A DNA stretch of 64,000 bases, taken from Bradyrhizobium sp. B124. Its GTDB lineage: Bacteria; Pseudomonadota; Alphaproteobacteria; Rhizobiales; Xanthobacteraceae. Below are positions 1-64,000 of this stretch, one piece after another. The stretch is from NCBI RefSeq assembly GCF_038967635.1, contig NZ_CP152413.1, positions 8,560,001-8,624,000 on the forward strand, given 5' to 3'. Positions within the stretch are counted from its first letter, which is position 1; every line of letters starts with the position of its first letter. A program made the translations under genes and the position numbers. Under the pieces are notes generated by a model, which made no database searches, had not been told where the DNA came from, and saw only the letters and a list, made by a program, of their open reading frames with translations.

Positions 1-2
1 CC

Positions 3-1310
3 AAGGAATTCGGCATCGACTGGAATTTCACCCGCACCGCCGAGGACGAACCGCTCTATGCGATCGAGCCGGTGGCGCAGGGCGCGGTCAACACCATCGT
101 GACGCAGGGCGGCGCGGTGCCGATGAAGGTGCTCGCCAACAACGAGCTCCAGAACAAGGAAGGTGCCCATCCGTCGGAACGCTCGACCCGGCATATCGAG
201 GTCGAGCTGCCGGCCAGCCTGAAATACCGCGTCGGCGATCATCTCAGCGTGGTGCCGCGCAACGATCCGACCCTGGTCGATTCCGTTGCGCGCCGGTTCG
301 GCTTCCTGCCGGCCGACCAGATCCGCCTGCAAGTCTCGGAAGGCCGCCGCGCGCAACTGCCGGTCGGCAACGCCGTGTCGGTCGGGCGGCTGCTCACCGA
401 GTTCGTCGAGCTGCAGCAGGTCGCGACCCGCAAGCAGATCCAGATCATGGCCGAGCACACGCGCTGCCCGGTGACCAAGCCGAAGCTGATGGCCTATGTC
501 GGCGACGACGAGGCTTCGGCCGGGCGCTATCGCTCCGAGGTGCTGGCCAGGCGCAAATCGGTGTTCGACCTGCTCGAGGAATATCCGGCCTGCGAGCTGC
601 CGTTCCATCTCTACCTCGAAATGCTGTCGCTGCTGGCGCCGCGCTATTACTCGATCTCGTCGTCTCCGGCCGGCGAGGCGCAGCGCTGCAGCGCCACCGT
701 CGGCGTCGTGGAAGCGCCTGCGAGCTCGGGACGCGGCATCTACAAGGGCGTCTGCTCGAACTATCTCGCGCGCCGCCGCGCCGGCGACACCGTCCACGCC
801 ACGATCAAGGAGACCAAGGCCGGCTTCCGCCTGCCTGACGACAACGCCGTGCCGATCATCATGATCGGGCCGGGCACCGGGCTCGCGCCGTTCCGCGGTT
901 TCCTGCAGGAGCGCGCCGCGCGCAAGGCAAAGGGCGCGACGCTGGGCCCCGCAATGCTGTTCTTCGGCTGCCGTCATCCGGAGCAGGACTTCATCTATGC
1001 GGATGAGCTGAAGGCGTTCGCCGCCGATGGTGTCAGTGAACTCCATACCGCCTTTTCGCGCGCCGACGGGCCCAAGACCTATGTGCAGCACCTCGTCGCC
1101 GCGCAGAAGGATCGGGTCTGGGAGCTGATCGAGAAAGGCGCCATCGTCTATGTCTGCGGCGACGGCAGCAAGATGGAGCCCGACGTCAAGGCAACCCTGA
1201 TGTCGATCTATCGCGAGCGCACCGGAGCCGACACCGATGCCGCCGCGCGCTGGATCGAAGAAATGGGCACCAGGAACCGCTACGTGCTCGACGTTTGGGC
1301 CGGCGGGTAG
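3..1310 (+). CDS. C-terminal part of a bifunctional cytochrome P450/NADPH-P450 reductase (partial)
   Basis: The frame is open from the left edge, so the gene begins outside the window; 435 codons are present. What remains is the FAD/NADP(H) half of a diflavin reductase. Visible are a connecting domain, the FAD-binding PRYYSISSSP (RxYS type), the flavin/phosphate segment GVCSNYLA, the NADP-binding GPGTGLAPFRGF, FFGCRHPEQDF and VYVCGDGSKM. The protein ends in DVWAGG, the same ending style as the fatty-acid hydroxylase P450 BM3 (CYP102). It would pass electrons from NADPH through FAD and FMN to a fused haem domain in the cytosol. A CysJ-type sulfite reductase flavoprotein is the alternative, but the BM3-like ending favours CYP102. 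The haem domain itself is not visible. Confidence 0.8.
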   Translation, partial: KEFGIDWNFTRTAEDEPLYAIEPVAQGAVNTIVTQGGAVPMKVLANNELQNKEGAHPSERSTRHIEVELPASLKYRVGDHLSVVPRNDPTLVDSVARRFGFLPADQIRLQVSEGRRAQLPVGNAVSVGRLLTEFVELQQVATRKQIQIMAEHTRCPVTKPKLMAYVGDDEASAGRYRSEVLARRKSVFDLLEEYPACELPFHLYLEMLSLLAPRYYSISSSPAGEAQRCSATVGVVEAPASSGRGIYKGVCSNYLARRRAGDTVHATIKETKAGFRLPDDNAVPIIMIGPGTGLAPFRGFLQERAARKAKGATLGPAMLFFGCRHPEQDFIYADELKAFAADGVSELHTAFSRADGPKTYVQHLVAAQKDRVWELIEKGAIVYVCGDGSKMEPDVKATLMSIYRERTGADTDAAARWIEEMGTRNRYVLDVWAGG

Positions 1311-1323
1311 TTTTTCCGCCCTT

Positions 1324-1411
1324 GTAGCCCGGATGGAGCGAAGCGAAATCCGGGGCCAGTCAATCCGCGTGTGACACCGTCCCGGATTGCGCTGCGCTCC
1401 ATCCGGGCTAC
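1324..1411. repeat. Intergenic palindromic repeat
   Basis: Two long complementary arms (1324-1355 and 1381-1411) carry TAGCCCGGATGGAGCG and its reverse complement around a short spacer. It follows the P450 reductase stop and could form a large hairpin. This repeat type is familiar from Bradyrhizobium intergenic regions; any role in ending transcription is inference. Confidence 0.75.
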
Positions 1412-1443
1412 GCAAAGGCGTGGGCCATGCTACAAGCCGCCGC

Positions 1444-2118
1444 ATGATTCCCTGGGAAAAGATCGATACCGCGCGCATTCCCGGCACCGAAGGCGAATTG
1501 CGCCTGATGCGGCGCGGCCGCGAGTTCTCGATCATGCTCGGCACCAACGAGCTGATGAACAGCCGCCTGTCGGGCTCGGAAGCGGCACTGGCGACACTCG
1601 CGGCGAAGAAGATCGAGAAGGTCGCAAAGCCGCGTTTCCTGATCGGCGGCCTCGGCATGGGCTTTACGCTGCGGGCCGCGCTCGCCGTGCTTGCAGCCGA
1701 GGCGGAAATCACAGTGGCCGAGCTGGTGCCGGCTGTGGTCGCCTGGGCGAGAGGCCCGATGGCGGAGATCTTCGGCGACAGCCTGAACGATCCGCGCGTC
1801 AGCATCCAGGAGGTGGATGTCGCTGACGTGATCGAGCGCAATCCGCGCACCTACGATGCCATTCTCCTCGACGTCGATAACGGCCCCGAAGGCCTGACCC
1901 GCAAGGCCAATGACGCGCTGTATGACATCTCTGGACTGAAGATCGCCCACACGGCGCTGCGGCGCGGCGGCGTGCTCGCCGTCTGGTCGTCCGGTCCGAA
2001 CGTCAAGTTCCCGAAATCGCTGTCCCGCGCCGGGTTCACCGTCAACGAAGTCGCCGTCCGCGCCACCGGCCGAGGCCGCGGCGTGCGCCACGTGATCTGG
2101 ATCGCGGTCAAGGAGTAG
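1444..2118 (+). CDS. Spermidine synthase-like / SAM-dependent methyltransferase-fold protein
   Basis: 224 residues. A glycine-rich nucleotide-binding loop (RFLIGGLGMGF, about residues 60-70) is followed by an acidic strand end (VAELVPAVVAWA) and LLDVDNGPEG, the layout of the Rossmann-like spermidine synthase/methyltransferase fold. Polyamine-binding residues cannot be confirmed, so the substrate is unknown. The ATG at 1444 was chosen because the open frame upstream of it (from 1387) runs through the right arm of the intergenic repeat. It stands alone between the repeat and an AraC gene. Cytosolic, no signal peptide. Confidence 0.65.
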   Translation: MIPWEKIDTARIPGTEGELRLMRRGREFSIMLGTNELMNSRLSGSEAALATLAAKKIEKVAKPRFLIGGLGMGFTLRAALAVLAAEAEITVAELVPAVVAWARGPMAEIFGDSLNDPRVSIQEVDVADVIERNPRTYDAILLDVDNGPEGLTRKANDALYDISGLKIAHTALRRGGVLAVWSSGPNVKFPKSLSRAGFTVNEVAVRATGRGRGVRHVIWIAVKE

Positions 2119-2241
2119 CAGGCGCCGCTATTGCGACGCAGCAAGACCTCCAGCAGCGCCGTTCGGTTCGATTGTGTTGAAAATCGAGGGCCGTTGGGTT
2201 TCACTCGATGGCACCGAAGCCTCGAGCCCTTGGTCTGTCGG

Positions 2242-3129
2242 ATGCAGGCGACGTCGAATTTTGGCGTGCAGGAGACGCACGGGATCCTGGACCGTTTCCA
2301 GGCCGAATTCCGCGGCTCGAGCGAAGGGCTCGGCTGGTCGACGGCGTATGCCTCGGTCCAGCGCGAGCGGCCGTTTGACGGGCACTTCCACGCGCTGTCG
2401 GACAATCTGATGGTGCTGCACCGGGGTGGCCCGGTCGACATCACCTATGTGATGGACGGCAAGTCGGTTGCCCGGCAGATCCCGCGCGGCGGGGTGTTCT
2501 TCCTGCCGGCCGGGCACGCCTGCAATGTGGTGCTGCGCGAGGCGCTGGAATCCACCCACATCTATCTGCGCTCCGACCTGTTCGCGGGCCGGGACGGGGC
2601 GGCGAGCCTGATCGGCGGGCTCGCGCCGATGCTCGGCGATCAGGATGCCGTGCTGGAGCATCTCGCCGCCGCGATCGGCGACACCATCACCGGCGGCCTG
2701 CCGGCCTCGTCGCTGTTCGTCGATCCGATCGCGCAGGCGATCGCCAACCGCTTCGTCGCGATCAATTTCCACAAGCCGAGCGTGGAGGCCGGCAAGCATC
2801 CGAACCTGCTGAGCGTCAGGCAGATGGCGCGGATCCGCGAGTTCGTCGACACCAATCTCGATAGCGATATCCGGCTCGACCAGCTGGCGGAGCTGTGCGG
2901 CCGCAGCACCGAATATTTCGTGCGCCTGTTCAAGGCGACCAGCGGCATCTCGCCCTACCAATACGTGCTCAATCTGCGCATCGAACGCGCCAGGGCGCTG
3001 CTCGCCGACGAGACGCAGAGCCTCGCCGACATCGCGCTGGCCTGCGGCTTCTCCCATCAGGAGCATTTTACGCGCATGTTCCGCCGCTTCACCGGCGTGA
3101 CGCCGGGGCGATATCGGCGCAGCCACTAG
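2242..3129 (+). CDS. AraC/XylS-family transcriptional regulator
   Basis: 295 residues from this ATG; an in-frame TTG at 2131 would add 37 residues, so the start is uncertain. The N-terminal half is a cupin-like sensing domain (DGHFHALSDN, IPRGGVFFLPAGHACNV). The C-terminal 100 residues hold the two helix-turn-helices of the AraC family: RLDQLAELCGRSTEYFVRLF, then SLADIALACGFSHQEHFTRM, ending FTGVTPGRYRR. It lies directly upstream of, and in the same direction as, the hydroxyquinol-type operon, so it is the likely local activator. A 21-bp direct repeat in the following gap is a candidate binding site. The inducer is unknown, presumably an aromatic substrate of the operon. Confidence 0.85.
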   Translation: MQATSNFGVQETHGILDRFQAEFRGSSEGLGWSTAYASVQRERPFDGHFHALSDNLMVLHRGGPVDITYVMDGKSVARQIPRGGVFFLPAGHACNVVLREALESTHIYLRSDLFAGRDGAASLIGGLAPMLGDQDAVLEHLAAAIGDTITGGLPASSLFVDPIAQAIANRFVAINFHKPSVEAGKHPNLLSVRQMARIREFVDTNLDSDIRLDQLAELCGRSTEYFVRLFKATSGISPYQYVLNLRIERARALLADETQSLADIALACGFSHQEHFTRMFRRFTGVTPGRYRRSH

Positions 3130-3183
3130 CTCCCGATTATCGGCGGCCGGGACAGGCATGGGCGCCGGCCCGAGCCCGCGGAT

Positions 3184-3225
3184 GATTTTTCCGGTTTCGT
3201 GCAGATTTTCTCCGGTTTCGTGCAG
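3184..3225 (+). promoter_or_regulatory. 21-bp tandem direct repeat, candidate AraC-type operator
   Basis: TCCGGTTTCGTGCAG occurs at 3190-3204 and again, identical, at 3211-3225. The period is 21 bp, two turns of the helix, with T-rich sequence in front of each copy. AraC/XylS regulators typically bind two such direct repeats. It lies between the AraC gene stop and the maleylacetate reductase start. Binding is inferred. Confidence 0.6.
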
Positions 3226-3301
3226 GCCGGCCGGGGCCGCCCGCCGCTAGCTTTCTCCCAACAAGACGAGATTGCCGGTTCGCCGGCTTGGGAGAAATGC
3301 C

Positions 3302-4444
3302 ATGAGTGTCGCGATGCCGGATGTCGGAGGCGCATCCATTGCGTCCATTGCGTCCGTTGCGGCCGCCGGTGACGCCGGCCAGGGCGCCTTTGCCTATTGC
3401 TCGCAGCAATATCGCGTGGTGTTCGGCACCGGCACCTCGGCGCGGCTCGGCGAGGAGAGCGAGCGCCTTGGCATCAAGCGGGCGCTGGTGCTGACCACAA
3501 GCGAGCAGCAGGACCTCGGGCGCCGGCTCGGCGCAGGCCTCGGCGACAGGCTCGCCGGGCTGTTTGCCGGCGCGCGCATGCATACGCCGGTCGAGGTCAC
3601 CAACGAGGCGCTTCGCATCGTCGAGTCCCGCGACATCGACGGGCTGGTCGCGATCGGCGGCGGCTCGACGGTCGGGCTCGGCAAGGCGCTGTCGCTGCGC
3701 ACCGGGCTGCCGCATATCGCGATGCCGACCACTTATGCCGGCTCGGAGATGACGCCGATCCTCGGCGAAACCAGCAACGGCATCAAGACCACGCAGCATT
3801 CCCAGGATCTGGTGCCGGACACCGTCATCTACGACGTCGATCTCACCGTCAGCCTGCCGCCGCACATCTCCGCCGCCAGCGGCATGAATGCGATCGCCCA
3901 TGCCGTCGAGGCTCTCTATGCGCCCGACGCCAATCCGCTGACCTCGCTGATGGCGGAGGAGGGCATCGCCGCGCTCGCCCGCGCATTGCCGCGCATCATG
4001 ACGGCCCCGGCCGATCCCGGCGCTCGCCGCGACGCACTCTATGGTGCCTGGCTGTGCGGCGTCTGCCTCGGCGCGGTCGGGATGTCGCTGCACCACAAGC
4101 TCTGCCACGTGCTGGGCGGCATGTTCAACCTGCCGCATGCCGAAACCCACGCGATCGTGCTGCCCCACGCGGCTGCCTACAACGCCGCCGCGGCGCCGGA
4201 GGCGATGAGCCGCGTCGCGCGCGCACTGCGCAGCGCCAATGCACCGCAGGGCCTGTTTGACCTTGCCCGGCAACTCGCGCTGCCGCGCGCGCTCTCCGGC
4301 ATCGGAATGCCCGAGGACGGCATCGCGCGCGCCGCGGAGATGGCGGCGCGCAACCCCTATGCCAATCCAAGACCTGTCGAGCGCGTCGCGATCCAGGACC
4401 TGATCGCGGCGGCCTGGCGCGGCGATGCGCCCGTGCAGCACTGA
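3302..4444 (+). CDS. Maleylacetate reductase (iron-type alcohol dehydrogenase family)
   Basis: 380 residues. It would reduce maleylacetate to 3-oxoadipate with NAD(P)H, the step after ring cleavage of hydroxyquinol or chlorocatechols. The fold is that of the Fe-ADH/dehydroquinate synthase superfamily: nucleotide-binding GLVAIGGGSTVGLGKALSL, then MPTTYAGSEMTPILGET, then the metal-site region GMNAIAHAVEALYAP, GMSLHHKLCHVLGG and LPHAETHAIVLPHA. The ATG at 3302 has GGAGAA five bases upstream; about the first 30 residues are a low-complexity Ala/Ser extension. The next gene is an intradiol dioxygenase 25 bp downstream, which fixes the pathway assignment. A generic Fe-ADH is less likely in this context. 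Confidence 0.88.
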   Translation: MSVAMPDVGGASIASIASVAAAGDAGQGAFAYCSQQYRVVFGTGTSARLGEESERLGIKRALVLTTSEQQDLGRRLGAGLGDRLAGLFAGARMHTPVEVTNEALRIVESRDIDGLVAIGGGSTVGLGKALSLRTGLPHIAMPTTYAGSEMTPILGETSNGIKTTQHSQDLVPDTVIYDVDLTVSLPPHISAASGMNAIAHAVEALYAPDANPLTSLMAEEGIAALARALPRIMTAPADPGARRDALYGAWLCGVCLGAVGMSLHHKLCHVLGGMFNLPHAETHAIVLPHAAAYNAAAAPEAMSRVARALRSANAPQGLFDLARQLALPRALSGIGMPEDGIARAAEMAARNPYANPRPVERVAIQDLIAAAWRGDAPVQH

Positions 4445-4469
4445 CATCTCAAGATCAAAGGACAACACG

Positions 4470-5372
4470 ATGGCCAATTTCAACGAGCATGACCTCACCG
4501 ACGAGGTGATCAGCAGCTTCGCCAACACGCCGAACAAGCGGCTCAAGTTTCTCATCGAGGAGACAGTGAAATCGCTGCACGATCTGGTGCGCCGCACCGA
4601 GCTCACCTTCGAGGAATGGAATCAGGCGATCGAATTCCTGACCCGCACCGGCCAGACCTGCACGCCGCTGCGCCAGGAATTCATCCTGCTGTCCGACGTG
4701 CTCGGCGTCTCGATGCTGGTCGATGCGGTCAATCACCGCGAGCGCGAGGGCGCGACCGAGACCACCGTGCTCGGCCCGTTCTATGTCGGCGAGCACCGCG
4801 TCACGTCGCACGGCGCCAACATCTCGGAGGGGATCGACGGCGAAGTGATGTTCGTGCAGAGCCGCGTCACCGACCTCGCCGGCAAGCCGCTCGCCGGTGC
4901 CGAGATCGACGTCTGGCACGCCGACGACGACGGCTTCTACGATTCGCAGAAGGCGGACTACGCGGCTCACGGCCCATCGTTGCGGGCACGCTTCGTCACC
5001 GATGCCGACGGCCGTTTCTCGTTCCGCACCATCCTGCCATGCAGCTATCCGATCCCGACCGACGGCCCGGTCGGCGATCTCATCACCGCCACGCGGCGTC
5101 ATCCGATGCGGCCCGCGCATGTGCATTTCCTGGTCAAGGCCGAGGGCTATGAGCCGCTGATCACCCACGTCTTCCTTGATGGCGACGAATATCTGCGCAG
5201 CGACGTGGTGTTCGGCGTCAAGGACGAGCTCATTGCGCGCGTCGAGCCGCGCAGCGAACCGGCGCTGCCGAACGGCGAGCGGGTCTCCGGCCCGTGGCAC
5301 CTGATGACTTACGACTTCCAGATGAAGCCCGGCGCGGGCCTGGTGCCGAAGCCCATGATGGCCGCGGAATGA
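4470..5372 (+). CDS. Hydroxyquinol 1,2-dioxygenase (intradiol ring-cleavage dioxygenase)
   Basis: 300 residues. Non-haem Fe(III) enzyme opening 1,2,4-trihydroxybenzene (or a catechol) between the hydroxyls to maleylacetate. The N-terminal helical dimerisation domain (about 1-100) contains LGPFYVGEHR; the catalytic beta domain carries the four ligands Tyr157 (DGFYDSQ), Tyr193 (CSYPIPTDGPVG), His217 and His219 (RPAHVHF). Their spacing fits hydroxyquinol dioxygenases. It is flanked by maleylacetate reductase and a TfdB-like phenol hydroxylase, giving a complete hydroxylation, cleavage and reduction sequence. Catechol or chlorocatechol 1,2-dioxygenase activity is the alternative. Confidence 0.88.
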   Translation: MANFNEHDLTDEVISSFANTPNKRLKFLIEETVKSLHDLVRRTELTFEEWNQAIEFLTRTGQTCTPLRQEFILLSDVLGVSMLVDAVNHREREGATETTVLGPFYVGEHRVTSHGANISEGIDGEVMFVQSRVTDLAGKPLAGAEIDVWHADDDGFYDSQKADYAAHGPSLRARFVTDADGRFSFRTILPCSYPIPTDGPVGDLITATRRHPMRPAHVHFLVKAEGYEPLITHVFLDGDEYLRSDVVFGVKDELIARVEPRSEPALPNGERVSGPWHLMTYDFQMKPGAGLVPKPMMAAE

Positions 5373-5407
5373 CGATCACAACCAACAAGACGACCAGGGA
5401 GAGGACC

Positions 5408-7198
5408 ATGACCAGCAAATCGATTGAGACCGACGTCCTCGTCGTCGGCAGTGGCCCGGCCGGCGCGACGGCGGCGGCGCTGCTCGGCATGTATGGCGTC
5501 AAGCATATCCTGGTGACGAAATATGGCTGGTTGGCCGACACGCCACGCGCCCACATCACCAACCAGCGCGCGATGGAGGTGCTGCGCGATCTCGGCCTCG
5601 AGGAGAAGGCCGTGGCGCAGGCCGTGCCGCAGCACCTGATGGCCAACAACGTGTTCTGCGAGAGCCTCGCCGGCGAGGAGTTCGGCCGGCTGTATTCCTG
5701 GGGCAATCATCCCTCGCGCAAGGCGGATTACGATCTCGCCAGTCCGGCGCGCATCTGCGACCTGCCGCAGAATTTCCTCGAGCCGATCCTGATCGAAGCC
5801 GCCGGCCAGCGCGGCACCTCGCTGTGCTTCAACACCGAGTTCGTCGACCTGGCGCAGGACGCCGACGGCGTCACCGCGACGGTGAAGGATCGCCTGTCCG
5901 GCGAGACCTACCAGATCCGCGCCAAATACCTGATCGGCGCCGACGGCGGCCGCAGCCGGGTTGCCGAAGTGATCGGACTGCCGATGGAGGGCCAGATGGG
6001 CCGCGCCGGCAGCATGAACATCATCGTGCAGGCGGACTTGAGCAAGTACGTCGCGCACCGGCCGAGCGTGCTGTACTGGGTGCTGCAGCCGGGCGCGGAG
6101 ATCGGCGGCATCGGTGCCGGCCTGATCCGCATGGTGCGGCCGTGGAATGAGTGGCTGATCATCTGGGGCTACGACATCGAGCAGGGCGAGCGCAAGCTCT
6201 CTAATGACGAGGCGATCTCGATCGTGCGCAATCTCGTCGGCGACGAGACCCTCGAGGTCAAGGTGCGCTCCACCTCGACCTGGACCGTGAACGAGATGTA
6301 TGCCGGCCACTATTCGTCGGGCCGCGTGTTCTGCGTCGGCGACGCCGTGCACCGCCATCCGCCGACCAACGGCCTCGGCTCCAATACCTCGATCCAGGAT
6401 TCCTTCAATCTGTGCTGGAAGTTGAAGCTGGTGCTCGAGGGCCACGCGGCGCCGTCGCTGCTCGAGACCTATTCGGCCGAGCGCCAGCCGGTCGGCAAGC
6501 AGATCGTGACCCGCGCCAACAAGAGCATCGGCGACTTCCCGCCGATCTTCGAGGCGGTGGGCCTCGTCGCCTCGACCGATCCGGCTGAAGCGCGCAAGGC
6601 GATCGCCGCGCGCAAGGCGCCGACCGCCGAGGGCAAGGCGCGTCGCAAGAAACTCTATGAGGCCATCGCCAACAAGAGCTACGAGTTCAATTGCCACGGC
6701 GTCGAGATGAACCAGCGCTACGGGTCGACCGCCGTGGTGTCCGACGGCACGCCGATGCCGGCGTTCACCAGGGATCACGAGCTCTATTATCAGGCCACCA
6801 CCTGGCCCGGTGCGCATTTGCCGCATGTCTGGGTCGAGCATCAGGGCGAGCGGAAGTCGACGCTCGATCTCACCGGCAAGGGCCGCTTCACGCTGCTCAC
6901 CGGGATCGGCGGCGACGGCTGGAAGGCGGCTGCCGCCGCGGTCGAGAAGGCCTACGGCTTGCCGGTCGACGTCGTCACCATCGGGCCGCAAGGCTGCGAT
7001 GCGCTCGACATCTATGCCGACTGGTATCGCCAGAGCGAGGTCGACGAGGACGGCTGCGTGCTGGTGCGCCCCGACATGTACGTCGCCTGGCGCGCCAGGG
7101 AGGCGGCGGCTGACGCCTCCGATGTGCTGCTCGACGTGTTCGGCCAGATCCTCGGCCGCAGCGCGAAGGCGCAGACGAAGTCCGTCGCCGCCGCGTGA
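5408..7198 (+). CDS. FAD-dependent phenol monooxygenase, TfdB-like
   Basis: 596 residues, close to the usual length of 2,4-dichlorophenol 6-monooxygenase (TfdB). Single-component class A flavin hydroxylase: GSGPAG dinucleotide loop at 14-19, IGADGG at 176-181 and the second FAD motif GDAVHRHPPTNGLGSN at 311-326; the last 90 residues form the thioredoxin-like tail. The ATG at 5408 is preceded by AGGGAGAGG; an earlier in-frame ATG at 5366 is possible. In this operon the substrate is probably resorcinol or another phenol hydroxylated to hydroxyquinol; that is inferred from the dioxygenase and maleylacetate reductase next door. Confidence 0.85.
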   Translation: MTSKSIETDVLVVGSGPAGATAAALLGMYGVKHILVTKYGWLADTPRAHITNQRAMEVLRDLGLEEKAVAQAVPQHLMANNVFCESLAGEEFGRLYSWGNHPSRKADYDLASPARICDLPQNFLEPILIEAAGQRGTSLCFNTEFVDLAQDADGVTATVKDRLSGETYQIRAKYLIGADGGRSRVAEVIGLPMEGQMGRAGSMNIIVQADLSKYVAHRPSVLYWVLQPGAEIGGIGAGLIRMVRPWNEWLIIWGYDIEQGERKLSNDEAISIVRNLVGDETLEVKVRSTSTWTVNEMYAGHYSSGRVFCVGDAVHRHPPTNGLGSNTSIQDSFNLCWKLKLVLEGHAAPSLLETYSAERQPVGKQIVTRANKSIGDFPPIFEAVGLVASTDPAEARKAIAARKAPTAEGKARRKKLYEAIANKSYEFNCHGVEMNQRYGSTAVVSDGTPMPAFTRDHELYYQATTWPGAHLPHVWVEHQGERKSTLDLTGKGRFTLLTGIGGDGWKAAAAAVEKAYGLPVDVVTIGPQGCDALDIYADWYRQSEVDEDGCVLVRPDMYVAWRAREAAADASDVLLDVFGQILGRSAKAQTKSVAAA

Positions 7199-7281
7199 TG
7201 CGGCGCGACGCCGGCAATTCTTTTTCAGAATGGAATGAACGGCAGCCGGCCTGAAACCGGCTTGCCTCAAGGGAGGGGAAA

Positions 7282-8607
7282 ATGACCAAAGACCATTTGA
7301 ACGTCATGTCTTTCGATCGCCGCCGTGTGCTGCAAGGCATCGCCGGTGGTTTCGCTGCCGCAGGCACGACCACAATGTTCGCGCCGGCCGTGCGCGCCGC
7401 CAACAAGCCGATCAAGATCGGCTATGTCTCACCGAAGAGCGGACCGCTCGCTGCCTTCGCGGAAGCCGACGATTTTGTGCTCGGCGAATTCCGAAAGTTC
7501 ATCAAGGATGGCGTCAAGGTTGGATCGCAGACCTATCCGGTCGAGGTGGTGACGAAAGACAGCCAGTCGAATCCGAACCGCGCCGCTGAAGTCGCCAAGG
7601 AACTGATCACCCGCGACAATGTCAGCCTGATCGTGGTCGGCGCCACGCCGGAGACCAACAATCCGGTGGCGACGCAGTGCGAGCTCGAGCAGGTGCCGTG
7701 CATCTCCACCGTCGCACCGTGGCAGACCAACTTCATCGGCCGGCAGGCCAATCCGGGCGATCCCAAGAGCTGGAAGCCGTTCGACTACACGTTCCACTAT
7801 TTCTGGGGCCTCGAGGACGTGATCGGCGTCTTCACCAGCATGTGGAGCCAGGTCGCGACCAACAAATCGGTCGGCGCGCTGTTTCCGAACGATGCCGACG
7901 GCAACGCCTGGGGCGACACCACGATCGGCTTCCCACCTGTCATGGCCAAGCAGGGATTCAAGCTCACCGATCCCGGCCGCTTCCAGAATCTCACCGATGA
8001 TTTCAGCTCGCAGATCGCCGCCTTCCGCGGCGCCGATGCCGAGATCATCACCGGCGTGATCATTCCGCCCGACTTCACCACGTTCTGGAATCAGGCGCGG
8101 CAGAAGGGGCTGAAGCCGAAAGTCGTCTCGGTCGCCAAGGCGTTGCTGTTCCCGGCATCGGTGCAGGCGCTCGGCAAGGGCGGCAACAACATCTCGACCG
8201 AAGTGTGGTGGACGCCGACGCATCCCTACAAATCGAGCCTCAGCGGCGTCAGCGCGGCCGATCTTGCCAAGGGATACGAGCAGGCCTCCGGCAAGCAATG
8301 GACCCAGCCGATCGGCTTCGTGCATTCGCTGTTCGAAGTCGCGATCGACGCCATCAAGCGCTCCGGCGATCCGGCCGATGGCGCGGCGCTGGCGAAAGCG
8401 ATCGGCGCCACCAAGCTCGATACCATCGTGGGCCAGGTCGCGTTCGGCTCCGGCGCGGTGCCGCCGTTCGCGGCGAAGAACGTCGCCAAGACGCCGCTGG
8501 TCGGCGGCCAATGGCGGCTGAACGGCGACAAGTACGACATGGTGATCACGGACAACAAGCTGGCGCCGCAGATCCCGCTCGGCGGCGACATGCAGGCGTT
8601 GAGCTAG
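7282..8607 (+). CDS. Liv-type ABC transporter, periplasmic substrate-binding protein
   Basis: 441 residues. The N-terminus MSFDRRRVLQGIAGGFAAAG with a downstream AVRAAN cleavage region looks like a Tat signal (twin Arg, D-R-R-R-V-L). The mature part starts KPIKIGYVSPKSGPLAAFAEAD, typical of branched-chain-amino-acid-type binding proteins (Peripla_BP_6). Strong Shine-Dalgarno GGGAGGGG precedes the ATG. It sits 83 bp after the TfdB-like gene and leads an importer gene set, so it probably brings in the aromatic substrate or a precursor rather than an amino acid (inference). Confidence 0.88.
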   Translation: MTKDHLNVMSFDRRRVLQGIAGGFAAAGTTTMFAPAVRAANKPIKIGYVSPKSGPLAAFAEADDFVLGEFRKFIKDGVKVGSQTYPVEVVTKDSQSNPNRAAEVAKELITRDNVSLIVVGATPETNNPVATQCELEQVPCISTVAPWQTNFIGRQANPGDPKSWKPFDYTFHYFWGLEDVIGVFTSMWSQVATNKSVGALFPNDADGNAWGDTTIGFPPVMAKQGFKLTDPGRFQNLTDDFSSQIAAFRGADAEIITGVIIPPDFTTFWNQARQKGLKPKVVSVAKALLFPASVQALGKGGNNISTEVWWTPTHPYKSSLSGVSAADLAKGYEQASGKQWTQPIGFVHSLFEVAIDAIKRSGDPADGAALAKAIGATKLDTIVGQVAFGSGAVPPFAAKNVAKTPLVGGQWRLNGDKYDMVITDNKLAPQIPLGGDMQALS

Positions 8608-8704
8608 CGCAAGTCGGCGCTTCATCGCAGGCAACAATCGAAGACAGGAGATGCGTGGCATTGCCGCGCATCTTCTCTCTGCCGCAATCAGACAGTGGGC
8701 GACC

Positions 8705-9418
8705 ATGCTCGAACTCCATGCCATCTCGAAAAGGTTCGGCGCCATCGTCGTTGCCGATGCGATCGACCTGACGCTCTCCTCCGGCGAGGCGCTGGGCGTG
8801 ATCGGGCCGAACGGCGCCGGCAAATCGACGCTGTTCAACCTGATCACCGGGCTGCTGCGGCCGGATGCCGGCCGCATTGTGCTCGACGGCGTCGACATCA
8901 CGGCTCTCTCTCCCGAAGCACGCTGCCGGGCGGGCATCGGGCGCTCGTTCCAGATCCCGCAGCCGTTCGATCACCTCTCGGTGTTCGAGAACCTTGCGGT
9001 CGCCGCCCAATTCGGTGGCGGCCTCTCGGAGGCCGATGCGGTCCAGCATTGCGGCCGCATGCTTGATCTGACGGGGCTCGAAGCCAAGGCCAATCGGCTC
9101 GCCGGCAGCCTGCCGCTGCTCGATCGCAAGCGGCTCGAGCTGGCGCGGGCGCTCGCCACCAAGCCACGCACGCTGCTGCTCGACGAGATCGCAGGCGGTC
9201 TCACCGATGCCGAATGTCATGAGCTGGTCGAGACCATCCGCACCATCCACGCCGAAGGTGTCGGCATCATCTGGATCGAGCATGTCGTGCACGCGCTGCT
9301 CGCGGTGGTGCAGCGCCTGGTGGTCCTGAACTTCGGCAAGGTGGTCGCGCAAGGCGTGCCGGCGGAGGTGATGCGCTCGCGCGAGGTCGAGACCATCTAC
9401 ATGGGAGTGCCGGCATGA
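8705..9418 (+). CDS. Liv-type ABC transporter ATP-binding protein (LivG-like)
   Basis: 237 residues. Walker A GPNGAGKST (about 34-42), Q-loop region FQIPQPFDHLSV, Walker B LLLDEIAGGL and the switch His in IEHVVHAL are intact. The C-loop is degenerate: the stretch normally reading LSxGQ is replaced by GSLPLLDRKRLELARAL. The second LivG-like protein in this window has the same feature. An in-frame ATG at 8651 with a too-close GGAG is possible; 8705 fits the family start better. Stop overlaps the next start by 4 bp (ATGA). Confidence 0.87.
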   Translation: MLELHAISKRFGAIVVADAIDLTLSSGEALGVIGPNGAGKSTLFNLITGLLRPDAGRIVLDGVDITALSPEARCRAGIGRSFQIPQPFDHLSVFENLAVAAQFGGGLSEADAVQHCGRMLDLTGLEAKANRLAGSLPLLDRKRLELARALATKPRTLLLDEIAGGLTDAECHELVETIRTIHAEGVGIIWIEHVVHALLAVVQRLVVLNFGKVVAQGVPAEVMRSREVETIYMGVPA

Positions 9419-10119
9419 CCGCGCTGCTCAATGTCTCCGCCCTTGATGCGTTCTACGGCGACTTCCAGGCGCTGTTCGGCATCGATTTCGAATTGGCGGA
9501 GGGCGAGGCGGTCGCGGTGATCGGCGCCAACGGCGCCGGTAAGTCGACCATGCTGAAGTCGCTGGCCGGGCTCGTGAAGAGCCGCCCCGATGCGATCCGC
9601 CTCGGTGGACGGGCGATCGGCGATGCATCCGCGGCCAGCATCGTGCGGCTCGGGCTCGCGCTGGTCCCCGAGGGTCGCCAGCTGTTTCCTTCGCTCAGCG
9701 TCGAGGAGAACCTCTTGATCGGCGCCTATGGCGGCGAACGCAGCGCGCCCTGGGACCTCGCCGCGGTCTACCGCATGTTCCCGGTGCTGAAGGAGCGGCG
9801 CCGCGGCGCGGTCACGGCGCTGTCGGGCGGCCAGCAGCAGATGGTGGCGATCGGCCGTGCGCTGATGTCCAACCCACAGGTCCTGCTGTGCGACGAGATC
9901 AGCCTCGGCCTCGCGCCGATCGTGGTGGAGGACATCTACCGCATGCTGCCGCAGATCCGTTCGGGCGGCACCGCGGTCGTGCTGGTCGAGCAGGACATCG
10001 CCCGCGCGCTGCGGGCCGCCGATCGGTTCTATTGCCTACAGGAGGGACGGGTGACGCTGAGCGGACGGCCCAAGGATGCGGATCAGGACACGATCCGCGC
10101 AGCCTATTTCGGAGCATGA
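9415..10119 (+). CDS. Liv-type ABC transporter ATP-binding protein (LivF-like)
   Basis: 234 residues. Walker A GANGAGKST, canonical signature LSGGQQQM, Walker B LLCDEISLGL and switch His position occupied by VEQD, usual for LivF. It would pair with the LivG-like subunit on the cytosolic face of the permease. The ATG overlaps the preceding stop (ATGA), indicating translational coupling; the LivH-like gene starts 7 bp after the stop. Confidence 0.88.
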   Translation: MTALLNVSALDAFYGDFQALFGIDFELAEGEAVAVIGANGAGKSTMLKSLAGLVKSRPDAIRLGGRAIGDASAASIVRLGLALVPEGRQLFPSLSVEENLLIGAYGGERSAPWDLAAVYRMFPVLKERRRGAVTALSGGQQQMVAIGRALMSNPQVLLCDEISLGLAPIVVEDIYRMLPQIRSGGTAVVLVEQDIARALRAADRFYCLQEGRVTLSGRPKDADQDTIRAAYFGA

Positions 10120-10126
10120 GGGCGCC

Positions 10127-10993
10127 ATGAGCGGGTTCGACACCATCATCGAGGGCGTGCTGCTCGGCGGCGTCTATGCGCTGTTCGCGCTCGGTCTGTC
10201 GCTGATCTTCGGCATCATGCGTCTGGTCAATCTGGCGCATGGCGATCTGATCCTGCTCGCGGCCTATCTGGTGCTCAGCGCGACCACGGCGCTCGGCCTG
10301 CCGCTTGCGGCCGCAGCCCTCTTGGTCGTCGTGACGATGTTCGTGCTCGGTTTCGTGCTGCAGCGGCTGGTGCTGGAGCGCGTGCTCGGCGACGACATCC
10401 TGCCGCCACTGCTGGTCACCTTCGGCCTGTCGATCGTGATCCAGAACGCCCTGCTGCTCGGCTACGGCGCCGACAGCCGCCGGCTGCAGGCCGGCGCGTT
10501 CGAATCCTCGTCGGTGACGCTGGCACCCGGCCTGAGCATCGGGCTGGCGCCGCTGACCGCGCTGGTGACGGCGATCGCCGCCGTCGCGCTGCTGCAACTC
10601 ATCTTCTATCGCACCTCGCTCGGCCGCGCCTTCCGCGCCACCGCCGACAATCCCGCGATCGCGCAATTGATGGGCGTCAACGAGCGCAATGTCTATGCGA
10701 TCGCGGTCGGGCTCTCGCTCGCGGTGTCGGTGATCGCGGCTGTCGTGTTCGGCATCCGCGCCAGCTTCGATCCGTCGATCGGCCCGGCGCGGCTGCTCTA
10801 TGCGTTCGAGGCCGTGATCATCGGCGGTCTCGGCAGCCTGTGGGGAACGCTGGCGGGCGGCATCGTGCTCGGGCTCGCCCAGGCGATCGGGGGGCGGATC
10901 AATCCGGAGTGGCAGATCCTGGCCGGCCATCTCACCTTCCTTGCCGTGCTGATGGTGCGGCCGCGTGGGCTCTTCCCGGCGAGGCGGACATGA
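10127..10993 (+). CDS. Liv-type ABC transporter permease (LivH-like)
   Basis: 288 residues, strongly hydrophobic with about eight membrane segments. Starts GFDTIIEGVLLGGVYALFAL and contains IFGIMRLVNLAHGDLILL, the conserved LivH N-terminal signature, and VIIGGLGSLWGTLAGGIVLG near the end. One half of the inner-membrane channel. Its stop overlaps the LivM start by 4 bp. Confidence 0.88.
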   Translation: MSGFDTIIEGVLLGGVYALFALGLSLIFGIMRLVNLAHGDLILLAAYLVLSATTALGLPLAAAALLVVVTMFVLGFVLQRLVLERVLGDDILPPLLVTFGLSIVIQNALLLGYGADSRRLQAGAFESSSVTLAPGLSIGLAPLTALVTAIAAVALLQLIFYRTSLGRAFRATADNPAIAQLMGVNERNVYAIAVGLSLAVSVIAAVVFGIRASFDPSIGPARLLYAFEAVIIGGLGSLWGTLAGGIVLGLAQAIGGRINPEWQILAGHLTFLAVLMVRPRGLFPARRT

Positions 10994-12084
10994 GCGTCGA
11001 GAGCATCGATATCCCGGCAAGCCAAGAGGAGTGCGCGGTGGAAGCGCCGGTGTGGCAAGTTCGGGTCGGCACGCGCTTGTCGCGCGGTGCGGCCGTTGCC
11101 GGCATCGTGCTGGTCGTGGTGCTCGCCGCGCTGCCGGCGATCGCTTCGCGCAATTTGATCCAGGATCTGATCTTCGTCCTCACCATGCTGACGCTGGCGC
11201 AGCTCTGGAACGTGTTGGCCGGCTGGGGCGGACTGGTGTCGGTCGGGCAGCAGGCGTTCGTCGGGCTCGGCGCCTATGCGCTGTTCGCCGGCATCGTGAT
11301 GGCCGGGCTCGATCCCGTTGCGGCGATCCCGCTGGCCGGGCTGTTCGCGGCGCTGATCGCGGCGGTGCTCGGCCCGTTGCTGTTCCGGCTGGAGGGGCCG
11401 TATTTCGCGATCGGTAGCTGGGTTGCCGCCGAAGCGCTGCGGCTGATCTGCGCCCAGTTCAAGTCGCTCGGCGGCGGCACCGGGATGTCGATCTCGCCGG
11501 GCGAGCTGTCGCAGATGGTCGGGCTGAAGCCGGTGCAGGCGCTGCTCGGCCTGCGTCCGGCGGCCGCGCGCGACGTGCTGGTCTACTGGCTGGCGCTGCT
11601 GCTCGCCGTGCTGGTCACGCTCGGCATCTACGCCTTCATCCGCTCGCGCCATGGCCTCGCGCTCGCCGCAAGCCGGGACAATGCGGCGGCGGCGCGCAGC
11701 GTCGGCGTGCGCACCGCGCGGATTCGCCATCTGCTGTGGATCGCAGTCGCCTTCGCCACCGGCATGGTCGGCGCGGTGGTCTATCTGCAGAAGGCGCGCA
11801 TCTCGCCGGACGCGGCCTTCAGCGTCACCGACTGGACTGCCTATGTGATCTTCATCGTCGTGATCGGCGGCGTGCGCACCATCGAAGGCCCGATGGTCGG
11901 CGTGCTCCTGTTGTGGGGGCTCGTCACTTATCTCGCCCAGTATGGCAGCCTCTATCTGGTCGTGCTCGGCACGCTCGCCATCCTGATCATGCTGTTCATG
12001 CCGAGGGGCGTATGGGGCGCGGCGGCGCGGCGCTGGCAGGTGCAGCTGTTTCCGACACAGCGCTGGCTCGGCCGCAGTCGGTAG
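10990..12084 (+). CDS. Liv-type ABC transporter permease (LivM-like)
   Basis: 364 residues with multiple membrane segments after an approximately 35-residue cytosolic N-terminus. Diagnostic stretches are MLTLAQLWNVLAGWGGLVSVGQQAFVGLGAYA (LivM motif, cited in part) and the loop RDNAAAARSVGV followed by VIGGVRTIEGP. Last gene of the hydroxyquinol/importer operon; a large palindromic repeat begins 32 bp after the stop. Confidence 0.87.
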   Translation: MSVESIDIPASQEECAVEAPVWQVRVGTRLSRGAAVAGIVLVVVLAALPAIASRNLIQDLIFVLTMLTLAQLWNVLAGWGGLVSVGQQAFVGLGAYALFAGIVMAGLDPVAAIPLAGLFAALIAAVLGPLLFRLEGPYFAIGSWVAAEALRLICAQFKSLGGGTGMSISPGELSQMVGLKPVQALLGLRPAAARDVLVYWLALLLAVLVTLGIYAFIRSRHGLALAASRDNAAAARSVGVRTARIRHLLWIAVAFATGMVGAVVYLQKARISPDAAFSVTDWTAYVIFIVVIGGVRTIEGPMVGVLLLWGLVTYLAQYGSLYLVVLGTLAILIMLFMPRGVWGAAARRWQVQLFPTQRWLGRSR

Positions 12085-12115
12085 GTCCGGCTGCGCGATC
12101 CCGCGTCCTCAACCC

Positions 12116-12216
12116 GTCACCCTGAGGAGCGCGCCCTTGCGCGCGTCTCGAAGGGTCGACGGCCACCAGCCGGGCCGTTGATCCTTCGAGACGCGCTTCG
12201 CGCTCCTCAGGATGAC
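12116..12216. repeat. Intergenic palindromic repeat, GTCATCCTGAGG family
   Basis: Complementary arms GTCACCCTGAGGAGC and GCTCCTCAGGATGAC bound the element; inner arms around CTTCGAGACGCGC also pair. It lies between the convergent LivM-like and SnoaL-like genes, where it could end transcription from both sides. The same family recurs at 21877 and 60632. Confidence 0.75.
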
Positions 12217-12299
12217 GGGACTAACAGCGGCGCGTCGTTTTTGATTTTGCCAGGGCGACGTCAGACTTTTGTCTCGCTATCGCCTGTGCTCTTGGAGCC

Positions 12300-12764
12300 T
12301 CAGAACATCGTGTTGTTGTTCGCCGGATTCTCCGGAACGGGCTGCACCACGTCCCAATGCTCGACGATCTTGCCATCCTCGAGCTTGAAGATGTCGACGA
12401 TCGCATTGCCGCGGGTGCCGGGCTCGCGCACGGCGTGGACGTGCAGGATCACGTAGTCGCCGTCGACGAAGGAGCGCTTGATCTCGCTGTGCGAGTTCGG
12501 AAACTTCTCGCGCAGGAAGGCGATGAACTTGCGGAAGCCTTCCGCACCGTCGGCCGCGCCGGGATTGTGCTGCACATAGCGGTTGCCGACATAGGCGAGC
12601 GCCGCGTCGGCGTCCCTCTGGTTCAGCCCCTTCTCGTAGAAGGCCAGCACCGCCTTGCGGTTGGCTTCCTGCTGCGCGTCGCTGGTGGCGGCCATCGCGG
12701 TGGAAGACGCGAGCGCGAGGAGGAGCGCGGCGACGGCTGTCCGCGGCCGGAGAAGGGTCTTCAT
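12300..12764 (-). CDS. Secreted SnoaL-like (NTF2-fold) protein
   Basis: 154 residues. A Sec signal peptide is clear: MKTLLRPRTAVAALLLALAS followed by an Ala-x-Ala site near TAMAA. The mature part is a SnoaL-like cone fold: NRKAVLAFYEKGLNQRD, YVGNRYVQHNPGAADG, EGFRKFIAFLREKFPN, VDGDYVILHVHAV and VDIFKLEDGKIVEHWDVVQ. The family includes ester cyclases and proteins of unknown role; no substrate can be assigned. The ATG at 12764 was chosen because it begins the signal peptide; the frame extends further upstream. Single gene. Confidence 0.8.
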   Translation of the reverse strand: MKTLLRPRTAVAALLLALASSTAMAATSDAQQEANRKAVLAFYEKGLNQRDADAALAYVGNRYVQHNPGAADGAEGFRKFIAFLREKFPNSHSEIKRSFVDGDYVILHVHAVREPGTRGNAIVDIFKLEDGKIVEHWDVVQPVPENPANNNTMF

Positions 12765-12982
12765 CTGATGACTCCCGGTGGCTGATGGCGCGCGATCTGC
12801 GCGGTGCATGGCGCTGTCTACAGCCTCCATGCCGTCCCCGGAAGAACGCACCCCCGGCTCACATGGTCACCGGAAGATACCAGAGCCCCGTTCCGATTGA
12901 ACCGGAACGGGGCTCTGGATTCTTGTTTGACGCGTTTTCTTGACGCGAACCGGTATCCACTTCGCTCGAAAACGCTCTGGCC

Positions 12983-13903
12983 TCACGCCGCCTTCACCGC
13001 CGCCCCATGCGCGTGCTTGTCGATGGCGTCGATGATCTGCGGCCACATCGGGATCGGCAGCGCATGGCCCATGCCCTCGACCATCAGGAGCTTTGCGCCG
13101 GGGATCGAGACTGCGGTGTCCTTGCCACCTTCGGGATGCACCAGCGGATCGACGGTGCCGTGGATCACCAGCGTCGGCGCCTTGACGCTGCGCAGCCGCT
13201 CCTTGCGGCTGCCCGAGGCGAGGATGGCGCGGAGCTGGCGGCCGACGCCCTCCGGATTGAGACCGCGCTCAAAGGTGCGCCGCGCGCGTTCGGGGTCAAG
13301 CGCCTCATCTTCAGGGAACGAGCCGTTGCGCAGCACCTTCCATGTCTGGCCGAAACGCACGAAGTACTCCTCCTTGCTCTTCGGCGGCGGCGCCATCAGC
13401 ACTGCGGTCGCCTCGCGGGTCGGCCCCGGAATCTTCGGATTGCCTGTGGTCGACATGATCGAGGTCAGTGAGCGCACCCGCTCGGGGAAGGTGATCGCAA
13501 CCTCCTGCGCGATCATGCCGCCCATCGAGGCGCCGACCAGGTGCGCGGTGCGGATGCCGAGCGCATCCATCAATCCGATCGTGTCCCGCGCCATGTCGGC
13601 CAGCCGGTAGGGCGCTGCGACCGGAATCTTCAGGAAGCGCAGCTTGAGCAGCTCGAGGGCGGTCAGCCGCTTGCCGCCGCTCATGCGGGAGGACTTGCCG
13701 ATATCCCTGTTGTCGAACCGGATCACGCGAAAACCGCGCGCAGCAAGCTGGCGACAGAATTCGTCGTCCCAATGGATCATCTGGGCGCCGAGGCCCATGA
13801 TCAGAAGCAGCGGCTCCGCATTCGCATCGCCAAAAATCTCGTAGCAGATGTCGATGCCGTTGGCGCGGGTTAGTTGCGGCAACTGATGGGCGAGCGTGGT
13901 CAC
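12983..13903 (-). CDS. Alpha/beta hydrolase
   Basis: 306 residues. Oxyanion region LLLIMGLGAQMIHWDDEF, nucleophile elbow GASMGG (Ser), acid in VIHGTVDPLVHPEGG and His in GMGHALP near the C-terminus make a complete triad. This sequence type is common among alphaproteobacterial hydrolases related to TetX-neighbour esterases and PHA depolymerase-like enzymes; the substrate is unknown. GTG start at 13903 preceded by AGGAGAGG. Divergent from the phaE/phaC pair, with a shared 181-bp gap. Confidence 0.8.
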   Translation of the reverse strand: MTTLAHQLPQLTRANGIDICYEIFGDANAEPLLLIMGLGAQMIHWDDEFCRQLAARGFRVIRFDNRDIGKSSRMSGGKRLTALELLKLRFLKIPVAAPYRLADMARDTIGLMDALGIRTAHLVGASMGGMIAQEVAITFPERVRSLTSIMSTTGNPKIPGPTREATAVLMAPPPKSKEEYFVRFGQTWKVLRNGSFPEDEALDPERARRTFERGLNPEGVGRQLRAILASGSRKERLRSVKAPTLVIHGTVDPLVHPEGGKDTAVSIPGAKLLMVEGMGHALPIPMWPQIIDAIDKHAHGAAVKAA

Positions 13904-13994
13904 GGGCGTCCTCTCCTGGATTCGCGGTCAGGAGCCTGCATGCTGCCACGGATTGACGCAGCGCAGAAGAGCGTCAACGTCGCCGGGCGCGCCG

Positions 13995-14022
13995 CACTGT
14001 TGACCGATCAGCGGCAACAGTG
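13995..14022. promoter_or_regulatory. Inverted repeat between hydrolase and PHA synthase genes, candidate operator
   Basis: CACTGTTG (13995-14002) and its perfect complement CAACAGTG (14015-14022) are separated by 12 bases, in the gap between the divergent hydrolase and PHA synthase operon. The arms fit a dimeric regulator site. Binding protein unknown. Confidence 0.4.
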
Positions 14023-14084
14023 TCGTATGGCACAAACAAACTGAAGCGCGACAAGCGCTCGGAATTGACGTGGAGGAGGGCCGC

Positions 14085-14468
14085 ATGGCCGACAAGGGCA
14101 ACGACCCTGCCGTGATCTGGCAGGCGATGATTGGCGAGATGGAGAAGGGGTTCAACTCCTTCGGCAACCAGTTGATGAGCTCGCCTGAATTCTCCAAGGT
14201 GATGAATCAGGCCGGCAGCGCCGCGGCGGGCGCGCAGAAGCAGCTCGGCGAGATGATGGAGAAATATCTGCTGGCGATGAACCTGCCGAGCCGCGCCCAG
14301 CTCGTCGGCATGGCCGAGCGCCTGCAGTCGATGGAGACCCAGCTCAACGAGATCAAGACGCTGCTGCAGCAGGTGCACCACAATTCGCTGGCGCCGGACG
14401 ACGGCCACGGCGCAACGCCACGGCCGCCGCGCACCAGGCGCCCGCCATCGGAGGGAGACAGCAAATGA
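14085..14468 (+). CDS. Short PhaE/PhaR-like PHA synthase subunit
   Basis: 127 residues. The segment MMEKYLLAMNLPSRAQLVGM followed by AERLQSMETQLNEIKTLLQQ (about 63-100) resembles the C-terminal tail of class III/IV synthase partner subunits (PhaE, PhaR), which ends in a coiled coil; the rest is short and the tail is Pro/Arg-rich. PhaE is usually over 300 residues and PhaR about 200, so this is a compact form. Start at ATG 14085 after GGAGGAGGG. Its stop overlaps the synthase start (ATGA), so the two are translated together, which supports a subunit role. Confidence 0.65.
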   Translation: MADKGNDPAVIWQAMIGEMEKGFNSFGNQLMSSPEFSKVMNQAGSAAAGAQKQLGEMMEKYLLAMNLPSRAQLVGMAERLQSMETQLNEIKTLLQQVHHNSLAPDDGHGATPRPPRTRRPPSEGDSK

Positions 14469-15547
14469 ATGCTCCCACCGGGTTTGATTTCGCCTCGATC
14501 TCCGAGCGAGTCCAGTCCGAGGTGCAGCGTGCGATCCAGCGCAGCATCAAGGGCGTCGAGTATTTCTCGAGCTCCGGCCCCGAGCTCGGCTCGACGCCGA
14601 AGGACGTGCTGTATTCGCGCGGCACCATGAACCTCTATCACTACCGGCCGCAGGTCGACGAAATCTATCGCGTGCCGGTCCTGATCGTGATGGCGACCAC
14701 CAACCGCGGCTACATCCTCGACCTGGTGCCGGGGCAGAGCTTCATCGAGTTCCTGCTCAAGCGCGGCTTCGACGTCTACATGCTGGACTGGACCGCGCCG
14801 AAGCCCGAGGAGAAATCGCTGCGCATGGAGGACTACGTCCTCGACTTCATTCCGGAATCGGTCCGCCGCGTGCAGCAGGATTCCGGCGAAAAGGAAGTCT
14901 CCGTGATCGGCTATTGTTTCGGCGGCGTATTGTCGCTGCTCTATGGCTCGATCTTCAACGACGGGCCGATGAAGAATTTGATCTGCTTCACCACGCCGAT
15001 CGATTTCCGCGAGATGAAGCTGTTCTCGAATTTCGCCGACCGGCGCTATTTCGACGTCGACCGCCTGATCGACAGCACCGGCAACATGCCGCCCGAACTG
15101 ATCCTGCAATCGTTCGACATGTTGCGGCCGGCCGCGCGCGTGGTCGGCCAGATTCAGCTCTGGGACAACATCTGGAACGACGAGTTCGTCAAGTCGTACC
15201 GGATGTTCGACCGCTGGGCGACCGACACGCTGCCGCTGGCGGGCGAATATTTCCGCGCCATCACCAAGGACCTGATGTGGGACAACAAGCTCTACAACGA
15301 CACCATGACGGTCGGCGGCCGCGCGGCGAAACTCGCCGACATCAAGGTGCCGATCCTGCACGCGGTCGCCGAGCACGACCACATCGTGCCGTATGATGCG
15401 GCAAAGCACCTGATCCCCAAGATCGGCTCCGAGGACAAGGAGGAGGTGATGCTGAAAGGCGGTCACGTCTCGCTGGTCGCCGGCGCCAATGCAATCAAGC
15501 GGCTGTGGCCGAAACTGGACTCCTGGTTGAGCAAAAGATCGACCTAA
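14465..15547 (+). CDS. phaC: Class III-type polyhydroxyalkanoate synthase, catalytic subunit
   Basis: 360 residues, the length of class III/IV PhaC (about 355) and far shorter than class I enzymes (about 590). It polymerises (R)-3-hydroxyacyl-CoA into storage polyester at the granule surface. Lipase-like box GYCFGG places the catalytic Cys at 151; Asp305 (AEHDHIVP) and His334 (KGGHVSLV) complete the triad, nearly at the positions known in the Allochromatium enzyme (149, 302, 331). Coupled to the small PhaE-like gene upstream; a phasin lies about 0.8 kb downstream. Confidence 0.87.
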   Translation: MNAPTGFDFASISERVQSEVQRAIQRSIKGVEYFSSSGPELGSTPKDVLYSRGTMNLYHYRPQVDEIYRVPVLIVMATTNRGYILDLVPGQSFIEFLLKRGFDVYMLDWTAPKPEEKSLRMEDYVLDFIPESVRRVQQDSGEKEVSVIGYCFGGVLSLLYGSIFNDGPMKNLICFTTPIDFREMKLFSNFADRRYFDVDRLIDSTGNMPPELILQSFDMLRPAARVVGQIQLWDNIWNDEFVKSYRMFDRWATDTLPLAGEYFRAITKDLMWDNKLYNDTMTVGGRAAKLADIKVPILHAVAEHDHIVPYDAAKHLIPKIGSEDKEEVMLKGGHVSLVAGANAIKRLWPKLDSWLSKRST

Positions 15548-15573
15548 GAAGGGTCGACTTGAGAGAGATCGAC

Positions 15574-16170
15574 ATGACCGAACAACGTTCCTATCCGCGC
15601 CACGTCAAGACCGAGGCCGGCGACATCGAGTTCCGGCTGATGAAGCGGGCCGACGAGGCCGCGGTGCTGGCCTTCGCGCAGAACCTGCCGACGCATGATC
15701 TGCTGTTCCTGCCGCGCAACATCAGCCAGCCGAAGGTGCTGTCGGCCTGGATCAACGAGATCGAGCGCGGCGACATCACGAGCCTGCTAGCGGTCAAGGA
15801 CGGCAAGGTGGTCGGCTGCGGCACCCTGGTGCGCGATCCGCATTCCTGGTCGCCGCATGTCGGCGAGATCCGGATGGTGGTGTCGCTCGACGTGCGCGGG
15901 CAGGGCGTCGGCCGGGCACTGTCGCAGGAGACCTTCGCCATCGCGCTGGGCGCCGGGCTGGAGAAGTTCTCGGTGCAGATGACAGTCGACCAGCGGGCGG
16001 CAATCGCGCTGTTCGAAAGCCTCGGCTTCAAGGCGGAGGCCCTGCTGCGCGACCATGTCCGCGACGTCGAGGGCAAGACCCACGACATCGTCGTGCTCGG
16101 GCACAATGTGGCGCAGGTCCGGGCGCAGATGGAGGCATATGGGGTATCTGAAGCGGTTGGTGGTATTTAG
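15574..16170 (+). CDS. GNAT-family N-acetyltransferase
   Basis: 198 residues. GNAT core: RLMKRADEAAVLAFAQNLP, then VGEIRMVVSLDVRGQGVGRALSQE, where RGQGVGRA is the acetyl-CoA pyrophosphate loop, followed by MTVDQRAAIALFESLGFKAEALLRDHV. Substrate unknown. ATG 15574 has GAGAGAG upstream. It starts 26 bp after phaC in the same direction and could share its transcript, although a role in PHA metabolism is not evident. Confidence 0.85.
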   Translation: MTEQRSYPRHVKTEAGDIEFRLMKRADEAAVLAFAQNLPTHDLLFLPRNISQPKVLSAWINEIERGDITSLLAVKDGKVVGCGTLVRDPHSWSPHVGEIRMVVSLDVRGQGVGRALSQETFAIALGAGLEKFSVQMTVDQRAAIALFESLGFKAEALLRDHVRDVEGKTHDIVVLGHNVAQVRAQMEAYGVSEAVGGI

Positions 16171-16242
16171 AAACCTCAATCCGCCGGTTCCTTAGGCAAT
16201 CTGCCGGTTATTCATCCTGTTCACGCGTTCGTGATATCGCGG

Positions 16243-16260
16243 TGCAACATCGATGTTGCA
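16243..16260. promoter_or_regulatory. 18-bp perfect palindrome upstream of the phasin gene
   Basis: TGCAACATCGATGTTGCA is self-complementary over 18 bases and lies 91 bp before the phasin start. PhaR, the PHA-responsive repressor of alphaproteobacteria, binds TGC-rich sites upstream of phasin genes, so this is a good candidate. No binding is shown here. Confidence 0.55.
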
Positions 16261-16351
16261 ACGCACCATGGATTGTGACACAACAGCCTTGCCCCGGGCC
16301 AATCCGGACGGGGTGAGCCCATAGCTCAAACCTGAGGATGGAGAGACCCCA

Positions 16352-16828
16352 ATGACCACCGAAACCAATTCCGTGCTGAACAGCGTCAAGGAAGCCTTCG
16401 CGCCCGTCACCGAGGCGTTCACCAAGCTCCAGAACATGGAAGTTCCGGAAGCCGCCCGTGAGTTCGTGAAGAAGCAGGCCGAGGCCGCCAAGACCCGCGC
16501 CGCCGATGCGTATGCCGGCTCCGAGAAGGTGACCAACGTGATCGAGACCGCCGTTGCCGGTTCGGTGACCGAAGCCGCCAAGATCAGCCGCAACATCCAG
16601 CAGGCGCTCTACCAGGACGCCGAGGCGTTCTTCGCCGGCATCGACAAGCTCGCTTCCGCCAAGTCGCTGAGCGAAGCCGCCCAGATCCAGTCGGACATGG
16701 TCCGTGCGCGTGGCGAACTGTTCGTTTCGCGGGCGAAGGCCACCACCGAGTATCTCGGCAAGCTCGTCACCGACGGTGCGAAGACCGCGCAGGACAACTT
16801 CGCCAAGGTCTACAGCAAGACCGCCTGA
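16352..16828 (+). CDS. Phasin (PHA granule-associated protein)
   Basis: 158 residues, almost all helical and amphipathic: VKEAFAPVTEAFTKLQNMEV, EAAREFVKKQAEAAKTRAAD and QSDMVRARGELFVSRAKATT are typical of the Phasin_2 family. It coats polyhydroxyalkanoate granules and sets their size and number. ATG follows GGATGGAGAG. Codon choice is strongly biased, as for highly expressed genes. A strong intrinsic terminator follows, so it is its own transcript; the nearby PHA synthase supports the assignment. Confidence 0.92.
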   Translation: MTTETNSVLNSVKEAFAPVTEAFTKLQNMEVPEAAREFVKKQAEAAKTRAADAYAGSEKVTNVIETAVAGSVTEAAKISRNIQQALYQDAEAFFAGIDKLASAKSLSEAAQIQSDMVRARGELFVSRAKATTEYLGKLVTDGAKTAQDNFAKVYSKTA

Positions 16829-16856
16829 TCGCGCTTGCACTGACCACTGCCCTTTC

Positions 16857-16888
16857 GAAGGCCCGCCATTTTGCGGGCCTTCTTTTTT
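16857..16888 (+). terminator. Rho-independent terminator after the phasin gene
   Basis: GAAGGCCCGC (16857-16866), loop CATTTT, GCGGGCCTTC (16873-16882) and then six T. A perfect 10-bp GC-rich stem with U tract, 28 bp after the stop: the clearest intrinsic terminator in the window. Confidence 0.93.
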
Positions 16889-16898
16889 GCTTGTTGTC

Positions 16899-17060
16899 GT
16901 CGCCCGGCTCGACCGGGCGACCCAGTACGCCGCGGCCTATCGGCTCAAGCACGACCGTCTCCGGAATACTGGATCACCCGCATGCGCGGGTGATGACACT
17001 GAGCACGCTGAGTAAGCTAATTCCGTCACCCCTGCGCAAAGGCTTCGCCTTTGGCGCCGG
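16899..17060. repeat. Cluster of small hairpins and palindromic repeat remnants
   Basis: Three inverted repeats follow one another: GTCGCCCGG/CCGGGCGAC (16899-16921), ATCACCCGC/GCGGGTGAT (16973-16994) and AAAGGC/GCCTTT around TTC (17038-17052). They look like pieces of the intergenic palindromes found elsewhere in the window. No gene is seen here. Confidence 0.6.
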
Positions 17061-17102
17061 AGGTGCGAGCGGAGGCAAACTAGCGTACATTCGGAAGCCC
17101 CC

Positions 17103-18386
17103 ATGACCCTTCCCGCCGCCCTCATCGCAACGCCCGTCGACGCCGAACGCGCGGCCGAGCTGCGGCGCGTAAAGTGGCTGGCAACCGGCGTGCTGGCGGC
17201 CACCCTCGTCATCTTCATCGCCTCGAAGGCGCTGCTTGCGGTGCATCCCGCCTTCGGCTTCATCGCGGCCTTTGCCGAGGCCGCGACCATCGGCGGGCTG
17301 GCCGACTGGTATGCCGTCGTCGCCCTGTTCAAGCGGCCGCTGGGGCTGCCGATCCCGCACACCGCGATCATCCAGAGCAATCAGGAGCGCATCGCCGAGA
17401 AGCTCGGCGAATTCATCGAGAACAATTTCCTGGAATCCGGGCCCGTCGAGGCCAAGCTGCGCGAGATCGATTTCGGCAGCTTCATCGCCGACTGGCTGCG
17501 CGACCGCAAACGTTCGGAAGATCTCGCCCGCTTCGTGCTGCGGATGCTGCCCGAAGCGTTTGCGGCGACCGAGAGTTCGGGCCTCATGCAGTTCATCAGC
17601 CGCCGCGTCACGACCCAGGTGCTTTCGATCGACCTCGCGCCGCTTGCGGCCGGCGCGCTGCGCGGCTTCGTGCAGGAGGGCAAGCATGGCGGCCTGCTTG
17701 ACGACATCCTGCGCGTGCTGCACCAGACGCTGACGCAGCAGGAGACCATGGCCGTGATCCGCGACAAGGTCCGCGCGGAGATGCCGACGCTCTTGAGGCT
17801 CTATCGTGCCGACAAGTTCGTGGTGAACCGGATCATCGCCTCGGCCACGAAATTCTTCGAGGAAGTGCGCAACGATCCGCAACATCCGTTCCGCGGCGAG
17901 TTCGACCGCATGCTGCTGTCGTTCGTCGATCGGCTCGGCAGCGACAAGGCATTCGCCGATCGCATCGACGGTCTCAAGCGCGATCTGATGGCGCGGCCGG
18001 AGCTCGCCAATCTCGGGCGCACCATCTGGGCCAACGTCAAGGATTTCATCGAGCGCAGCGCCTCGGGTGAATCGCAGGTGCTGCAGCATCAGCTGGCACG
18101 GATGTTCGTCGAGGCCGGCGACGCGCTCGACGGCGACGCCGAGCTGCGCGCCGAAATCAATCAGGGCCTGGTCGCGATCCTGCGCTCGGTCGTTGCCGAG
18201 CAGAAGAGCGGCGTCTCGACGTTCATCGCCGACCAGATGAAGAGCTGGGACATGGAGCAATTGATCTCGCTCATCGAGGTCAATGTCGGCAAGGACCTGC
18301 AATACATCCGCTTCAACGGCTCGTTGATCGGCGGGCTTGCTGGGTTGGCACTTTACACGCTGGAATATGTGCTGCGGCTGCTGTGA
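17103..18386 (+). CDS. DUF445 (YjiN-type) inner-membrane protein
   Basis: 427 residues. An N-terminal membrane region (WLATGVLAATLVIFIASKAL, then AFGFIAAFAEAATIGGLADW) carries the DUF445 signature GGLADWYAVVALFKRPLGLPIPHTAI (cited in part), followed by a long helical domain and a C-terminal membrane helix (LIGGLAGLALYTLEYVLRLL). The family occurs widely in bacteria and its function is unknown. Single gene. Confidence 0.85.
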   Translation: MTLPAALIATPVDAERAAELRRVKWLATGVLAATLVIFIASKALLAVHPAFGFIAAFAEAATIGGLADWYAVVALFKRPLGLPIPHTAIIQSNQERIAEKLGEFIENNFLESGPVEAKLREIDFGSFIADWLRDRKRSEDLARFVLRMLPEAFAATESSGLMQFISRRVTTQVLSIDLAPLAAGALRGFVQEGKHGGLLDDILRVLHQTLTQQETMAVIRDKVRAEMPTLLRLYRADKFVVNRIIASATKFFEEVRNDPQHPFRGEFDRMLLSFVDRLGSDKAFADRIDGLKRDLMARPELANLGRTIWANVKDFIERSASGESQVLQHQLARMFVEAGDALDGDAELRAEINQGLVAILRSVVAEQKSGVSTFIADQMKSWDMEQLISLIEVNVGKDLQYIRFNGSLIGGLAGLALYTLEYVLRLL

Positions 18387-18401
18387 CCGATTGGGCACGG
18401 A

Positions 18402-18453
18402 GATCACTTTAGTTGTGGCAAGTGTGACCTGGACCGCTTGCACCAAAGTGATC
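18402..18453. promoter_or_regulatory. Inverted repeat GATCACTTT/AAAGTGATC
   Basis: Perfect 9-bp arms at 18402-18410 and 18445-18453 separated by 34 bases, 16 bp after the DUF445 stop. No T tract follows, so it is not a standard terminator. It may be a regulatory site for the hydrolase gene at 18591 or a decayed repeat. Confidence 0.3.
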
Positions 18454-18590
18454 GGTTCCCTAGCTTTTCAAGGTTGATTGTTGCGTTGCGGAACGATTCC
18501 GCCGGGTTTGCGTCAATCCTGTTGACCCATTTCCGTTGATTCCATTGCCGGCCGCCGCGACGTCAGGGGTCGTGCCGAAGAGGAGTTGAA

Positions 18591-19361
18591 ATGTCCGTTG
18601 CTGCGCAGACGCTACGCCCGCCGTCCAGGACACTGATGTTTCTGGAAGGCCGCGCCATTCACGAGCTCGGTGCCTTTCTTGGTGCATTGCCGCTGCTGAG
18701 CCTCGCGCCGCGCGGCGATGGGCATCCGGTGCTGGTGCTGCCCGGGCTGATTGCCTCCGACATGTCGACGCGCCCGCTGCGCGACTTCCTCAAGAGCAAG
18801 GGCTACGCCGTCAGCGGCTGGCGTCAGGGCCGCAACCTCGGGCTTCGCGCCGGCGTGCAGGACGGGATGGTCGATCTGCTGCAGGAGATGAATGAGACCA
18901 GCGGCCGCAAGGTCTCGGTGGTCGGCTGGAGCCTTGGCGGCCTCTATGCGCGCCAGCTCGCGAAGATGATGCCGGAGCGCGTGCGCCAGGTGATCACCCT
19001 CGGCAGCCCGTTCGCCGCAGGCCCGAAGGCGACCAACGCCTGGCGCGTCTACGAGATGGCCAGCGGTCGCCGTGCCGACGAAGAGGACCAGCGTTTCGGC
19101 GGCTCGCTTGCCAGTGCGCCGCCGGTGCCGACCACCGCGATCTTCAGCCGCACCGACGGCGTCTGCGCCTGGCAGGGTTGCCGCGAGCAGGCCTCGTCGA
19201 TGACCGACAGCATCGAGGTCGAGAGCAGCCATTGCGGCATGGGCCATCATCCAGCCGCGGTTTACGCGGTCGCCGATCGTCTCGCGCAGAAGGACGGCGA
19301 GTGGGCGCCGTTCGATCGCAGCGGCTGGCGCAGCTTCGTCTATCCGGATCCCAACCGCTGA
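18591..19361 (+). CDS. Lipase-like alpha/beta hydrolase
   Basis: 256 residues. HPVLVLPGLIASDMSTRPLRDFL opens the fold, the nucleophile elbow is GWSLGG (Ser), the acid is probably the Asp in FSRTDGVCAW and the base His in SSHCGMGHHP. The arrangement recalls PGAP1/lipase class 2-like enzymes that recognise lipid esters. No signal peptide. GAGGAG precedes the ATG. Substrate unknown; single gene bounded downstream by a large palindromic repeat. Confidence 0.75.
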   Translation: MSVAAQTLRPPSRTLMFLEGRAIHELGAFLGALPLLSLAPRGDGHPVLVLPGLIASDMSTRPLRDFLKSKGYAVSGWRQGRNLGLRAGVQDGMVDLLQEMNETSGRKVSVVGWSLGGLYARQLAKMMPERVRQVITLGSPFAAGPKATNAWRVYEMASGRRADEEDQRFGGSLASAPPVPTTAIFSRTDGVCAWQGCREQASSMTDSIEVESSHCGMGHHPAAVYAVADRLAQKDGEWAPFDRSGWRSFVYPDPNR

Positions 19362-19370
19362 CTTACTTGC

Positions 19371-19517
19371 CTCGCCCTGCTTGCGGGGAGAGGCCGGAGC
19401 GCATGAAGCGAAGCGTAATGCGATCCGGGTGAGGGGGAGTCTCCGCGCGTCGTCTCTCACCGTATTTGCGGAGACTCCCCCTCATCCCGACCTTCTCCCC
19501 GCACGCGGGGAGAAGGA
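19371..19517. repeat. Composite intergenic palindromic repeat
   Basis: Arms GGGTGAGGGGGAGTCTCCGC (19427-19446) and a near-perfect complement (19468-19488), followed by a second hairpin with perfect 12-bp arms CCTTCTCCCCGC/GCGGGGAGAAGG and a 2-nt loop (19491-19516). It separates the lipase-like gene from paaX. Confidence 0.75.
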
Positions 19518-19566
19518 GAAGACGCCCGCATTGTCGTGAATCGACAAAACGCGCTATGCGTTGGGC

Positions 19567-20436
19567 ATGCCACAGCCGCTTGCCCGCATCGTCGATCAGC
19601 TGAAGCGCGAGCCGTCACGCACCGGCTCGATCATCATCACCGTGTTCGGCGATTCCATCGTGCCGCGCGGCGGCTCGGTGTGGCTCGGTACGCTGCTCGA
19701 ATTCTTCAAGTCGCTCGACATCGACGGCAATGTGGTGCGCACCGCGATGTCGCGGCTCGCCGCCGACGGCTGGCTCGAGCGCAGCAAGGTCGGCCGCAAC
19801 AGCTTTTATCGCTTGAATGCGAAGGGCCGGCAGACCTTCGACACCGCGACCCGGCACATCTACGATCCGCCGCCGTCGGACTGGACCGGCCGCTTCGAGC
19901 TGCTGTTGATCGGCAATGCCGAGGATCGCGACGCCGCGCGCGAGGCGTTGAAGAATGCCGGCTTCGGCAGCCCGCTACCCGGCGTATGGGTTGCGCCATC
20001 GGGCGCGCCGATCCCCGATGAAGCGTCGCGCGCGATCCGTCTCGAAGTGTCGGCGGAAGACGACAGCGGGCGCAGGCTGCTCAGCGAGAGCTGGCCGCTC
20101 GATCGCACCGCAGACGCCTATCTGAAGTTCATGAAGACGTTCGAGCCGCTGCACGGCTGGATCACCAGGGGCGAGAAGCTGACCGATGGCGACGCCTTCA
20201 CCGCGCGCATCCTGCTGATCCATCATTATCGCCGGGTCGTGCTGCGCGATCCGCTGCTGCCGTATCAGCTATTGCCGAAGGACTGGCCGGGCAGGGCAGC
20301 CCGCAAGCTCTGCGGCGAGATCTATCGCGGGCTGCTTCCGCCGTCGGAACAATGGCTTGACGATCATGCAACCAATGAGGACGGGCAGCTGCCGAAGCCC
20401 AACGGGGCCGTGGCACGCCGTTTCGAGGGCACCTGA
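19567..20436 (+). CDS. paaX: Phenylacetate degradation repressor PaaX
   Basis: 289 residues, usual PaaX length. GntR-like winged helix at the N-terminus (SRTGSIIITVFGDSIVPRGG, then VVRTAMSRLAADGWLERSKV), the PaaX central domain and C-terminal LLPKDWPGRAARKLCGEIY. It represses paa genes until phenylacetyl-CoA binds. ATG 19567 chosen; TTG 19561 is two codons earlier. It lies directly upstream of paaABCDE in the same direction, with an AT-rich 76-bp gap that holds a plausible promoter. Confidence 0.93.
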   Translation: MPQPLARIVDQLKREPSRTGSIIITVFGDSIVPRGGSVWLGTLLEFFKSLDIDGNVVRTAMSRLAADGWLERSKVGRNSFYRLNAKGRQTFDTATRHIYDPPPSDWTGRFELLLIGNAEDRDAAREALKNAGFGSPLPGVWVAPSGAPIPDEASRAIRLEVSAEDDSGRRLLSESWPLDRTADAYLKFMKTFEPLHGWITRGEKLTDGDAFTARILLIHHYRRVVLRDPLLPYQLLPKDWPGRAARKLCGEIYRGLLPPSEQWLDDHATNEDGQLPKPNGAVARRFEGT

Positions 20437-20438
20437 AC

Positions 20439-20482
20439 ATATTACAGAAATATATTGCATTTGGAAATTTGTGTTATATATT
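20439..20482 (+). promoter_or_regulatory. Probable paa operon promoter with overlapping inverted repeat
   Basis: TTGCAT (20455-20460), 16-bp spacer, TATATT (20477-20482) lie 31 bp before the paaA ATG in a strikingly AT-rich gap. ATATT/AATAT (20439-20443 and 20449-20453) flanks the -35 and could be part of a PaaX site. Promoter strength and operator are inferred. Confidence 0.5.
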
Positions 20483-20512
20483 CCTGCCTAACAACACACT
20501 GGGAGGTCGGCC

Positions 20513-21505
20513 ATGTACACGCAGGCGCTCAATTCATCCGACGGCGACGATCGCGGCGTCGAGGATGTCGCCCGCGCCAGTCAGTTCCAGGCCCGCATCG
20601 ATGCCGACGAGCGTATCGAGCCGAACGACTGGATGCCCGCGGCCTACCGCAAGACGCTGACCCGGCAGATTTCCCAGCACGCCCATTCCGAAATCGTCGG
20701 CATGCTGCCCGAAGGCAACTGGATCACCCGTGCGCCGTCGCTGCGCCGCAAGGCCGCGCTGCTCGCCAAGGTGCAGGATGAATGCGGCCACGGGCTCTAT
20801 CTCTACGCCGCAGCCGAGACGCTCGGCACCTCGCGCGAAGAACTGGTCGACGGCATGCTCTCGGGCAAGGCGAAATATTCCTCGATCTTCAATTACCCGA
20901 CCCTGACCTGGGCCGATATCGGCACCATCGGCTGGCTGGTCGACGGCGCCGCGATCATGAACCAGATCCCGCTGTGCCGCTGCTCCTACGGCCCCTATGC
21001 GCGCGCAATGATCCGCGTCTGCAAGGAAGAGTCGTTCCACCAGCGCCAGGGCTTCGAGATCATGGTGACGCTGTGCCGCGGCACTGCGGAGCAGAAGGCG
21101 ATGGCGCAGAACGCGCTCGATCGCTGGTGGTGGCCGGTGCTGATGATGTTCGGCCCGCCGGACCGGGTCAGCCAGCACAGCGACACCTCGACCAAGTGGA
21201 AGATCAAGCGCTTCTCCAACGACGAGCTGCGCCAGAAATTCATCGACGCCACCGTGCCGCAGGCCGAATTCCTCGGGCTGACGATTCCCGATCCCGGCAT
21301 GAAGCAGAACGAGAACGGCAATTGGGAACACAGCCCGATCGACTGGGACGAGTTCAAGCAGGTGCTGGCCGGCAACGGCCCCTGCAACCGCGATCGTCTC
21401 GCCGCGCGCCGCAAGGCGCATGACGAAGGCGCCTGGGTGCGCGAGGCCGCGATGGCCTATGCCGAGAAGCGCAAGAGCCGCCAGCTCGCGCAAGCCGCAG
21501 AATAA
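20513..21505 (+). CDS. paaA: 1,2-phenylacetyl-CoA epoxidase, subunit PaaA
   Basis: 330 residues, matching PaaA. Catalytic di-iron subunit of the multicomponent oxygenase that forms the ring 1,2-epoxide of phenylacetyl-CoA. Ferritin-like helices carry iron-ligand candidates in [17 protein letters not shown] (E-x-x-H) and [16 protein letters not shown] (E-x-x-H). Start preceded by GGGAGG. First gene of paaABCDE; the order is the usual one. Confidence 0.97.
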
Positions 21506-21518
21506 GGGAGCGCTCAAG

Positions 21519-21806
21519 ATGGCCACGCCGAACGTTCCGCTCTGGGAAGTCTTCATCCGCAGCCGCAACGGCCTTGCGCACAAGCATGTCGGCTCGCTGC
21601 ACGCGGCGGACTCGACGCTGGCGCTGCAAGCCGCGCGCGACATCTACACCCGCCGCGGCGAGGGGCTGTCGATCTGGGTGGTGCCCTCGAATGCGATTAC
21701 CGCGTCCGATCCGGCCGAGAAGGGCATGATGTTCGAGCCGGCGGAGTCCAAGATCTACCGTCACCCGACCTTCTACGACGTGCCCGACGAAGTCGGGCAT
21801 ATGTGA
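21519..21806 (+). CDS. paaB: 1,2-phenylacetyl-CoA epoxidase, subunit PaaB
   Basis: 95 residues, the normal PaaB length. Starts with NVPLWEVFIRSRNGLAHKHV and ends YRHPTFYDVPDEVGHM, both typical. Small bridging subunit of the epoxidase complex. Begins 13 bp after paaA with AAGGGAG upstream. It is followed by an unusual 144-bp gap containing a palindromic repeat before paaC. Confidence 0.96.
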   Translation: MATPNVPLWEVFIRSRNGLAHKHVGSLHAADSTLALQAARDIYTRRGEGLSIWVVPSNAITASDPAEKGMMFEPAESKIYRHPTFYDVPDEVGHM

Positions 21807-21876
21807 ATTTCACCCGTCACGGCGGGGAGGCGCGTAGCGCTCTCTCGGACCATGACGCCCCGATCGTAACCGCGGC

Positions 21877-21918
21877 CATCCTTCGAGACGCCTGCTGCGC
21901 AGGCTCCTCGGGATGACG
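21877..21918. repeat. Palindromic repeat inside the paa operon
   Basis: CATCC...GGATG outer arms and a perfect inner hairpin GCCTGC-TGC-GCAGGC lie between paaB and paaC. It matches the core of the repeat at 12116-12216 (CATCCTTCGAGACGC). The element would fold in the polycistronic mRNA and may alter stability or coupling downstream. Confidence 0.7.
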
Positions 21919-21950
21919 TCGAGCAAGTGGATGCAGGTGGAATAGAGAAC

Positions 21951-22727
21951 ATGGCAACCGCCAACATCGAAGTCTCCGAAACGCCGCTGGTGCTCTACGC
22001 GCTGCGCCGCGCCGACGATGCGCTGGTCCTCGGCCATCGGCTGTCCGAATGGTGCGGCCATGCGCCCGCGCTGGAAGAGGACATGGCGCTCGCCAATATG
22101 GGTCTCGACCTGCTCGGCCAGGCCCGCGAGCTCTACACCTACGCGGCCAAGGTCGAAGGCAGGGGCAACGACGAAGACAAGTTCGCCTATCTGCGCGACG
22201 TCAGGCAGTACCGCAATCTGCTGCTGGTCGAGCAGCCGAACGGCGACTTTGCCCGCACCATGGTGCGGCAGTTCTTCTACGCGGCGTTCGCCGATCTCTA
22301 TTGGCGCGCGATGATGGCCTCGTCCGATCCGACGCTGGCCGCGATCGCGGCGAAGTCGGAGAAGGAGAGCGCCTATCATTTGCGGCATTCGTCGGAATGG
22401 ATCGTTCGCCTCGGCGACGGTACCGAGGAAAGCCATCGCCGCGCGCAGGATGCCATCGACGATCTCTGGGCCTATACCGGCGAGATGTTCGCGGTCGACG
22501 ACAGCGAGCGCGGCCTGATCGATGCCGGCATCGCGATTGATCCGGCGACGCTGGAGCCGCGCTGGCTGAAGACCGTCACCGGCATCGTCAATGAGGCGAC
22601 GCTGTCGCTGCCATCGGGCAACTGGATGCAGCAGGGCGGCCGCACCGGCAGCCACAGCGAGCATCTCGGCCATCTCCTCAGCGAGCTGCAATCGATGCAG
22701 CGGACCTTTCCGGGGGCAACATGGTGA
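21951..22727 (+). CDS. paaC: 1,2-phenylacetyl-CoA epoxidase, subunit PaaC
   Basis: 258 residues. Structural ferritin-like partner of PaaA: LADDALVLGHRLSEWCGHAP-like opening, MALANMGLDLLGQARELYTY, LLVEQPNGDFARTMVRQFFY and EKESAYHLRHSSEWIVRLGDG are family hallmarks. ATG 21951 chosen (an upstream in-frame start at 21927 is possible). Overlaps paaD by 7 bp. Confidence 0.95.
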   Translation: MATANIEVSETPLVLYALRRADDALVLGHRLSEWCGHAPALEEDMALANMGLDLLGQARELYTYAAKVEGRGNDEDKFAYLRDVRQYRNLLLVEQPNGDFARTMVRQFFYAAFADLYWRAMMASSDPTLAAIAAKSEKESAYHLRHSSEWIVRLGDGTEESHRRAQDAIDDLWAYTGEMFAVDDSERGLIDAGIAIDPATLEPRWLKTVTGIVNEATLSLPSGNWMQQGGRTGSHSEHLGHLLSELQSMQRTFPGATW

Positions 22728-23224
22728 CGGTCGCGCTCAGCGATGCCGATCTGCGCCGGCGCGCCTGGAGCGCGGCCGCGCAGGTGGTCGATCCCGAAAT
22801 TCCGGTGCTGACCATCGCCGACCTCGGCGTGCTGCGCGATGTCGCGGTCCACGACGGCCATGTCGAGGTCGCGATCACGCCGACTTATTCGGGCTGTCCG
22901 GCGATGAACATGATCGCGCTCGAGATCGAGCTCGCGCTGGAACGCGAGGGGATACATCAGCCGAAGGTCCGCACCGTGCTGTCGCCGGCCTGGACCACCG
23001 ACTGGATGAGCGAGGACGGCCGACGCAAGCTCAGGGAGTATGGCATCGCGCCGCCGCTGCCGGGCTCTTCCCGCCGCGCGCTGTTCGGCGAGCAGGCGGT
23101 CGCGTGCCCGCAATGCGGGTCAGGCGATACCGAACTGCTGTCCGAATTCGGCTCGACCTCCTGCAAGGCGCTGTGGCGTTGCAAGAGCTGCCGTGAACCC
23201 TTCGACTACTTCAAGTGTCATTGA
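22721..23224 (+). CDS. paaD: Phenylacetyl-CoA epoxidase maturation protein PaaD
   Basis: 167 residues. N-terminal DUF59/MIP18-like domain (VVDPEIPVLTIADLGVLRDV, TPTYSGCPAMNMI) and a C-terminal zinc-ribbon-like region with CPQC and CKSC pairs. PaaD is needed to make an active epoxidase, probably in Fe-S or di-iron assembly. Overlaps paaC by 7 bp; paaE starts 2 bp after its stop. Confidence 0.93.
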   Translation: MVTVALSDADLRRRAWSAAAQVVDPEIPVLTIADLGVLRDVAVHDGHVEVAITPTYSGCPAMNMIALEIELALEREGIHQPKVRTVLSPAWTTDWMSEDGRRKLREYGIAPPLPGSSRRALFGEQAVACPQCGSGDTELLSEFGSTSCKALWRCKSCREPFDYFKCH

Positions 23225-23226
23225 CC

Positions 23227-24303
23227 ATGTCGACCCCACGATTCCATCGACTCTCCGTCAGCGATCTGCGCCGCGAGGCTTCGGACGCCATCTCGATGAC
23301 CTTCGCGATCCCTGATGATCTGCAAGGTGACTACCGCTTCACGCCTGGCCAGTATCTGACGCTGCGCACCACGATGGACGGCGAGGAAGTCCGCCGTTCC
23401 TACTCGATCTGCTCCGGCCCCGATGACGGCGAGCTGCGCATCGCGGTGAAGAAGGTCGACGGCGGCGCCTTCTCGAACTGGGCCGCCGACGAGCTGAAGG
23501 CCGGCGACGAGCTCGACGTGATGACGCCGACCGGCCGTTTCGGCGTTGCGCATACGCCCGGCGAGGCGCGAACCTACGTCGGCTTCGCTGCCGGCAGCGG
23601 CATCACGCCGATCCTCTCGATCGTCAAGGGCGTGCTGGCGCGCGAGCCGGATAGCCGCTTCTTCCTGTTTTACGGCAACCGCTCCACCGAAGGCGTCATG
23701 TTCCGCGAGGAGCTGGAGGAGCTGAAGGACCGCTTCATGCAGCGGCTCTCGGTATTCCACGTCATCTCGGGCGAGGAGCAGGACATCCCGATCCTGCACG
23801 GCCGGCTCGACGGCGAGAAGGTGCGGGTGCTGCTGCGCTCGCTGGTGCCGGCTGCGACCGTCGATCACGTCTTCGTCTGCGGCCCGGCCGCCATGAGCGA
23901 GACGATCGAGGCGACCTGCCGCGAAATCGGCATCGCCGACGAGCGCATCCATGTCGAGCGCTTCGTGTCGGAATTCGGCGGCAAGCCGCGGGCGAAGGTC
24001 GTCGTTCCGGCCGGCGCGCCGCCGAAGGCGATCGCCGGACTGATCATCGACGGCAAGCGCCGTGAGGTCCCGGTGGCCGACGGCGAGTCGATCCTCGATG
24101 CCGCGCTGCGCGCCGGCATGGATCTGCCGTTCGCCTGCAAGGGCGGCATGTGCTCGACCTGCCGCGCCAAGCTGGTCGAAGGCGAGGCACTGATGGATCT
24201 GAACTATTCGCTGGAGCCGTGGGAGCTGAAGGCGGGGTTCATCCTCACCTGCCAGGCCAAGCCGTGCTCGGGCAAGGTCGTGGTCGACTACGATCATGTT
24301 TGA
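23227..24303 (+). CDS. paaE: Phenylacetyl-CoA epoxidase reductase PaaE
   Basis: 358 residues. FAD/NAD(P)H domain with RRSYSICSGPDD (flavin) and GFAAGSGITPILSIVKGVL (nucleotide), then a C-terminal plant-type 2Fe-2S ferredoxin: CKGGMCSTC and, about 30 residues later, LTCQAKP supply four Cys. It feeds electrons to PaaA. Last gene of the tight paaABCDE set; a palindromic repeat follows. Confidence 0.95.
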   Translation: MSTPRFHRLSVSDLRREASDAISMTFAIPDDLQGDYRFTPGQYLTLRTTMDGEEVRRSYSICSGPDDGELRIAVKKVDGGAFSNWAADELKAGDELDVMTPTGRFGVAHTPGEARTYVGFAAGSGITPILSIVKGVLAREPDSRFFLFYGNRSTEGVMFREELEELKDRFMQRLSVFHVISGEEQDIPILHGRLDGEKVRVLLRSLVPAATVDHVFVCGPAAMSETIEATCREIGIADERIHVERFVSEFGGKPRAKVVVPAGAPPKAIAGLIIDGKRREVPVADGESILDAALRAGMDLPFACKGGMCSTCRAKLVEGEALMDLNYSLEPWELKAGFILTCQAKPCSGKVVVDYDHV

Positions 24304-24453
24304 CTGTCATTCCCGGTGCGCAATTGCGCACCTGGGGGCATTGCGAAGCGATGAGCCCGGAATCCATAACCACCATCGGGAGTATGGATTCCCCGATGCG
24401 CAGTGCGCATCTGAGGCCTGCGCCTTACGGCGCATCCCGGCATGACGAAGCTA
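24304..24453. repeat. Composite intergenic palindromic repeat, GTCATTCCCGG family
   Basis: Contains the perfect 18-bp palindrome GGTGCGCAATTGCGCACC (24315-24332), the arms GGAATCCATA/TATGGATTCC around 24359-24392, and outer TGTCATTCCCGG against CCCGGCATGACG. It separates paaE from paaI and may insulate the two transcripts. Confidence 0.75.
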
Positions 24454-24538
24454 GCGTTGACACCCAGGGTGTCGCGCTCAACACTGACGTGACACCAAGA
24501 GGCCCGCAGCAAACGGGCCCACGCACAGGGAGTTCGAT

Positions 24539-24994
24539 GTGAACGTGAAGGCCACGCTATCGCCCGAGGATGTCGCACGCGCCTGCGCGGATGCGATGTG
24601 GAAGGAAGACGACGCCAGCAAGGGCCTCGGCATGGAGCTCGTCGAGATCAAGCCGGGGCAGGCGGTGATGGCGATGACGGTGCTGCCGCACATGGTCAAC
24701 GGCCAGCGCATCTGCCATGGCGGCTACATCTTCACGCTCGCTGACTCAGCCTTCGCCTTTGCCTGCAACAGCCGCAACGATCGCGCGGTGGCGGCGCAGG
24801 GCAACGTCACATTCATCTGGCCCGGCAAGCTCGGCGACCGTCTGGTGGCGACGGCGCGCGAGATCTCGCGCAGCGGCCGTTCGGGAATCTACGACGTGCG
24901 CGTCACCGCCGGCGACGGCGTGATCGCTGAATTTCGCGGACATTCGCGCGTGATACAAGGCACCTGGCTGCCGGACACGGACATCAAGGCATAA
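24539..24994 (+). CDS. paaI: Hydroxyphenylacetyl-CoA thioesterase PaaI
   Basis: 151 residues, single hot-dog fold. Family pattern: MWKEDDASKGLGMELVEIKP, HMVNGQRICHGGYIFTLADS (catalytic Asp region) and FACNSRNDRAVAAQGNVTFI. Releases CoA from dead-end ring-hydroxylated or oxepin-type CoA esters of the pathway. GTG start at 24539 after CAGGGAG; it lies inside ATGTGA, where the ATG at 24537 is followed at once by a stop. paaK starts 19 bp downstream. Confidence 0.92.
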   Translation: MNVKATLSPEDVARACADAMWKEDDASKGLGMELVEIKPGQAVMAMTVLPHMVNGQRICHGGYIFTLADSAFAFACNSRNDRAVAAQGNVTFIWPGKLGDRLVATAREISRSGRSGIYDVRVTAGDGVIAEFRGHSRVIQGTWLPDTDIKA

Positions 24995-25013
24995 GGCTTC
25001 AGGGGAAACGTCG

Positions 25014-26345
25014 ATGGCAACGGCAAAGCTCAAGGTCAAGGACGGCGGTTATCACGCCGAGCTCGATGCGGCCGAACGCGCCTCGCGCGACGAGATCATG
25101 GCGCTGCAGACCAGGCGGCTCGCCTGGTCGCTCAAGCATGCCTATGACAATGTCGCGCACTACAAGAAGGCGTTCGACGCGGCGGGCGTGCACCCCACAG
25201 ATTTCAAGCAGCTTGCAGATCTCGCAAAATTTCCCTTCACGGTGAAGACGGATCTGCGCGACAATTATCCCTTCAACATGTTCGCGGTGCCGCGCGAACA
25301 GCTGGTGCGGGTCCATGGCTCCTCGGGGACAACAGGCAAACCGATCGTGGTCGGCTACACCAAAGGAGACATCGACACCTGGGCCGACGTGATGGCGCGC
25401 TCGATCCGTGCCGCCGGCGGCCGCACCGGCATGCTGATGCACAATGCCTATGGCTATGGCCTGTTCACCGGCGGCCTCGGCGCGCATTACGGCGCCGAGC
25501 GGCTCGGCTGCACCGTGATCCCGGTCTCCGGCGGCATGACCGAGCGGCAGGTGCAGCTGATCAACGATTTCCGGCCCGACATCATCACGGTGACGCCGAG
25601 CTACATGCTGGCGATCCTCGATGAGTTCAAGCGGCAGGGGCTTGACCCGCGCAAATCGTCGCTGAAGTTCGGCATCTTCGGCGCCGAGCCGTGGACCAAC
25701 GCGATGCGCGTCGAGATCGAGCAGGCCTTCGACATGGATGCGACAGATATCTACGGCCTCTCCGAGGTGATCGGCCCCGGCGTCGCGCAAGAATGCGTGG
25801 AGACCAAGGACGGCCTGCACATCTGGGAAGATCACTTCTATCCCGAGGTGATCGATCCCATGACCGGCAAGGTGCTGCCCGACGGCGAGAAGGGCGAATT
25901 GGTGTTCACCTCGCTGACTAAGGAAGGCTTTCCCGTCATCCGCTACCGCACCCGCGACCTGACGCGGCTGTTGCCCGGCACGGCGCGGCCCGGCATGCGG
26001 CGGATGGAGAAGGTGACCGGCCGCTCCGACGACATGATCATCCTGCGCGGCGTCAACGTGTTCCCGACCCAGATCGAGGAAGCGCTGCTGGCGACCGACT
26101 GGTGCGGCGGCCACTTTGTTATAGAGCTGACCCGCGAGGGCCGCATGGACGAGATGACGGTGCTGGCCGAAGCCCGGCCCGAGAGCTGGGACGGCGAAGG
26201 GCTGACCGCGCACGCCGAGAAGGTCGCCGCCTTCATCAAGAACACGATCGGCATCTCCACCCGCGTCCGCGTCGTCGCCCCCGAGACGTTGGAGCGTTCG
26301 CTCGGCAAGGCGAAACGTGTTTACGACAAGCGGCCGAAAGAATAG
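25014..26345 (+). CDS. paaK: Phenylacetate-CoA ligase PaaK
   Basis: 443 residues, typical length (about 440). Adenylate-forming enzyme activating phenylacetate to its CoA thioester. P-loop-like HGSSGTTGKPIVVGYT, aryl-binding NAYGYGLFTGGLGAHYGAE, YGLSEVIGPGVAQEC, and C-terminal RSDDMIILRGVNVFPTQIEE. AGGGGAA precedes the start. It supplies the substrate of PaaABCDE; the beta-oxidation-like genes paaF, G, H, J and Z are not in this window. Confidence 0.96.
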   Translation: MATAKLKVKDGGYHAELDAAERASRDEIMALQTRRLAWSLKHAYDNVAHYKKAFDAAGVHPTDFKQLADLAKFPFTVKTDLRDNYPFNMFAVPREQLVRVHGSSGTTGKPIVVGYTKGDIDTWADVMARSIRAAGGRTGMLMHNAYGYGLFTGGLGAHYGAERLGCTVIPVSGGMTERQVQLINDFRPDIITVTPSYMLAILDEFKRQGLDPRKSSLKFGIFGAEPWTNAMRVEIEQAFDMDATDIYGLSEVIGPGVAQECVETKDGLHIWEDHFYPEVIDPMTGKVLPDGEKGELVFTSLTKEGFPVIRYRTRDLTRLLPGTARPGMRRMEKVTGRSDDMIILRGVNVFPTQIEEALLATDWCGGHFVIELTREGRMDEMTVLAEARPESWDGEGLTAHAEKVAAFIKNTIGISTRVRVVAPETLERSLGKAKRVYDKRPKE

Positions 26346-26381
26346 CCTCTCGCCCGCAATGCAAGAGGGTGCGGGGTTTCC

Positions 26382-27812
26382 ATGGCCGATAGCAACGAAG
26401 CAACCGCGGCGCAGATCGTGGCCGACATCCGCGACCGGAAGGTGACGGCGGTCAGCGTCGTCGAGGCGGCGCTCGATCGTGCGGAGCGGCTCAAGCACCT
26501 CGACGCCTTCATCGTGCTGAACCGCGACGGCGCGCTGGCGGCGGCGCGCCAGGTCGATGCCGGCACGCGCACCGGCGTGCTGGCCGGGCTTCCGATCGTC
26601 GTGAAGGACAACATCAACACATCAGATATGCCGACATCGGGCGGCACCCCGGCGCTGCAACACGCCCGGCCTGCGCGCAATGCGCCGTCGCTGAAAAAGC
26701 TGCTCGACGCGGGGGCTGTGGTCATCGGCAAGACCAATCTGCACGAGCTCGCCTTCGGCATCACCAGCACCAATCTCGCGCCATTCGCGGGACCGGTGCG
26801 GAATCCATATGACACGGCTCGGATCCCGGGCGGCTCATCCGGCGGAACGTCGGCGGCGATCGCCGCACGGATCGCCACCTGCGGCCTCGGCTCGGACACC
26901 GGCGGCTCGACCCGCGTGCCCGCGGCGCTGACCGGGACCGTGGGCTTGCGGCCTTCGGTCGGCAATGGCGGCGCCGAGCGGCGCTACCACGACGACAACC
27001 AGGTGGTTCCGATCAGCCATACCCGCGACACCGTCGGCCCGATGGGACGCACGGTTGCCGATGTCGCGCTGCTCGATGCCGTCATCACCGGCACGCCACA
27101 GGCGTCAGCCGTTCCGCTATGCGGCGTGCGCCTCGGCATTCCCGCCTGTTTCTGGAGCGGTCTCGATCGCGACGTCGAGGCCGTTGCCCACTCAGCCTGC
27201 GCCCGGCTCACGGCTGCCGGCGCGGTGCTGGTCGATGTCGATATGCCCGATTTGTTCGAGCAGAACGACAAGGTCTCGTTCGTGCTCGCGCTGCATGAAC
27301 CGATCGCCGATATCCCGGCCTGGCTCGCCGCCTCCGGAATCGAGGGGATCACGCTGTCCGACATCGCGGCCGGCATCGCAAGTCCCGACGTGGTCGGCGC
27401 ATTCGGCGCCATCACCGCGGACGCCTTCGGCGCCGCCTATGATGATGCGATCAAGGTGCAGCGGCCGGCGCTGCAGGCGATCTATGCCGCCTATCTCAGG
27501 GACAACAAACTGGACGCCATCCTGTTTCCGACCACGATCGCGCCTGCACCTGTCATCGACGAGAAGACCGGCTCCGGCGAGATGTCGGTCAATGGCGGCG
27601 AACCGGTGCCGACCTTCGGCACCATGATCCGCAACACCGATCCCGGCAGCAATGCCGGCCTTCCCGGGCTCTCGCTCTATGCCGGCATGACGCCGGATCG
27701 CCTGCCGGTTGGGCTCGAACTCGACGGTCCGGTCGGCAGCGATGCCAGTTTGCTCGGGCTCGGCCTGTCGATCGAGGCGATCCTGGGCACGGCCCCACCA
27801 CCGAAGCTCTGA
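26382..27812 (+). CDS. Amidase signature enzyme, possibly indole- or phenylacetamide hydrolase
   Basis: 476 residues. Ser-cisSer-Lys amidase: Lys in PIVVKDNINTSDMPTSGGTP, GGSSGGTSAA and GSDTGGSTRVPAAL with the catalytic Ser. The sequence resembles the indoleacetamide hydrolases of rhizobia. It follows paaK by 36 bp in the same direction, so it may release phenylacetate or a related arylacetate from an amide to feed the pathway (inference). Substrate not proven; other amides are possible. Confidence 0.75.
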   Translation: MADSNEATAAQIVADIRDRKVTAVSVVEAALDRAERLKHLDAFIVLNRDGALAAARQVDAGTRTGVLAGLPIVVKDNINTSDMPTSGGTPALQHARPARNAPSLKKLLDAGAVVIGKTNLHELAFGITSTNLAPFAGPVRNPYDTARIPGGSSGGTSAAIAARIATCGLGSDTGGSTRVPAALTGTVGLRPSVGNGGAERRYHDDNQVVPISHTRDTVGPMGRTVADVALLDAVITGTPQASAVPLCGVRLGIPACFWSGLDRDVEAVAHSACARLTAAGAVLVDVDMPDLFEQNDKVSFVLALHEPIADIPAWLAASGIEGITLSDIAAGIASPDVVGAFGAITADAFGAAYDDAIKVQRPALQAIYAAYLRDNKLDAILFPTTIAPAPVIDEKTGSGEMSVNGGEPVPTFGTMIRNTDPGSNAGLPGLSLYAGMTPDRLPVGLELDGPVGSDASLLGLGLSIEAILGTAPPPKL

Positions 27813-27892
27813 CTCGCCGGCGGTAACAAGCCCCTTGAATTGATCGGTCAGTCGATTAGTCATGGTTTGGGCCGCCTGGCTGCCACGATCCA

Positions 27893-27913
27893 CGCGCCTT
27901 GCGGCGCGCTTTT
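27893..27913 (+). terminator. Possible weak terminator after the amidase gene
   Basis: CGCGCC-TTGC-GGCGCG stem followed by CTTTT, 80 bp after the amidase stop. The U tract is short, so efficiency is doubtful; the flanks also resemble a decayed palindromic repeat. Confidence 0.4.
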
Positions 27914-27952
27914 CGCTTCGCCCGCAATGACGAAGGCAATTGAAGGATTGTT

Positions 27953-29008
27953 ATGGACCCCGCCACGATTGTCATCCTCGCCGCCCTGATCATCGGCCTG
28001 ATCTATGGCTCGGTCGGGCTCGTCAGCGGCTTCTGTATGATGAGCGGCCTGCGCGGCTGGTGGGCGGACGGCGACGGTCGGCTGGTGCGCACCTATGCGC
28101 TGGCGATGGGGGTTGCGATCGCGGCCTCGCAGCTGCTGGCGGCGGCCGGTCTCGTCGATCTCGGCAAGTCGATCTATCTGCAGCCGTCGTTCTCGGCGCC
28201 GGTGATGTTCCTCGGCGGGCTGTTGTTCGGCTACGGCATGGTGCTGTCGAACGGCTGCGGCTCGCGGGCGCTGGTGCTGCTCGGGCGCGGCAACCTGCGT
28301 TCCTTCGTGGTCGTCATCGTGCTCGGCATCTTTGCCGAGATGACGCTGAAGGGCCTGATCGCGCCGCTGCGGATCGCGATGGTGCAGGCCTCGCAGGCCA
28401 CGGTGTCAGCCAATTCGGTGCCGGCGCTGTTGGCAGGCAGCGGCCTTGGCGCGCTCCCGGCGCGAATGGTAGCCGCCTCGGTGCTCGCGGCGGTCCTGAT
28501 CATCTTCGCCTTTGTTCATGCGCCGTTCCGCAAGTCGCCGGGCCAGATCGCGGCCGGCCTGATCGTCGGCCTGCTGGTGGCGGGCGGCTGGTACGCGACC
28601 GGCTATCTCGGCGCCGATGATTTCAACCCGGTGCCGGTGACGTCGCTCACCTTCATCGCGCCGATCGCCGATGCCCTGCAATACGTGATGCTGTCGACCG
28701 GCTCGACGCTCAATTTCGGTATCGTCACCGTGTTCGGCGTGTTTGCCGGCAGCCTGATCACTGCGATTGCCACCGGGCGCTTCCAGCTCGAAGGCTATCG
28801 CTCGCCGCAGCACATGCTGCGCTCGGCAAGCGGCGCCGCACTGATGGGCGCCGGCGGCGTGATGGCGTTCGGCTGCTCGGTCGGGCAGGGGCTGACCGGA
28901 TTGTCGACGCTGTCGCTGTCGTCCTTCATCGCGATCGCCGGCATCATGCTCGGCACCGGCGCCGGGCTGCGCGGAAGCTTGCGGGTCAGGCCGCTCGCGA
29001 TGGCCTAG
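27953..29008 (+). CDS. YeeE/YedE-family membrane protein (sulfur-compound transporter family)
   Basis: 351 residues, very hydrophobic, about nine membrane segments. YeeE/YedE hallmarks: FGYGMVLSNGCGSRALVLLG with the conserved Cys, and GVMAFGCSVGQGLTGLSTLS near the C-terminus. E. coli YeeE imports thiosulfate; the cysteines relay the substrate. This protein would be a permease for thiosulfate or another sulfur compound. Single gene; the neighbours give no sulfur context. Confidence 0.85.
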   Translation: MDPATIVILAALIIGLIYGSVGLVSGFCMMSGLRGWWADGDGRLVRTYALAMGVAIAASQLLAAAGLVDLGKSIYLQPSFSAPVMFLGGLLFGYGMVLSNGCGSRALVLLGRGNLRSFVVVIVLGIFAEMTLKGLIAPLRIAMVQASQATVSANSVPALLAGSGLGALPARMVAASVLAAVLIIFAFVHAPFRKSPGQIAAGLIVGLLVAGGWYATGYLGADDFNPVPVTSLTFIAPIADALQYVMLSTGSTLNFGIVTVFGVFAGSLITAIATGRFQLEGYRSPQHMLRSASGAALMGAGGVMAFGCSVGQGLTGLSTLSLSSFIAIAGIMLGTGAGLRGSLRVRPLAMA

Positions 29009-29096
29009 GGCGTGTACTCATAACCGGCGGCTTCCAGTCATGAAGCGGAAGTTGCCAGTTCGGTAGTTGTCGGCGGCTTATGACCCATCTCCGACA

Positions 29097-30896
29097 TCAC
29101 CCCTCCGGCACCCCGGCTATGCGCATGCCCTGGCAGAGGCGCTCTTGTCCAGCGAGATAAATAGGATTGTCGCTTATTTTCGCGGCGCGCAAGCGGCGGA
29201 TCGTAAAGCCTGGGTTGAGCGCAAATCCCGCTTTCGCAGCTGTTCGCGCCTCATCCAGCGCGCCGAGCAAGCCCAAGGCCGCGGCGAGCAAAAAATGCGC
29301 GGGAGCATGAGTGCGGTTGGCCTCAATGCTTCGTCGCAGCCAACTGACGGCTTCGGCATCCGCACCGACCTGTAGCTTTGCCGCGCCCACAAAACGCATC
29401 AACCGGTTGGCAACGAGATCGCGGGGGGACAGACGGAGAGCCTCGAGTACGTGGTCTTCAGTCTCGGTAGGGCGACCCATATAGAATTTGGCCAAACCAA
29501 TAGCGCCATGAGCATAAGCCAAATTGCGATTAAGCGACAATGCCTGCTCGCATTCGGTAATCCCTTGTGCTGCGCGATTTGTACTAATGTACACGAGAGC
29601 CAATATCACGCGGGCCATTGCAAGGTTGGGGGATAGTGAAAGTGCTTTGATCGTGTTGGCTTCGGCCGCCGAAAGGAGCGCGGCCCGGTCATCCGTTAAC
29701 AGGTCGGTTCCCACGGTTAGATCGACGTTTGCCATACCGATCAACGCCCAAATCGCTCCGCCCCCTTGGGGATCGATCGCAAAGGCACGCTCAAAAAAGT
29801 CGCGCGCCCGGGTCGCGTGCTCAAGGGTTGGCCCTTTGTAGAAGCAGGCAGTACCCTGAAAGAACAGGTCTAGTGCGTCGGGATGCAGCGACCGCTCCGC
29901 TGTTCGTGCCTCGGCCACAATGAGCTGGGCACCTAACGAGTTGGCGAGCCTCGATACGATTTCGTCCTGCATATCGAAAAGATCGGCGACAGGCTTTTCG
30001 AAGCGCTCTGCCCAAAGATGTTTGCGGCTTTCGGCATCGATGAGCTGCACGTTCACTCGAAGCCGCTTGCCACTGCGCTGCATGGAACCTTCAAGCACGT
30101 ACCGGACGTTCAACTCGCGGCCGACTTGCCGTACGTCGATTGGCTTGCCCTTGTACGAGAACGCGCTGTTCCGGGCAATTACGAACAAGCCACCGATGCG
30201 CGACAGGTCCGTTGTTAAGTTCTCGGTTACACCATCGACAAAGTAGTCTTGCTCGGGATCGCCGCTGAGGTTGGCGAAAGGCAGCACAACGATGGAAAGA
30301 CGAGGCGGTGAAAGGGCGCTCGATCCCGCGCGGTGAGACCGCATCGTTAGGCCGTGTTCATCCCAGATCACGGCATAGGTCCGGACTGGGCGGGCGATGT
30401 TTTTTAAGTTCTGGTCGCCCAAATCGGCGAACCGAACCCCCACCTTGCCCCTTACTTGATCGTAGGCAGAAGACGCGATGCAGATGCCGCCAGGCTCTGC
30501 GATGCCCTCGAGCCGCGCCGCGATGTTAACGCCGTCTCCGAATATGTCATGGGCCTCGACGATTACGTCGCCGATGTTGACGCCCACGCGGAAGGAAACG
30601 CGCCTGTCTTCTTTCTCGTGGATTGAAAGTTCCTTGATGCGGGTCTGAAACCGTACGGCGGCTCGGACAGCCTCAACTGAGCTTGTAAACTCCGCCAGGA
30701 ACCCATCGCCGGTGTTCTTCACGATACGCCCGCCGTGTTCAGCGATTGCTGGCACGACAGCGTCCGCCAAGAGCGCTGTCAATTTGGCATGTGTCGCCTC
30801 TTCGTCGTCGTGCATGAGCCGCGAATAGCCAGCCACATCGGCGGCCAATATCGCCGACAACCTGCGCTCGACAGGGAATGGCCGCTCCTGCACCAT
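29097..30896 (-). CDS. Class III adenylate/guanylate cyclase with TolB-like and TPR domains
   Basis: 599 residues. N-terminal class III cyclase domain (RRLSAILAADVAGYSRLMHD, VKNTGDGFLAEF, RVGVNIGDVI, DIFGDGVNIAARLEGIAEPG) holding both metal Asp. A TolB-like N-terminal domain follows (LSIVVLPFANLSGDPEQDYF, FVDGVTENLTTDL), then about six TPR-like helix pairs. Such proteins are numerous in Bradyrhizobium. ATG at 30896 (MVQERPFPVERRL) was preferred to the GTG at 30950. The gene is visibly less GC-rich than its neighbours, hinting at separate origin. Product (cAMP or cGMP) cannot be decided. Confidence 0.85.
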   Translation of the reverse strand: MVQERPFPVERRLSAILAADVAGYSRLMHDDEEATHAKLTALLADAVVPAIAEHGGRIVKNTGDGFLAEFTSSVEAVRAAVRFQTRIKELSIHEKEDRRVSFRVGVNIGDVIVEAHDIFGDGVNIAARLEGIAEPGGICIASSAYDQVRGKVGVRFADLGDQNLKNIARPVRTYAVIWDEHGLTMRSHRAGSSALSPPRLSIVVLPFANLSGDPEQDYFVDGVTENLTTDLSRIGGLFVIARNSAFSYKGKPIDVRQVGRELNVRYVLEGSMQRSGKRLRVNVQLIDAESRKHLWAERFEKPVADLFDMQDEIVSRLANSLGAQLIVAEARTAERSLHPDALDLFFQGTACFYKGPTLEHATRARDFFERAFAIDPQGGGAIWALIGMANVDLTVGTDLLTDDRAALLSAAEANTIKALSLSPNLAMARVILALVYISTNRAAQGITECEQALSLNRNLAYAHGAIGLAKFYMGRPTETEDHVLEALRLSPRDLVANRLMRFVGAAKLQVGADAEAVSWLRRSIEANRTHAPAHFLLAAALGLLGALDEARTAAKAGFALNPGFTIRRLRAAKISDNPIYLAGQERLCQGMRIAGVPEG

Positions 30897-31056
30897 GGCT
30901 CTCAACCCAACCGACGAGATATTGTACGACGGATCGGGCGACCGTGCCACATTGCTAATGTCGCCTGATGCCCAACCGACATGCAGCGACGTCGGTTTCG
31001 AAGTCGGCTTCGGAGACCGAAGCGGACGTGATAAAATGTATGAGTACAGGCCCTTA

Positions 31057-31965
31057 TTACGCCCGTGACGGCGCGTCCGCGAGCGCGCTCAGCGCGATGC
31101 CGCCGACGATCAGCGCCGCGGCGATCGCGAGCGACAGATCGATCGGCTCGCCGAGCAGAAATGCAGCAGTCACGATGCCGACGATCGGCGTCCCCGTCGT
31201 GCCGAGCGAGGTCGTCAGCGCTGGCAGGCTCTTGTTGACCATCGACATCGCCCAATAGGCCAGCGCGGTGCCGATGAAGCCGGAATAGAGAAACAGCAGC
31301 ACGAGGTGCGGCGACCATGTCACCGTGGGCACGCCCTCGGTGACCAGCGCGGTCGTCGTCAGCACCAAGGTCGCGACCAGCACCTGCCACAGCAGGAGCT
31401 GCAGCGGCGTCGCGATCCAGCGGTGCGAGCGGATATAGATGATGTTCGCGGCCCAGCAGATCGCGGCGAGGATGATCATGCCGGCGCCGGCGATGACATG
31501 CAGATTGCTCCAGTCCAGCGACGCCGGGTTGAGGATCACGCAGAGCCCGGCGAGCCCGGAAGCGACACCGACAAGTTTCAGCGTGCCGAGCCGTTCAGTC
31601 CGCGCGGCGCCGGCGGCGAGCGCGACCCAGAGCGGCGTGGTGTAGCCGAGCACGATGCCCTTGCTCGCCGGCAGATAGCGCAGGCCGGCCGCGACCAGGG
31701 TCGAGAAGAACGTCATGTGCAGGAGCGCGACGCTGAGCACGACAGGGACATCGGCGATCCGCGGAATGATCAAATTGCCGCTGGCGCGCAGGATCACCAG
31801 CAGGGCGACCAGGGCGACCCAGCTGCGGATCGATGCGGTCCACAGCGGCGGCACCGCCTCGACCAGCGATTTCGTCACCGACCAGTTGATGCCCCAGGCC
31901 AGCACCACGACGATGAACAAACCGGCGGCCTTGGCAGGGGAGAGCGATGGGTTCACGGGCGGCAT
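31057..31965 (-). CDS. EamA/DMT-family transporter
   Basis: 302 residues, ten membrane helices in two EamA repeats (GLFIVVVLAWGINWSVTKSL; ILAAICWAANIIYIRSHRWI). Drug/metabolite exporter family, inner membrane, often amino acids or related metabolites. ATG 31965 begins the first helix region; the open frame upstream runs into the divergent gene and was not used. Divergent from a MocR-type regulator, which probably controls it. Confidence 0.87.
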   Translation of the reverse strand: MPPVNPSLSPAKAAGLFIVVVLAWGINWSVTKSLVEAVPPLWTASIRSWVALVALLVILRASGNLIIPRIADVPVVLSVALLHMTFFSTLVAAGLRYLPASKGIVLGYTTPLWVALAAGAARTERLGTLKLVGVASGLAGLCVILNPASLDWSNLHVIAGAGMIILAAICWAANIIYIRSHRWIATPLQLLLWQVLVATLVLTTTALVTEGVPTVTWSPHLVLLFLYSGFIGTALAYWAMSMVNKSLPALTTSLGTTGTPIVGIVTAAFLLGEPIDLSLAIAAALIVGGIALSALADAPSRA

Positions 31966-32000
31966 CCTTGCAGGCGATACCGCTTCTGAATAGGATCGCA

Positions 32001-32045
32001 CTGGCTCTCTCGAAAGAGCCAGATTTGACAGATCAAAGGAGCCAG
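32001..32045. promoter_or_regulatory. Candidate MocR operator in the shared EamA/MocR gap
   Basis: A near-perfect 22-bp palindrome (32001-32022; arms CTGGCTCT and AGAGCCAG) followed by a second direct copy of GAGCCAG: the copies are at 32016-32022 and 32039-32045, 23 bp apart, the last touching the regulator start. MocR regulators bind direct or mixed repeats of this kind. Confidence 0.6.
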
Positions 32046-32046
32046 A

Positions 32047-33504
32047 TTGATCCTCGCCGAACTGCTCGCGCTGAAGCGTGCCGATGATGCCGGCCTGACC
32101 GCGCAGCTGACGCAGCAGCTGCGTACCCTGATGGCGGGCGGCCGGATCAGGAGCGGGGCCGTGCTGCCGTCGAGCCGCACGCTTGCGGCCGAGCTCGACG
32201 TGTCGCGCAACACGGTGACGCATGCCTATGAGCAGCTCGCGGCCGAAGGGTATCTGCGCGTCGCCGCGCGGCGGCGGCCGGTGGTGTCAGACGATATCGA
32301 GGCGCGCTTCGCCAGGGCGGTGCCGGCCCCGCGCCGCGATGCCGCCCGCAAGCCGTTGCTGTCGCCCTGGGCCTTGCAGCTCTCCGACACGGATTGGCCG
32401 CTGTCCTACCAGGCCGATTTCCGGCCGCTGCGTCCCGGGCTTGCGGATGCGCGCGAATTTCCGCACGAGATCTGGGCGCGCTGCCTGCGGCGCAGCGCAT
32501 TGCTGCGTCGCTTCAACGACCAGACCGTGATCAACCGGCCGAGCCTGCGCGAGGCCTTGCGCGACTATCTCGAGATCAGCCGCGGCGTGCGCGCCGAGGC
32601 CGATCAGATCCTGATCCTGCCGACGGCGCAGGCGGCGCTGACGCTGATCGCCGCGACCACCATCGTGACCGGTGATGCGGTGTGGACCGAGGATCCCGGC
32701 TATCCCGGCGCCGCGGCGGCGTTTCGCGCGGCCGGCGCCGACGTCGTCGGTGTCAGGCTCGATCAATGGGGCATGATGCGGACGCGCGAGGCGCGGGCGC
32801 CGAAGCTGATCTTCACGACGCCGTCGCATCAGCACCCGACCGGGCGGGTGATGCCGGTTGCGCGCCGCACCGAGCTGTTGGCGGCGGCCGAGCCCGGCAA
32901 GACCTGGATCGTCGAGGATGATTACGACGGCGAGTTTCACTATGACAGCCGCCCGATGCCGGCTTTGCAAGGGCTCGATCGCGAGGGACGCGTGCTCTAT
33001 CTCGGCACCTGCGCCAAGGCGACGACCGCCGATATCCGCATCGGTTATCTGGTGGTGCCGCCACAACTGGCGCGGACGATGGAGATCGCGCAGCGCCATC
33101 TCGGGCTGATGGCTTCCGTGCACGTCCAGGAGGCGCTGGCCGGCTTCATGGCCGACGGGCATTTCCTGGCGCATGTCAGGCGGATGCGGCGGATCTATCG
33201 CGCGCGCCGCGATCACCTCGCGGCGGCGCTGGCGCGGCACCTCGAGCCGGTGCTCACGGCCGAGGTCCCGCCGGGCGGCATGCAGCTGATCGCGCGTTTC
33301 AGGGATGGCGCCGCGGACCGGAGCGCCGTGGCGCGGCTGGTCGCCGCCGGCGTCGAGGTGCGCGCGCTGTCGAGCCTCGCACTGGAGCGGCCGCACGACC
33401 ACGGCCTGCTGCTCGGTTTCGCCGCTTGGCGCGAGAACGAGATCGGCGCCGCGGTCCGCATCATGGCGAATTGCCTGACGAGGAAGCGTGCGGCGCGTGG
33501 CTGA
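32047..33504 (+). CDS. MocR-type regulator (GntR winged helix fused to aminotransferase-like domain)
   Basis: 485 residues. N-terminal GntR DNA-binding domain (GGRIRSGAVLPSSRTLAAEL, then DVSRNTVTHAYEQLAAEGYL) and a C-terminal fold-type I PLP domain (ILPTAQAALTLIA, WTEDPGYPGAAAAF, FTTPSHQHPTGRVM, WIVEDDYDGEFHYD). The PLP Lys lies in YLGTCAKATTADIRIGYLV, where K replaces the usual S/K-F pattern; PLP binding is likely but not certain. TTG start at 32047 after AAAGGAG. Likely regulator of the divergent EamA exporter. Confidence 0.87.
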   Translation: MILAELLALKRADDAGLTAQLTQQLRTLMAGGRIRSGAVLPSSRTLAAELDVSRNTVTHAYEQLAAEGYLRVAARRRPVVSDDIEARFARAVPAPRRDAARKPLLSPWALQLSDTDWPLSYQADFRPLRPGLADAREFPHEIWARCLRRSALLRRFNDQTVINRPSLREALRDYLEISRGVRAEADQILILPTAQAALTLIAATTIVTGDAVWTEDPGYPGAAAAFRAAGADVVGVRLDQWGMMRTREARAPKLIFTTPSHQHPTGRVMPVARRTELLAAAEPGKTWIVEDDYDGEFHYDSRPMPALQGLDREGRVLYLGTCAKATTADIRIGYLVVPPQLARTMEIAQRHLGLMASVHVQEALAGFMADGHFLAHVRRMRRIYRARRDHLAAALARHLEPVLTAEVPPGGMQLIARFRDGAADRSAVARLVAAGVEVRALSSLALERPHDHGLLLGFAAWRENEIGAAVRIMANCLTRKRAARG

Positions 33505-33637
33505 GAGGCGTTCGCACGATTTCGGAATAATGGAAATGTATCCCTGAGTTGCCCGACGTGTCAAGTCACCTTGTCGAGCGCCGGCGGCCGCCGGCTACTG
33601 TGCATGGGGTTGTTTTCGATTTTTCTCAGCGCGCCCC

Positions 33638-34858
33638 TCACTCCGCCGCCTTGGTGACGATCCGCACCTCCGACGTCAGCGTCTTGTGCACCGGGCACTT
33701 GTCGGCGATCTCCATCAGCCGCTTGCGCTGATCGGCATCGAGGTCGCCCTCGATCTTGATCACCCGGTCGATCTGGTCGAGCATGCCGTCGTGCGTCTCG
33801 CACTCCTCGCAATCTTTGGCATAAATCTTGTTGTGCTGGAGCGTTACGGTGATGCGATCGACCGGCAGCGACTTGCGGTCGGCATACATCCGCATCGTCA
33901 TCGAGGTGCAGGCGCCGAGACCCGTGAGCAGGAAATCGTAAGGCCCGGGGCCGGAATCCTGGCCGCCGACGGCAACCGGCTCGTCGGCCAGCATGCGATG
34001 CGGACCCGTCGTGACGGTCTGCTGGAATTTGCTGGCGCGGGTCTCCTGCACCACGACGTTGCGCGGCGCGCTGCCGGTGTCAGCCACCGGCTGCGGTGCA
34101 AGATCGACGTAGCGCTCGGCCCATGCGCCGATCACGTCGGCGACATAGGCGGCGTCCTGCTTGCCGCTCAGGAGATGATCCGCGCCCGCAAGCGAGACGA
34201 AGCTCTTGGGATGCTTGGCCGCAATGAAGATATTGGTGGCGTTGTCGATGCCGACGGTGTCGTCGGTCGGCGAGTGCATGACCAGCAGCGCCTTGTGCAG
34301 CTGCTTTACCTGCGCCATCAGGTTCTGCTCGGCGACGTCGTCGAGGAATTCGCGCTTGATGCGGAAGGGGCGGCCGGCGAGCGACACTTCGCCTTCACCC
34401 TGCGCGCGGATGTCCTCGATCCGGTCCCTGAAAAAGTGCGTGACATGGACGGGATCGGACGGCGCGGCGATGGTGGCGACCGCCTTCGCCTCGGGAATCT
34501 GGCCGGCGGCCGCGAGGATCGCGGCGCCGCCGAGGCTGTGGCCGATCAGGATCGCGGGCGCCTTGCGCGTCTCGCGCAGATGGTCGGCGGCGCGGACGAG
34601 ATCGTCGACGTTCGACGAGAATGTCGAATTGGCGAAGTCGCCTTCGCTGGAGCCGAGGCCGGTGAAGTCGAAACGCAACGTGGCGATGCCCTTGGCGGCG
34701 AGGGCAACCGCGATGCGCTTGGCCGCCAGCACGTCCTTGCCGCAGGTGAAGCAGTGCGCGAACAGCGCATGGGCCTTGATCGGGCCGTCCGGCGTATCAA
34801 GCGCGGCGGCAAGCTGATGGCCGCCCACACCGGTGAATTGAAAGCGTTCATGTGGCAC
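33638..34858 (-). CDS. Fused alpha/beta hydrolase-OsmC protein
   Basis: 406 residues, two enzymes in one chain. Residues 1-255: alpha/beta hydrolase with FAHCFTCGKDVLAAKR, GHSLGG nucleophile, HSPTDDTVGIDNA acid and AGADHLLSG His. Residues about 265-406: OsmC/Ohr-like peroxidase with GPGPYDFLLTGLGACTSMTM and the second Cys in DKCPVHKTL. The fusion occurs in several proteobacteria; a role in removing organic hydroperoxides or acyl/sulfur adducts is likely. GTG start at 34858 with GGAG upstream. It follows the sulfite oxidase-like gene by 28 bp. Confidence 0.88.
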   Translation of the reverse strand: MPHERFQFTGVGGHQLAAALDTPDGPIKAHALFAHCFTCGKDVLAAKRIAVALAAKGIATLRFDFTGLGSSEGDFANSTFSSNVDDLVRAADHLRETRKAPAILIGHSLGGAAILAAAGQIPEAKAVATIAAPSDPVHVTHFFRDRIEDIRAQGEGEVSLAGRPFRIKREFLDDVAEQNLMAQVKQLHKALLVMHSPTDDTVGIDNATNIFIAAKHPKSFVSLAGADHLLSGKQDAAYVADVIGAWAERYVDLAPQPVADTGSAPRNVVVQETRASKFQQTVTTGPHRMLADEPVAVGGQDSGPGPYDFLLTGLGACTSMTMRMYADRKSLPVDRITVTLQHNKIYAKDCEECETHDGMLDQIDRVIKIEGDLDADQRKRLMEIADKCPVHKTLTSEVRIVTKAAE

Positions 34859-34886
34859 GGGCAGGCTCCATCATTGTGTTGATCCG

Positions 34887-35549
34887 TCAGTCGCCAGAAT
34901 AGCGCTGTTCGGCCCAGGGATCACCGCGATTGTGATAGCCGCGCACCTCCCAGAAGCCCGGCGGATCTTCGGTTAAGAATTCGATGCGCTGCAGCCACTT
35001 CGCGCTCTTCCAGAAATACAGATGCGGCACCACCAGCCGCACCGGACCGCCATGCTCCTGCGCCAGCGGCTTGCCCGACCAGCTATGGGCGAGCAGCGCG
35101 TCCTCGGCTGCAAAATCCTCGAGCGACAGGTTTGTCGTATAACCGTCATAGCAATGCAGGGCGACGAAGCGTGCCTCCTCGCGCGGCTGGCAGGCGGCGA
35201 GCAGGTCGCGGGTCGAAAGCCCCTCCCACTGATTGTCGTAGCGCGACCAGGTGGTGACGCAGTGAATGTCGGAGACGAATTGGGTCTGCGGCTGCGCCGC
35301 GAATTGCGACCAGTTCCAGTAGATCGTCTGCTCGACCGCGCCGTAGACGTCGAGCCGCCAGCGCTCCCGCGTCACGTTCGGCATCAGCCCGAGATCGAGC
35401 ACCGGCCAGTCCGCCGTCAGATGCTGGCCGGGCGGCAGGCGCTGCTCCTCCGGCCGGGTGATCTTGCCGGTGAGGAATTTGCCCTCGCGCGCCCAGCGCT
35501 GCTTGCTGCGCGTCAGCTTGCTCTCGGGTGGCTCGGCGTCGTCGGTCAT
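34887..35549 (-). CDS. Molybdopterin-binding sulfite oxidase-like oxidoreductase
   Basis: 220 residues, only the SUOX-type molybdopterin domain. Core: WRLDVYGAVEQTIYWNWSQF, then DIHCVTTWSRYDNQWEGLST with the Mo-ligand Cys, LHCYDGYTTNL, HGGPVRLVVPHLYFWKSAKW. No signal peptide, unlike periplasmic MsrP/YedY, so it is probably cytosolic. Substrate unknown. It begins 13 bp downstream of the MHS transporter stop and may share its transcript. Confidence 0.85.
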   Translation of the reverse strand: MTDDAEPPESKLTRSKQRWAREGKFLTGKITRPEEQRLPPGQHLTADWPVLDLGLMPNVTRERWRLDVYGAVEQTIYWNWSQFAAQPQTQFVSDIHCVTTWSRYDNQWEGLSTRDLLAACQPREEARFVALHCYDGYTTNLSLEDFAAEDALLAHSWSGKPLAQEHGGPVRLVVPHLYFWKSAKWLQRIEFLTEDPPGFWEVRGYHNRGDPWAEQRYSGD

Positions 35550-35562
35550 GGGCGTTGCGCCA

Positions 35563-36885
35563 TCATTCGTGGCGATGCATCGCGGAGTCGTGCTTGGTGT
35601 CGCGCATGGTCGAGTAGATCAGGAGCGACAGGAAGATCATGCCGCTGAGATAATAGTAGAACCAGTCCTCATGCCCGATGCTCTTGAAATAGAGCGCGAC
35701 CGCAGGCGCAGTGCCGCCGAAGATCGACACCGTGATGGCGTAGGGCAAGCCGACGCCGAGCGCGCGGACATTGGTCGGGAACAGCTCGGCCTTCACGATC
35801 GCATTGATCGAGGTATAGCCGGCGACGAAGATCCAGGCGCCGCAGATCAAGAGGAAAGCGATGAAGGGCGACTTGGTCTCCTTCAGGGCGGTCAGGATCG
35901 GGATCGTCGCCAGCGTGCCGACGACGCCGAAGAAGATCAAAAGCGGCTTGCGGCCGATGCGGTCCGACAGCGCGCCATAGATCGGCTGCAGGAAGGTCGC
36001 GAAGATCAGCGAGCCGAAGATCACGAAGGTGGTCTGGTCCTCGGTGAGGCCGACCGACAGTTTCACGAAGGTCTGCATGTAGGTGGTGAAGGTATAGAAC
36101 GCCGCGGTGCCGCCGGCGGTGAGGCCGACCACCAGCAGCAATTCGCGCGGATAGTTCAACAGGCCGACGATCGAGCCGGTCGGCTTGGAGACCTTCTTGG
36201 CCTCCTCGAACGCCTCGGTCTCGTGCAGGCCGCGCCGCATCACCGCCGCGAAGATCGCGAGCATGGCGCCGATCACGAACGGAATCCGCCAGCCCCACGC
36301 CTTCAGCTCGTCCGGCGTCAGGAACACCTTTTGCAGCAACAGCAGCACGATGATCGCGGTGAGCTGGCCGCCGATCAACGTGACGTACTGGAAGCTCGAA
36401 TAGAAGCCGCGATGCTTGGCGTCAGCGACCTCGCTGAGATAGGTGGCACTGGCGCCGTATTCGCCGCCGAGGCTCAGGCCCTCGATGATGCGGGCGAGCG
36501 CCAGGATCGCCGGTGCGGCAATGCCGATCGTGGCATAGGTCGGCGTCACCGCGATGATCAGCGAGCCGAAGCACATGCAGACCACCGAGAGTGTCAGCGA
36601 CAGCCGCCTGCCATAGCGGTCGGCGATGTAGCCGAACAGCCAGCCGCCGAGCGGGCGCATCAGGAAGGTCGCGGCAAACAGCACGGCCGCATTGAGCTGC
36701 TGCACCACCGGATCGCTGTGCGGGAAGAACGCCGGCGCGAAATACAGCGCGAACGCGGTGTAGGCGTAGAAATCGTACCACTCGACCAGATTGCCGACCG
36801 AGCCGATGAAGATCGCCTTGACCCGCCGCTCGACGTCATGGATGTCGAGATGGTCGCTCGCGGATCGAGCGGTTTGTTCGGACAT
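35563..36885 (-). CDS. MFS transporter, metabolite:H+ symporter (MHS) family
   Basis: 440 residues, 12 membrane helices. MHS hallmarks GSVGNLVEWYDFYAYTAFAL, RPLGGWLFGYIADRYGRRLS and GLSLGGEYGASATYLSEVA resemble the alpha-ketoglutarate/dicarboxylate permeases (KgtP, ShiA relatives). It would import an organic acid with protons. Lies 84 bp downstream of the P450 gene on the same strand, so it could supply the P450 substrate (inference). Confidence 0.88.
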   Translation of the reverse strand: MSEQTARSASDHLDIHDVERRVKAIFIGSVGNLVEWYDFYAYTAFALYFAPAFFPHSDPVVQQLNAAVLFAATFLMRPLGGWLFGYIADRYGRRLSLTLSVVCMCFGSLIIAVTPTYATIGIAAPAILALARIIEGLSLGGEYGASATYLSEVADAKHRGFYSSFQYVTLIGGQLTAIIVLLLLQKVFLTPDELKAWGWRIPFVIGAMLAIFAAVMRRGLHETEAFEEAKKVSKPTGSIVGLLNYPRELLLVVGLTAGGTAAFYTFTTYMQTFVKLSVGLTEDQTTFVIFGSLIFATFLQPIYGALSDRIGRKPLLIFFGVVGTLATIPILTALKETKSPFIAFLLICGAWIFVAGYTSINAIVKAELFPTNVRALGVGLPYAITVSIFGGTAPAVALYFKSIGHEDWFYYYLSGMIFLSLLIYSTMRDTKHDSAMHRHE

Positions 36886-36969
36886 TGGCAGGCCTCCCCG
36901 GATTCTCTGGCGCGATTCCGGGGCAACCTATCTCATTTGCGTGGTGCGATGTAACTGCTGTCCTGTTCT

Positions 36970-38196
36970 TCAGGCGTTCTTGCCGAACAGAACGGGCAGT
37001 TGACGAGGGCCGCGCACCGTGCCTTCGGACCAGGTGACCTTGCCGGCCGGGTCGAGGCGGAAATCCGGAATCCGCTTCAGCCATTCCTCGATCGCCACCT
37101 GCATCTCCATCCGGGCCAGGTTGGAACCGACGCAGCGGTGGATGCCGAGGCCGAAGGCGGCGTGACGGTTCTCCTTGCGGTCGATCACGACCTTGTCCGC
37201 ATCGGGGAACATCGCGGGGTCGCGGTTGGCCGCGGGGAAGGACAGCAGCACCATGTTGCCGGCCTTGACCGGGCAGCCGGAGATCGTGGTTTCCTTCATC
37301 ACCTCGCGCGCCATCGTTACCGGCGAATAGGCGCGCAGGAATTCCTCGATCGCGGTCGGGATCAGCGCCGGCTCCGCGACCAGCCGCTCGCGATCGGCGG
37401 GCGTCTTGGCGAGGTGCCAGAGCGAGGAGCCGAGCGCGCTCCAGGTGGTGTCGATGCCGGCGATCAGGAGCAGCCGCAGCGAGCCGAGCACGTGCTCGTC
37501 GGTCAGCGGCTGGCCGCCGGGGCCCTTGGCCCGCAGCAGCTGCGAGATCAGATCGTCGCCCGGCTCAAGCTTGCGCTGCTCGAGATGGGCCATGAAGTAG
37601 CCGGTCATCTCGCGCACGCCGCTCATCATCTCGTTCTCGTCCTTGATGCCGAGCTCGAGGATCTGGTGGATCCACTTGATGAAAAGGTCGCCGTCCTTCT
37701 CCGGAATCCCCAGCATGTGCGCGATCGCGCGCACCGGGATGTGCTTGGTGTAGCGCGCCGCGGCGTCGCAATGGCCATCGGCGATGAATTCGTCGATCAG
37801 CTCGTTGCAGATCGCGCGCACCCGCGGCTCCAGCCGCTTCATCGCGTCCGGCGTGAAGGGCGGCAGCAGCACCTGCTTGGCGGGCTTGTGCTCCGGCGGA
37901 TCGGAGGTAATCGGCGGCGCGCGGGCGGTGATCTCGGGGCGGACGTCGCGCACGATGACGCGGCGCGAGGAGAAGTGCTCGGTGTCGTAGGCGATCTCCT
38001 TCACCGCCTGATAGGTGGTCGGCATGTAGCAGCCGAGGAAGCGCTCGGTGTGCACGACCGGCGAGGCGGTGCGCAGCGTCTCCCAGATCGGGAACGGGTC
38101 GTCGGTCCACACCGGATCGGTATGGTCGAAATCATGGACCCAGTCGGTGACCGGGGGATGTTCGGGCAGATAGGTTGCGGACGGGGAATCGGACAT
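36970..38196 (-). CDS. Cytochrome P450 (soluble, ferredoxin-dependent)
   Basis: 408 residues. I-helix oxygen groove AGIDTT (246-251), K-helix ExxR at Glu285/Arg288, and haem loop FGLGIHRCVG with the thiolate Cys355. Class I bacterial monooxygenase; substrate unknown. ATG 38196 starts the usual MSDSPSATYLPEHPPV-type N-terminus; GAAGGAAA precedes. The small ferredoxin gene lies 74 bp upstream on the same strand and is the natural electron donor. No ferredoxin reductase is in the window. Confidence 0.92.
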   Translation of the reverse strand: MSDSPSATYLPEHPPVTDWVHDFDHTDPVWTDDPFPIWETLRTASPVVHTERFLGCYMPTTYQAVKEIAYDTEHFSSRRVIVRDVRPEITARAPPITSDPPEHKPAKQVLLPPFTPDAMKRLEPRVRAICNELIDEFIADGHCDAAARYTKHIPVRAIAHMLGIPEKDGDLFIKWIHQILELGIKDENEMMSGVREMTGYFMAHLEQRKLEPGDDLISQLLRAKGPGGQPLTDEHVLGSLRLLLIAGIDTTWSALGSSLWHLAKTPADRERLVAEPALIPTAIEEFLRAYSPVTMAREVMKETTISGCPVKAGNMVLLSFPAANRDPAMFPDADKVVIDRKENRHAAFGLGIHRCVGSNLARMEMQVAIEEWLKRIPDFRLDPAGKVTWSEGTVRGPRQLPVLFGKNA

Positions 38197-38270
38197 CGGC
38201 TCGTTTCCTTCTCGTTCGATCAAAACGCTGGTCGGCTCAACGGGAGGCACCCAGCCATCCCTGCTGGCCG

Positions 38271-38477
38271 CTATTCCTCGGTGACTTCGATCGCGATTTC
38301 CGGGCAGTTGGTCTGCGCGAGCCAGGCCTTGTCCTCGAGCCCGGCCGGAACGGTCCCGTCGCCGACTTCATGGGCGTTGCCGTATTCGTCGAGCTCGAAC
38401 AGTTCAGGGGCGAGCGATTTGCAGCGGGCGTGACCCTGGCATTTGTCCTGGTCGACGCGGATTTTGAGCTTGGACAT
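38271..38477 (-). CDS. P450-partner ferredoxin with a CxxHxxC cluster motif
   Basis: 68 residues. Single-cluster ferredoxin of the 3Fe-4S/atypical type: Cys13, His16, Cys19 (CQGHARC) and Cys58 followed by Pro (NCPE). In such ferredoxins His stands where a fourth ligand Cys would be; related proteins serve bacterial P450s, for example in Rhodopseudomonas. First gene of the leftward P450 unit, with a good promoter about 115-145 bp upstream. GGAGAG precedes the ATG. Confidence 0.92.
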   Translation of the reverse strand: MSKLKIRVDQDKCQGHARCKSLAPELFELDEYGNAHEVGDGTVPAGLEDKAWLAQTNCPEIAIEVTEE

Positions 38478-38540
38478 GCAAGCACTCTCCCTCGGCTCTG
38501 GCGCACGGATGGGCGCGCTGGGTTCCTCATTTTAGTTTAT

Positions 38541-38583
38541 GCAAGTTCCAGCTTGCTTGGGCGGCCTCTTACCGGCCGCCAAG
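38541..38583 (-). promoter_or_regulatory. Structured leader of the ferredoxin-P450 transcript
   Basis: Two hairpins lie between the predicted promoter and the ferredoxin start: GCAAG/CTTGC (38541-38556) and CTTGGGCGGCC with GGCCGCCAAG (38556-38583, one bulged G). The second begins near the expected transcript start, so it may be an operator or a 5' stabiliser. Confidence 0.35.
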
Positions 38584-38592
38584 TTATAGCAT

Positions 38593-38621
38593 ATTACATT
38601 ACTGTCGCGGTTGTCCGTCAA
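38593..38621 (-). promoter_or_regulatory. Sigma-70-type promoter for the ferredoxin-P450 unit
   Basis: On the minus strand TTGACG (38621-38616), 17-bp spacer, TGTAAT (38598-38593): each box matches five of six consensus bases with ideal spacing. The remainder of the 38478-38933 gap holds no recognisable gene. Confidence 0.6.
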
Positions 38622-38933
38622 GCGAAAATTCAGCGGGGGGCAGTCCCGCCACAGGTTACGAAAACCTTCGCAACTACTGATTTTTGGGTGCCCGGAGGCT
38701 GATGCCTGGGTCCCCGCCGGTCCCGGCGAGGGAAGCGGTGTCCGCGATCGGGCGTGTTGTCTTCTCAAGGTGAGACTGGTGGCGCGGCAGCCGACAAGAC
38801 GCCATCGACGTCTGTGGCCATGACCTCGCGCCACGTTGCGCTGGGGATCTCTCGCGATCGACCGGCACAATGCTCGCACCCCCTGCCGCGCGGCGGCGCT
38901 CGGTTGCCGCGCGCGGCAGCAGGTCGTCGGCGG
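38622..38933. other. Non-coding gap between the caspase unit and the P450 unit
   Basis: About 310 bases without a supportable gene. At 38883-38919 the arms CTGCCGCGCG/CGCGCGGCAG form a hairpin starting 14 bp after the caspase gene stop (reading leftward), with no T tract. The rest shows nothing recognisable; short open frames here have no start signals. Confidence 0.5.
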
Positions 38934-40313
38934 CTATGCCGGTACGAGTGGCGGTGATGCGATTGCGCCATTCAAGGCGATCGTCGGCGCGGATGCCGCG
39001 TCTGAATCAGCCGTCGAGACCGCGTAATTGTCCCATCGGCCCAGATCAAATGTGCTCGCGGTGAGAATTCGGAAGTAAAGCGCACTGTTATTGCGTAATG
39101 CCGCCCAAGCATAGGGTGGCAGGTTATATGTGGCGCCGGTGAAGCGCGACTTGACCTGCGGGTCGTTCCACGAGGCGTAGAAATTGTCGGCGGTTCGTTG
39201 TGCCGGATAGCCAAAACAGTTCGGGTCGCTCGTGATCTCAAATGCATAATACGCGTTGGCGCCGGGCGTTACGTTGAAGGCGGGGCCGTTGCTTTTCGAA
39301 CGATCGTAAGTGTTGGGGCCGGTGACCACAGGACCCTGCTGGGTGGTGGGCGGCTTTGCCGGTTGGCCCGTCGCCGAGGTGCGTTGATCGACCACGATCG
39401 TTAGTGGCTTCGAGTTGGTGAAGACGTCATCGTTGACCCCGACCGTAAAGTAGTTCGGTGTCTGTTCGGGTGGCATCAGCGCCAGGATCGCTTGATGGAA
39501 TTGCGGCAGCGAGCCGGTGAAATTGCCGCTGTTCCAGACCGACAGGAGTTTTTCGGTAAAGAGCCCGTTGCTCTGGCCGTCCTGCGATTCCTGATTGTCT
39601 TGACAGCCGGAGATCAGGATCACCGAAGCGGTAATCTCGCCACGCTTGCGGGTCCATTGCGCGGCTTCGTACATCGGCAGGTCGCGCTCGAAGACATCGA
39701 GTGCGACGGAGGGAGGAATCGACCGCTTTTGTGTCGCGGCAACGTCAGGAGCGGGGCCGCGCGCGCGCGTATTTGCAGCAGGCGCGTAAACCGACTTGAG
39801 GTTCTGTAGTCCGCGGCCCTGCGGGAAGATTGGAATTGCTTTGCGTTTCGACTGCGGCCATCGGATGCCGCTCGGGATGAACAGCTCTCGAATGACGGTG
39901 CCGCTGTGGCAACTGTCCGAATAGACCTCGATGCGCACGTTGGCCGCAAACTGGCCCCACAGATTGTAGAGCTCGTGTCCGAGGACCATGCGGTCGTAAG
40001 CCACCCAGGTGTCGTCAAGACCATTGGGCGAGTCGCCGGTCGTGTCCGGGACCTGGCCGCCGTGACCGGAATAGGAGATGACGCAGGTATCTCCGGACTG
40101 CAAATTGTACGCAGCCTGGCCGATGGCTCCGAGAATGGCGTCGGCGGTCGCCTCACCATCAAGAAGCTTCTGCGTCGTGAAACCCTGCGACTGACAAATC
40201 GTCTCCATCGCATTGGCATCGTTGATGCAGCCGGCCAGCGTGCCCGCCCAGCCGTTGTACTTCGATGCATCGACGCCGTTCAAACCAACATGTAGCGAAA
40301 AGCCCTGACTCAT
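38934..40313 (-). CDS. Caspase-family (peptidase C14) protease
   Basis: 459 residues. The caspase fold opens with FSLHVGLNGVDASKYNGWAG and CINDANAMETICQSQGF; the catalytic dyad is His84 in VISYSGHGGQVPD and Cys135 in VYSDSCHSGTV, followed by the small-subunit-like VILISGCQDNQESQDGQSNG and LFTEKLL. Residues about 310-459 are an extra C-terminal domain (YYAFEITSDPNCFGYPAQRT ... FDLGRWDNYA) of unknown type after a Pro/Thr-rich linker. No signal peptide, so cytosolic. AGGAGGAG precedes the ATG. Third gene of a leftward unit with two large unknown proteins, 12 bp behind the second. Bacterial caspases often execute proteolytic switches or cell death; what this one cuts is unknown. Confidence 0.88.
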   Translation of the reverse strand: MSQGFSLHVGLNGVDASKYNGWAGTLAGCINDANAMETICQSQGFTTQKLLDGEATADAILGAIGQAAYNLQSGDTCVISYSGHGGQVPDTTGDSPNGLDDTWVAYDRMVLGHELYNLWGQFAANVRIEVYSDSCHSGTVIRELFIPSGIRWPQSKRKAIPIFPQGRGLQNLKSVYAPAANTRARGPAPDVAATQKRSIPPSVALDVFERDLPMYEAAQWTRKRGEITASVILISGCQDNQESQDGQSNGLFTEKLLSVWNSGNFTGSLPQFHQAILALMPPEQTPNYFTVGVNDDVFTNSKPLTIVVDQRTSATGQPAKPPTTQQGPVVTGPNTYDRSKSNGPAFNVTPGANAYYAFEITSDPNCFGYPAQRTADNFYASWNDPQVKSRFTGATYNLPPYAWAALRNNSALYFRILTASTFDLGRWDNYAVSTADSDAASAPTIALNGAIASPPLVPA

Positions 40314-40325
40314 AACATTCTCCTC

Positions 40326-43277
40326 CTACAGAAGATCAGCGGTAATTCCGATGACGCTGCCCTTGTTAAGGTCCCAATTGCGCCAGGCGGTCGTGAGCGT
40401 GCCGCTTGCGCGGGTCTCGACCAGCGCGAACTGCAGTGTCTGATGTGCCAGATAGTCGTTGATCGGCAGCGTAAACGAAGCGTCGGCCGTACTGGCTTCA
40501 GCCAGACTGATGGTCTCGATGTGGCTGTTTCCCTCGAGGCGTGCCTGGACGGCAAGTGCAGTCAACTGATGGTTGGAAAAGTTGAGCTGATTGATGAACG
40601 TCACGGTGCTGGTGACGTCTTCGACGAACACGTCAAGCTCCTCGATCGACGTCGCAGCGACTGCGGTGGCGTTGGCAAACGCTCGCGTGGTCGCCGGATC
40701 AACTTTCGCGGTGACGGTCGTCCCTGGCGCGAGCGTGGTGTTTACGGCCACAACCTGGCTTGTCCCGCTTGCCGTCGACGTGACCAGGTCCGTGACGTTC
40801 ATGGCCTGCTGTGTGCGATTGGTGAGTGTCGCGGTGTCGCCTTGCAGTGCCACCGTCACCGGGCCGGATTCGGGAGGTCCAACCACATTGCTGTCGACGA
40901 TCAGCGCGGCGTTGACGCTGCTGCCGTCCGGCAGCGTGAAGGTAACGCCGCCCTGAATGCCGGTGCGATCGAGCACGGCGGTAAGGAGCGCGGCATTGGC
41001 CAGCGGCAGGCTGAGAGTAATGGTGATGGCGTCGAGTACGGTGACTGCTTGCGGCGTGCCCAATTCGGCGGTTAACGCCCACGAATAGCCGACCGTGGCC
41101 GCGACGAACGGATCCGTCGGATAGACGATCGCCGGCGTGCTGCCCGACGGCGTCAGGGCGACAAGCTTCGCGCCGAGCTGCAGCAACGCCCCGGGAGAGA
41201 CGTCCGGAATCAGTGTCGTGGTCAAGGCGTACCGATTGTTCGCCGGATCGACATCGAGCAGGCCATACAGCATGATCATCGGTCGGAAGGCCTTGCTGCC
41301 GCTTCCGTCGCCGAAACGCCCGACCCGGTACGCGGTCGGCGCGACCATGAAGCGTCCTGGCTGTTGCAGCGAGCGAAACACGCGGAACGCCGGATCACGC
41401 AACGTGGTGACTTCATCGAATGCTTTCAGCGCGGTTTCGCCGAGCTTCAGGGAATCCTGGCAGCCGATCGCTGTTGCAACCCCGGCGTCATTGCGCTGGA
41501 GATAGAAGTTCCCGTAGCTGCCGCACGGCAGCGAAGCGTCGGTGGTCTCCTCGCGTACCAACGAACGCGTCACCAGCGTCCGGTGCGGAGTGATTGTTGC
41601 CGGGATAAGATGCGGCTGAATGTCCGCAGGCGGTATTGGCGTGACCGTGAGGTGCGAGACGGCCGGTGTCGCCGGTGCCCGTCCGGCAATCGAAGGGCTC
41701 TCGCGGTCGAACTGCACCGAACCAGACGCACTGACGATCTTCAGGTCCTGCCTGACCAGCGTTGGTCCGCGCACCTGCGCCGGCAGATCGTTGACGGTGG
41801 CCACCTTGGCAATCTGGTGGACGAGGCCGCCTCCGATCACGTGGAACGTCTGGGGGCTGTAAAAGATGTACTGGTAGGAGGTGAAAGCGTAGGAGACGAC
41901 GACGCGCGGCGGCTCACCGGTTCCGGGAAATGCCAGTGACGCATAGGTCAGCCGCACCCAGTCGTCGAGCAACGCAACGGTGATCGTGATCTGGTCGCCG
42001 GTCTGGGACACCGTCCCGGGAAATCGCTGGGATTGAATCTCGCTGGTGCCCGCACGGCGATACGGAATCTGCAGCGCGCATGACAGATTTTGCAACGGAA
42101 CCGCTTGCAGCTTGCGATCCGGATTGGCGGCGGCGGCGGCCGTCTCTGGTGTCATCGCGGCCTTGACGGTGAGCCGCACGGTTGCTGTCAATCCGGTTCT
42201 TGCGGTGCCGTCCGAGCCAAGCACCGAGCCGGTTTTTGCCAGCACAAAGGAGAACGCCGCGTTCGCGGCATTGTCGCTGGCCGCCGGCTTCACCAATGTG
42301 AAGGTCGGTGCATACCAGCCGGCCTTCGGGTCGAGCGCATCGGGCCACCAATGCGCGGCGACATCGGACACCACCGGGTAGTTCTGGGTGGGAGACTGGG
42401 TATCATCGAGGTGCAGCGGCAGCACGTACATATCGTTGCCGATGAACGTATGTGCGTGCGCATTGAGAGCGATGCCCTGGCTCGTGGCGCCGCCCGAGAT
42501 CAGCGCGGCCGCCGAAGGCTGCACGATGTGGCTTGCTGTCATCGCGAACGGCAGGGAGGTGAGCCGGTTGTTCATTGCAACAAGCGGCACCGCCGCCGGC
42601 GCCGCCCGCAATGCCGTTTCACCGCCCGACAGGTTCTTCCGCAACGGCGGCACACGGTTCGCGGTGCCGTCGGCATTCACGACCAGCAGAGACAAATAAA
42701 GGTTGCGATCCAGGCCATCGAGAATCCCGCCAAGCACGAGGTCGAGCGACAAATCGTCAATTGGTGGACCGTCGACGATCTCGGTCACAAGTCGAAGCCG
42801 CGATGCCCGTCGGTCGAACGCGTAGAGCACGTCGAGCGCGGCTTCCGGCGGCAGGGACGTGGCGATGGTGCCCTCGACCCGCGTTCCGAACAGGTCGGTG
42901 CCGGCATAGAATGCGCGACTGTCACGCAGCGAGCACCGGCCGGCACGGACGAACAGCTTCCGGCATGGTGCGTCCAGCCGCGAGGCGAGGGCCGCGATGT
43001 CCTGTTCGGGGGTCTCGAACGCAATCACCAGCGACAGCGAACCGCATGTCACCAGCGGTGCGATGGAGGCGTCGTCGAGCGTCGGCATGCGCGACAGCAC
43101 CAGTGTCAACGCCACCCGCGGGCGGCCGGCGATGTCGCGCGCCACCCGCGGCTTGCCCGAGAGATGGTCGTAACCATCTCTCGTACGCCGCACCTGGACC
43201 GATGCTGGACCCGGCAGATCAAGCCTGCTCCAGCCGGATGTCGTGCTCGGCGCGATGTGTGGTCCAAGGGCAGACAT
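40326..43277 (-). CDS. Large protein of unknown family, second gene of the caspase unit
   Basis: 983 residues; not recognised. No signal peptide or membrane helix, so probably cytosolic. The N-terminal 250 residues are mixed alpha/beta (LALTLVLSRMPTLDDAS-like strand patterns, EIVDGPPIDDLSLDLVLGGI). From about 260 the chain is rich in Thr, Val and Ala with alternating hydrophobic residues, suggesting several beta-sandwich modules. Residues 881-983 appear related to residues 552-656 of the 762-aa protein upstream. Six-base GGAG-type ribosome site six bases before the ATG. It starts 15 bp after the upstream gene and ends 12 bp before the caspase gene, so the three are one operon. A structural or sensor protein, or the protease substrate, is possible; nothing proves it. 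Confidence 0.8.
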   Translation of the reverse strand: MSALGPHIAPSTTSGWSRLDLPGPASVQVRRTRDGYDHLSGKPRVARDIAGRPRVALTLVLSRMPTLDDASIAPLVTCGSLSLVIAFETPEQDIAALASRLDAPCRKLFVRAGRCSLRDSRAFYAGTDLFGTRVEGTIATSLPPEAALDVLYAFDRRASRLRLVTEIVDGPPIDDLSLDLVLGGILDGLDRNLYLSLLVVNADGTANRVPPLRKNLSGGETALRAAPAAVPLVAMNNRLTSLPFAMTASHIVQPSAAALISGGATSQGIALNAHAHTFIGNDMYVLPLHLDDTQSPTQNYPVVSDVAAHWWPDALDPKAGWYAPTFTLVKPAASDNAANAAFSFVLAKTGSVLGSDGTARTGLTATVRLTVKAAMTPETAAAAANPDRKLQAVPLQNLSCALQIPYRRAGTSEIQSQRFPGTVSQTGDQITITVALLDDWVRLTYASLAFPGTGEPPRVVVSYAFTSYQYIFYSPQTFHVIGGGLVHQIAKVATVNDLPAQVRGPTLVRQDLKIVSASGSVQFDRESPSIAGRAPATPAVSHLTVTPIPPADIQPHLIPATITPHRTLVTRSLVREETTDASLPCGSYGNFYLQRNDAGVATAIGCQDSLKLGETALKAFDEVTTLRDPAFRVFRSLQQPGRFMVAPTAYRVGRFGDGSGSKAFRPMIMLYGLLDVDPANNRYALTTTLIPDVSPGALLQLGAKLVALTPSGSTPAIVYPTDPFVAATVGYSWALTAELGTPQAVTVLDAITITLSLPLANAALLTAVLDRTGIQGGVTFTLPDGSSVNAALIVDSNVVGPPESGPVTVALQGDTATLTNRTQQAMNVTDLVTSTASGTSQVVAVNTTLAPGTTVTAKVDPATTRAFANATAVAATSIEELDVFVEDVTSTVTFINQLNFSNHQLTALAVQARLEGNSHIETISLAEASTADASFTLPINDYLAHQTLQFALVETRASGTLTTAWRNWDLNKGSVIGITADLL

Positions 43278-43292
43278 GGCTGCTCCGCCCGA

Positions 43293-45581
43293 CTAGGCTG
43301 GTTCGAAGCTCGAAAACACAACCTCGTCCTTTGGAGCCGGTGCACCCTTCGATGCGCCGCCATCTCCGGGGGACGCCGCCCAGCCGCCGACTTCGCCATA
43401 GCCGCCGGAACCGGGCGCGCCCTTGCCGGTCGGCGGAGGCGCCGTTGGTTTCAACGTACTGGGCGGAGGTACGACGTGACCGGTCGAGGGCGGCGGCGTT
43501 GCCGGCGCACCTTGTCCAGTTGTCGTTGAGGCGATCGCAGACAACGGGACATCCTTCTTCGTGACGTTGGGATCATCCGGCGTCGGTACCGTCACCATCA
43601 GCCCGCCGCTGCCGCCCGTCGAGATCGGAGTGGTCGTCGACCATTCCTGTCCGTGGGTGAACAGCGTGCCTTTGACCACGACGCGAACCGAATATTGAAA
43701 CTTCGGCACGAAATTCTTCTGCCCGGTGTAAACCAGCCAGTAGCGCGGCGTGTTTTGATCCGCGAACTTGAAGGTGAACTTGACCGGATCCCGGTCATTG
43801 CCGTCGTCGCGCTTGCCCAGCGCCTGCATCGTCACCTCGACGTATTGGGTGTCGTCGGTCAGATTGGCGCCAAGCAGGATCGGCCCGACCGAGAGCGTGC
43901 CGGCTTCCTCGACGCGGACTTCAACCGCGATTGTGTTGTCGGGCGTTCCGAGCGGGCTTGGGTCGAGATCGACGATGTCCTTCTCGACCTGCACGCGTGC
44001 ATATGGATTCTCGAATTCGCTCGGCGGCTCGGTAAAGTGAATCTGCCGCTTCAGGAACATCTTGTCCGGCTCCCAGCCCGCCGGCGGATGGGCAACGTCG
44101 CTCTTCTGCTTCATGAACGTCGCGGTATCGAAATGGGCGTCCGGTCCATCGGACGGACTGAATACGTGTCCATCCCATTGCAGGGCACCGTCGGCGTTGG
44201 GATAGCCAACCTGACAGGACAGGAATGCCACGGGTTCACCGACCCACTTCTGTGTCGGATCCGGCCAGTTCACCACCGGCTTGAAGACGCGCGCGACCTT
44301 GCGGTCCCAGTCGCCGATATCGACCGTAAGGAAGTAGACCTTGTCCTTGGCGGGATTGGCCCGGATTTCATCCGCCACGCCGTCGAGCGTGCCGCCGACC
44401 TGATAGTTCTGCAGGTAGGCGATTTCCTTGGTCTCGTGATACTCCAGATCGAGGTTGGTGCGCTGCTCGCGCAGTTTGAACGCGGCGCCGCCACCGAAGC
44501 CGAGGAAGCCGCCACTGGCCTGTGCCGGTTGCTCGTTGAATGGTGCCGGGTCGAAGATCACCTGCTTCGCCAGGTCCATGAACTTCTGGAAGATCAAGTC
44601 GCTCCGCTTGTCCATATATTCTTGCAGCTTGTCTGCCCCAGGCAGCGACTGGTCGACGAATGTATGGACCTCGATGTCGCCGGATTCGCGGAGGCTGTCG
44701 TATTGGGCTTGAATGTCGGCACTCCAGAACAGACCGCCGGCGTGTCCGGCACCTGAGAAGTGATCCTGGATTCTCGACCAATGACCGGTGATATCGATCG
44801 TCATCAGGGGACTGACCACCCGGACCATCATGTTCTGCGTCACGTTCATCACGCCGGTGCCGAGATTATGAAAGCCGTTATAGGCAACCGCCGCCGGGAT
44901 GCTGCCGAGCAGCGCGCTGTAAGCCTTCTCCGCGCCTGGATCGATGGTGCCGGGGCCTTGCCCTGACAGCTTCACGAACATCGGGTCGATGTTGGTGCCG
45001 CGATAGCTCTGCGGCACCGTGCGGGGCATGACTCCCGCCGGCAGATAGGAGCGGTTGAGCCCGATCGTCGGTGGCGCTCCTGCGATTGGGCTCTTGCTCG
45101 ACATCACGGCCGGAATGCCACGGCTGTCGCCCGGCAGGGTGTTGGAGAGCACGCACTGATTGCTGACGATGGGAATGAAAGTGAACCAGGGCTTCTGATT
45201 CGAGGTGTATCGCCACAGCGGATTGTCATGGCTGCGAACCTGATCGATCAGCGCCGCATGGGCATCGGCCAGCACGTTGTCCGGCGGCGCCGCAGTCGTC
45301 GCGAAATTGATCAGCCCGCCTGCCACTTCGTTGTCGGAACTGGTTTCGCCGACAGTGGTGCCGCTCGATCGCACGCCGGCGAAGTGGATCATGCTGAACT
45401 TGTAGTCGCCGTTGGGCTTCCGCGCGAGATTGACCTGCTCGGGCAGCCAGTAATACACCGGCGCTTGCCCGGCTGCCTGCAATTGCTGGTTGTGCGCATC
45501 GACCCAGTAGCTGATACGCCACCCAGATTTCGTCACGACCTGATTGCCGACTGCGAAAAGCGGTCCAACTGGCGTCACCAT
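43293..45581 (-). CDS. Large protein of unknown family, first gene of the caspase unit
   Basis: 762 residues; not recognised. No signal peptide. Visible parts: N-terminal region with WRISYWVDAHNQQLQ and LPEQVNLARKPNGDYKFSMI; a helical middle (about 290-345, EYMDKRSDLIFQKFMDLAKQ); a Gly-rich turn GGFLGFGGGAAFKLREQ (about 357-373); beta-rich modules to about 656; and a Pro/Gly/Thr-rich flexible tail (660-750, PPPST repeats twice) ending in DEVVFSSFEPA. GGAG lies seven bases before the ATG. The long flexible tail would suit an interaction or cleavage region. No homologous function can be named. Confidence 0.8.
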   Translation of the reverse strand: MVTPVGPLFAVGNQVVTKSGWRISYWVDAHNQQLQAAGQAPVYYWLPEQVNLARKPNGDYKFSMIHFAGVRSSGTTVGETSSDNEVAGGLINFATTAAPPDNVLADAHAALIDQVRSHDNPLWRYTSNQKPWFTFIPIVSNQCVLSNTLPGDSRGIPAVMSSKSPIAGAPPTIGLNRSYLPAGVMPRTVPQSYRGTNIDPMFVKLSGQGPGTIDPGAEKAYSALLGSIPAAVAYNGFHNLGTGVMNVTQNMMVRVVSPLMTIDITGHWSRIQDHFSGAGHAGGLFWSADIQAQYDSLRESGDIEVHTFVDQSLPGADKLQEYMDKRSDLIFQKFMDLAKQVIFDPAPFNEQPAQASGGFLGFGGGAAFKLREQRTNLDLEYHETKEIAYLQNYQVGGTLDGVADEIRANPAKDKVYFLTVDIGDWDRKVARVFKPVVNWPDPTQKWVGEPVAFLSCQVGYPNADGALQWDGHVFSPSDGPDAHFDTATFMKQKSDVAHPPAGWEPDKMFLKRQIHFTEPPSEFENPYARVQVEKDIVDLDPSPLGTPDNTIAVEVRVEEAGTLSVGPILLGANLTDDTQYVEVTMQALGKRDDGNDRDPVKFTFKFADQNTPRYWLVYTGQKNFVPKFQYSVRVVVKGTLFTHGQEWSTTTPISTGGSGGLMVTVPTPDDPNVTKKDVPLSAIASTTTGQGAPATPPPSTGHVVPPPSTLKPTAPPPTGKGAPGSGGYGEVGGWAASPGDGGASKGAPAPKDEVVFSSFEPA

Positions 45582-46317
45582 AATGATACTCCGCTTGGGT
45601 TGCGGCGATCGACGGCGCTCAGAGAATTTGTGAAGCCGCCTCGCCGTATGAAAGTTGCGCGGGATCTCTCCAGATGGAGGGATACCGAAAAATCGAGTTC
45701 AGCCATTGGTGGCTGCTCATCCGTCAATTCGCGGTCACGCGATACTTCCATTCGAAGGCGCGGGTCGCACGATGAGCAAGTTTGGGAAGTTCCCAGGATT
45801 GATAATTGCGGTCGCAGTTTGCGCCGGCATCAAGATGCATTGGAAAAACTAGAAATATTGATCGAACCGTTTGTCTTGCATGCCTTCCTCCTTGCCCAAT
45901 ACTGGCTTCGGAACGGATGCGACCTGTGCAGTGGTATTCTCGATCCTTGCAACCAGCATGCTAGACCCGTTGCGGTCGTTCGTTAGTGAGATCGTTCACA
46001 GGCTCAGAGGTGATTTGCGGGAGTGGTAAACATTTTGCGGCCCTATTCGGTTTACTTCGCTAAGTATGCAGCCAACAGTTGAGCTTCATCTTGCGCAAAC
46101 CGAACTCGGTTCGGCTTCTTGCCGCCGCAGGCGCGGCAAGAAGAAGTGAAGCGCCCGGGCGAACGAGGCAAGCTTCGCGGATATGGCCGGAGGATCCGGC
46201 AGGTCGCCGCCACCGGCATTGCGGATATCGCACCCCCATTCGAAGGGGTGACGTAAGCCTTTGATTTCGCTATCCTGTCCTCTCGATGGGCATCACACTC
46301 GAGCAATCATTGCCGCA
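45582..46317. other. 736-bp gap upstream of the caspase unit and TetR gene
   Basis: No convincing gene. It must hold the leftward promoter of the caspase unit and the rightward promoter of the TetR gene, but no clear -35/-10 pair was found for the former. Hairpins: CTTCTTGCCGC/GCGGCAAGAAG (46115-46143) and CACCCC/GGGGTG (46231-46250), neither with a T tract. A 26-codon frame at 45772 (MSKFGKFPGLIIAVAVCAGI, then KMHWKN) would be a tiny membrane peptide but lacks a ribosome site. Confidence 0.5.
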
Positions 46318-46950
46318 ATGGGACAAATCGTTCGTAAGCCGTTGAAAACCTACCACCATGGCGACCTCCGCGAAGCCCTGATTCAGGCGGCGTTACGCGA
46401 GGTCGAGCTCGGTGGCCCCGAAGCGATCAGCATCAAGGCGCTGGCCAGGCAGCTCGGCGTCTCGCAGCCGGCGCCGTACCGGCATTTCGCCGACCGCGAG
46501 GCGTTGCTGGAGGCGGTGACCGCGGAAGCGTTCCGGCAGTTCAACGTGATCATGCGCGAGGCGATCGAGCGGCCCGGCAAGGGCTCGAAACTGTCGCGCT
46601 TTGCCCAGGCTGCGCTGGCCTTCGGGCTCGAGCGCCACGGCATCTACCGGTTGATGTTCGCGTCCAGAACCATGGCCTGCGCGCCCGTGGGCAGCGAGCT
46701 GCACGTCGCAGCGATGGAAACGCTGGCGCTGCTGATCGGGTCGTTCGAGGCACCGGCCGTCGGGCTGTTGCGCGAACGGCAGGCGCTGAAGATCTGGGCC
46801 GGGCTCCACGGCATCGTGATGCTCGCCGAGCAGGGCCTGCTCACCGGCGAGGTCGGCCAGATCAGCCGCGAGGAACTGATGGACGAGATCGTCGAGCAGA
46901 CCAAGCTCGCACTCACTGTCGCGCTGCATGCGACCGAGGAAAAGGCGTAG
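46318..46950 (+). CDS. TetR/AcrR-family transcriptional regulator
   Basis: 210 residues. N-terminal HTH: HGDLREALIQAALREVELGG, then SIKALARQLGVSQPAPYRHF with the canonical recognition helix and ADREALLEAVTAE; C-terminal TetR_C-type ligand domain (GIYRLMFASRTMACAPVGSE). The ATG at 46318 was chosen over TTG at 46261 because it opens the conserved KTYHHGDLR N-terminus. Target genes are not evident; the convergent amidase ends 6 bp from its stop, so it is not part of the same transcript. Confidence 0.9.
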   Translation: MGQIVRKPLKTYHHGDLREALIQAALREVELGGPEAISIKALARQLGVSQPAPYRHFADREALLEAVTAEAFRQFNVIMREAIERPGKGSKLSRFAQAALAFGLERHGIYRLMFASRTMACAPVGSELHVAAMETLALLIGSFEAPAVGLLRERQALKIWAGLHGIVMLAEQGLLTGEVGQISREELMDEIVEQTKLALTVALHATEEKA

Positions 46951-46956
46951 AACGCC

Positions 46957-48378
46957 TTATCTCGGAGGCCGCGGATCGATCGGGGTGGTGCCACGCACGC
47001 CCAGAATGTCCTCCAGCACTTTCGCGCCGGCGAGAAGCTGCGCCTCGGCGCGCGGCTTGGCGATCATCTGCAGGCCGACCGGCAGGCCAGACACAGTGAA
47101 GCCGCAGGGCAGCGACAGCGCCGGGCAGCAGGCCAGCGTGATCGCATAGACGATGCCGAGCCATTCGACGTAATTGTCGAACTTCTTGCCGTCGCATTCG
47201 GCGACATAGCGGTTCTCGACCGGGAATGGCGGCACGATGGTCGCGGGCGCCAGCAGCAAATCGTATCTCTCGAAGAATTCGAGCGCACGCGCGGTCATCG
47301 CCACACGCTGCGCCTCGGCGCGCTCGAGCTTTTCGAGGGTGAGCTTCAGCCCTTCCTCGATGTTCCAGATCACTTCGGGCTTGAGCAGGTCGCGCTTGGT
47401 GCGCAGCAATTCGGCCTTGCTGATCGCGAAATCGAACGCGCGCAGCACGTGGAAGCATTCATGGGCCTCGTGGAAGTCGGGATGCGCCTCCTCGACGATC
47501 GCACCGGCTTCCGCGAACCGCTCCGCGGCCTTGCAGGTCACGGCCTTGACCTCGGGATCGACGGGCGTGATGCCGAGATCGGGTGAGTAGGCGATGCGCT
47601 TCGGCTTGCTGCCGGAACGCGCCGCAGACAGGAACGACGTCGGAAGCACCGGCAGCGACAGCGGATCGGCGGCATGCTCGCCGCTCATCGCATCGAGCAG
47701 CAGCGCGAGGTCCTCGACATTGCGCGCCATCGGTCCCTGCACGCCGAGCGTGCGGTCGACCCCGAATTTCGGCGTGTGGGCGACCCGGCCGATCGACGGC
47801 CGGAGGCCTACGACGCCGCAGAAGCTCGCCGGGTTGCGCAAGCTGCCGCCCATGTCGGAGCCGTGGGCGAGCCACGCGGTGCCGCTGGCCAGCGCCGCCG
47901 CGGCACCGCCGGAGGAGCCGGCGGCCGAGCGCGATGTGTCCCAGGGATTGCGTGTCGGACCGAACACCTCGTTGAAGGTGTTGGCGCCGGCGCCGAATTC
48001 CGGCGTGTTCGACTTGGCGTAGATCACGCCGCCGTTCTGTTCGAGGCGCTCGACCAGGATGTCCGACTTCGCGGGGATGTTGTCCTTGAAGATCGGCGAG
48101 CCCAGCGTGGTGAGCACGCCGGAGACGGCGGTGAGGTCCTTGATCGGGACCGGAAGACCCGCGAGCAGGCCGCGCTCGCTGGCCGGCTTCTGCATCAGGG
48201 CCTTGGCATGGGTGCGGGCGCGGTCGAAGCAGAGCGTCGGCAGCGCGTTGACCTTGCCGTCGACCTCGGCGATGCGCTTTTCCAGCACGTCGAGCAGGTC
48301 GAGCGGCGTGACGTCGCCGGCTTTCAGTTTCGCGACGACGGCACACGCCGTTTCCTTCACCAAGCCCTGATCAGCCAT
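46957..48378 (-). CDS. Amidase signature enzyme
   Basis: 473 residues. Ser-cisSer-Lys triad: Lys in PVPIKDLTAVSGVLTTLGSP, then SAAGSSGGAAAALASGTAWL and GSDMGGSLRNPASFCG. Close to aspartyl/glutamyl-tRNA amidotransferase A-like amidases of soil bacteria, but without GatB/C neighbours it is probably a free-standing amide hydrolase. Substrate unknown. Convergent with the TetR gene and divergent from an esterase gene at 48467. Confidence 0.85.
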   Translation of the reverse strand: MADQGLVKETACAVVAKLKAGDVTPLDLLDVLEKRIAEVDGKVNALPTLCFDRARTHAKALMQKPASERGLLAGLPVPIKDLTAVSGVLTTLGSPIFKDNIPAKSDILVERLEQNGGVIYAKSNTPEFGAGANTFNEVFGPTRNPWDTSRSAAGSSGGAAAALASGTAWLAHGSDMGGSLRNPASFCGVVGLRPSIGRVAHTPKFGVDRTLGVQGPMARNVEDLALLLDAMSGEHAADPLSLPVLPTSFLSAARSGSKPKRIAYSPDLGITPVDPEVKAVTCKAAERFAEAGAIVEEAHPDFHEAHECFHVLRAFDFAISKAELLRTKRDLLKPEVIWNIEEGLKLTLEKLERAEAQRVAMTARALEFFERYDLLLAPATIVPPFPVENRYVAECDGKKFDNYVEWLGIVYAITLACCPALSLPCGFTVSGLPVGLQMIAKPRAEAQLLAGAKVLEDILGVRGTTPIDPRPPR

Positions 48379-48466
48379 GCGCCGTTGCTCCTATGTCTTC
48401 CGTTTGCTTGTGCTGTAGAACATTTCCTGCCGTCGTGGCAATGCGACGAGAACCGAAGAGGCAGGG

Positions 48467-49318
48467 ATGGCAGCGTTGTTTTCCGCGTTGGACTGGCGCG
48501 CGATGAGCCAGCAGGAGCGGGACCTCGGCTTGAACAATGGCGTTGCGGTCAAGGGCAGCGCCGAAATCGTCGCCGGCTGGGAGCAGCGCTCCGCGGCGCT
48601 GCGGCAGAAACATCCCGAGCATCTCGACCTCCGATACGGCCCGCGTGAGCGCAACCGGATCGATTTCCTCAAAGCCCGCGATGGCGCGCCGACGTTGCTG
48701 TTCATCCACGGCGGTTATTGGCAGACCCGCGCCAAGGAGGTGTTCACGATTTTCGCGGAGGGGCCGATGGCGCACGGCATCAATGTGGCCCTGATCGGCT
48801 ACACGCTGGCGCCGGATGCGACGCTCGATGACATCGTCGCCGAGATTCACGCAGGCATCGATTTTCTGGCCGGGCAGTTGCCCGCGCTCGGTGCCGCTGC
48901 CGAAGGCATCGTCGTGTCGGGCTGGTCGGCCGGCGGCCATCTGACATCGATGGCGTTGTCGAACGCCCATGTCCGGGCCGGCATGGCGATCTCCGGCATC
49001 TATGATCTCGAGCCGATCAGGCAGTCCTACCTCAACGAGAAGCTCAAGCTCGACGAAGCCACGTCGCGGCGCAATTCGCCGATGATGCAGCAAGGTGGCA
49101 CGGCAAAACCGCTGTCGCTGGTGGTCGGCAGTGCCGAACTGCCGCTGCTGCGCAAGCAGACCGCCGATCTCGCCGGCCATCGCGCCCGCTACGGCTTGCC
49201 GGTGACCTATGAGGAGATCGCCGGCGCCGACCACTTCTCGATCATGAACCAGATGCTGGCACCACAAGGCCGCATCACCACGCTGATCCGGCAATCGTGC
49301 GAGCGGACAGCCGACTAG
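48467..49318 (+). CDS. Alpha/beta hydrolase of the arylformamidase/esterase type
   Basis: 283 residues. HGGYWQTRAKE oxyanion motif, nucleophile elbow GWSAGG, YDLEPIRQSYLNEKLKL and C-terminal AGADHFSIMNQM His. The HGGYW form is shared with kynurenine formamidase and carbamate/formamide esterases, so N-formyl or ester hydrolysis is plausible. No kynurenine genes are nearby. ATG after GAGGCAGGG. Divergent from the amidase. Confidence 0.75.
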   Translation: MAALFSALDWRAMSQQERDLGLNNGVAVKGSAEIVAGWEQRSAALRQKHPEHLDLRYGPRERNRIDFLKARDGAPTLLFIHGGYWQTRAKEVFTIFAEGPMAHGINVALIGYTLAPDATLDDIVAEIHAGIDFLAGQLPALGAAAEGIVVSGWSAGGHLTSMALSNAHVRAGMAISGIYDLEPIRQSYLNEKLKLDEATSRRNSPMMQQGGTAKPLSLVVGSAELPLLRKQTADLAGHRARYGLPVTYEEIAGADHFSIMNQMLAPQGRITTLIRQSCERTAD

Positions 49319-49321
49319 GCC

Positions 49322-49402
49322 GTCATTGCGAGGAGCGAAGCGACGAAGCAATCCATGTTCCCGCTGCGGGACTATGGATTGCTTCGTTTCGCTCGCAATG
49401 AC
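49322..49402. repeat. Intergenic palindromic repeat, GTCATTGCGAG family
   Basis: GTCATTGCGAG and CTCGCAATGAC bound the element; inner arms GAAGCAATCCAT and ATGGATTGCTTC also pair. It lies between two convergent genes and could terminate both. Confidence 0.8.
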
Positions 49403-49412
49403 GCGGAGAGGG

Positions 49413-50189
49413 TCAGCCCCACCCCGACGTCAGCCCGCCATCCACCGTGTAGATCACGCCCGACGTATAGCCTGCGCGATCGGAGGCCAGGAACGCCATC
49501 AGGTCACCGATCTCGCGCGCATGCGCGGGGCGGCCGAGCGGCAGGCCCTTCTGGAATTCCTTGTAGCGGTTCTCGTCGCCGAACTGGTTCTTGGCGCGGG
49601 TCTTGAGCAGCGTGACGTGGCGGTCGGTGCCGACAGGGCCGGGGTTGATGCCGACGACCCGGATGTTGTCGGCGAGGCTCTTGCCGCCGAGCGCACGGGT
49701 GAACGACATCAGCGCCGCATTGCCGGCGCTGCCGCAGATGTAGTTGGCGTCGAACTTCTCGCCGGCCGCGCCGATGTCGTTGACGATCACACCGCCGCCG
49801 CGTGCCTTCATCTGAGCATAGATCGCGCGCGTCAAATTGACGTAGCCGAACACCTTGAGCTCCCAGGCGTGCCGCCAGGTCGCCTCGTCGATCTTGTCGA
49901 TTGAGCCGCCCGGGATGTCGCCGGCATTGTTGACGAGGATGTCGATATCGATCGCTTCCTTGGCCAGCCGCGCCAGATCTTCCGATTTGCGCAGGTCGAC
50001 GACGCTGATCGCCGCATCGATCTGATGCGCCGAACGCAGCCGTTCGGCCAGCGCCTTCAATTGCTCGCCGTTGCGGGCGGCGAGCAGCAGATTGGCGCCT
50101 TCCTCGGCAAAGGCTTCGGCGGCGGCCGCGCCAATGCCCTTGGAGGCGCCGGTGATCAGGACACGCTTGCCGCGCAGATGCAGATCCAT
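49413..50189 (-). CDS. Short-chain dehydrogenase/reductase
   Basis: 258 residues. Classical SDR: ITGASKGIGAAAAEAF (TGxxxGxG), LVNNAGDIPGG (NNAG), then a Ser and the region NDIGAAGEKFDANYICGSAG where the usual YxxxK reads Y-I-C-G-S: the catalytic Lys is not at the expected place. That makes it either a divergent SDR or a non-oxidoreductase relative. C-terminal GLTSGWG. ATG 50189 chosen to start MDLHLRGKRVLITG. Substrate unknown; single gene. Confidence 0.82.
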   Translation of the reverse strand: MDLHLRGKRVLITGASKGIGAAAAEAFAEEGANLLLAARNGEQLKALAERLRSAHQIDAAISVVDLRKSEDLARLAKEAIDIDILVNNAGDIPGGSIDKIDEATWRHAWELKVFGYVNLTRAIYAQMKARGGGVIVNDIGAAGEKFDANYICGSAGNAALMSFTRALGGKSLADNIRVVGINPGPVGTDRHVTLLKTRAKNQFGDENRYKEFQKGLPLGRPAHAREIGDLMAFLASDRAGYTSGVIYTVDGGLTSGWG

Positions 50190-50359
50190 GGGATGTCTCG
50201 CTTTGGTATGAGGAGTGGGATGTCCGCGAAATTGGTGGGTCAGGGTCGCGCCGCGGTCAACACTGCACTGCAGCGTTGCGCTCGCGCGAAGTTTGGTCCA
50301 TTGCAGGACCATCAGGATAGGCGGCATTGCCGGCCGGGCAAATCACAAGGGTGTTCTCG

Positions 50360-51439
50360 ATGAGCAGCGCAAAAAAGCAGTATCGGATTGCGGTCATTCC
50401 CGGTGACGGCATCGGCAAGGAAGTGATGCCGGAGGGCCTGCGCGTCATCGAGGCGGCGGCGAAGAAGCACGGCGTCGACGTCAAGTTCGACCATTTCGAC
50501 TTCGCCTCCTACGACTATTACGAGAAGCACGGCGAGATGATGCCGGCCGACTGGAAGGACCAGATCGGCAAGCACGACGCGATCTATTTCGGCGCGGTCG
50601 GCTGGCCGGCCAAGATCCAGGATCATATTTCGCTGTGGGGTTCGCTCATAAAATTCCGCCGCGAGTTCGACCAGTACGTCAATTTGCGCCCGGTGCGGCT
50701 GATGCCCGGCGTGCCGTCGCCGCTGGCGGGCCGCAAGCCCGGCGACATCGATTTCTGGGTGGTGCGCGAGAACACCGAGGGTGAATATTCCTCGGTCGGC
50801 GGCCGCATGTTCCCGGATACCGACCGCGAATTCGTCACGCAGCAGACCGTGATGACCCGTATTGGCGTCGACCGTATCCTGAAATTCGCATTCGACCTGG
50901 CGCAGTCGCGGCCGAAGAAGCATCTGACTTCGGCGACCAAGTCGAACGGCATCTCCATCACCATGCCCTATTGGGACGAGCGCGTGGAGGCGATGGCCAA
51001 GAAGTATCCCGGCGTGAAGTGGGACAAGTACCACATCGATATTCTCACCGCGAACTTCGTGCTGCATCCGGACTGGTTCGACGTCGTGGTCGGTTCCAAT
51101 CTGTTCGGGGACATTCTGTCCGACCTCGGTCCGGCCTGCACCGGCACGATCGGCATCGCGCCGTCGGGCAACATCAATCCGGAAGGCAATTTCCCGTCAG
51201 TGTTCGAGCCGGTGCACGGCTCGGCGCCTGATATCGCGGGGCAGGGCATCGCCAACCCGATCGGCATGATCTGGTCGGGCGCGATGATGCTGGAGCACCT
51301 CGGCGAGAAGCAGGCAGCTAGCGCCATCGTCGGCGCGATCGAGCGCACGCTCGGCGAACGCACGCTGCGCACCCGCGACCTCGGCGGCAATGCCGACACC
51401 ACGGCCTGCGGCAAGGCGGTGGCGGAGATGGTGGAGTAA
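50360..51439 (+). CDS. Tartrate dehydrogenase/decarboxylase-type enzyme (isocitrate/isopropylmalate dehydrogenase family)
   Basis: 359 residues, the TtuC-like length. Family marks: VIPGDGIGKEVMPEGLRV, WVVRENTEGEYSSVGG, SNLFGDILSDLGPACTGTIG (metal Asp), FEPVHGSAPDIAGQGIANP. NAD-linked oxidation, with or without decarboxylation, of tartrate, malate or a 2-hydroxy acid. ATG at 50360 gives the standard start; TTG at 50327 is also in frame. An isopropylmalate dehydrogenase is less likely because leu genes are absent. Divergent from the SDR. Confidence 0.83.
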   Translation: MSSAKKQYRIAVIPGDGIGKEVMPEGLRVIEAAAKKHGVDVKFDHFDFASYDYYEKHGEMMPADWKDQIGKHDAIYFGAVGWPAKIQDHISLWGSLIKFRREFDQYVNLRPVRLMPGVPSPLAGRKPGDIDFWVVRENTEGEYSSVGGRMFPDTDREFVTQQTVMTRIGVDRILKFAFDLAQSRPKKHLTSATKSNGISITMPYWDERVEAMAKKYPGVKWDKYHIDILTANFVLHPDWFDVVVGSNLFGDILSDLGPACTGTIGIAPSGNINPEGNFPSVFEPVHGSAPDIAGQGIANPIGMIWSGAMMLEHLGEKQAASAIVGAIERTLGERTLRTRDLGGNADTTACGKAVAEMVE

Positions 51440-51453
51440 GCTGCGCCCACGGG

Positions 51454-51592
51454 GTCGTCCTGGCGAAAGCCAGGACCCATTACCCCGAGTGCTTGTTGGC
51501 TTGATAGGTCTGACCACCGCCCTGCGCGATGACACAGGCCGGTGGTAATGGGTCCTGGATCGCGCTCGCTACGCTCGCTTGTCCAGGACGAC
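51454..51592. repeat. Composite intergenic palindromic repeat, GTCGTCCTGG family
   Basis: GTCGTCCTGG at 51454 and CCAGGACGAC at 51583 are the outer arms; CAGGACCCATTACC pairs with GGTAATGGGTCCTG further in. It lies between two convergent genes. Pieces of the same family occur at 57129-57275. Confidence 0.8.
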
Positions 51593-51600
51593 GTCGATAA

Positions 51601-52524
51601 TTATTGCTTCACGATCCGTCGGCAATGCTCCCATGCCGCGTGGATCAGGTTCTCGCTCGCTTCGGGCGTGCGGAACGCCGAATGCGCCGACAGCGTCACG
51701 TTCGGGATCTTGGTCAGCGGGTGATCCTTCGGCAGCGGCTCGATGTTGTAGACGTCGAGGCCGGCGTGGCGGATGTGGCCGGAGTTGAGCGCATCGATCA
51801 TCGCCTGCTCATCGACGATCGCGCCGCGGGCGGTGTTGATCAGCACCACGCCCTTCTTCATCTTGGCGATCTTGTCGCGCGTGATCATCCCGCGGGTCTC
51901 GTCGTTCAATAGCAGATGGATCGAGACCACGTCGCTGTTCGCCAGCACGGTGTCGAGCTCGGTGAATTCGACGCCCGGATGGCTCTTCGGCGACCTGTTC
52001 CAGGCGATCACCTTCATGCCGCTGCCGAGCGCAATGCGGGCGACCTCGGCGGCGATGCCGCCGAAGCCGACCAGGCCGAGCGTCTTGCCGGTGAGCTGCA
52101 TGCCGTCCTCGCGCAGCCAGTTACCGGCGCGCATCTCGCGGTCCATCTGCGCAATCACCCGCGCCGACGACCACATCAGCGCGATCGCGGATTCCGCAAC
52201 CGCGGTGTCGCCATAACCCTTGATCAGATGCACGGAGATGCCGAGCTCGGCCAGCTCTTCCGGATTCATGTAGCTCCGCGCGCCGGTGCCGAGGAACACG
52301 ACATGTTTCAGGCCGGCGCACGCCTTCGCGACGTCGGTCGGCAGCGCGGTGTGGTCGACGACCGCGATCTCGGCGCCGTCGAGCACCGCAGGATAATCCT
52401 CCGGCTTGATGTCCGGGTTGCGGTTGATCCGCATCTTGGGATCGCCTGACTTCTCCAACCGCTCCGTGATGACAGCGAGCGATTCATTGGCGTCGACAAA
52501 CACTGCGCGCACGAAAGCCTCCAT
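51601..52524 (-). CDS. D-2-hydroxyacid dehydrogenase family protein
   Basis: 307 residues, the D-isomer 2-hydroxyacid dehydrogenase fold. NAD loop LGLVGFGGIAAEVARIALGS (GxGxxA-like), catalytic Arg in LINTARGAIVDEQAMIDALN, Glu in GLDVYNIEPLPKDHPL and His in LSAHSAFRTPEASENL. Reversible oxidation of a D-2-hydroxy acid with NAD(P). Starts 18 bp downstream of the M20 hydrolase stop on the same strand, so both may act on one substrate class. SerA itself is longer. Confidence 0.83.
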   Translation of the reverse strand: MEAFVRAVFVDANESLAVITERLEKSGDPKMRINRNPDIKPEDYPAVLDGAEIAVVDHTALPTDVAKACAGLKHVVFLGTGARSYMNPEELAELGISVHLIKGYGDTAVAESAIALMWSSARVIAQMDREMRAGNWLREDGMQLTGKTLGLVGFGGIAAEVARIALGSGMKVIAWNRSPKSHPGVEFTELDTVLANSDVVSIHLLLNDETRGMITRDKIAKMKKGVVLINTARGAIVDEQAMIDALNSGHIRHAGLDVYNIEPLPKDHPLTKIPNVTLSAHSAFRTPEASENLIHAAWEHCRRIVKQ

Positions 52525-52542
52525 CGAAGGAAGAAGGGATGA

Positions 52543-53793
52543 TCAGGATGCGACGCCGGCGAGCGCCAGCACCGTATGCATCAGGACGTTGGCGCCGGCA
52601 GCGCAGTCGGTCTGCGTGGCGTCTTCCAGCTCGTTGTGGCTGATGCCGTCCTTGCAGGGCACGAACACCATCGCGGCCGGCATCACGGTGTTGAGGTTGC
52701 AGGCGTCGTGGCCGGCGCCGGAGGTGATGCGGCGGTGCGAATAGCCGAGCTGCTGCGCGGCGTTCTCCACCGCGTCGACCAGCTTGGGGTCGAAATGCGT
52801 CGGCGCCTTGCGCCAGACCAGATCGAGCTGCACCTCGACCTTGCGCTTTGCTGCGATCTCGGCGACGGCGGCACGCAGGTCGCGATCCAGCGCGTCCATG
52901 ATCGCCGCATCGGCGCTGCGGCAATCCACCGTGAAGGCGATCTCGCCGGGGATGACGTTGCGCGAGGGCGCTGCGATCACGGCCTCGCCGATGGTGCCGA
53001 CCGCCTTCGGCCCGTGCTTCTTGGCGATGCTTTCCATCGCCAGCACGATCTCCGACAGTGTCGCCAGCGCATCGCGGCGCAGCGGCATCGGGGTCGAGCC
53101 GGCGTGGCTCTCGAAGCCCGTGATCTTGCCGTCGTACCACAACACGCCCTGGCCGGAATCGACCACGCCGATGGTCTTGCCCTCGGCCTCCAGGATCGGG
53201 CCCTGTTCGATATGCAGTTCGACAAAGCTGGTGAACTTCTGGCGGCCGACCGGGGCATCGCCGCGATAGCCGATCGAGTCCAGCGCCTGCGCCACCGTGA
53301 CGCCCTCGGCGTCCTTGCGCGACAGAATGTCGTCGGTGGTGAAATCGCCGACATAGGCGGCCGAGGCCATCATCGCCGGCGCAAAGCGCGAGCCTTCTTC
53401 GTTGGTCCAGTTGCAGATGCAGATCGGCAGTTCGGTCTCGATGCCGGCATCGTTGAGCGTGCGCACCATCTCGAGCGCGGCCAGCGTGCCGAGGATGCCG
53501 TCATATTTGCCGCCGGTCGGCTGGGTGTCGAGATGCGAGCCGACGCCGATCGGCGGCTTCGACATATCCCGCCCTTTCCGCAAGCCGAACATCGAGCCGA
53601 GCGCATCGACCTGCACCTCGAGGCCGGCGTTCTCGCACGCCTTGCGGAACCAGTCGCGTACTTGCTTGTCCTCGGCGCTGAGGGTCAGCCGCCGCACGCC
53701 GCCCTTTGGCGTTGCACCGAACTGCGCGGTTTCGTGGATAGTGCCCCAGAGGCGGGCGGAATCGATCTGCAGGTTGGTGGCGGCTCGGCTCAT
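52543..53793 (-). CDS. M20-family Zn hydrolase (N-carbamoyl-L-amino acid / allantoate amidohydrolase type)
   Basis: 416 residues. Metal-binding motifs of the family: GSHLDTQPTGGKYDGILG, WTNEEGSRFAPAMMAS, VELHIEQGPILE and the C-terminal SGAGHDACNLN and FVPCKDGISHNELED. It hydrolyses a ureido or carbamoyl N-C bond, releasing ammonia and CO2, in the cytosol. Beta-ureidopropionase and allantoate amidohydrolase share these motifs, so the substrate stays open. Upstream lies the LysR gene, downstream a hydroxyacid dehydrogenase 18 bp away. Confidence 0.85.
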   Translation of the reverse strand: MSRAATNLQIDSARLWGTIHETAQFGATPKGGVRRLTLSAEDKQVRDWFRKACENAGLEVQVDALGSMFGLRKGRDMSKPPIGVGSHLDTQPTGGKYDGILGTLAALEMVRTLNDAGIETELPICICNWTNEEGSRFAPAMMASAAYVGDFTTDDILSRKDAEGVTVAQALDSIGYRGDAPVGRQKFTSFVELHIEQGPILEAEGKTIGVVDSGQGVLWYDGKITGFESHAGSTPMPLRRDALATLSEIVLAMESIAKKHGPKAVGTIGEAVIAAPSRNVIPGEIAFTVDCRSADAAIMDALDRDLRAAVAEIAAKRKVEVQLDLVWRKAPTHFDPKLVDAVENAAQQLGYSHRRITSGAGHDACNLNTVMPAAMVFVPCKDGISHNELEDATQTDCAAGANVLMHTVLALAGVAS

Positions 53794-53822
53794 GTCGTCA
53801 GTCCATTTCAGCTGTCTTTCCG

Positions 53823-53895
53823 GGGCGATGCGTCAGCATCGAACCCGGAATCTCGAGATCCCGGGTCCGGTCCTTCGGACCATCCCGGAATGACG
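53823..53895. repeat. Intergenic palindromic repeat remnant
   Basis: Nested inverted repeats such as GATGC...GCATC (53826-53841), CCCGG/CCGGG around 53844-53865 and GGTCC/GGACC (53868-53881), ending in CCCGGAATGACG. Same family as the element at 24304. It lies between the LysR and M20 genes. Confidence 0.6.
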
Positions 53896-53915
53896 TTTGA
53901 TTATCCGGCACTCGT

Positions 53916-54833
53916 TCAATGGCGCGCCGCTTCCATCGCGTCAACCGCCACGCTCGCCTGCGCGATCTGCCTGGCGAGATGGGCGACACGTTCGATGGCG
54001 ACCGCATCGGGGGAGGCGAGCCAGCTCGCGGTGAAGGTGAGGGGAGGCAGCTTGAGGTCGGTATCGAGCAATTGCAAGCGGCCGTCTGCGAGTTCGTTCT
54101 CGACGATCGCCGACGGAATCACCGCAATGCCAAGGCCTTCATTGGCCATGTGGATCACGGTCGCGAGCGAGGTCGAGGCGTGCAGCCGGATCGGCGGCAG
54201 ATCGGGGGCATTGAACAGCGCGCGCACGGTCTCATAGGGCTGAGTCTTGCGCGGAAACGTGATGATCGGAAACCGCGCCAGATCCCGCCGCGCCACCGGG
54301 CCGGGGCCGAGGCCGAGCGACGGGCTCGCCAGGAAGCCGATCGGGTAATCGCACAGTACATGATTGTGCGCGCCGGACGCCGAGACCGGTCCGAGCACGA
54401 AGGCGAGCTCGATCTCCTGCGCCAGCAGTCGCGGGGTCAGGTTCGGCGTGATGTCGACCTCGATCTCCAGCGACAGGTTCGGGTAGATCTCGTTGACGCT
54501 CTTGACCAGCCGCGGCAGCCAGGTGTGCACGATGGTCTCCGCGACACCGAGCCGCAGCGCGCCGCGCATCGCCGAACGGTCGCCGACCTCCGCCATCATC
54601 TCCGAACGCAGGCCGATCAGCTTCTCGGCGTAGGTCATCATCAGCCGCCCGCTCGGCGTCGGCGAGGCCACCCGGTGATCGCGGTTCAACAGCTTGACCC
54701 CCATCTCGCGCTCGAGCTGGGCGATGCGCTGGGAGATCGCCGGCTGGGTGGTGTTGAGCCGCTGGGCGGCGCCGCGGAAGCTGCCGAGCTTGACGACCCA
54801 GAGGAAGGTTTCGATCGAGCGGAAGTCCGTCAT
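53916..54833 (-). CDS. LysR-family transcriptional regulator
   Basis: 305 residues. N-terminal LysR helix-turn-helix FLWVVKLGSFRGAAQRLNTT, QPAISQRIAQLEREMGVKLL, followed by the linker helix and the periplasmic-binding-like effector domain (GVAETIVHTWLPRLVKSVNE, FVLGPVSASGAHN). ATG 54833 starts MTDFRSIETF; an ATG three codons upstream (54842) is possible. Divergent from the DUF1445 gene; the shared gap carries a perfect T-N11-A palindrome. Probably regulates that gene and the importer downstream. Confidence 0.9.
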   Translation of the reverse strand: MTDFRSIETFLWVVKLGSFRGAAQRLNTTQPAISQRIAQLEREMGVKLLNRDHRVASPTPSGRLMMTYAEKLIGLRSEMMAEVGDRSAMRGALRLGVAETIVHTWLPRLVKSVNEIYPNLSLEIEVDITPNLTPRLLAQEIELAFVLGPVSASGAHNHVLCDYPIGFLASPSLGLGPGPVARRDLARFPIITFPRKTQPYETVRALFNAPDLPPIRLHASTSLATVIHMANEGLGIAVIPSAIVENELADGRLQLLDTDLKLPPLTFTASWLASPDAVAIERVAHLARQIAQASVAVDAMEAARH

Positions 54834-54849
54834 TGGAAGCATATCCCCG

Positions 54850-54872
54850 ATCGATAAATTCTATTTATCGAT
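54850..54872. promoter_or_regulatory. LysR operator: T-N11-A palindrome
   Basis: ATCGATAAA (54850-54858), 5-bp spacer, TTTATCGAT (54864-54872). The core reads T-N11-A at 54855 and 54867, centred between the arms, which is the canonical LysR box. It lies 17 bp upstream of the LysR start and 81 bp before the DUF1445 start. Confidence 0.8.
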
Positions 54873-54953
54873 TTTGATTAGAAAGGACGATTAGACATTA
54901 TATCACGCTTGGTGTTGGTTTGTCCTTGTCGAGATTATGGGCAGGAGAATCCC

Positions 54954-55772
54954 ATGACTGTTTTTGCGGCAGTGCAGCGATCTCAGGGGGAGCCGGTGCT
55001 GGCGAGCGTCGAAGCGCGGCGCGCCAGCCGCAACGGCATGGCCTCGGCCACCACGGCCGGGCTCGCCAACGGTTTCGTCCAGGGCAATCTGGCGATCCTG
55101 CCGGAGAAACTCGCCGGCGCCTTCCACCGCTTCTGCCAGCTCAATCCAAAACCGTGCCCGATCATCGGCATGTCCGACGTTGGCGATCCCAGAATCCCCG
55201 CGCTCGGCCTCGACCTCGACATCCGCACCGACGTGCCGCGCTACCGGGTCTGGCGCGACGGCGAGGTGGCGGACGAGCCGACTGACATCACCAAATACTG
55301 GCGCGACGATCTCGTCACCTTCGTGCTCGGCTGCTCCTATTCGTTCGAGGAAGCGCTGCTGGAGGACGGGCTGCCGATCCGTCACATCGAACGCAACCTG
55401 CGTGTGCCAATGTACCGGACCAACATCGCCTGCCAGCCGTCGGGGCCGTTCGCGGGACCGATGGTGGTGTCGATGCGCCCGTTCAAGCCGGCGGATGCGA
55501 TCCGCGCGGTGCAGATCACCTCGCGCTTCCCGTCGGTGCATGGCGCACCGGTCCATCTCGGCCACCCGCATGCGATCGGCATCAAGGATATCGCCAAGCC
55601 CGACTATGGTGATGCGGTGCCGGTCGCCGATGACGAGATCCCGGTGTTCTGGGCCTGTGGCGTCACGCCGCAATCGGTGATCGCAAGTGCGAAGCTGCCG
55701 TTCGCAATCACGCATTCGCCGGGCCTGATGCTGGTGACCGATCTCAGGAACAGGCAGCTCGCTGTGCTCTGA
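54954..55772 (+). CDS. DUF1445 putative hydro-lyase (D-glutamate cyclase-like family)
   Basis: 272 residues. Recognised by [60 protein letters not shown] and [20 protein letters not shown], which match the YcsI/DUF1445 family; members include D-glutamate cyclase and proteins annotated as hydro-lyases. Substrate unknown. ATG 54954 with AGGAG seven bases before. Followed 87 bp later by a Liv-type importer, suggesting it metabolises the imported compound (inference). Confidence 0.82.
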
Positions 55773-55859
55773 ATAGGCAATTCGTGCAATTCATTGAGGC
55801 TTTACTGCGCGCTACAAGCATCACATCGATAATAACAAGCTGACCTAAGGGGAATTTCG

Positions 55860-57107
55860 ATGACGATCTCTCGCCGTAACGTGTTGCTGGGTGCCACTGC
55901 CGCCGCTGCGCTCGGTCCGATGGCCGCGCGCGCGCAGACAAGCGAAGTTGCAATCGGCGTGATCTATCCGCTGTCCGGCTCCAGCGCCGCGATCGGCGTC
56001 GACGCGCAGCACGCCTTCAATACCGCGGCCGAGATCATCAACAAGAACTATGATTTCGCGCTGCCGCTCGCCAAGGGCGAGGGCTTGTCCGGCCTCGGCG
56101 GCGCCAAGGTCCGCCTCGTGTTCGCCGACCACCAGGCCGATCCGCAGAAGGGCCGCGCCGAGACCGAGCGCCTGATCACCCAGGAGAAGGTCTGTGCCGT
56201 CGTCGGCACTTATCAGAGCGCGGTTGCCGTCACCGTCAGCCAGACCTGCGAGCGCTACGGCGTTCCGTTCATCTCGGCCGACAATTCCTCGCCGAGCCTG
56301 CATCGCCGCGGCCTGAAGTATTACTTCCGCGCCTCGCCGCATGACGAGATGTTCTCGGCCGCGATGTTCGACTTCTTCGATGCGATGAAGAAGAAGGGCC
56401 AGAAGATCGAAACCCTGGCGCTGTTCCACGAGGACACCATCTTCGGCACCGATTCGGCGAACGCCCAGACCAAGCTCGCCGGCGAGCGCGGCTACAAGAT
56501 CGTGGCCGACATCAAGTACCGCGCCAACTCGCCATCGCTGACCGCTGAGGTGCAGCAGCTCAAGGCGGCGAATGCCGACGTTCTGATGCCGTCGAGCTAC
56601 ACCACCGACTCGATCCTGCTGGTCAAGACCATGGCAGAGCTCGGCTACAAGCCGAAGAACATCATGGCGCAGGATGCCGGCTTCTCGGAGAAGGCGACGT
56701 ATGACGCGGTCGGCGACAAGCTCGAGGGCGTGATCTCGCGCGGCAGCTTCTCGCTCGACCTGGCGCAGAAGCGGCCGATGGTCGGACTCATCAACGAGAT
56801 GTACCGCGCCAAGTCCGGCAAGGACTTCAACGACTACTCGTCGCGCCAGTTCATGGGTCTGATCGTGATGGCCGACGCCATCAACCGCGCCAAGTCGACC
56901 GACGGCGAGAAGATACGCGAGGCGCTGGTCGCCACCGACATGCCGGGCGACGTGACCATCATGCCGTGGCGGCGCGTCAAGTTCGACGAGATGGGGCAGA
57001 ACAACTTCGCCGATCCGGTGCTGCTGCAATATACCGCGAAGAACTTCGTGACGATCTTCCCCGAGCAGGCCGCCGTCTCCGAGGCGATCTGGCCGATGAA
57101 CAGCTGA
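55860..57107 (+). CDS. Liv-type ABC transporter, periplasmic substrate-binding protein (second importer)
   Basis: 415 residues. N-terminus MTISRRNVLLGATAAAALGP ... ARAQT is a Tat-like signal (S-R-R-N-V-L) with an Ala-rich core. Mature start SEVAIGVIYPLSGSSAAIG and VRLVFADHQADPQKGRAETE are typical Peripla_BP_6. TAAGGGGA precedes the ATG. Lead gene of the second importer. Confidence 0.9.
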   Translation: MTISRRNVLLGATAAAALGPMAARAQTSEVAIGVIYPLSGSSAAIGVDAQHAFNTAAEIINKNYDFALPLAKGEGLSGLGGAKVRLVFADHQADPQKGRAETERLITQEKVCAVVGTYQSAVAVTVSQTCERYGVPFISADNSSPSLHRRGLKYYFRASPHDEMFSAAMFDFFDAMKKKGQKIETLALFHEDTIFGTDSANAQTKLAGERGYKIVADIKYRANSPSLTAEVQQLKAANADVLMPSSYTTDSILLVKTMAELGYKPKNIMAQDAGFSEKATYDAVGDKLEGVISRGSFSLDLAQKRPMVGLINEMYRAKSGKDFNDYSSRQFMGLIVMADAINRAKSTDGEKIREALVATDMPGDVTIMPWRRVKFDEMGQNNFADPVLLQYTAKNFVTIFPEQAAVSEAIWPMNS

Positions 57108-57128
57108 TCGGGCGGACGCGTCCCTACG

Positions 57129-57275
57129 TCGTCCCGGGCAAGCGAAGCGCGACCCGGGACCCCCCGCGCGAGTGCGTGCACTCATCGCGTAACACAGGCA
57201 GGCGTTTTGCGATGATTGGTTGTTGGTCCTTCTACCGATGCATTTGTGGTTATGGGTCCTGGCCTTCGCCAGGAC
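57129..57275. repeat. Paired short palindromes upstream of the LivH-like gene
   Basis: GTCCCGGG/CCCGGGAC (57131-57160) and GTCCTGGC-CTTC-GCCAGGAC (57256-57275). They resemble pieces of the repeat at 51454 and split the importer operon between binding protein and permease genes. Confidence 0.6.
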
Positions 57276-57309
57276 GACGCGGGAGAAACATGTTGACTGG
57301 GGCGCAGCG

Positions 57310-58188
57310 GTGACAGCCGAGACCATTATCCAGAGTTTGGCGAGCGGCCTCTTGATGGGGCTGCTCTACGGACTGATCGCCGCCGGCCTCGCATTGATCT
57401 TCGGATTGATGGACGTCGTGAATTTCGCGCACGGCGAATTCCTGATGATCGCGATGTACGTGACCTTCTTTCTGTTCGCGTTCTTCGCGATCGATCCCTT
57501 GCTTGCGGCGCCGTTGGTCGCCGCGGCATTGTTCGTGTTCGGCGCGGTGGTCTACCTGCTCGTGGTCCGCTTTGCGATGCGCGCCAAGGCCAATGCCGGC
57601 ATGGTGCAGATCTTCTCCACCTTCGGTCTTGCGATCGTGATGCGGGGCCTCGCCCAGTTCTTCTTCACGCCCGACTACCGCAGCGTCACCAACTCCTGGG
57701 TCGGCGGCAAGACGATCTCGATTGGCGGCATCTATCTGCCGGAGCCGCAGCTGATCGGCGCGATGCTGTCGATCGCGGCTTTCGTCGCGCTCTACTTCTT
57801 CATCAACCGCACCGATTTCGGCCGCGCGCTCGAGGCGACGCGCGAGGACGCCGGCGCGGTGGCGCTGGTCGGCATCGACAAGAACCGGGTGTTCGCGCTC
57901 GGCTGGGGCCTTGGCGGGGCGCTGGTCGGCTTGGCGGGCGCCATCATGGCGATCTTCTTCTATATCTATCCCGACGTTGGCGCGTCGTTTGCGCTGATCG
58001 CCTACGTCACCGTGGCGCTCGGCGGCTTCGGCAGCGTGTTCGGCGCCTTTGCCGGCGGCATCATCGTCGGCCTGGTCGAGGCGACCACCGCGATGATCCT
58101 GCCGCCGTCGCTGAAATCGGTCGGCATCTACGCCGTCTATCTCCTGGTCGTCTTCATCCGCCCGCGTGGCCTGTTCGGATCGATGTGA
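57310..58188 (+). CDS. Liv-type ABC transporter permease (LivH-like, second importer)
   Basis: 292 residues, hydrophobic. SGLLMGLLYGLIAAGLALIF and GLMDVVNFAHGEFLMIAMYV are the LivH signature; VALGGFGSVFGAFAGGIIVG is the C-terminal one. GTG at 57310 was chosen because the preceding open frame runs through the repeat and would give an unusual leader. Its stop is shared with the LivM start region. Confidence 0.87.
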   Translation: MTAETIIQSLASGLLMGLLYGLIAAGLALIFGLMDVVNFAHGEFLMIAMYVTFFLFAFFAIDPLLAAPLVAAALFVFGAVVYLLVVRFAMRAKANAGMVQIFSTFGLAIVMRGLAQFFFTPDYRSVTNSWVGGKTISIGGIYLPEPQLIGAMLSIAAFVALYFFINRTDFGRALEATREDAGAVALVGIDKNRVFALGWGLGGALVGLAGAIMAIFFYIYPDVGASFALIAYVTVALGGFGSVFGAFAGGIIVGLVEATTAMILPPSLKSVGIYAVYLLVVFIRPRGLFGSM

Positions 58189-59174
58189 TGGACACCCACT
58201 TCGCCCAACGCCGCAGGCGTGACCTGATCGTGGCGGCCTGCCTTGCGGTGATCGCAGCGCTGGTGCCGCTGTTCGTCAAGGACGTCTACGTCCAGAACAT
58301 CATGGTCCTGACCCTGATGTATGCCGCGCTGTCGCAAAGCTGGAACATCCTGTCCGGCTATTGCGGACAGATCTCGCTCGGCCATGCGCTGTATTTCGGG
58401 CTCGGCGCCTACACCACCGCTCTCTTGTTCACCAAGTTCGGCGTGCTGCCGTGGTTCGGCATGCTGGCGGGCGGGGCGATCTCGGCCGTGATCGCGATGG
58501 CGCTCGGCTATCCCTGCTTCCGCCTGCGCGGGCATTATTTCGTGATCGCGACCATCGTGATCGCCGAGATCGCGCTGCTCCTGATCCAGAACTGGGATTG
58601 GGCGGGCGCAGCCCTCGGCATCGATATCCCGGTGCGCGGCGACAGCTGGCTGAAATTCCAGTTCACCCGCTCGAAGCTGCCGTACTTCTATTTCGCGCTG
58701 GCGCTGGCCTGCGTCGCCTGGCTCGTCACCTGGTGGCTTGAGGACTCTAAATGGGGCTATTGGTGGCGCGCGGTGAAGGATAATCCGGATGCTGCCGAAA
58801 GCCTTGGCGTCGTCGTATTCAATTCCAAGATGGGCGCGGCGGCGGTCTCGGCCTTCCTCGTCGCGGTCGGCGGCAGCTTCTACGCCCAGTTCGTCTCCTA
58901 TATCGACCCCGAAAGCGTGATGGGCTTCCAGTTCTCGCTACTGATGGCGCTGCCCGCCGTGTTAGGGGGCATCGGCACGCTGTGGGGGCCGGTGCTGGGC
59001 GCCGTGATCCTGATCCCGCTCACTGAATTGACGCGGTCCTTTGTCGGCGGTTCCGGCCGCGGCGTCGACCTGATCGTCTATGGCGCGCTGATCGTCGCGA
59101 TCTCGCTGGCACTGCCGAAGGGGCTTGTCAGCGTGTTCAGCATGCTCTCCGGGCGCAAGGAGGCCGCGCGATGA
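58188..59174 (+). CDS. Liv-type ABC transporter permease (LivM-like, second importer)
   Basis: 328 residues, about nine membrane segments. MYAALSQSWNILSGYCGQIS, LGHALYFGLGAYTTALL and the cytosolic loop VKDNPDAAESLGVVVFNSKM identify LivM. The ATG uses the last A of the LivH stop (TGATG). Overlaps the LivG gene by 4 bp. Confidence 0.88.
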   Translation: MDTHFAQRRRRDLIVAACLAVIAALVPLFVKDVYVQNIMVLTLMYAALSQSWNILSGYCGQISLGHALYFGLGAYTTALLFTKFGVLPWFGMLAGGAISAVIAMALGYPCFRLRGHYFVIATIVIAEIALLLIQNWDWAGAALGIDIPVRGDSWLKFQFTRSKLPYFYFALALACVAWLVTWWLEDSKWGYWWRAVKDNPDAAESLGVVVFNSKMGAAAVSAFLVAVGGSFYAQFVSYIDPESVMGFQFSLLMALPAVLGGIGTLWGPVLGAVILIPLTELTRSFVGGSGRGVDLIVYGALIVAISLALPKGLVSVFSMLSGRKEAAR

Positions 59175-59917
59175 CGGCGCTCTTGGAAACCCCGCTCTTG
59201 GAAACCCGCGGCGTCTGGCAGCGCTTCGGCGGCCTCGTCGCCAACAGCGACGTCTCGATCTCGGTCGGCCGCGGCGAGATCGTCGGCCTGATCGGCCCGA
59301 ACGGCGCCGGCAAATCGACGCTGTTCAATTTGATCGCGGGCGTGCTGCCGCCCACCCAAGGCTCGATCATGTTCGACGGCGAGGACGTGACAAAGCTGCC
59401 GGCGGCGGAGCGCTGCCAGCGCGGCGTCGGGCGCACCTTTCAGGTGGTCAAGAGTTTCGAGACCATGACGGTGATCGACAACGTCATCGTCGGCGCGCTG
59501 ATCCGCAACACCAAGATGCGCATCGCGCGACAGAAGGCCTATGAGGTCCTTGAGTTCTGCGGACTTGCGGCGCGCGCCGACAAGCTTGCCGCCGATCTCG
59601 TCCCGTCTGAGAAGCGCCGACTCGAAGTCGCCCGTGCGCTCGCCACCGAGCCGAAGCTGCTGCTGCTCGACGAAGTGCTGACCGGACTGACGCCGGTCGA
59701 GGCACAGACCGGCGTCGAGCTGGTGCGCAAGGTGCGCGCCACCGGCGTCACCGTGCTGATGGTCGAACATGTGATGGAAATCGTGATGCCGCTGGTCGAC
59801 CGCGCCATCGTTCTCAATCTCGGCAAGGTGCTGGTCGAGGGCAAGCCGACCGAGGTCGTCCGCAATCCAGAAGTCATTTCTGCCTATCTCGGGGATCGTC
59901 ATGCTGTCGGTGCGTGA
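59171..59917 (+). CDS. Liv-type ABC transporter ATP-binding protein (LivG-like, second importer)
   Basis: 248 residues. Walker A GPNGAGKST, Q-loop TFQVVKSFETM, Walker B LLLDEVLTGL and switch His in VEHVMEIV. The signature loop is again degenerate (ADLVPSEKRRLEVARAL instead of LSxGQ). The start carries a near-repeat: LLETPLLETRG, from a 15-bp tandem duplication. Overlaps LivM by 4 bp and LivF by 17 bp. Confidence 0.88.
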   Translation: MTALLETPLLETRGVWQRFGGLVANSDVSISVGRGEIVGLIGPNGAGKSTLFNLIAGVLPPTQGSIMFDGEDVTKLPAAERCQRGVGRTFQVVKSFETMTVIDNVIVGALIRNTKMRIARQKAYEVLEFCGLAARADKLAADLVPSEKRRLEVARALATEPKLLLLDEVLTGLTPVEAQTGVELVRKVRATGVTVLMVEHVMEIVMPLVDRAIVLNLGKVLVEGKPTEVVRNPEVISAYLGDRHAVGA

Positions 59918-60605
59918 AGTCACCACCGCCTATCAGGGCCTGGTTGCGATCTCCTCGGTGTCGATCGACGTCACCAAGGGCGAGATCGTCTGCGTCGCCG
60001 GCGCTAACGGCGCGGGCAAGTCGACGCTTTTGAAATCGATCGCCGGCGCCGAGCGGCCGCGCGCAGGCACCGTCACCTTCGACGGCAAGCGCATCGATGG
60101 CCAGCCGCAGCACGTCATCACCGCTGATGGCATCGCCTTCGTGCCGGAGAACCGCCGGCTGTTTCCGCGGCTCTCGGTGCGCGACAATCTGCGGCTCGGC
60201 AGCTATCTCTATCGCAGCCAATCCGACCGCGATGCGCCGCTCGATCTGGTGTTCAATCTGTTCCCGCGGCTCGGCGAGCGGCTGGAGCAGCGCGCGGAGA
60301 CGTTGTCCGGCGGCGAGCAGCAGATGCTCGCGATCGGCCGCGCGCTGATGACGCGGCCGCGGCTCCTGATGCTCGACGAGCCGTCGCAGGGCATCATGCC
60401 GAAACTCGTCGACGAGATATTCCAGGCCGTGAAGCGCATCCGCGACGCCGGCATGACGGTCCTGATCGTCGAGCAGCGCATGGCCGAGTGCCTGGAGATC
60501 GCCGACCGCGCCTACATCCTGCAAACCGGCCGCGTGCTGATGCAGGGCACCGCCGCCGAGATCACCGGCAATCCCGACGTGCGCAAGGCGTATCTGGGGC
60601 TGTAG
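59901..60605 (+). CDS. Liv-type ABC transporter ATP-binding protein (LivF-like, second importer)
   Basis: 234 residues. Walker A GANGAGKST, canonical signature LSGGEQQM, Walker B LMLDEPSQGI, VEQRMAECLEIADRAYILQT. Starts inside the LivG gene (17-bp overlap), indicating coupling. Last gene of the importer; a palindromic repeat follows. Confidence 0.88.
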   Translation: MLSVREVTTAYQGLVAISSVSIDVTKGEIVCVAGANGAGKSTLLKSIAGAERPRAGTVTFDGKRIDGQPQHVITADGIAFVPENRRLFPRLSVRDNLRLGSYLYRSQSDRDAPLDLVFNLFPRLGERLEQRAETLSGGEQQMLAIGRALMTRPRLLMLDEPSQGIMPKLVDEIFQAVKRIRDAGMTVLIVEQRMAECLEIADRAYILQTGRVLMQGTAAEITGNPDVRKAYLGL

Positions 60606-60631
60606 CCTGCAGGATCTCTCCACGCGCGCCC

Positions 60632-60767
60632 ACGTCATCCTGAGGTGCGCGCCCTTGCGCGCCTCGAAGGATGGCCGCATGCACTGCCGTAACCCCATCC
60701 TTCGAGGCTCGCCGAAGGCGGCGAGCACCTCCAGCGACAAAGGCTTCGCCTTTGCGCGGGGATGACG
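60632..60767. repeat. Intergenic palindromic repeat, GTCATCCTGAGG family
   Basis: GTCATCCTGAGGTGC at the left against GATGACG at the right, with CTCGAAGGATGG (60663-60674) paired to CCATCCTTCGAG (60695-60706). It lies between the convergent LivF and otnC genes. Related to the elements at 12116 and 21877. Confidence 0.75.
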
Positions 60768-60787
60768 CCGGAATATGTGGCTACGAG

Positions 60788-61444
60788 TTAATGCCCGTGC
60801 TCCGGCAGCGTCAGCCCGAACACCTTCGTCAAATCCGCCACCTGTTCGGGCGAGAGATAGCGCGGGTTCAGCCCGCGCAGCAACAGATAGAGCTTTGCGG
60901 TTTCCTCCAGCTCCTCGGTCGCGAACACGGCGGCTTCCAGCGTGTCGCCGGAGACGACGGGACCGTGATTGGCGAGCAGCACCGATGAATATTTCCCGGC
61001 CAGCCCCCTGATCGCGTCGGCAACGGCGGGGTCGCCGGGGCGATAATAGGGCACCAGCGCGGTCTGGCCGCACTTCATGACGTAATAGGCCGTCATCGGC
61101 GGCAGCACGGCCCGCGGGTCGATGTCGGGCAGCATCGAAAGCGCGACCGAATGGGTCGAGTGCAGATGCACCACCGCGCCGGCGCTGGCGCGGGTCTGGT
61201 AGAGCGCGGTGTGCAGCGGCACTTCCTTGGTCGGGGCATCGCCGGAGATCAGGCGGCCGTCGGCGTCGAGCCGCGACATTTTCGCCGGATCGAGGAAACC
61301 GAGCGAGGCGTTGGTCGGCGTCACCAGCCAGCCGCCGTCGTCGAGCCGGACGCTGATATTGCCGGAGGAGCCCGGCGTCAGCCCACGCTCGAACAGCGAG
61401 CGGCCGAAGCGGCAGATATCCTCACGAAGCTTTGTTTCGCTCAT
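60788..61444 (-). CDS. otnC: 3-oxo-tetronate 4-phosphate decarboxylase (class II aldolase family)
   Basis: 218 residues, class II aldolase/adducin fold. Zinc-binding HLHSTHS (about residues 93-99) and ANHGP with a third His; catalytic acidic Glu in TKEVPLHTALY. It would release CO2 from 3-oxotetronate 4-phosphate to give dihydroxyacetone phosphate. Divergent from ltnD, otnI and otnK, the other genes of the four-carbon acid-sugar pathway, which supports OtnC over L-fuculose-phosphate aldolase. Confidence 0.85.
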   Translation of the reverse strand: MSETKLREDICRFGRSLFERGLTPGSSGNISVRLDDGGWLVTPTNASLGFLDPAKMSRLDADGRLISGDAPTKEVPLHTALYQTRASAGAVVHLHSTHSVALSMLPDIDPRAVLPPMTAYYVMKCGQTALVPYYRPGDPAVADAIRGLAGKYSSVLLANHGPVVSGDTLEAAVFATEELEETAKLYLLLRGLNPRYLSPEQVADLTKVFGLTLPEHGH

Positions 61445-61570
61445 CCGCTTTTGCCCACCCGGTTTCGTCCGCCCGTTTTTGTCTTGGCGCTATCCGTTTT
61501 CCGCTTTGTCTCATGCTTTGGCAGCACGGCCAAGGCGTGATAGGCAAGCAGCAACGCGCGTGATCCGGAA

Positions 61571-61590
61571 GAGTGGAAACCGTTTCATGT
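61571..61590. promoter_or_regulatory. Candidate LacI-type operator between otnC and ltnD
   Basis: GAAAC (61576-61580), C, GTTTC (61582-61586), inside GTGGAAACCGTTTCATG: a palindrome about one base, near GTGxAAxC-GxTTxCAC. It lies 35 bp before the ltnD start in the divergent otnC/ltnD gap. The regulator is not in the window. Confidence 0.45.
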
Positions 61591-61620
61591 GCAATCAAGT
61601 AAAAATTTGAGGATCGCCGC

Positions 61621-62532
61621 ATGTCCAGTTCCGCAACACCGCACGTCGCTGTCATCGGGCTGGGCTCGATGGGATACGGCATGGCGACCTCGCTCAAGCG
61701 CGCCGGCCTAGTGGTGACCGGCTGCGACGTCTCGGCCGATGCCGTCGCGCGCTTCGTCGCCGATGGCGGCAAGGGTGCAAAAACGCCGGCCGAAGCGGCC
61801 AGGGATGCCGACATCGTCGTCAGCGTCGTCGTCAATGCGGCGCAGACCGAAGCCATCCTGTTCGGCAAGGACGGCGCCGCCGAGACCCTGGCCAAGGACG
61901 CGGTCTTCATCTCCTCGGCGACCATGGATCCCGACATCGCGCGGCGGCTCGCCAAGCAGCTCGAGGCGACCGGGCGGCACTATCTCGATGCCCCGATCTC
62001 CGGCGGCGCGCAGCGCGCGGCGCAGGGTGAACTGACGATTCTGGCCTCCGGCAGCGCGGCGGCGTTCGCGAAGGCGCGGCCGGCGCTGGATGCGATGGCG
62101 GCAAAGCTCTACGAGCTAGGCGATGCCGCAGGGCAGGGCGCCGCGTTCAAGATGATCAACCAGCTGCTGGCCGGTGTGCATATTGCCGCCGCCTCGGAGG
62201 CGATCGCCTTTGCCGCCAAGCAGGGCCTCGATATCCGCAAGGTCTACGAGGTGATCACGGCCTCCGCCGGCAATTCCTGGATGTTCGAGAACCGCATCCC
62301 GCATGTGCTCGACGGCGACTATGCGCCGCGCAGCGCGGTCGAGATCTTCGTCAAGGACCTCGGCATCATCCAGGACATGGCGCGCAATGCGCGCTTCCCG
62401 GTGCCGGTGTCGGCCGCGGCGCTGCAGATGTTCCTGATGACATCAGCCGCCGGGATGGGCCGCGACGACGATGCGTCGGTGGCGCGGATGTATGCGCAGG
62501 TCACCGGCACCAAGCTTCCCGGCGCGAAATAA
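61621..62532 (+). CDS. ltnD: L-threonate dehydrogenase (3-hydroxyisobutyrate dehydrogenase family)
   Basis: 303 residues. NAD loop VIGLGSMGYGMATSLKRAG, substrate loop LDAPISGGAQRAAQGELTIL and catalytic Lys in FKMINQLLAGVHIAAASEA. It oxidises L-threonate (or a related C4 acid sugar) to 2-oxo-tetronate. Followed after 12 bp by otnI and then otnK, the exact pathway order. ATG after GAGG. Confidence 0.9.
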   Translation: MSSSATPHVAVIGLGSMGYGMATSLKRAGLVVTGCDVSADAVARFVADGGKGAKTPAEAARDADIVVSVVVNAAQTEAILFGKDGAAETLAKDAVFISSATMDPDIARRLAKQLEATGRHYLDAPISGGAQRAAQGELTILASGSAAAFAKARPALDAMAAKLYELGDAAGQGAAFKMINQLLAGVHIAAASEAIAFAAKQGLDIRKVYEVITASAGNSWMFENRIPHVLDGDYAPRSAVEIFVKDLGIIQDMARNARFPVPVSAAALQMFLMTSAAGMGRDDDASVARMYAQVTGTKLPGAK

Positions 62533-62544
62533 CAGGATCCTGCG

Positions 62545-63327
62545 ATGCCCCACTTTGCCGCCAACCTCACCATGATGTTCAACGAGGTCCCGTTCCTCGA
62601 CCGCTTCGAGGCGGCAGCGAAAGCGGGCTTCACCGCGGTCGAGTTCCTGTTTCCGTACGACCATCCGGCCGAGGAGGTCGGCAAGCGGCTGAAGGCCGCC
62701 GGGCTGACGCAGGCGCTGTTCAACCTGCCGCCGGGCGACTGGAACGCCGGCGAGAAGGGGTTTGCCGCGCTGCCCGATCGTTTCGCCGATTTGCAAGCGA
62801 GCCTGAAGACCGCGCTGCCTTATGCGCAGGCGACCGGCGTCAAGCGCGTGCATCTGATGGCCGGGATCGCCGACCGCAGCGATGCCAAAGCGGTTGCGGC
62901 GTTTCGCAAATCGGTCGTCTATGCCGCGGAGTTCTTCGCGCCGCACGGCCTCGACGTCGTGATCGAGCCGATCAATTCGCGTAATGTGCCCGGCTATTTC
63001 CTCAACGACTTCATCTTCGCGCGCGACCTTATCAACGAGCTTGATATCGCAAACCTCAAGCTGCAGTTCGACATCTATCACTGCCAGATCATCCATGGCG
63101 ACGTCACCGTGCGGCTGCGCGAGATGATGCCGATCATTGGCCACGTCCAGATCGCCTCGATCCCCTCGCGCAACGAGCCCGACGGCGAGGAGCTGAACTA
63201 TCCGTTCCTGTTCGGTGAGCTCGACCGGCTCGGCTATGGCGGCTTCGTCGGCTGCGAATACAATCCGCGCGGCAAGACCACCGACGGTCTCGCCTGGTTC
63301 AAGCCCTATGCCGGAGTGAAGCCGTGA
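62545..63327 (+). CDS. otnI: 2-oxo-tetronate isomerase (hydroxypyruvate isomerase-like)
   Basis: 260 residues, xylose-isomerase-like TIM barrel. MPHFAANLTMMFNEVPFLDR start, VVIEPINSRNVPGYFLNDF (metal Glu), LKLQFDIYHCQIIHGDV (Asp/His) and HVQIASIPSRNEPDGEELNY. Interconverts 2-oxo- and 3-oxo-tetronate. Its stop overlaps the otnK start by 4 bp (GTGA). Confidence 0.9.
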   Translation: MPHFAANLTMMFNEVPFLDRFEAAAKAGFTAVEFLFPYDHPAEEVGKRLKAAGLTQALFNLPPGDWNAGEKGFAALPDRFADLQASLKTALPYAQATGVKRVHLMAGIADRSDAKAVAAFRKSVVYAAEFFAPHGLDVVIEPINSRNVPGYFLNDFIFARDLINELDIANLKLQFDIYHCQIIHGDVTVRLREMMPIIGHVQIASIPSRNEPDGEELNYPFLFGELDRLGYGGFVGCEYNPRGKTTDGLAWFKPYAGVKP

Positions 63328-64000
63328 CGCGAGCCGGAAACCTGTCTCTCGGTTGCATCGCCGACGACTATACCGGCGCCTCCGACCTCGCCAACACGCT
63401 GACCCGCGCCGGCCTGCGCACGGTGCAGACCATCGGCGTGCCCGCCGACGATCTCGTGCTGCCGGAGGTCGACGCCGTCGTGGTGTCGCTGAAGAGCCGC
63501 TCGATCGAGGCCGGCCTCGCCGTGACGCGTTCGCGCGCCGCGGAGAGCTGGCTGCGCGACCGCGGCGCCGGGCATATCCTGTTCAAGATCTGCTCGACCT
63601 TCGATTCCACCGATGCCGGCAATATCGGTCCGGTGATGGACGCGTTGCGCGCCGACTCCAAAGACAATGTCGTGCTGGTGACGCCGGCTTTCCCGGAAAC
63701 CGGCCGCACCGTCTACCAGGGCAATCTGTTCGTCGGCTCGGTGCCGCTGAACGAGAGCCCGTTGAAGGACCATCCGCTCAACCCGATGCATGATTCCAAT
63801 CTGGTCCGCGTGCTCGCGCGCCAGAGCACGACCAAGATCGGCCTGGTCGATCTGGCGACGCTGAGCCGCGGCACCGAGGCCGTTCGGGCAAAGCTCGCCG
63901 AGCTTGCGCGCAGCGGCATCGGCGCTGCGATTGTCGACGCGGTGTTCGACCGCGACCTCGAAACCATCGGGCAGGTGGCGCTGGATCACGGTCTCTCGGT
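63324..64000 (+). CDS. otnK: 3-oxo-tetronate kinase, N-terminal part (runs off the right edge)
   Basis: 225 codons present of a roughly 420-codon gene. GTG start at 63324 overlaps otnI. LGCIADDYTGASDLANTLTR is the four-carbon acid-sugar kinase N-terminus (DDxTGA), then KICSTFDSTDAGNIGPV and TPAFPETGRTVYQGNLFV follow. It phosphorylates 3-oxotetronate at O4 for OtnC. The C-terminal half is beyond the window. Confidence 0.88.
   Translation, partial: MTRAGNLSLGCIADDYTGASDLANTLTRAGLRTVQTIGVPADDLVLPEVDAVVVSLKSRSIEAGLAVTRSRAAESWLRDRGAGHILFKICSTFDSTDAGNIGPVMDALRADSKDNVVLVTPAFPETGRTVYQGNLFVGSVPLNESPLKDHPLNPMHDSNLVRVLARQSTTKIGLVDLATLSRGTEAVRAKLAELARSGIGAAIVDAVFDRDLETIGQVALDHGLS

Follow-up and report, generated by a model that had tools for sequence, protein, structure and literature searches.

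The question raised by this locus is whether a bacterial caspase and the two large proteins encoded beside it form one system, and what such a system would do. Bacterial caspases are common, and few have known substrates. The window, a 64,000-nucleotide stretch of the Bradyrhizobium sp. B124 genome, carries three minus-strand genes with gaps of 15 and 12 bp, encoding A1 (762 aa), A2 (983 aa), and a caspase (459 aa). Each starts with ATG and is preceded by a purine-rich ribosome site (GCGGAG for A1, GCGGAG for A2, and AGGAGGAG for the caspase). ORF positions and start-site letters thus agree with the initial annotation, which had described three closely spaced leftward genes, each with its own ribosome site. 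The features were as follows:

45582..45999, minus strand: upstream region co-travelling with the cassette (alignment to B. altum L002)
43293..45581, minus strand: A1, cassette gene 1, 762 aa (ORF)
45132..45581, minus strand: A1 residues 1-150, N-terminal domain, probably common to A2 (AF2; hhalign)
44982..45131, minus strand: A1 residues 151-200, variable-length Pro/Ala/Gly-rich linker with PR[TS]VP motif (alignment; pLDDT)
43554..44306, minus strand: A1 residues 426-676, two predicted beta-sandwich domains
43296..43529, minus strand: A1 residues 685-762, disordered Pro-rich tail (AF2; motif count)
40326..43277, minus strand: A2, 983 aa, modelled as a row of beta-sandwich-like domains (ORF; AF2; fold comparison)
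42960..43244, minus strand: A2 residues 12-106, N-terminal domain probably common to A1 (hhalign)
41460..41525, minus strand: A2 residues 585-606, invariant cysteine pair (alignment of 39 sequences)
38934..40313, minus strand: caspase (Peptidase_C14) with C-terminal accessory domain, 459 aa (ORF; Pfam; 3bij match)
39444..40268, minus strand: caspase catalytic domain, residues 16-290, with H84 and C135 (Pfam PF00656; 3bij match; dyad in 14/14)
38964..39347, minus strand: caspase C-terminal accessory domain, residues 323-450 (profile search)

The caspase and its C-terminal domain

Judged by its sequence, the window caspase is a true Peptidase_C14: its PF00656 match has an E-value of 1.7e-21 and a score of 77.4 bits, well above the cut-off of 21.4. 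The C14 domain was matched in all 14 caspases scanned, and the Peptidase_C14/orthocaspase dyad (H84 and C135) was invariant in the 14 aligned, of which one belongs to the decayed copy L028 and the other 13 to intact trios; this bears out the earlier reading of a caspase-fold protease with an intact His/Cys pair. The closest solved relative is Geobacter GSU0716 (3bij), a member of the same C14 subfamily whose alignment covers residues 1-145 and 181-307 (E 2.5e-74), although its solved chain of 285 aa stops before the accessory domain. Short Bradyrhizobium caspases in four genomes share 46-51% identity over the first core part; the two inspected adjoin another caspase protein in genomes that lack A1 and A2.

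The extra C-terminal domain noticed at the outset was located at residues 323-450. In the set searched, a profile built from the caspase tails detected this domain in one subtilase and, of the 16 caspases from intact trios, in 13; it had no other match. The subtilase (genome G441) is encoded 5 bp after the caspase and therefore points to a docking role for the domain. The tail is a cassette-specific domain, elsewhere replaced or joined by peptidoglycan-binding domains (PG_binding_1 in 6 of the 14 caspases scanned). An arrangement of constant partner and caspase with exchangeable C-terminal domains also appears in the EACC1-caspase system (Kaur et al. 2020, PMC7159879), whose constant partner, EACC1, is small and has a single TM segment. 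Membership of that system was rejected, as the subfamily model NF047832 scored 18.6 bits against a cut-off of 140 (24-31 bits in three relatives) and the gene on the 5' side of the caspase codes for a 983-aa protein, not a small single-TM one.

The peptidoglycan-binding domains bring in an alternative, in which the trio would act at the envelope or after lysis, as a cytosolic store released on membrane failure with the caspase bound to peptidoglycan. Such a role would suit a Palleronia locus, where the gene after a related caspase encodes PG_binding_1 and gives a CHAP match below the cut-off, and the cysteine pair of A2, which could form a disulfide. A survey (PMC3501461) also points this way, describing 11 metacaspases with peptidoglycan-binding domains and, in the operon of a G. 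sulfurreducens metacaspase, an amidase. However, the domain scan gave no PG_binding match in the window caspase, and hydropathy, by which alone we judged the earlier statement that A1, A2, and the caspase lack signal peptides, likewise indicated no export signal in any of them. We consider this alternative quite unlikely.

Conservation and horizontal transfer of the trio

A2 follows A1 in 18 of the 19 usable A1 loci. The third component of these 18 is a caspase in 16, a DUF6345 protein carrying a caspase-like motif in one, and TPR-CHAT (encoded upstream, with no caspase detected) in one. Among the partly annotated neighbours, a third component other than the caspase is thus again caspase-like, which proteolysis of A1-A2 would predict. 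The initial annotation had read the tight coupling as making the large proteins the sensor, scaffold, or substrate of the protease; of this, the functional coupling is strongly supported, since A1-A2 is accompanied by a caspase or caspase-like protease in 18 of 19 loci, and the trio is regarded as a functional unit. Nor is the combination rare, with a caspase after A1-A2 in 16 of the 19. L021, which holds two A1 genes and neither A2 nor a recognised protease, argues against protease gating.

The cassette loci span about 12 lineages and at least five phyla. Because long homologues of all three proteins occur in the same order in other phyla, the trio is far beyond chance. The distances of A1, A2, and the caspase correlate over 12 loci (r 0.82-0.91, 0/5000 permutations), to which shared descent may contribute. 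Among 146 sampled Bradyrhizobium genomes, A1 and A2 were found in the same two, and the caspase query matched 29; A1-A2 therefore go with a protease, and the protease needs no A1-A2. B. altum L002 aligns across 38941-45999 only (92.3% identity), and the surroundings there are unrelated to those in the window. Since the cassette is also rare in Bradyrhizobium and lower in GC3 (0.72-0.77 versus 0.84-0.90 in four neighbours), we conclude that it moves horizontally. That co-transcription alone links three genes of unrelated function is scarcely credible; this is contradicted by the neighbourhood survey, by the same order in at least five phyla, by block co-transfer, and by the presence of A1 and A2 in exactly the same sampled genomes, and no point in its favour was found.

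TPR-CHAT genes lie directly upstream of A1 in three loci (L017, L018, and L020) and an nSTAND1 NTPase gene (nSTAND1-WD40) in one related locus. The original remark that known caspase partners are not visible thus held for the three window genes, but relatives do carry such genes nearby. The TPR-CHAT genes resemble a part of Craspase, which joins TPR-CHAT to a CRISPR effector in type III-E CRISPR (see also PMC9729208), but A1, A2, and the caspase match no CRISPR protein in Pfam, NCBIfam, or PADLOC.

Domains of A1 and A2

Searches of A1 and A2 against Pfam, NCBIfam, PADLOC (no match at E<=1), and PDB sequence families gave nothing above chance level, in keeping with the first impression that both belong to no known family. 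Homologues numbered 254 for A1 (E<=1e-3, among candidates scored) and 22 for A2. By profile alignment, the two probably share an N-terminal domain of about 100 aa (hhalign, A1 17-116 versus A2 12-106, probability 82.6, E 9.6e-6); full-length profile comparisons were weak (probability 11.2, E 0.0027; probability 0.7, E 0.084). AF2 block pLDDT for A1 residues 1-150 was mostly > 80, except at residues 71-90 and in the last block.

The A1 linker (block pLDDT 43-60) is a candidate cleavage region. R187 of its PR[TS]VP motif occurs in 103/125 sequences; basic residues are present in 122/125, which does not exceed the composition-based expectation and is therefore no proof of a cleavage site. The tail bears a G[WY] motif in 111/125 sequences. 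A2 was modelled as beta-sandwich-like throughout, with C585 kept in 38/38 and C606 in 36/36 ungapped sequences (of 39), and has one stretch of hydropathy 1.85 at residue 751. The probably shared N-terminal domain, the cysteine pair, and the cassette-specific caspase tail are newly found here.

Two proteins with a probable common domain, plus a protease, would also fit a two-component protease-activated pore resembling gasdermins or pairs of CDC-like toxins (CDCLs). In the AF2 model, the A1 centre combines long strands with helices and has a loop rich in Gly, and 11 of the 50 Foldseek rows listed were cholesterol-dependent cytolysin chains (four bear vague titles and are presumably cytolysins). 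These rows were weak, however (E 0.07-1.3, query TM 0.05-0.08), as were all rows in the MACPF/CDC fold comparison (Foldseek/VIA); no MACPF/cytolysin Pfam match was returned in 22 members at E<=10, under filters that drop most weak matches, and hydropathy (at most 0.95) gave no transmembrane-like segment in A1. A pore of this kind is very unlikely. The CDCLs studied, in the accessible text (PMC11169675), are likewise adjacent related proteins in need of proteolysis, but they have SpII signal peptides and the CDC fold, whereas A1 and A2 show no weighty fold match, and no export signal by hydropathy or as a Cys in the first 45 residues. Bacterial gasdermins are small pore-formers beside a protease; this system was rejected for partners of 762 and 983 aa without a family match.

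Proposed mechanism and the sensor alternative

The trio probably forms a so far unrecognised machine under the control of a protease, and may serve in defence or self-killing. We tentatively favour a horizontally mobile, protease-gated two-protein module in which the caspase cuts A1 and/or A2, with self-damage as the probable output. A1 and A2, with their common N-terminal domain, would assemble together and with the caspase; a trigger would free the caspase, which would cut A1 and/or A2, most likely in the unstructured A1 linker after the N-terminal domain. The freed assembly would then carry out the output, probably regulated death or growth arrest of the producing cell in a conflict setting, and the accessory or peptidoglycan-binding domain of the caspase may set location or docking.

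The main rival, unlikely on balance, makes A1 and A2 the sensor and scaffold of a caspase that they keep inactive until recognition of an invader or stress frees it as the effector, to cut many cell proteins. Strings of modelled beta-sandwiches in A2 suit binding, A1-A2 stay constant while the proteases vary, like effectors of modular systems, and the upstream nSTAND1-WD40 and TPR-CHAT genes would fit. Against this, an exchangeable effector predicts non-protease effectors as well, and no third component at the 18 partly annotated loci was recognised as one. Invader sensors usually diversify, yet A1 is fairly conserved (mean column identity 37%, 125 sequences).

The conserved, mobile cassette, which ties a caspase to two particular large proteins, offers an enzyme-partner set in which to look for a natural bacterial caspase substrate. 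If A1 and A2 are gated executioners, they would join gasdermin pores and caspase-activated nucleases as another mode, and would suggest that bacterial caspase, CHAT, and DUF6345 proteases are interchangeable in one pathway. A bolder version is rather doubtful: a new cross-phylum executioner class, sequence-unrelated to gasdermins, Canu, and Craspase, with an A1/A2 assembly triggered by caspase, DUF6345, or TPR-CHAT, a protease anchorable to peptidoglycan, and a death or wall-breaching output.

Canu (CanABC), a caspase-nuclease anti-phage system with a pro-nuclease substrate (PMC12799240), likewise has a three-gene caspase operon, an extra C-terminal domain on the caspase, and the caspase-gated partner logic proposed here. 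The trio gave no nuclease match in Pfam, NCBIfam, or PADLOC (a 2023 library, older than Canu; A1 200-425 has no assigned fold), and A2 is modelled as beta-sandwich-like. The trio was rejected as an anti-phage system of the 2023 PADLOC library, its sole match there being a generic caspase model (7e-9). A conflict or self-killing output would itself gain nothing from the neighbour scan and viral/phage matching, which gave no direct evidence of phage defence: the trio had no phage or viral match, and ten neighbours of L002 were metabolic, regulatory, or membrane genes or had no match, with no defence genes among them, which counts against the favoured module. At other loci, a few neighbours gave weak PADLOC matches.

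Organization and conservation of the cassette

Open reading frames (ORFs) were predicted for three leftward genes, referred to together as the trio, in a host genome of 9.17 Mb (single contig, of which the window covers 8,560,001-8,624,000):

45581-43293, leftward, A1, large protein of 762 aa
43277-40326, leftward, A2, large protein of 983 aa
40313-38934, leftward, caspase (Peptidase_C14) of 459 aa

The genes are separated by 15 bp (A1/A2) and 12 bp (A2/caspase), and a purine-rich site lies 5' of every ATG. The initial annotation, made from sequence before database searches, had described this order, these gaps and a ribosome site for each gene, and its account of the locus was correct for every detail checked. 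Elsewhere in the window, a 92-nt tRNA-Ile (14079-14170) was called by ARAGORN inside a predicted protein gene (14070-14468) and is probably a false call.

Cassette genes were located at 24 places (22 loci from a genome scan, one from a plasmid search, and the window). Five were dropped before counting: an N-terminal fragment (L022), a 69-bp match without an A1 ORF (L023) and three loci truncated by a contig end (L011, L012 and L015, with A2 beginning before the end in L012 and L015). A2 followed A1 in 18 of the 19 usable loci and the caspase came next in 16, bearing out both the proposed tight coupling and, by the neighborhood survey suggested as a check, the co-occurrence of all three genes in other genomes. 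The nearest relatives of the cassette were from Bradyrhizobium. Close relatives recur among the loci (four Bradyrhizobium including the window, three sphingomonads, two Flavihumibacter and two Tessaracoccus), so that about twelve independent lineages are represented; phyla were presumed from genus names. One locus labelled as an Actinomycetota MAG (L004) is unusually near Bradyrhizobium (67% in A1) and could be misbinned. Pairwise distances of A1, A2 and the caspase across 12 loci were correlated (0.82, 0.83 and 0.91, reached by 0 of 5000 permutations), with common descent contributing part of this signal.

Other arrangements involved different neighbors. The third gene in Amycolatopsis xylanica encodes a DUF6345 protein (L007:15052-16557, 1.9e-15) with SGHG and FSTC motifs at the caspase position. 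We read these motifs as caspase-like, and DUF6345 appears to be a family of caspase-like peptidases; no mention of DUF6345 was found in the open-licence PubMed Central literature. No ORF matching the window caspase was found in Tessaracoccus lapidicaptus (L020), where a TPR-CHAT gene lies directly upstream; such a gene occupies the same position in L017 and L018 in addition to the caspase. Streptoalloteichus tenebrarius carries two tandem A1-like genes (L021:8253-13807), with no A2 and no recognised protease at the locus. Upstream are two similar proteins of ~270 aa that lack a Pfam match; they have the motifs NNCYNYA and DFHWYG in common and, as a guess, might be cysteine peptidases.

The caspase and its accessory domain

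Pfam Peptidase_C14 covered caspase residues 16-290 (E 1.7e-21), and the nearest solved sequence was Geobacter GSU0716 (3bij, 2.5e-74, residues 1-145 and 181-307). The His84/Cys135 pair, originally reported as intact, was invariant in 14/14 aligned caspases (those of 13 intact trios, with L003, L005 and L010 omitted from the 16, plus that of L028, a decayed copy in genome G441). The extra C-terminal domain was likewise recovered, as residues 323-450, distinct by profile search. Its profile, which was built from 11 such tails and hence matches those by construction, matched 13/16 intact-trio caspases (absent from L017-L019), with two copies in L008, L009, L010 and L016. It also matched one subtilase; at E ≤ 1 the remaining ORFs of the 455-ORF set and the members of the A1 and A2 alignments gave no match.

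By Pfam count, PG_binding_1 was present in 6/14 caspases scanned. Identified from the alignment, these substitute it for the tail domain (L017-L019) or carry it as an extra (L013, L014 and L026); NCBIfam peptidoglycan-binding matches fell below cut-off in L017 and L026.

In the G441 remnant (L028:8110-14133), A1 matches profile positions 1-143 only, A2 is in two pieces and the caspase matches over its length. By our reading, a subtilase (Pfam S8, 7.8e-33) starts 5 bp after the caspase. It has no signal-like N-terminus and bears the caspase accessory domain, with a single strong copy (7.6e-39) beside two weak partial copies (0.0034 and 0.0083). That two proteases of one operon have the same domain suggests a docking function rather than secretion.

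The large proteins A1 and A2

A1 and A2 had been described as belonging to no recognised family, and Pfam, NCBIfam and PADLOC searches indeed stayed at chance level, with no match to any solved sequence. Homologues numbered 254 for A1 (E ≤ 1e-3, among 7996 candidates scored; 120 of the 254 listed) and 22 for A2. The AlphaFold2 model of A1 (125 sequences, mean pLDDT 78.2, pTM 0.58) comprises an N-terminal domain, confident except at residues 71-90, a disordered Pro-rich linker, a middling-confidence region (200-425), two confident beta-sandwiches and a disordered tail. That of A2 (39 sequences, pLDDT 79.2, pTM 0.66) is a string of beta-sandwich-like units, and fold comparison gave no outstanding match for either model.

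No membrane segment was found in A1 by hydropathy (0/125 sequences > 1.6). A buried or membrane segment in A2 is conceivable, because 24/39 sequences exceed 1.6 at some point (window A2, 1.85 at residue 751). Two A2 cysteines are invariant among ungapped sequences (C585, 38/38; C606, 36/36) and could form a disulfide, contribute a metal half-site or provide a reactive thiol.

When the profiles of A1 1-150 and A2 1-130 were compared, they gave a collinear match (A1 17-116 with A2 12-106; probability 82.6, E 9.6e-6). The comparison covered 30 segment pairs: two were N-termini pairs and the other 28 gave E 0.025 or worse; a reversed control gave E 0.44. The same match was weak with whole profiles (11.2%, E 0.0027), and with those from smaller alignments it was 0.7% (E 0.084). 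We regard the two N-terminal domains as probably homologous.

Mobility, proposed action and possible role

A1 was present in 2/146 sampled Bradyrhizobium genomes, and A2 in the same two; across the phylum, A1 turned up in 2/299 sampled genomes, in one of them as a fragment. The caspase query matched 29/146 Bradyrhizobium genomes; a close caspase core occurred in four besides the two with the cassette, adjoining a second caspase protein in both of the two inspected (Pfam match run for one). Of the 28 plasmid records that the query matched, a single one did so over 80% of the query length. Bradyrhizobium altum (L002) shares 38941-45999 with the window (92.3%), and the rest of its 22-kb locus had no match to the window at E ≤ 1e-10. 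GC3 was 0.77, 0.77 and 0.72 in the trio versus 0.84-0.90 in four neighbors. It follows that the cassette moves as one block and that A1-A2 need a protease more than a protease needs them. Two Bradyrhizobium genomes without A1/A2 carry tandem caspase genes, one long and one short and GSU0716-like (L032:7037-9953 and L033:7182-9518, the short one of L033 matching in several pieces).

We favor a reading in which the protease would act on A1-A2, because this pair is constant while the changing partner stays a caspase-like protease. The cut would most likely fall in the flexible A1 linker after the common N-terminal domain, where basic residues occur in 122/125 sequences but are no more than composition predicts. 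Nearest in logic is Canu, a three-gene system in which a caspase activates a pro-nuclease (PMC12799240). CDCL toxins show how proteolysis can activate two related proteins together, but they carry export signals (PMC11169675). EACC1 systems differ in partner and score (PMC7159879, PMC8195603). No description of the trio was found among the open-licence PubMed Central papers listed, judged by title and abstract start; this includes the matches for three-gene bacterial caspase systems and that for GSU0716, which concerns a wheat metacaspase.

The trio could possibly be a defence system. Neighbors encoding nSTAND1 or CHAT in four relatives speak faintly for this, as do PADLOC matches for 4/9 proteins scanned: RT-Protease_XI (1.1e-8, for a trypsin-like protein lying about 8 kb away from A1 at the Deinococcus locus), the G441 subtilase (4.1e-5), BovA (2.4e-4, L017 TPR-CHAT) and mad8 (0.0067, L007 nSTAND1). 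However, no viral link was found for the trio, and ten neighbors scanned in B. altum were metabolic, regulatory or membrane genes or had no match.

Some features tilt towards the envelope: 6/14 caspases bear peptidoglycan-binding domains, and on a Palleronia sp. THAF1 plasmid (L037:889-2411) a PG_binding_1 gene, whose CHAP match stays under the curated cut-off, comes directly after a related caspase, a second link of this subfamily to peptidoglycan. A 2012 survey likewise reports metacaspases with peptidoglycan-binding domains and, in Geobacter, a metacaspase operon that includes an amidase (PMC3501461). On a plasmid of Rhodococcus sp. DMU1 (L034:5366-12325), the surroundings of a caspase relative include a gene for a 757-aa protein that belongs to no Pfam family and has a hydrophobic C-terminus, together with radical-SAM and HEXXH peptide-modification genes.
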